Below are positions 1-14,251 of a stretch of 14,251 nt of DNA, piece after piece (the stretch's first letter is position 1; each line of letters opens with the position of its first letter). The notes beneath the pieces are model-generated. The model was not told the DNA's origin. It saw nothing but the letters and a program-made list of their open reading frames with translations, and searched no databases. Made by a program: the position numbers and the translations under genes. The stretch covers positions 1 through 14,251 of the forward strand of contig JADGJH010000569.1 of assembly GCA_027596945.1 (NCBI GenBank), written 5' to 3'. The DNA is from Physocladia obscura. Taxonomy: Eukaryota; Chytridiomycota; Chytridiomycetes; Chytridiales; Chytriomycetaceae.

Positions 1-1159
1 TATTGTATGAATATGACCTAATTTAACACCAATTGAAGACAGATCAATTGCAGTCATATCTTTTAAAGACTGAATGCCAATGCAGTCACTTTCAAAATTT
101 TTTGCATATTTGTCAAAAAAGCGTGTGTCTGTTTCTGGAAATTTTGCAGCAACTGCATCTAGAAATTCATGAATATCTGAAATATTTCCTGATGGTGATG
201 ACTTTGCTTGACTTCCTGACAGAACTTTGCAAAGAAATGACAAATTGTTGTGGACATGGATTACAGGCACAGCAGCAGAAGCAACAGGAGAAGGCCCAAC
301 TGTCTTTTTTCCCTTATACATAAATTGTCTTGTATTTGGTGGCTTTTCAAACATAACTCCGTTCTCCTTACTGACCTTTTTTTTTAATTAGGGTTAGTCA
401 TATGCTTAGGGTTACTAAAAATTCATGCTAATGGTAACTCACTATTGCCCTGGCCAAAACATATGGAATGGCACCTTCAAAGCAAAGAGAATTTCCAATT
501 TCGTCTTTCCAAATTATGTGCCATGAAGGCTAAATAGTTTTTCTAGCACTTCTTTGATATCAAGAGCATCATCTATATTTTCAACTCCAGATTCTGCACC
601 AAATGTGCAAGAGCCAGTTTTCTGAGGGATAGCAGTATTAAGAATAGAAGGCACTTTATTTTGATTGTTGTTAAGACTGTTAAGAGCAAGCCGCTTTGTG
701 TTAGGTTCAGGGTTGAAGACACTTGTTTGGTAGTTGTTGAAAGTGCTACAACATTGTTGCTTGAGGATCCAAACTCAACAGTAAATACTCAAGGCCGCAA
801 GCCTTTCCATCAGCGTATTTTATTGCAAAAGGCATGAAAATCGTCGTTTGTCAAAAAAGTTTAAAAGTTCCTGACCCCTTACTGTCGATTGGTTGCTGGT
901 ATGTGATTCTTGCAATTGGCTTGCTTTCCTTCTGAAATAAGGTGCATATTGCACCCTATAGACACAGTTGATCAATAAAGTATTGTAAATTGATCACATT
1001 GCCTTCACATAACTTAACTACTGCTTCATGACACTGGTAATTACAATGTCTTTGTTTATTTTATCCTTTCCACTCCCCCATTTTCATTGATATCACCACT
1101 CCAAAAAGCTTTTTGTCATTTGTTTCATTGATTTCTGACAAATCGTCGTCATCACTCAT
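1..1159 (-). pseudogene. Decayed hypothetical gene with SAM-like segment, runs off left edge
   Basis: The minus strand shows a plausible start at 1159 (MSDDDDLSEINETNDKK) followed by protein-like stretches in changing frames. One stretch includes ARITYQQPIDSKGSG, then an in-frame TGA, then MPFAIKYADGKACGLEYLLL (about 832-773), which ends at TAG. Another, about 778-525, includes PNTKRLALNSLNNNQNKVPS and DIDD-like NIDDALDIKEVLEKLF and ends at TAA. A third contains WKDEIGNSLCFEGAIPYVLA (about 500-440). After a possible intron (donor GTGAGT near 432) the frame stays open from about 375 to position 1. That last part includes a segment reading DIHEFLDAVAAKFPETD and then FFDKYAKNFE, followed by SSIGVKLGHIHTI, which resembles the end of a SAM domain (L..LGVKLGH..I). 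Several frameshifts and stops point to a dead copy, perhaps of a repeated family. I do not recognise the family. An intron-rich live gene is possible but would need many unseen splice sites. Confidence 0.5.
388..414 (+). repeat. Two interstitial telomere-like 9-mers
   Basis: The 9-mer TTAGGGTTA occurs at 388-396 and again at 406-414, separated by nine bases. It matches one and a half units of the common fungal telomere repeat TTAGGG. Two short copies can occur by chance, so this is a weak observation. It lies in what would be an intron or decayed part of the left-hand pseudogene. Confidence 0.3.
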
Positions 1160-1553
1160 TTTTTTCAAGTTAAAAATCAAGTTGAAAATAAAGTTGAAAA
1201 TCAAATTGTGAAAAATTTATTTGGACAACTTTTATGCACACTGCTGTAAAAGAATGCCCCCTTTCAGTTTTTTTAGCATATTTTTTTCAGCTTTAAAGCA
1301 GTGCAAATTATCTCTTGGTCTGAAACAATGTTTGAATGTTATTTTTCAGTGTTTCGCAACTATGTTCTGCGAAAAAACAAATAATAAAGAAAAAAGAGTG
1401 AAATTACCGTATTCAGGAATTTTTTTCTTCAAAGCATTACAATAACAATTTTGGAATTGAAGAGGCAGCTGTTTTTCTTGTCTTTTTCATTTTGAATGAC
1501 TTCTTTACGTTTGATTGATTGATTGATTTATTAATTTTCAATTGAATAATTGA
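1160..1553. other. Intergenic AT-rich stretch with GATT microsatellite
   Basis: No convincing gene is seen. A short plus-strand frame at 1221-1445 is Phe/Cys/Lys-rich and looks like chance reading of AT-rich DNA. GATT repeats occupy about 1512-1528. A minus-strand AATAAA (plus TTTATT, 1527-1532) lies 22 bp after the stop of the BAR-SH3 gene and is its probable poly(A) signal. The direct and near-direct repeats of GTTGAAAATCAA type near 1168-1205 are short and A/T-driven. Confidence 0.6.
1527..1532 (-). terminator. Probable poly(A) signal of BAR-SH3 gene
   Basis: The minus strand reads AATAAA 22 bp downstream of the TAA stop at 1554-1556. Position and sequence fit a canonical eukaryotic polyadenylation signal. 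Confidence 0.55.
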
Positions 1554-3294
1554 TTACATTTGTTGGTTCAAAATTACGTAATTTCCAGGGAAAATTCCAG
1601 TCACCCCTCTTAACCTCCCAGTCCACCAATCATTTGGATTTGAGGTTCTCTCCACAACCTCAATTCGATCATCTCGCCTGAATGTTAAATCACCTTCTGC
1701 TTGCGCCTCGTAATCATACAATGCCGTTACAAATACAGCGGTATTTGACCAGTTTTTTTCATTTGAACCAATAGCTCCGTAAGGCAATGCCGCCGGGGTT
1801 GCACCATAGGGCGCCGCAGTCGAATGAATTTGCCTAAATGATGAATTGAACTGAGCTGGTGGACCGGTGGAAATGTAAGCCGGAAGCGAGGCCTCCGTAT
1901 TTAATTGCCCATCGCAACAGGCATTTGACATACCCCCACCTCCAACACCACTAACAGGAGCAACATAGTCTGGACTAAGCGGGTTATTGCTCGGAATTGA
2001 TCGTCTGTTTTTAACGAGCAGTGTGATATCATCAAGTAGTTTGGCCTGGGCTGTGACTTTAGATTCAAACCCAACAGCGGCAGAAACAGATGTATCGAAC
2101 GCAGGAAGTTGGATTAAAGTTCCATAAGCAGAGAAAAGAGTCTGGTGGACACGAAGCTGGTACCAATAGAGTGTTTGAAAACATGGATCGATGAATGGTG
2201 CTTTCAGTTGGAGTAGGATGGGAATTTCTTGTTTCAGAATATTGTTGATATGGTTGTATTCGCGACTAGCTTGATCAAATGCGACTTCAGCTTTTCCAAG
2301 GGACTTTTCATCATTCACGGTTCTGTCAATTAAATATGAATTATTCAATTGCAAAATAGTGACAAAAAAAAAAGGATTTTTTGTCACCGTTCTTTTTCTT
2401 TCAATTTCTTCACAGTTTCTCTGTGCCTATCAAAGTCAAGAAGTTTGTGCGAACGTTTCAGAATCACTTTCTGCAAACAATAAATGATATTTAATCGGAA
2501 TTTCTTTTTGATTATTTAAATTTTTTTACTTTAACGTTGTCGAGCAATCCGACCAGATCTGCAGCAGGAGCCACAAGCCTGCGTTCAATAGTCTCAAGAT
2601 CCGGAATCAAGGTCTGGCGTGACGATTGTGCAAAATTTGAAAATTCTTGCGCAGCTTGTAGAGATACTCGGTCTGTTTCCTTATACTTTATTTTGCATCG
2701 TTTGGAACGTTTTCCCATTAATAATGATGCAAAGCTGAAAATAAAATGGTTTAAAACTCACATTCTTGTTTGTTAAACTTCTGCGAGAAGAAATTATGTT
2801 AGTTTGGTCCGGAGAAATGGTGGTAGCGGTGGTCGGTGAATTTGTAGGATGGCTAGTGATTGGAGAGTAAACCTGTAGCCAAATCCAGAAAAAATATAAT
2901 ATTTAACAAGATGTGAAAAACAGCCATCAGAAGAAAAAAAAGGAAGCAGAATATAAAAATAAATAAATGTAAGTTGCAAATGTAAAAAACTTGTAATACT
3001 TCAAAATTTTATGAAATAGAATAATGATGCTCTCAAATAAATTTACGAACAAAGAAATATGCAAACCTCTAGCAACGTTCCGGCAAATAATTCTTGGTGC
3101 ATCAATAGAGAGCTAAGAGCGTCTTTAAATTTTTTTGCATCGTCGCTCAATTTGCGCGCTGATGTGTCAAGAAGCTTAAATCGATCTTCAAGATCTGCGA
3201 ACTCAGGATCCACTGTTTCAGACGTGTATCCACTTTTTGCCATAACAAGATGAGGAAGACGCGCAACTGCCTTTGTAAACCCTTTTAACGACAT
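1554..3294 (-). CDS. BAR and SH3 domain protein, amphiphysin/Rvs167/Hob1 type
   Basis: Five exons by eye: 3294-3067, 2872-2762, about 2685-2530, 2470-2388 and 2322-1554, giving about 448 aa. The N-terminus MSLKGFTKAVARLPHLV is the signature start of Rvs161/Rvs167/Hob proteins. The N-BAR domain runs to about residue 235, with LLEVYSPI, then LLDFDRHRETVKKLKEKE across the exon 4/5 junction, then KAEVAFDQASREYNHINNIL. A Gly/Pro/Ala-rich linker follows. The SH3 domain fills about 391-448 with ALYDY, NDWWTG and GIFPGNYV, so the ligand-binding aromatic, Trp pair and Pro positions are kept. By family it forms curved dimers on membranes and links endocytic vesicle scission to actin. Introns 1, 3 and 4 join cleanly. 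Intron 2 is a problem: donor GTGAGT at 2761 is clear, but the good acceptor CAG at 2735 breaks frame. AAG at 2686 or 2680 keeps it. The start is 46 bp from the stop of the upstream ankyrin gene. Confidence 0.9.
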
Positions 3295-3340
3295 GTTCTG
3301 TTTTTTGTTTGGATTTTTTCTCAACAAGTAATTTCAGTTG

Positions 3341-6300
3341 TCAAAACTTGTATCCAACTTTTTGTGCAAAAATTCGAAGCCCCTCATCAACACCACCAAA
3401 CTCATTTTCAGTAATAAGCCCAACATATCGAAAATTTTTACCTGACTTGATCACTGCCTCTGCTTCATCTATCAACAAAGAAGAAACTGGACTCCTTCGA
3501 CACATTCCTGACGACTTATTGTCAATCAATAACACAGGTGATGTGACAGGTGCCACTTGAAGCATCTGTGTGACTGTTTCATCTGAAGAGATTAAATTAA
3601 ATAGCAATTTAATAAATAAAGTGGAATCATAGAAATGAAAACAGTAAAGGGCTCACCAATAGTAACACCAATCAAAATTACAGCGTTCGATTTCTCCAAT
3701 GCTTTCAACGTCCTACCCCATCCACCACCAAGAGTGTGTTGAATCCACCAAGTTTCATCTTCCCCCGCCATCAGAATTCTTGGCGCCATCATTCCTTTAT
3801 TACAACCATCACGAGGACATAATATTCCGCTTATTTTTGAAGAAGTATTCTGTATACCAATGACGGAAGTTGCATTTGCATCCTTCAAATACGTTGGCAA
3901 CTGCATTGTCCAAAACAATTCATCCGAAACCTCAGCTTGAATTCCATGTAAACATTTTAAACATCGTGGAGATGCCGCAACGCTACCATACAATTCAATA
4001 ACTGGTGATTGAAGTTCCAATTGTTTGATCATCCCGTCAACTGTGGTAGTAAAAGTTGCGGAAAGAAGGTTTGCACTATCCAGTTCAACAAGAAGGCTGT
4101 GAAAAAGCGGTGTTATTTGCTTTTCGGTCGCTAATCTTGAATAAGTTTGATGAATTGATTGATAAAATGCCAGAATATCCTGATTAATGATACAACTTTA
4201 ATAAATGCAAGTAATTGAATTTTAAAAAACTCACAGATTCTGCTTTTGAAATTTCAACTAGTTTTGCACCATATTGAAACTTTTCGCGCTGAAAATTATG
4301 TGAATACGCTCGCTCGCCAATAACAACAACAATCCCATCGCCATCTTCTTCCTTTCTTTTAGCGTTGAGCCTTGTTCGCAAAGCTTGAACAAAGCCTTCC
4401 ACAGAAACATCTCCCATAAGAGGTTTTCTTCTATCATCTTGGGGAACTCTTAAATTTCTAAAAACGTCAGCAGCTACATTTTGTGCATCAAATATTTGTT
4501 GTTCAGTAGACACGAGCGACGAAAAATTAGCAGAATCAAGCGAAAACCTTCGGTTTCCATCAAACTCGAGCATTTTGAGAATAACATTACAGGTGTTTAC
4601 GTTTTCCGTAACACGGCCGATGATCAGATACTGATGGAACCAATCCAACGGAGTTCTTCCAAATGAATCTCCAGTACGTAGAGCTTCCTCACACGACCCT
4701 GTCTTGATTAAAACTTTCACAGTCTCCAAGAAATTATCCAAATTGAAGGAATGTGAACTATTTAAAACATATTTCGAAAACAACAGCGATGATAAACCTG
4801 ATGTATTAGCAGAATTTGGAGTAACAGAAGCAGTAATAGCATGGGCAGCCAAAACAGCAGTGTGGATGGGATACTGAGAAAAATCGTTCTGATGGTTTTC
4901 AACAGGTAGTGTTGTGCGGGAAAGAAAGTATGAAATAATTTCATGTGAATGCAAGTACGCAGCAAGATGGAACGGCGTATCGCCATAGAGAGTATTCGGC
5001 GTGCCAATTAAATCGTTTGATATTTTCTCACAAATGAGGCGAACAATTTCAAAATTGCCTGACAAAACAGCATGATGAAGAATAGTATTTCCGGTTGGAA
5101 ATGATATAAGCCGTGTATCTATTTAAGAGTTTAAATGTCAATAGTCGGGTTTTAGAAGATGTTTGGTCATTTCATATGTTTTCGCACAATTTTTTGTTTA
5201 CGTCACCTGAATTTGCATCCAATAACACATTGAAAATATTGATAAATCCCAGGCGAGCAGCAACAAGAAGGGGAGTCACGCGTTCAAAAACTTGAATACC
5301 ATTATCAATAGGCCCATTATTACTTTGAACATTAGCATTGGTGGTGAGGACGAACGAATCTGCGAACAAATTCAAAATTTCGGTCAAAGTGTGGGAATCA
5401 CGGTCACGGACAGTGACGATTGTCGATGATAGTGAGGTAGTAGAGGCAAGGGATTTTAGGGAGTGAGTTGAAGCGTAGTTTGCGTGGCGTTTTTTCGACA
5501 GATTAGTAGACAAAGAGCGTTCCAGAAGATTCTGACGCGTTTTTTCGACAATGGCGATGACGACCGACACAAAATTTGCGTTAATAGCATAAAATAGGGC
5601 CGATTTGTTTTGTATGTCGACATTAAAAACCGAGACTGCGGAGGATTCGAGCATAATGAGAGCGGCGGTGTCCGAATTGTTATAATTTATACAACACATC
5701 AGCGCGTCTTTGGCGTTACGGTCGACAGCAGCGGGATCAGCGTGCCGCTTGAGGAGCAGACGTATGGCATTGACGCTTTGCAGCGCAGCGGCGACCATTA
5801 GCGGCGTCTGAAGTGTCGTGGTGTTGCGCACCGACGCTAGGGCCAGTGCACGCAACGTGTCGCCCAGTACCAGTCGCATCATCGTCGTATTTCCACTGCG
5901 TACCAGGCGGTGCAGTACTGTAGCTCCGCTAGCATCGGTGGCAGTAAACAAGCCCAATCCCGCAAACCCAGTAGCGTACGATTCAAGCATACGAGCAGCT
6001 GTCTCATTGGACGCTAGGCATGCTGCCATATACAAAGTCTCGTTTTCGGCACTGTCAATATCACGTATTTGTAGTTGTATTCCTTTGTTGTTTTCAGCGC
6101 GTACATTATTCCTGCTCCCGTGAACGATTGGTAATGCCGAGGCGGAAGTGGATGTTTTCGCAATCACCTTAAACCGCCGGTTTACCTTCAGAAACAGCGC
6201 CTCAAATGCATCAATATTAAACTCCAATCTATTTCCTGTGAGCATTGCAAAGAGCCGTCTACTTACTTTTTTGAGTTGGGTAGAATAAACAAAAATTTAC

Positions 6301-6435
6301 TGACCGGATGTCTTGCTGATCCGAATCAGATAGAACCCTCTCCGGTGCCGCACCTGATCTTTGCTGTCTAAATGTCAGAGACGCTGCTGCCACACAAATC
6401 GCTGCAACTCCAAGCGCCATCATTTTTGACTTCAT
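3341..6435 (-). CDS. Ankyrin-repeat protein with degenerate class I sirtuin-like C-terminal domain
   Basis: Five exons: 6435-6305, 6258-5207, 5118-4235, 4179-3657, 3582-3341; 943 aa, in frame at every junction. Residues about 7-20 are hydrophobic (MALGVAAICVAAASL) after a basic start, so a signal anchor or targeting peptide is likely. Ankyrin-like repeats span about 80-560, for example TPLMVAAALQSVNAIRLLL, TPLLVAARLGFINIFNVLL and TPFHLAAYL. From about 655 a sirtuin fold can be traced: IVVVIGERAYS in the Rossmann position, FYQSI (694-698), TPLFHSLLVELD, TTTVDGM (733-739, for TQNID), IELYGS (750-755, for ELHGS), C762/C765 and C810/C815 as zinc ligands, PRILMAGE for PDIVFFGE, VILIGVTI for the GTSL strand, then SPVLLIDNK and a C-terminal block like that of SIRT2. 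The catalytic His is Tyr753 and the QN pair is Thr-Thr, so deacetylase activity is unlikely. Intron 1 uses donor GTCAGT, chosen because it alone keeps frame. Role unknown; a protein-binding scaffold is inferred. Confidence 0.8.
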
Positions 6436-6469
6436 TCCCAAAAATTTTTATTGATTGGAGAAAAAGTAG
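6436..6469 (-). other. 34-bp spacer between copper transporter stop and ankyrin/sirtuin start
   Basis: Both flanking genes are on the minus strand. The spacer contains AATAAA (plus TTTATT, 6447-6452), a probable poly(A) signal for the copper transporter, only 12 bp before the next ATG. An in-frame TAA at its start rules out a simple extension of the downstream frame upward. There is no room for a separate promoter, so the downstream gene's promoter must lie inside the transporter gene, or the two share a transcript. Confidence 0.6.
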
Positions 6470-7703
6470 TCAACAGCAATCACCAACATCCTCTTCACCG
6501 CATATAGCAACGATAGTTACCGGGTCCCAAAATAAAAAACTTCCGACCCCAAACCCACAGATAATGCTCACGAATAGCCCTACATTAAACGTCATGGCAA
6601 TAAGCATCACAGCATATCCAAGCGCACAGCCGACAAACCGGAAGGCAGCCCGCTCAATGGAGACTCTTGTACGCGCCAGATCTAAATATTTGCTATTATG
6701 TGAAGGCAGCAATAGTGCAACAGCACTTTCGCCATCGGCACTATTGGCAGTTGCATTATAAGAGGCGCCCAGTCTCAGGATGCGTTCGCTTGCTGCACGT
6801 TCATATCTGCGTTGCCATGACAAAAGCCCTTCGTACAGTACAGCAGCGAGAAAAACCATTGCACAAGCAAAAACATACGAGGTTAAAGTGCGCGGCACTG
6901 CATTTTTGAACAGAATGTATTCTGCGATCCCAAAATGAAAATACATCTGCATTGCTGGTTGCTGTGGAGTCTGGTTCGAGCTTGGACAAAGGGGCAAAAG
7001 GGGCGACGCTGTACAGAGCTGAGTAAATTGTGTACACTGAAAATTTAAGGTTAATTCTTTTTTCGTCTCTATTTTTTTTTCCCCTAAAATACCTGAGTCA
7101 TATCGGGCATGGCTAAACAAAGACCGGAATAAACAGCTAAATAATCACATGATTTAACTGTGAATATTGTGCCACCATTGTTGTTGGTTGATAGTGACGA
7201 AGGCGGCGGCGAGACAGCAAAGCATTTTTCACATCCATCCATCCACATTTCGTTACAAATACTAGCAACGAGAGATTTTGCTACTTTGGTCGTTGGAAGA
7301 TATGGGATAGCCGACAGTGTTTTGCATTGCTGAACTCGAGAATCTAGAAAACAGATTTATATTTTTTTGAGTGGCTTTGTTGCATTTAACCTTTTGGAGA
7401 GCACATGTTGACATAATCAGCACACGGCCCCATGCCAGGCATATCATATGCACAAATATCGGCAAGCAACGAAAAAGGGTGGCAAATGCTTGACTCTGGG
7501 ACAGGCGACACTGAACAGACAGCAGCAACAGAACATCCTACGAAGAAAAGGTTATTGATATCGACCATGAGGCTAAAATATTCACCTGGCATCCAGTCCA
7601 TCATATTGCATAGACGCTGCACTGTATCTGCTGCTGTGTTTCGAGGCATCTCATAAAGATCACAACCATTTGTCCATGGCTCATGAATGCAATCCAAACT
7701 CAT
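6470..7703 (-). CDS. Ctr-family copper transporter with duplicated Cys-rich ectodomain
   Basis: Three exons: 7703-7391, 7343-7093, 7036-6470; 376 aa, phases consistent. By family it is a trimeric high-affinity Cu(I) importer of plasma or vacuolar membrane. The Ctr core lies in exon 3: the Met motif MQMYFHFG (217-224), TM1 about 239-262, a loop of about 55 residues, TM2 with the MLIAM MxxxM motif (332-336), and TM3 with GFGVG (349-353) giving the GxxxG packing motif. The tail ends ICGEEDVGDCC, a short Cys tail as used for Cu hand-off in this family. The N-terminal 216 residues carry two copies of a Cys module: C74, C84, C94, C101 around MPGM, and C170, C180, C189, C196 around MPDM. There is no classical signal peptide, which is usual for Ctr proteins. 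The start ATG has the A-rich context AACAAAAATG. Intron 1 is 47 bp with donor GTTAAA. Confidence 0.9.
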
Positions 7704-9030
7704 TTTTGTTGAAAATTTTGTGAGGCATTTTTGCCGAACACGAAAACAAAACTGAAACAGAGGGAGACAGAAATTTTTTTGAGAGATTACAAAAAATTAA
7801 CGGGTGCAAATAACTTGCTATATAATCATGAGATACTTACCATATCACCACAATAAAAGACAAAATACACAAAGAGTGGAACAAAGGAATAAAAGTCAAA
7901 AACAAAAACAAAAAAAAAAAATACCAAAAGAAAAAGGACAGCAAAATAGCCAAACATGACTGAAGCAAACACAAGCAAAGTCTACATCTTCTTTAAAAAC
8001 ATCAAGAGACACATGAAATAATATACACTCTTTATAGCTGACACACTCTAACCAGGCAAAATAGCTTGAAATTTTGTGGAGTCTAACATTGCTTGCTCAC
8101 ATAAAAGGGGAAGTAGATGAGGAACAGGCAAATGGTAAGGATTTTTAGCAGAATTTCTTTATTCTAGATTTCAAAATCCTCAATCACAAAAAATTCCAAA
8201 AACAGTCTTTAAATAAATCTTGCATTTTCCTTCCCATACAAAACTTCCTTGTATTAATACAAAAGCTACTGCTTAATGACGGAAATGGCAAGTCCACTGT
8301 TTTGTTCTTTACTTTTTAAGCAAATTGAGCAATTTCTTTCAATAAAGAGTGAATTCATCTTTCAATACAGCTTGAATCTTTTATAATTTAACAGGGGGGG
8401 CAGGCACTCACTGAAAAAAATAGAGATTTTGAAAAAGTATAAAAATTTGAATGGGTCCCACTCAGTTTGTGCTGCCAAAAGGTTGATTAGACAATAAAAG
8501 TCAAGTATTTATTAGTTGATGTTTGGTTCCTGAAAGTTGCAGTTGACCAGGTGCTCTGGGAAACAAGTTATGGAAATTTTTCATTTCACAGTTGGCAAAA
8601 TGAAAAAAAAAAGCTGTCTAACAAAACAGTGACTTGTCGCACAAAACTAAGTGAAGAAACCAACTGTCATTTGTTTCATTAACGAGAAAAACTCAAGATG
8701 CCTTATACTGATACATTTGAAATATTATTTCAAACTATTGCAATTTCAGAGTCATCTCAAGGAATAAAATAGAAGAAAGAAACTACAAAAAAAGGATATA
8801 AAGAGGGCTCTGGATTTCTTTTTTTACTGTAGAATCTTAATAAATAAAAAACTCTCTCAACTCAAGTCTACTATCAAACTTTTGATAAACTTACTGGAAT
8901 ATCAACAACATGTACTACAATAGTTGACTCAGAAGTACTTTTGAATTGCTCAGTCATGATGGTGAGCTCTTCTTTTGTTAATGAATCCACCAATATGATT
9001 GATGATTCAATCTTTTTAACTATACAGGTT
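7704..9030. other. Gene-poor AT-rich region
   Basis: No long open frame or recognisable domain is seen on either strand between the copper transporter start and the transposase relic. Contents include an A-rich run at 7895-7921, a G run at 8393-8399, a 14-bp perfect palindrome TTGTATTAATACAA at 8249-8262, and one weak exon-like minus-strand stretch (8896-9022, listed separately). The part nearest 7704 should hold the copper transporter promoter, but no specific site can be named. The rest may be transposon-derived sequence too decayed to recognise. Confidence 0.5.
8896..9022 (-). other. Possible isolated exon of unknown gene
   Basis: On the minus strand an open stretch reads KKIESSIILVDSLTKEELTI and continues to VVHVVDIP, ending exactly at a strong donor GTAAGT (8895-8890). 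A candidate acceptor TAG lies at 9025-9023, after CCTGTA. The encoded segment alternates hydrophobic strands and acidic/polar turns, like real protein. No upstream or downstream exon was found, so it could be a remnant, or the distal part of the gene whose start is at 9782. No family recognised. Confidence 0.25.
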
Positions 9031-9056
9031 GTTCTGGCAAAAGCTGACAAATAAAA

Positions 9057-9690
9057 ATGTACACTGAATTTGAAAAGCAATGCATTCTTGACCTTTTTGA
9101 GGCCAATGTATCATAGGACACTATAGCTGAAAGCTAGGCAAGAAATCTGGGGCTCTCCATCAGTGGCTCTGTGAATACAAGAAGAATAAAAATTTGTCCC
9201 CAAAACCACACCTCCACAAAAGTGTCACTGATGGATGTGTTGGACTGCTGTTTAAAAAAGTCATTGCAGAGCATCCAATGATACCTGTTAGAGACATCAA
9301 GGTGGAACTGGAGAAGGTTCTTGGCCCTGGTTCAGTCATCCTGTCCAAATCAACAATCAACTGATTTGAGTTGGAAAACAGCCTCATTGGATGACGTGGA
9401 TTTTTTGGAGTGTGACACAGTCTGGAGTGACAAAACAACTGTACAAAAGTGCCCCAAGAACCAGGAGCTCTATTTTTAATGTCACTGAAGTATTTTGCAT
9501 GAGGATCTGCCAATAAATCAGTTGCAGGGTGGCAGTTTTTCTGTGATATTTTGGGGTTTTGGTCTTTGCCCTCTCATGACACTTGAAGGCAGCCAAAATC
9601 AGCACACATACAAGGAGACACTGCAACTATATCTGATACCTGAAATACATGCAGCAAAATGGGATTATGGCATTGATTTGGCCTTTATCC
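9057..9690 (+). mobile_element. Tc1/mariner-type transposase relic, 3' half missing
   Basis: From an ATG at 9057 the plus strand reads EFEKQCILDLFEANVS, stop, DTIAES, stop, ARNLGLSISGSV, the first helix-turn-helix of a Tc1-type transposase. After a frameshift it continues LFKKVIAEHPMIPVRDIKVE and VILSKSTIN, the second helix-turn-helix region. In-frame TGA codons follow at 9362, 9392, 9413 and 9428. A later frame gives GGSFSVIFWGFGLCPL and IPEIHAAKWDYGIDLAF, matching the GG.V.VWG...GPL block and the stretch just before the second catalytic Asp. Similarity stops there, at about 9690, where GC-richer sequence of another gene begins. No terminal inverted repeats were found. The relic is clearly inactive. 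Confidence 0.7.
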
Positions 9691-9782
9691 GCGGCTCGAG
9701 ATCCGTGTGCTTCTTCTTCGACAGTAGAAAGCGTCTGATTGAGGGTGTTAAGGCGGTCGTACTCTGCTTGTGAGATGCTCAT
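9691..9782 (-). pseudogene. 5' coding fragment of unknown gene, cut by transposon relic
   Basis: The minus strand has an ATG at 9782-9780 followed by MSISQAEYDRLNTLNQTLST and VEEEAHGSRAA, a polar, heptad-like stretch that could start a coiled coil. Base composition is GC-richer than the adjoining relic. About residue 31 the frame runs into sequence that encodes the transposase on the other strand (junction near 9690) and stops at TAG about 50 bp further. A TATA-like TTATAAAAATA lies about 70 bp upstream on the minus strand, and the upstream region is shared divergently with the mitofissin gene. It is either a truncated gene or a live first exon with an unseen donor. Family not recognised. Confidence 0.4.
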
Positions 9783-10092
9783 ACCGTTTTTCTAACAATC
9801 TGATTGGATGGTAGTTTCACAGTGCACTTGCACAAAACTCAAAGTCAACTATTTTTATAAGCCGCAGGAGGAAGAATAAAAATGAAAATCAGTGGTGGGC
9901 TTAACCGTGAGAGAAAAGGTGTGGGCGCGTCATTAGGGAGAAAGAAGGAAATAAAGTATAAAAAATTTGAAATTTCAAGAAGGAAATATTGATAACCATA
10001 TGTTACCTCTCCTTATATTCCAACCAGATTGGTTTGGAAGCTCAACTTTTCCTGTCGAAATTTTTTTTTTCAAACACGACTGAAAAAAGAAT
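9783..10092. promoter_or_regulatory. Divergent intergenic region upstream of mitofissin gene
   Basis: This stretch separates the minus-strand start at 9782 from the plus-strand start at 10093. It has TATA-like motifs in both directions: AGTATAAAAAATT near 9955-9967 on plus, and TTATAAAAATA near 9849-9860 on minus. The inverted repeat GTGCActTGCAC lies at 9822-9833. No gene is seen. Functional promoter activity is inferred from position only. Confidence 0.4.
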
Positions 10093-10452
10093 ATGATTGG
10101 TCGATTCTTGTCGTTTGCCTTTGAGGCAACGCTTGTGAGTGCAACTTTCGCGGGGGCGACAAGAGTGGCGGGAGTCAGTGAGTAAAAATGTATAACAAGC
10201 GAAAAGCGAAAGTCCATCAAATAGAAGAACGAAAAAACTTGACCAAACAGTACACATAATTTTTGAAACTGCGAACACGAAACACCTTAACTAAATCCAA
10301 TCAATCAATATCGTATAGAATTCAATGAAAAGACTATCGAGCACGAGCAGTTGCGTGGAGTTGTTGCAGCTTACGTGGGAGTTGGCGATTGGGTTATTGA
10401 CGCTGCGGCGTCACAAATTAAGAAGAATCCCGATTACTTCAAAAAAGCGTAA
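10093..10452 (+). CDS. Mitofissin (Atg44/DUF1748) family small mitochondrial protein
   Basis: Two exons, 10093-10177 and 10319-10452, joined over an intron with donor GTGAGT and acceptor TATAG; 72 aa, the typical length for the family. The N-terminal half reads MIGRFLSFAFEATLVSATFA then GATRVAGV, matching the family pattern of an amphipathic/hydrophobic helix followed by AG.(R).(T)G. The C-terminal half contains LRGVVAAYVGVGDWVIDAA, matching the conserved (Y)LGVGE(W)V(F/Y)D block. By family, mitofissin acts in the mitochondrial intermembrane space and binds the inner membrane to drive fission needed for mitophagy. The match is recognised from memory of the family pattern. The gene has its own AATAAA at 10473-10478 and precedes the GH76 gene by 93 bp in the same direction. 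Confidence 0.8.
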
Positions 10453-10472
10453 TTCATGTAAAGAAGGACGTC

Positions 10473-10478
10473 AATAAA
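10473..10478 (+). terminator. Probable poly(A) signal of mitofissin gene
   Basis: AATAAA lies 20 bp after the TAA stop at 10450-10452 and 67 bp before the next ATG on the same strand. Sequence and position are canonical. Confidence 0.55.
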
Positions 10479-10545
10479 AAAGGACTTTTGTGTCGGCATC
10501 TTTTTCTTTCATTTGTGGAAGTGATTTCAATTTGAGAAACAAGAG

Positions 10546-12975
10546 ATGCAGCTTGTTCGACTCTTGGTACTGTGTGCGATAGCGACGGCACAGGTGACAG
10601 TGGATATGACCAGCGCAAGTAAGCAAGCATAGATGCTAAGCTAATGCATTTGGCGTCACCCATGCGTTCGGTCATTTATACTAACATAATACTTCTGCTA
10701 TTGACTAAATCAACGGAACCATAACCCGCAATCCGTAATCCGCTGCTTCTGTTCTTTCTCGTGCTCTCACTCAAATCCAACCTGATCACATACTTTGCTT
10801 CGTTTCACGCAACCGCCAGCCGCCCTTGTTGCCGCTACAAAGGCTGCACTGCCAGCTCTGGCTCAGTTCTACGCCACTAACAACGAAGCCAATGGCGCGT
10901 GGACCGAAAGTATTGTACAGGTAAATATTTATTTCATGCCCTTCTTTCGTTCCTCTGTGTCTCACCTGCGTTGGTTTTTTCAGTGGCACGAATCGGGCTT
11001 GTACTGGGGGGTAAATACTGAATGCATGATGCTTTTCCGGATATTTGCTAAGCCGTAATTCGTATTTTTTCCTTTGGCTTTTTTTAGTTTTATTACCAGT
11101 ACTATAAGAACTCTGGCGACACCACGTACAACACTTGGGTGGATTCGCAGGTAAAACCCTCATTAAATTTTTTCCCGGCTTGTTCATTATGAAATCCAGA
11201 TGCAACTTGCTGTTGGAAGTAATGATGACTTTCTCGATGGAAACAGTGCCATTGATAATTTGTCGGGAAGATGGAATGACGATATTGGATGGTGGGCCCT
11301 CGGCATCATGACAGCTGCCGAAGCAACACCGTCTGGTATCATTGATCCACAGAATATTGATCCTGGATTCAACCCTACATATTTTTCTGTCGCCAATAAT
11401 ACTTTTTGGGAAATGTATATAGATTGGGACGATGTTTGTGGTGGTGGTATTTACTGGTATGCGATTATTTTCGTTGATATGATTCCAGAACTTACTTCGG
11501 CTTTTTTTCCTACAGGTCTCGAGACAGAACGACAGTTGTGGAAAACGATGCTTACTACAAGTCGTCTATTTCAAATGCGCAATTCATTGATTTGGGTGCA
11601 AGACTGTATGCAATTACGAATGATGCAAATATAAAAACTCTTGTTGATACTACATATCAATGGATGTTGTCGTCTGGGCTTGTTAGTTCGTCTACTTTCA
11701 CCGTTTTAGATGGTCTATACGCCGAAGGTTCGTCTTGCACGCTGAGCACTGCTGAATGGTCCTACCACTCTGGTGAACTTGTCTCGGGTCTCTCGGAAAT
11801 GTATAAAAACACTGGCGATACTACTTATTTGACTGCTGCTCACAACCATTTCAGTATGTTATTTTTTGTCATTTTGATTATCTGTACTCATTATTTTTCC
11901 TCTCCAAGACCATATTCAGTCGTATTTTACTGAAAATAATGTTCTTTACGATCCAAATCTGACTAGTGCAAACAAAGATCCAAGTGGATACTTATGGGCC
12001 GTCTATAAAGGCCTTGCTATTCTGCACTCTGTCACCACTGACTCAACCGTCAAGTCAGACATTGAAACTATTATGTATGCCTCCGCAACGGCCAATTTCC
12101 AAAAATGCAACTCGGAATGGTACTGCATTAGAAATTTGGCTGTTGGAACGACTGCAACAATGTCCAACGGTACAAATCCTCGTGACCAGTTTGAAACCGT
12201 TGCAATTTTGAACGCTCTCTCTGTTATGGCAGGTGCTTCTACCTCTGGACTTACTCAAAACACAACGACAGCCACAAATACTGACGAAACAACAGACAAT
12301 AGCGGCAGTATTACAAAGTATGCCGAAATTGGTGGTGGCGCTGCAGCCGGCGTCGTGGTTCTGGGACTTTTGGGATGTTGGTTCCGCAAGCGCGCTAGAG
12401 CAGCGGCAGCTGTAAAAGACAGCAACTTGTCATTGGAAATTTATGGTGACGCTGCAAGGAATGTGTCTAGCACTCCAAGCCCAAGTTTCAAGAATCAACA
12501 AGGGAGATTCACTCCCCAAAAACAGCCACTCTCATCAAACGGAAGTATCGAATCGAAGGGCCAGTTTTCTTCCAATGGGTTTGTCCCGCAGCAGCAGCAG
12601 CAGCAGCAGCGGCAGCAGTTTGGACAATTCCATCAACCACAGTACGGGCAACTGCAACAGTTCTCTTCTGCTCCTCCTCCACCACCGCCGGGTAGTTACG
12701 GTACTTCCCAACCTGGGCAATTTGGTACTCAACCACAATACGGAGTACCGCTGCAGTTCCAGCAGGGGCCGCCGTTAGCTGGTCAATATGGAATGCCGCC
12801 GCCTGGACCACCGGGTCAGTTTAGAATGCCACCGCCTGGACCACCGGGTCAGTTTGGAATGCCGCCTCCAGGACAGTATGGAGGAGAAGGTCTGTATGGA
12901 GCTGGTCCTATGCCGACGAATCAATATGCTGGTGGAGCGCCACAGTATGCGGGACGTCCACCGACTTCTGAGTAA
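10546..12975 (+). CDS. GH76 alpha-1,6-mannanase-like (Dfg5/Dcw1 type), membrane-anchored
   Basis: Seven exons: 10546-10618, 10820-10920, 10984-11010, 11088-11150, 11200-11456, 11516-11853, 11909-12975; 641 aa, frame kept throughout. MQLVRLLVLCAIATAQ is a signal peptide. The GH76 domain spans about 25-410: WHESGLYWGFYYQYYKNSGD, the catalytic Asp pair in RWNDDIGWWALG (D115, D116), CGGGIYW, YYKSSISNAQFIDLGARLY and LDGLYAEG. By family these cell-wall enzymes act on alpha-1,6-mannose backbones and are proposed to cross-link GPI-anchored mannoproteins to the wall. A Thr/Asn-rich stalk leads to a transmembrane helix about 426-444 (AAAGVVVLGLLGCWF), then RKRARA as stop-transfer. A tail of about 195 residues is Gln/Pro-rich with a polyQ run and MPPPGPPGQF repeats. 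Exon 3 is only 27 bp. The last intron needs an AAG acceptor (11908) because TCAG at 11919 leads to a stop. Yeast relatives are GPI-anchored, so a transmembrane anchor with a tail is a different design. Confidence 0.92.
12589..12618 (+). repeat. CAG microsatellite coding polyQ
   Basis: Seven CAG codons, one CGG, then two CAG codons in frame with the GH76 gene, coding Q7-R-Q2 in the cytoplasmic tail. Such pure triplet runs usually vary in length between strains. Confidence 0.9.
12791..12881 (+). repeat. 33-bp tandem repeat coding MPPPGPPGQF units
   Basis: Two near-identical 33-bp units start at 12791 and 12824 (11 residues each, MPPPGPPGQFR and MPPPGPPGQFG). A third, shortened unit starts at 12857 (MPPPGQYGG). 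The two full units differ at only a few bases, so the duplication is recent or kept homogeneous. In protein terms they are Pro-rich motifs that could bind SH3, WW or EVH1 domains; this is inference. Confidence 0.88.
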
Positions 12976-13800
12976 AGGGAAGTTTTAAACCAACAAAAAA
13001 AAAACGACGCACGCAGCGAGTTTTTATGGAACTATGATTTTTTTTTGTGTTTTTTTTTGTTGTTGTTGTTGTTGTTGCTGTTGTTGTTGTTGTTATTGTT
13101 TTTGTGCTGCTGTTGGTGGTAGAGAATCATTTTTGCTTTGCACTTCCATTTGGATATCTTTTTTCGTTTAGAGATTTTTTAAATAAAACAGTGTTTGCAA
13201 TTACGATGAGTTTTGTCATCTTCAGGAATTTGACTATGCCAAAATCTCGAGAAAAAAGAAACATATTCTGACTCACTATACTATAAAATCTTTATAAGCC
13301 TTTGATTGCCAAAAAAAAACAGTTCTTTACATGGAAACGCATTGAAAAATAAAATAAAACAAAATTCCAGATCTCAAATTTTTGTCGTGCTCTCCACACA
13401 AACACTCACAAAGATATTCGAATTCATTGAAAACCAGCAGAGGGACCCAGATTGTGTTTTTATTACAACAAATAACAATTGATATAATTGTGAAGGCTTT
13501 TATTTAAATAAAACATTGAGGCTTTGCGAACAGTGTTTGAAAGACGTTTAAAAGAAAAGTGAGCTCACTCTTTGAAGTTGATATTATGGGGTGGTCTGTT
13601 GCGATGCTGCTGATTGCCATTTCTTTTGCTTGGTCTTTGTTGTAGTGATTTTCCTTGCCATTATCGTTGTTTAAATGAGGTCAATTCGGGATTGCAGCCA
13701 GAGAATTGAGTTGCTATTGCCATCATTATTATAACCACTTTTATTACTTGCTCAAAATAATATATTGTAAGAGATAATTATTTAATAAACAAGCATAGCA
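12976..13800. other. Convergent intergenic region with TTG microsatellite
   Basis: The region lies between the 3' ends of the GH76 and thioesterase genes. It holds a (TTG)n tract at about 13057-13096 interrupted by one CTG, an AATAAA at 13182-13187 that may serve the GH76 transcript, and a minus-strand AATAAA (13745-13740) that fits the thioesterase transcript. Short frames exist, such as a 19-residue hydrophobic plus-strand frame at 13586-13645 (MGWSVAMLLIAISFAWSLL) and basic/polar minus-strand frames around 13560-13660. None has enough support to be called a gene. Confidence 0.55.
13740..13745 (-). terminator. Probable poly(A) signal of thioesterase gene
   Basis: The minus strand reads AATAAA about 55 bp downstream of the stop at 13801-13803. 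Confidence 0.45.
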
Positions 13801-14251
13801 TCAAAGCTTCGACAATGAAAACTTTGTATGTTTTCCAAACGCAACCAATTTCCTATCACTTCCATCTCTTTCTTTCTTATATAGCGAAGCTTCCGCAAAC
13901 AGCAGCGATCGACCCGCGTTCTTTACGCAACAAACAATTTCGATAGTATCGCCTTCAGCCACACGGCCCACATAACTAATTGCTAGATCTGTTGACACGG
14001 AGGCGCGGTCGCCAAATTGTATTAACGCGAATGTCGTAGTTTCATCAATAATCTATAATGTTCGTTAATGAAATCGCGTTAATATGCGTCTGTTGTCACA
14101 TGGGAGGGAAAAAAAACCAGTGCCGTGGCGCCGCCATGCAACGAGCCCAAGCCGTTCAACAAGCCTTTAGATACGGGCAGTTCGAAAGTGACTGTGCGGG
14201 TGTCGAAGTTCACGTGTACGGCTTTCAGAGATGTGATGTTTCTCGAAAATC
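13801..14251 (-). CDS. Hotdog-fold acyl-CoA thioesterase (4HBT/PaaI, ACOT13-like), 5' end missing
   Basis: Two exons are visible: one from the right edge to 14118, and 14052-13801. They join in phase 0 over a 65-bp intron (donor GTTTTT, acceptor ATTATAG). The 127 visible residues read VNFDTRTVTFELPVS, then GSLHGGATAL and IIDETTTFALIQFGD, then STDLAISYVGRVAEGDTIEI and KLVAFGKHTKFSL. HGG followed by the conserved Asp of IIDETTT is the active-site pattern of this family. STDL.ISY, the Gly-Asp turn and the G.HTK end are also typical. By family it hydrolyses acyl-CoA thioesters, often in mitochondria. The first residues, including any targeting peptide, lie outside the window. It converges on the GH76 gene. 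Confidence 0.87.

Follow-up and report, generated by a model that had tools for sequence, protein, structure and literature searches.

An ankyrin-repeat protein of Physocladia obscura ending in a sirtuin-related domain without the catalytic histidine: a predicted membrane-tethered binding scaffold

The ankyrin gene and its neighbours

The window, that is, the whole 14,251-nucleotide stretch of Physocladia obscura DNA analysed here (contig JADGJH010000569.1), harbors on its minus strand, between positions 1554 and 7796, a row of three genes placed head to tail, which encode a Ctr copper transporter, an ankyrin-repeat protein with a sirtuin-related C-terminal domain (pseudo-sirtuin), and a BAR-SH3 protein. 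The gaps between them measured 34 and 46 bases, the first of which contained AATAAA, and the three genes possibly give rise to overlapping or shared transcripts.

The middle gene occupied positions 6435-3341 of the minus strand. Its frame had been described from the outset as open across five exons, and splicing of these indeed yielded a protein of 943 residues with no internal stop. The four introns, of 46, 88, 55, and 74 bases, were all of the GT-AG type. The features of the gene are as follows:

Exon 1, 6305..6435, minus strand: N-terminal hydrophobic segment (residues 6-22), then basic residues; predicted membrane anchor (gene model; hydropathy in three proteins)
Exon 2, 5207..6258, minus strand: bulk of the ankyrin repeats (Pfam Ank_2, E 9.3e-28 for the whole protein; gene model)
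Exon 3, 4235..5118, minus strand: final ankyrin repeats, linker, and first strand of the pseudo-sirtuin; GERA (4307-4318) where GAG is expected
Exon 4, 3657..4179, minus strand: TTTVD for TQNID; ELYGS, with Tyr753 (3988-3990) for the catalytic His; Cys762/765 and Cys810/815
Exon 5, 3341..3582, minus strand: C-terminal part of the pseudo-sirtuin, the last residues being GYKF
Pseudo-sirtuin span, 3341..4342, minus strand: residues 654-943, with two introns within (SIR2 E 1.5e-4 over residues 676-830; hhalign E 3e-8; shuffles)

The range 3341-5118, to which the ankyrin-sirtuin fusion had initially been assigned, coincided with exons 3-5, but only about 4342-3341 was related to sirtuins, the remainder comprising ankyrin repeats and the linker. 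The frame of the pseudo-sirtuin was open in none of 2000 nucleotide shuffles. The GC content at third codon positions was 43% over the first 575 codons of the gene and 29% in the pseudo-sirtuin, a contrast that may hint that the two halves of the gene differ in age or origin.

In the database, this gene is part of a single model, the P. obscura protein HK100_010358 (1620 aa), which brings together the Ctr copper transporter, the ankyrin pseudo-sirtuin, and BAR-SH3, and in which the acceptor of intron 1 lies 3 bases upstream of that used here, adding one Arg. This fused protein was rejected, since the Ctr frame lacks its last portion there and the ankyrin gene is missing both its start and its last residues, whereas the unspliced Ctr frame covered the Pfam model in its entirety (1-151 of 151). 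The fusion was also disfavoured by the related proteins of Obelidium and Siphonaria described below, in which a comparable hydrophobic segment stands at the start and neither a Ctr nor a BAR domain is listed, and by the BAR part having its own ATG (3294) following a stop. Judging from the reading frames, the deposited fusion is probably false, and the short gaps between the three frames would invite a gene predictor to merge them.

Other features were found in the same window. A gene for a GH76 glycosyl hydrolase lay at about 10545-12975 of the plus strand, where one of the two frames given matched Pfam, and inspection by eye showed in it a hydrophobic region and an extended tail rich in Gln, Pro, and Gly. 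The segment 9200-9700 had, also by eye, the appearance of a decayed transposase relic, for which Pfam returned nothing in the two frames tried. At the left end, a SAM domain was found on the minus strand (1-387; 23.8 bits, cut-off 23), and at the right end, a fragment of a 4HBT thioesterase on the same strand (13801-14052; 30.6 bits, cut-off 20.6).

Orthologues, ankyrin repeats, and the hydrophobic N-terminus

Two orthologues were recovered from searches in which 5480, at least 7999, and at least 7997 candidates were scored. The first, from Obelidium mucronatum (P0002, 626 aa), was found with the full protein (E 6.8e-33), and the second, from Siphonaria sp. JEL0065 (P0003, 861 aa, full length), with a two-row alignment (E 4.4e-76). 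The three fungi all belong to the Chytriomycetaceae, and further orthologues may exist. The Obelidium protein diverged from the family just past the first strand of the domain (residues 585-626), so that it is informative only as regards the hydrophobic N-terminus, the ankyrin part, and GERA; its divergent end may reflect an unspliced intron or annotation error, or a true truncation. Thus, the active site was covered by two sequences, both from a single family.

The ankyrin part was the most readily recognized portion of the protein, in which Ank_2 scored 97.1 bits in P. obscura and 95.2 bits in Siphonaria, above the curated cut-off. When defence-system models were compared with the whole Siphonaria protein, two matches were obtained, both inside the ankyrin part, and none of these models matched the P. 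obscura pseudo-sirtuin when the domain sequence alone was searched.

A feature absent from the original prediction, and common to the proteins of all three genera, was the hydrophobic N-terminus. The best 17-residue hydropathy near the start was 2.15 in P. obscura (residues 6-22), and 2.35 and 2.26 in the other two proteins, with basic residues coming next. Since the best 19-residue stretches elsewhere in the three proteins reached 1.95, 1.82, and 1.52, values not far below that of the start segment, its role as a membrane anchor is considered only likely. The positive-inside rule is used to orient hydrophobic segments preceding basic residues; when applied here, it suggests a signal anchor that would leave the ankyrin and sirtuin-related parts in the cytosol.

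Relation of the C-terminal domain to sirtuins and loss of active-site residues

The assignment of the C-terminal domain to the sirtuins depended on how it was searched. Against Pfam SIR2 (PF02146), the profile by which the proposal was to be checked, the C-terminal 336 residues alone gave an E-value of 1.5e-4, in line with a sirtuin-related domain, but the score of 22.2 bits did not reach the gathering cut-off of 24 bits, and the whole 943-residue protein returned no SIR2 line at E-values up to 1. The Siphonaria protein likewise stayed below this cut-off, with 19.4 bits (E 1.1e-3) for the domain alone and 17.1 for the whole protein. Bacterial sirtuin models produced three weak matches to the P. 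obscura domain, the best with an E-value of 0.0015, and the sequence searches against solved structures were also weak: the best E-value was 0.11 in one of them, and in another a sirtuin came first (0.084) and a non-sirtuin second (0.098).

A comparison at the profile level provided a stronger test. A canonical set of 37 sirtuins was assembled, composed of three from P. obscura itself and 34 bacterial ones passing the filter among 80 fetched loci; these were chosen by the presence of GAG and NID, not of HG. The three-row family alignment was matched to this set by hhalign with an E-value of 3e-8 and a probability of 95% over 220 collinear columns, in which Tyr753 was paired with the catalytic His of the canonical sirtuins. 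As controls, reversal of the alignment gave an E-value of 0.23, and among 100 shuffles of the columns the lowest was 0.0084. With the three own-genome sirtuins alone, the E-value was 2.5e-4 and the probability 43%, and a HMMER profile of the 37 sirtuins scored the P. obscura domain at 18.4 bits and the Siphonaria domain weakly, at 7.8 bits. Pairwise scores of the pseudo-sirtuin against the own-genome sirtuins were low. Altogether, as far as these comparisons go, the relation of the domain to sirtuins is clear when profiles are compared and weak for individual sequences, and the coexistence of ankyrin repeats and a sirtuin-related domain in one protein was borne out.

Regarding its origin, the best pairwise sirtuin match differed between the orthologues (L010 for P. 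obscura and L011 for Siphonaria), and since the two gave conflicting pairwise scores with the own-genome and the bacterial sirtuins, no class of origin is claimed, including the class I whose block order had been recognized in the domain. The position of an intron, nearly coincident by eye with one in the Hst2-like gene, was considered as a clue to this origin and set aside because the phase differs.

The residues involved in catalysis were replaced. The site of the catalytic His was occupied by Tyr in both proteins covering it (ELYGS; Tyr753 in P. obscura), while HG was present in 37 of the 37 canonical sirtuins compared. The place of TQNID read TTTVD (residues 733-737 in P. obscura) or TTTVE, again in both proteins covering the site. 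The cofactor loop GAG(I/V)S..PDFR was not encountered, and GERA was found in the place of GAG in all three proteins (residues 662-665 in P. obscura). The distance from GERA to the next aromatic pair was 34 and 32 residues, compared with 49 for the Hst2-like sirtuin of the same genome, the one sirtuin compared (15 and 17 fewer), indicating that this loop appears to be missing and not merely changed. The first strand of the domain was placed differently by hhalign and by eye, and neither placement showed GAG or PDFR. On the other hand, the four Cys (762/765 and 810/815), which correspond to the zinc-binding Cys of sirtuins and of which the second pair has the spacing C-x4-C, were kept in both proteins that covered them. 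The presence of Tyr753, TTTVD, and the two Cys pairs, and the lack of a GAG loop, were thus all as originally described.

The FGE, GTS, and ribose-Asn motifs are functional sites of sirtuins, FGE being linked to acetyl-lysine binding. Their places read AGE, GVT, and ID in P. obscura and KDQ, GAD, and VD in Siphonaria. A domain devoid of the GAG loop, the QN pair, and the catalytic His would not be expected to carry out NAD-dependent deacylation, as far as can be judged from its residues. Such losses are not general in this fungus, because three other sirtuins found in its assembly retain GAG, NID, and HG, one of them being the Hst2-like protein. A search of the whole assembly for paralogues of the domain, at E-values up to 10, returned only this locus, although it was insensitive and missed the other sirtuins of the genome too.

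The conservation of the domain was also considered. Between P. obscura and Siphonaria, 108 of 279 positions (39%) were identical in the pseudo-sirtuin and 124 of 394 (31%) in the ankyrin part. Identity rose to 54% (30/56) over residues 705-760, in which TTTV and ELYGS were identical. The higher identity in the domain than in the ankyrin part argues against decay, being the reverse of what would be seen in a decaying tail. Orthologues restoring His and QN would have pointed to a local defect; this did not occur, since the one orthologue covering the site, that of Siphonaria, displayed Tyr, TTTV, and the four Cys.

Interpretation and comparison with known systems

The reading that we favour, with a probability of about 0.6, is that of an ankyrin protein carrying a sirtuin-related C-terminal domain without the catalytic His and the NAD loop, for which the predicted role is that of a binding scaffold without enzymatic activity, held at a membrane by an N-terminal helix. 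The losses shared with Siphonaria make a membrane-tethered binding scaffold, and not an enzyme, the likely nature of the domain. The proposal that a catalytically dead, sirtuin-derived domain was kept by selection fits both these common losses and the identities of 39% and 31%. Mechanistically, the domain would still fold as a Rossmann and zinc module; the hydrophobic start and the basic residues would anchor the protein in the endoplasmic reticulum or the mitochondrial outer membrane, with the remainder in the cytosol; and partner proteins would be brought together at the membrane by the ankyrin solenoid and the surface of the dead sirtuin. A broader formulation is considered slightly better than even, namely that these proteins form a family of pseudo-sirtuins, anchored in membranes and conserved in chytrids, in which the NAD loop was lost and a natural His-to-Tyr change arose, as in laboratory-killed SIRT1, the domain having been retained as a scaffold or decoy that ends the ankyrin solenoid.

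The nearest rival to the scaffold, although unlikely, is a natural dominant negative that would compete with an active sirtuin, such as the Hst2-like one, by holding its substrates or partners. There is a precedent in SIRT1 H363Y, a laboratory His-to-Tyr allele that is catalytically inactive (PMC3464248, PMC1420676) and serves as a dominant negative (PMC1420676), and a candidate for such competition, the Hst2-like sirtuin, is present in the same genome. However, the FGE stretch reads KDQ in Siphonaria, which renders acetyl-lysine binding doubtful. Less probable still is an enzyme that continues to use NAD through an altered active site. The replacing motifs GERA, TTTV, and ELYGS were kept, as an active site might be, and PMC4518038 describes class M sirtuins (SirTM) that carry Gln for the catalytic His and are nevertheless active in ADP-ribosylation. 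Nonetheless, according to the same paper, these enzymes require a conserved Asn118, which is Thr in the pseudo-sirtuin; moreover, the domain has lost the GAG loop, and at the FGE and GTS places the residues of P. obscura and Siphonaria disagree.

The remaining explanations dispense with a dead sirtuin kept by selection, and both are considered very improbable. A different zinc and Rossmann fold that came to resemble sirtuins by convergence could account for the Pfam score under the cut-off and for the weak matches to solved structures, where a non-sirtuin scored about equally, but hardly for a collinear match that surpassed by far the best of the 100 shuffles (3e-8 against 0.0084). The least credible alternative is a decaying pseudogene or an artefact of the gene model, to which the differing deposited model, resembling a false fusion, and the contrasting third-position GC of the two gene halves would lend some weight. 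Against this stand the frame open over five exons, the full-length orthologue with the same substitutions, and the greater conservation of the domain relative to the ankyrin part.

Neither an ankyrin-sirtuin fusion of this type nor a pseudo-sirtuin of this kind was described among the matches listed in searches of open-licence papers, which do not extend to subscription journals. If true, a natural and conserved pseudo-sirtuin would bring the sirtuins into the range of folds from which pseudoenzymes have arisen and would allow tests of which tasks other than catalysis this fold can carry out.

With the SIR2 family (PF02146), the domain shares the order of blocks, the spacing around TTTVD and ELYGS, the four Cys, and the Rossmann-like strands VVVIG and VILIG, but it differs in having no GAG-PDFR cofactor loop, in the change of QN to TT and of the catalytic His to Tyr, and in scoring below the Pfam cut-off. 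It resembles the class M sirtuins in the replacement of the catalytic His and in the occurrence of fungal fusions, which involve a macrodomain there (PMC4518038), whereas the pseudo-sirtuin presents Tyr instead of Gln and Thr instead of Asn, and is joined to ankyrin repeats and a hydrophobic start in place of a macrodomain. The predicted topology of the P. obscura protein is like that of proteins held by a signal anchor in the endoplasmic reticulum or the outer mitochondrial membrane. Regarding the active site, SIRT1 H363Y bears the same His-to-Tyr change, but as a laboratory-made one, and in the solved-structure alignment the Sir2 chain of entry 2h4h also reads ELYG. This chain belongs to the Thermotoga enzyme, into which the His-to-Tyr mutation was introduced artificially, and it retains, as does SIRT1 H363Y, a NAD site that is otherwise intact, unlike that of the pseudo-sirtuin.
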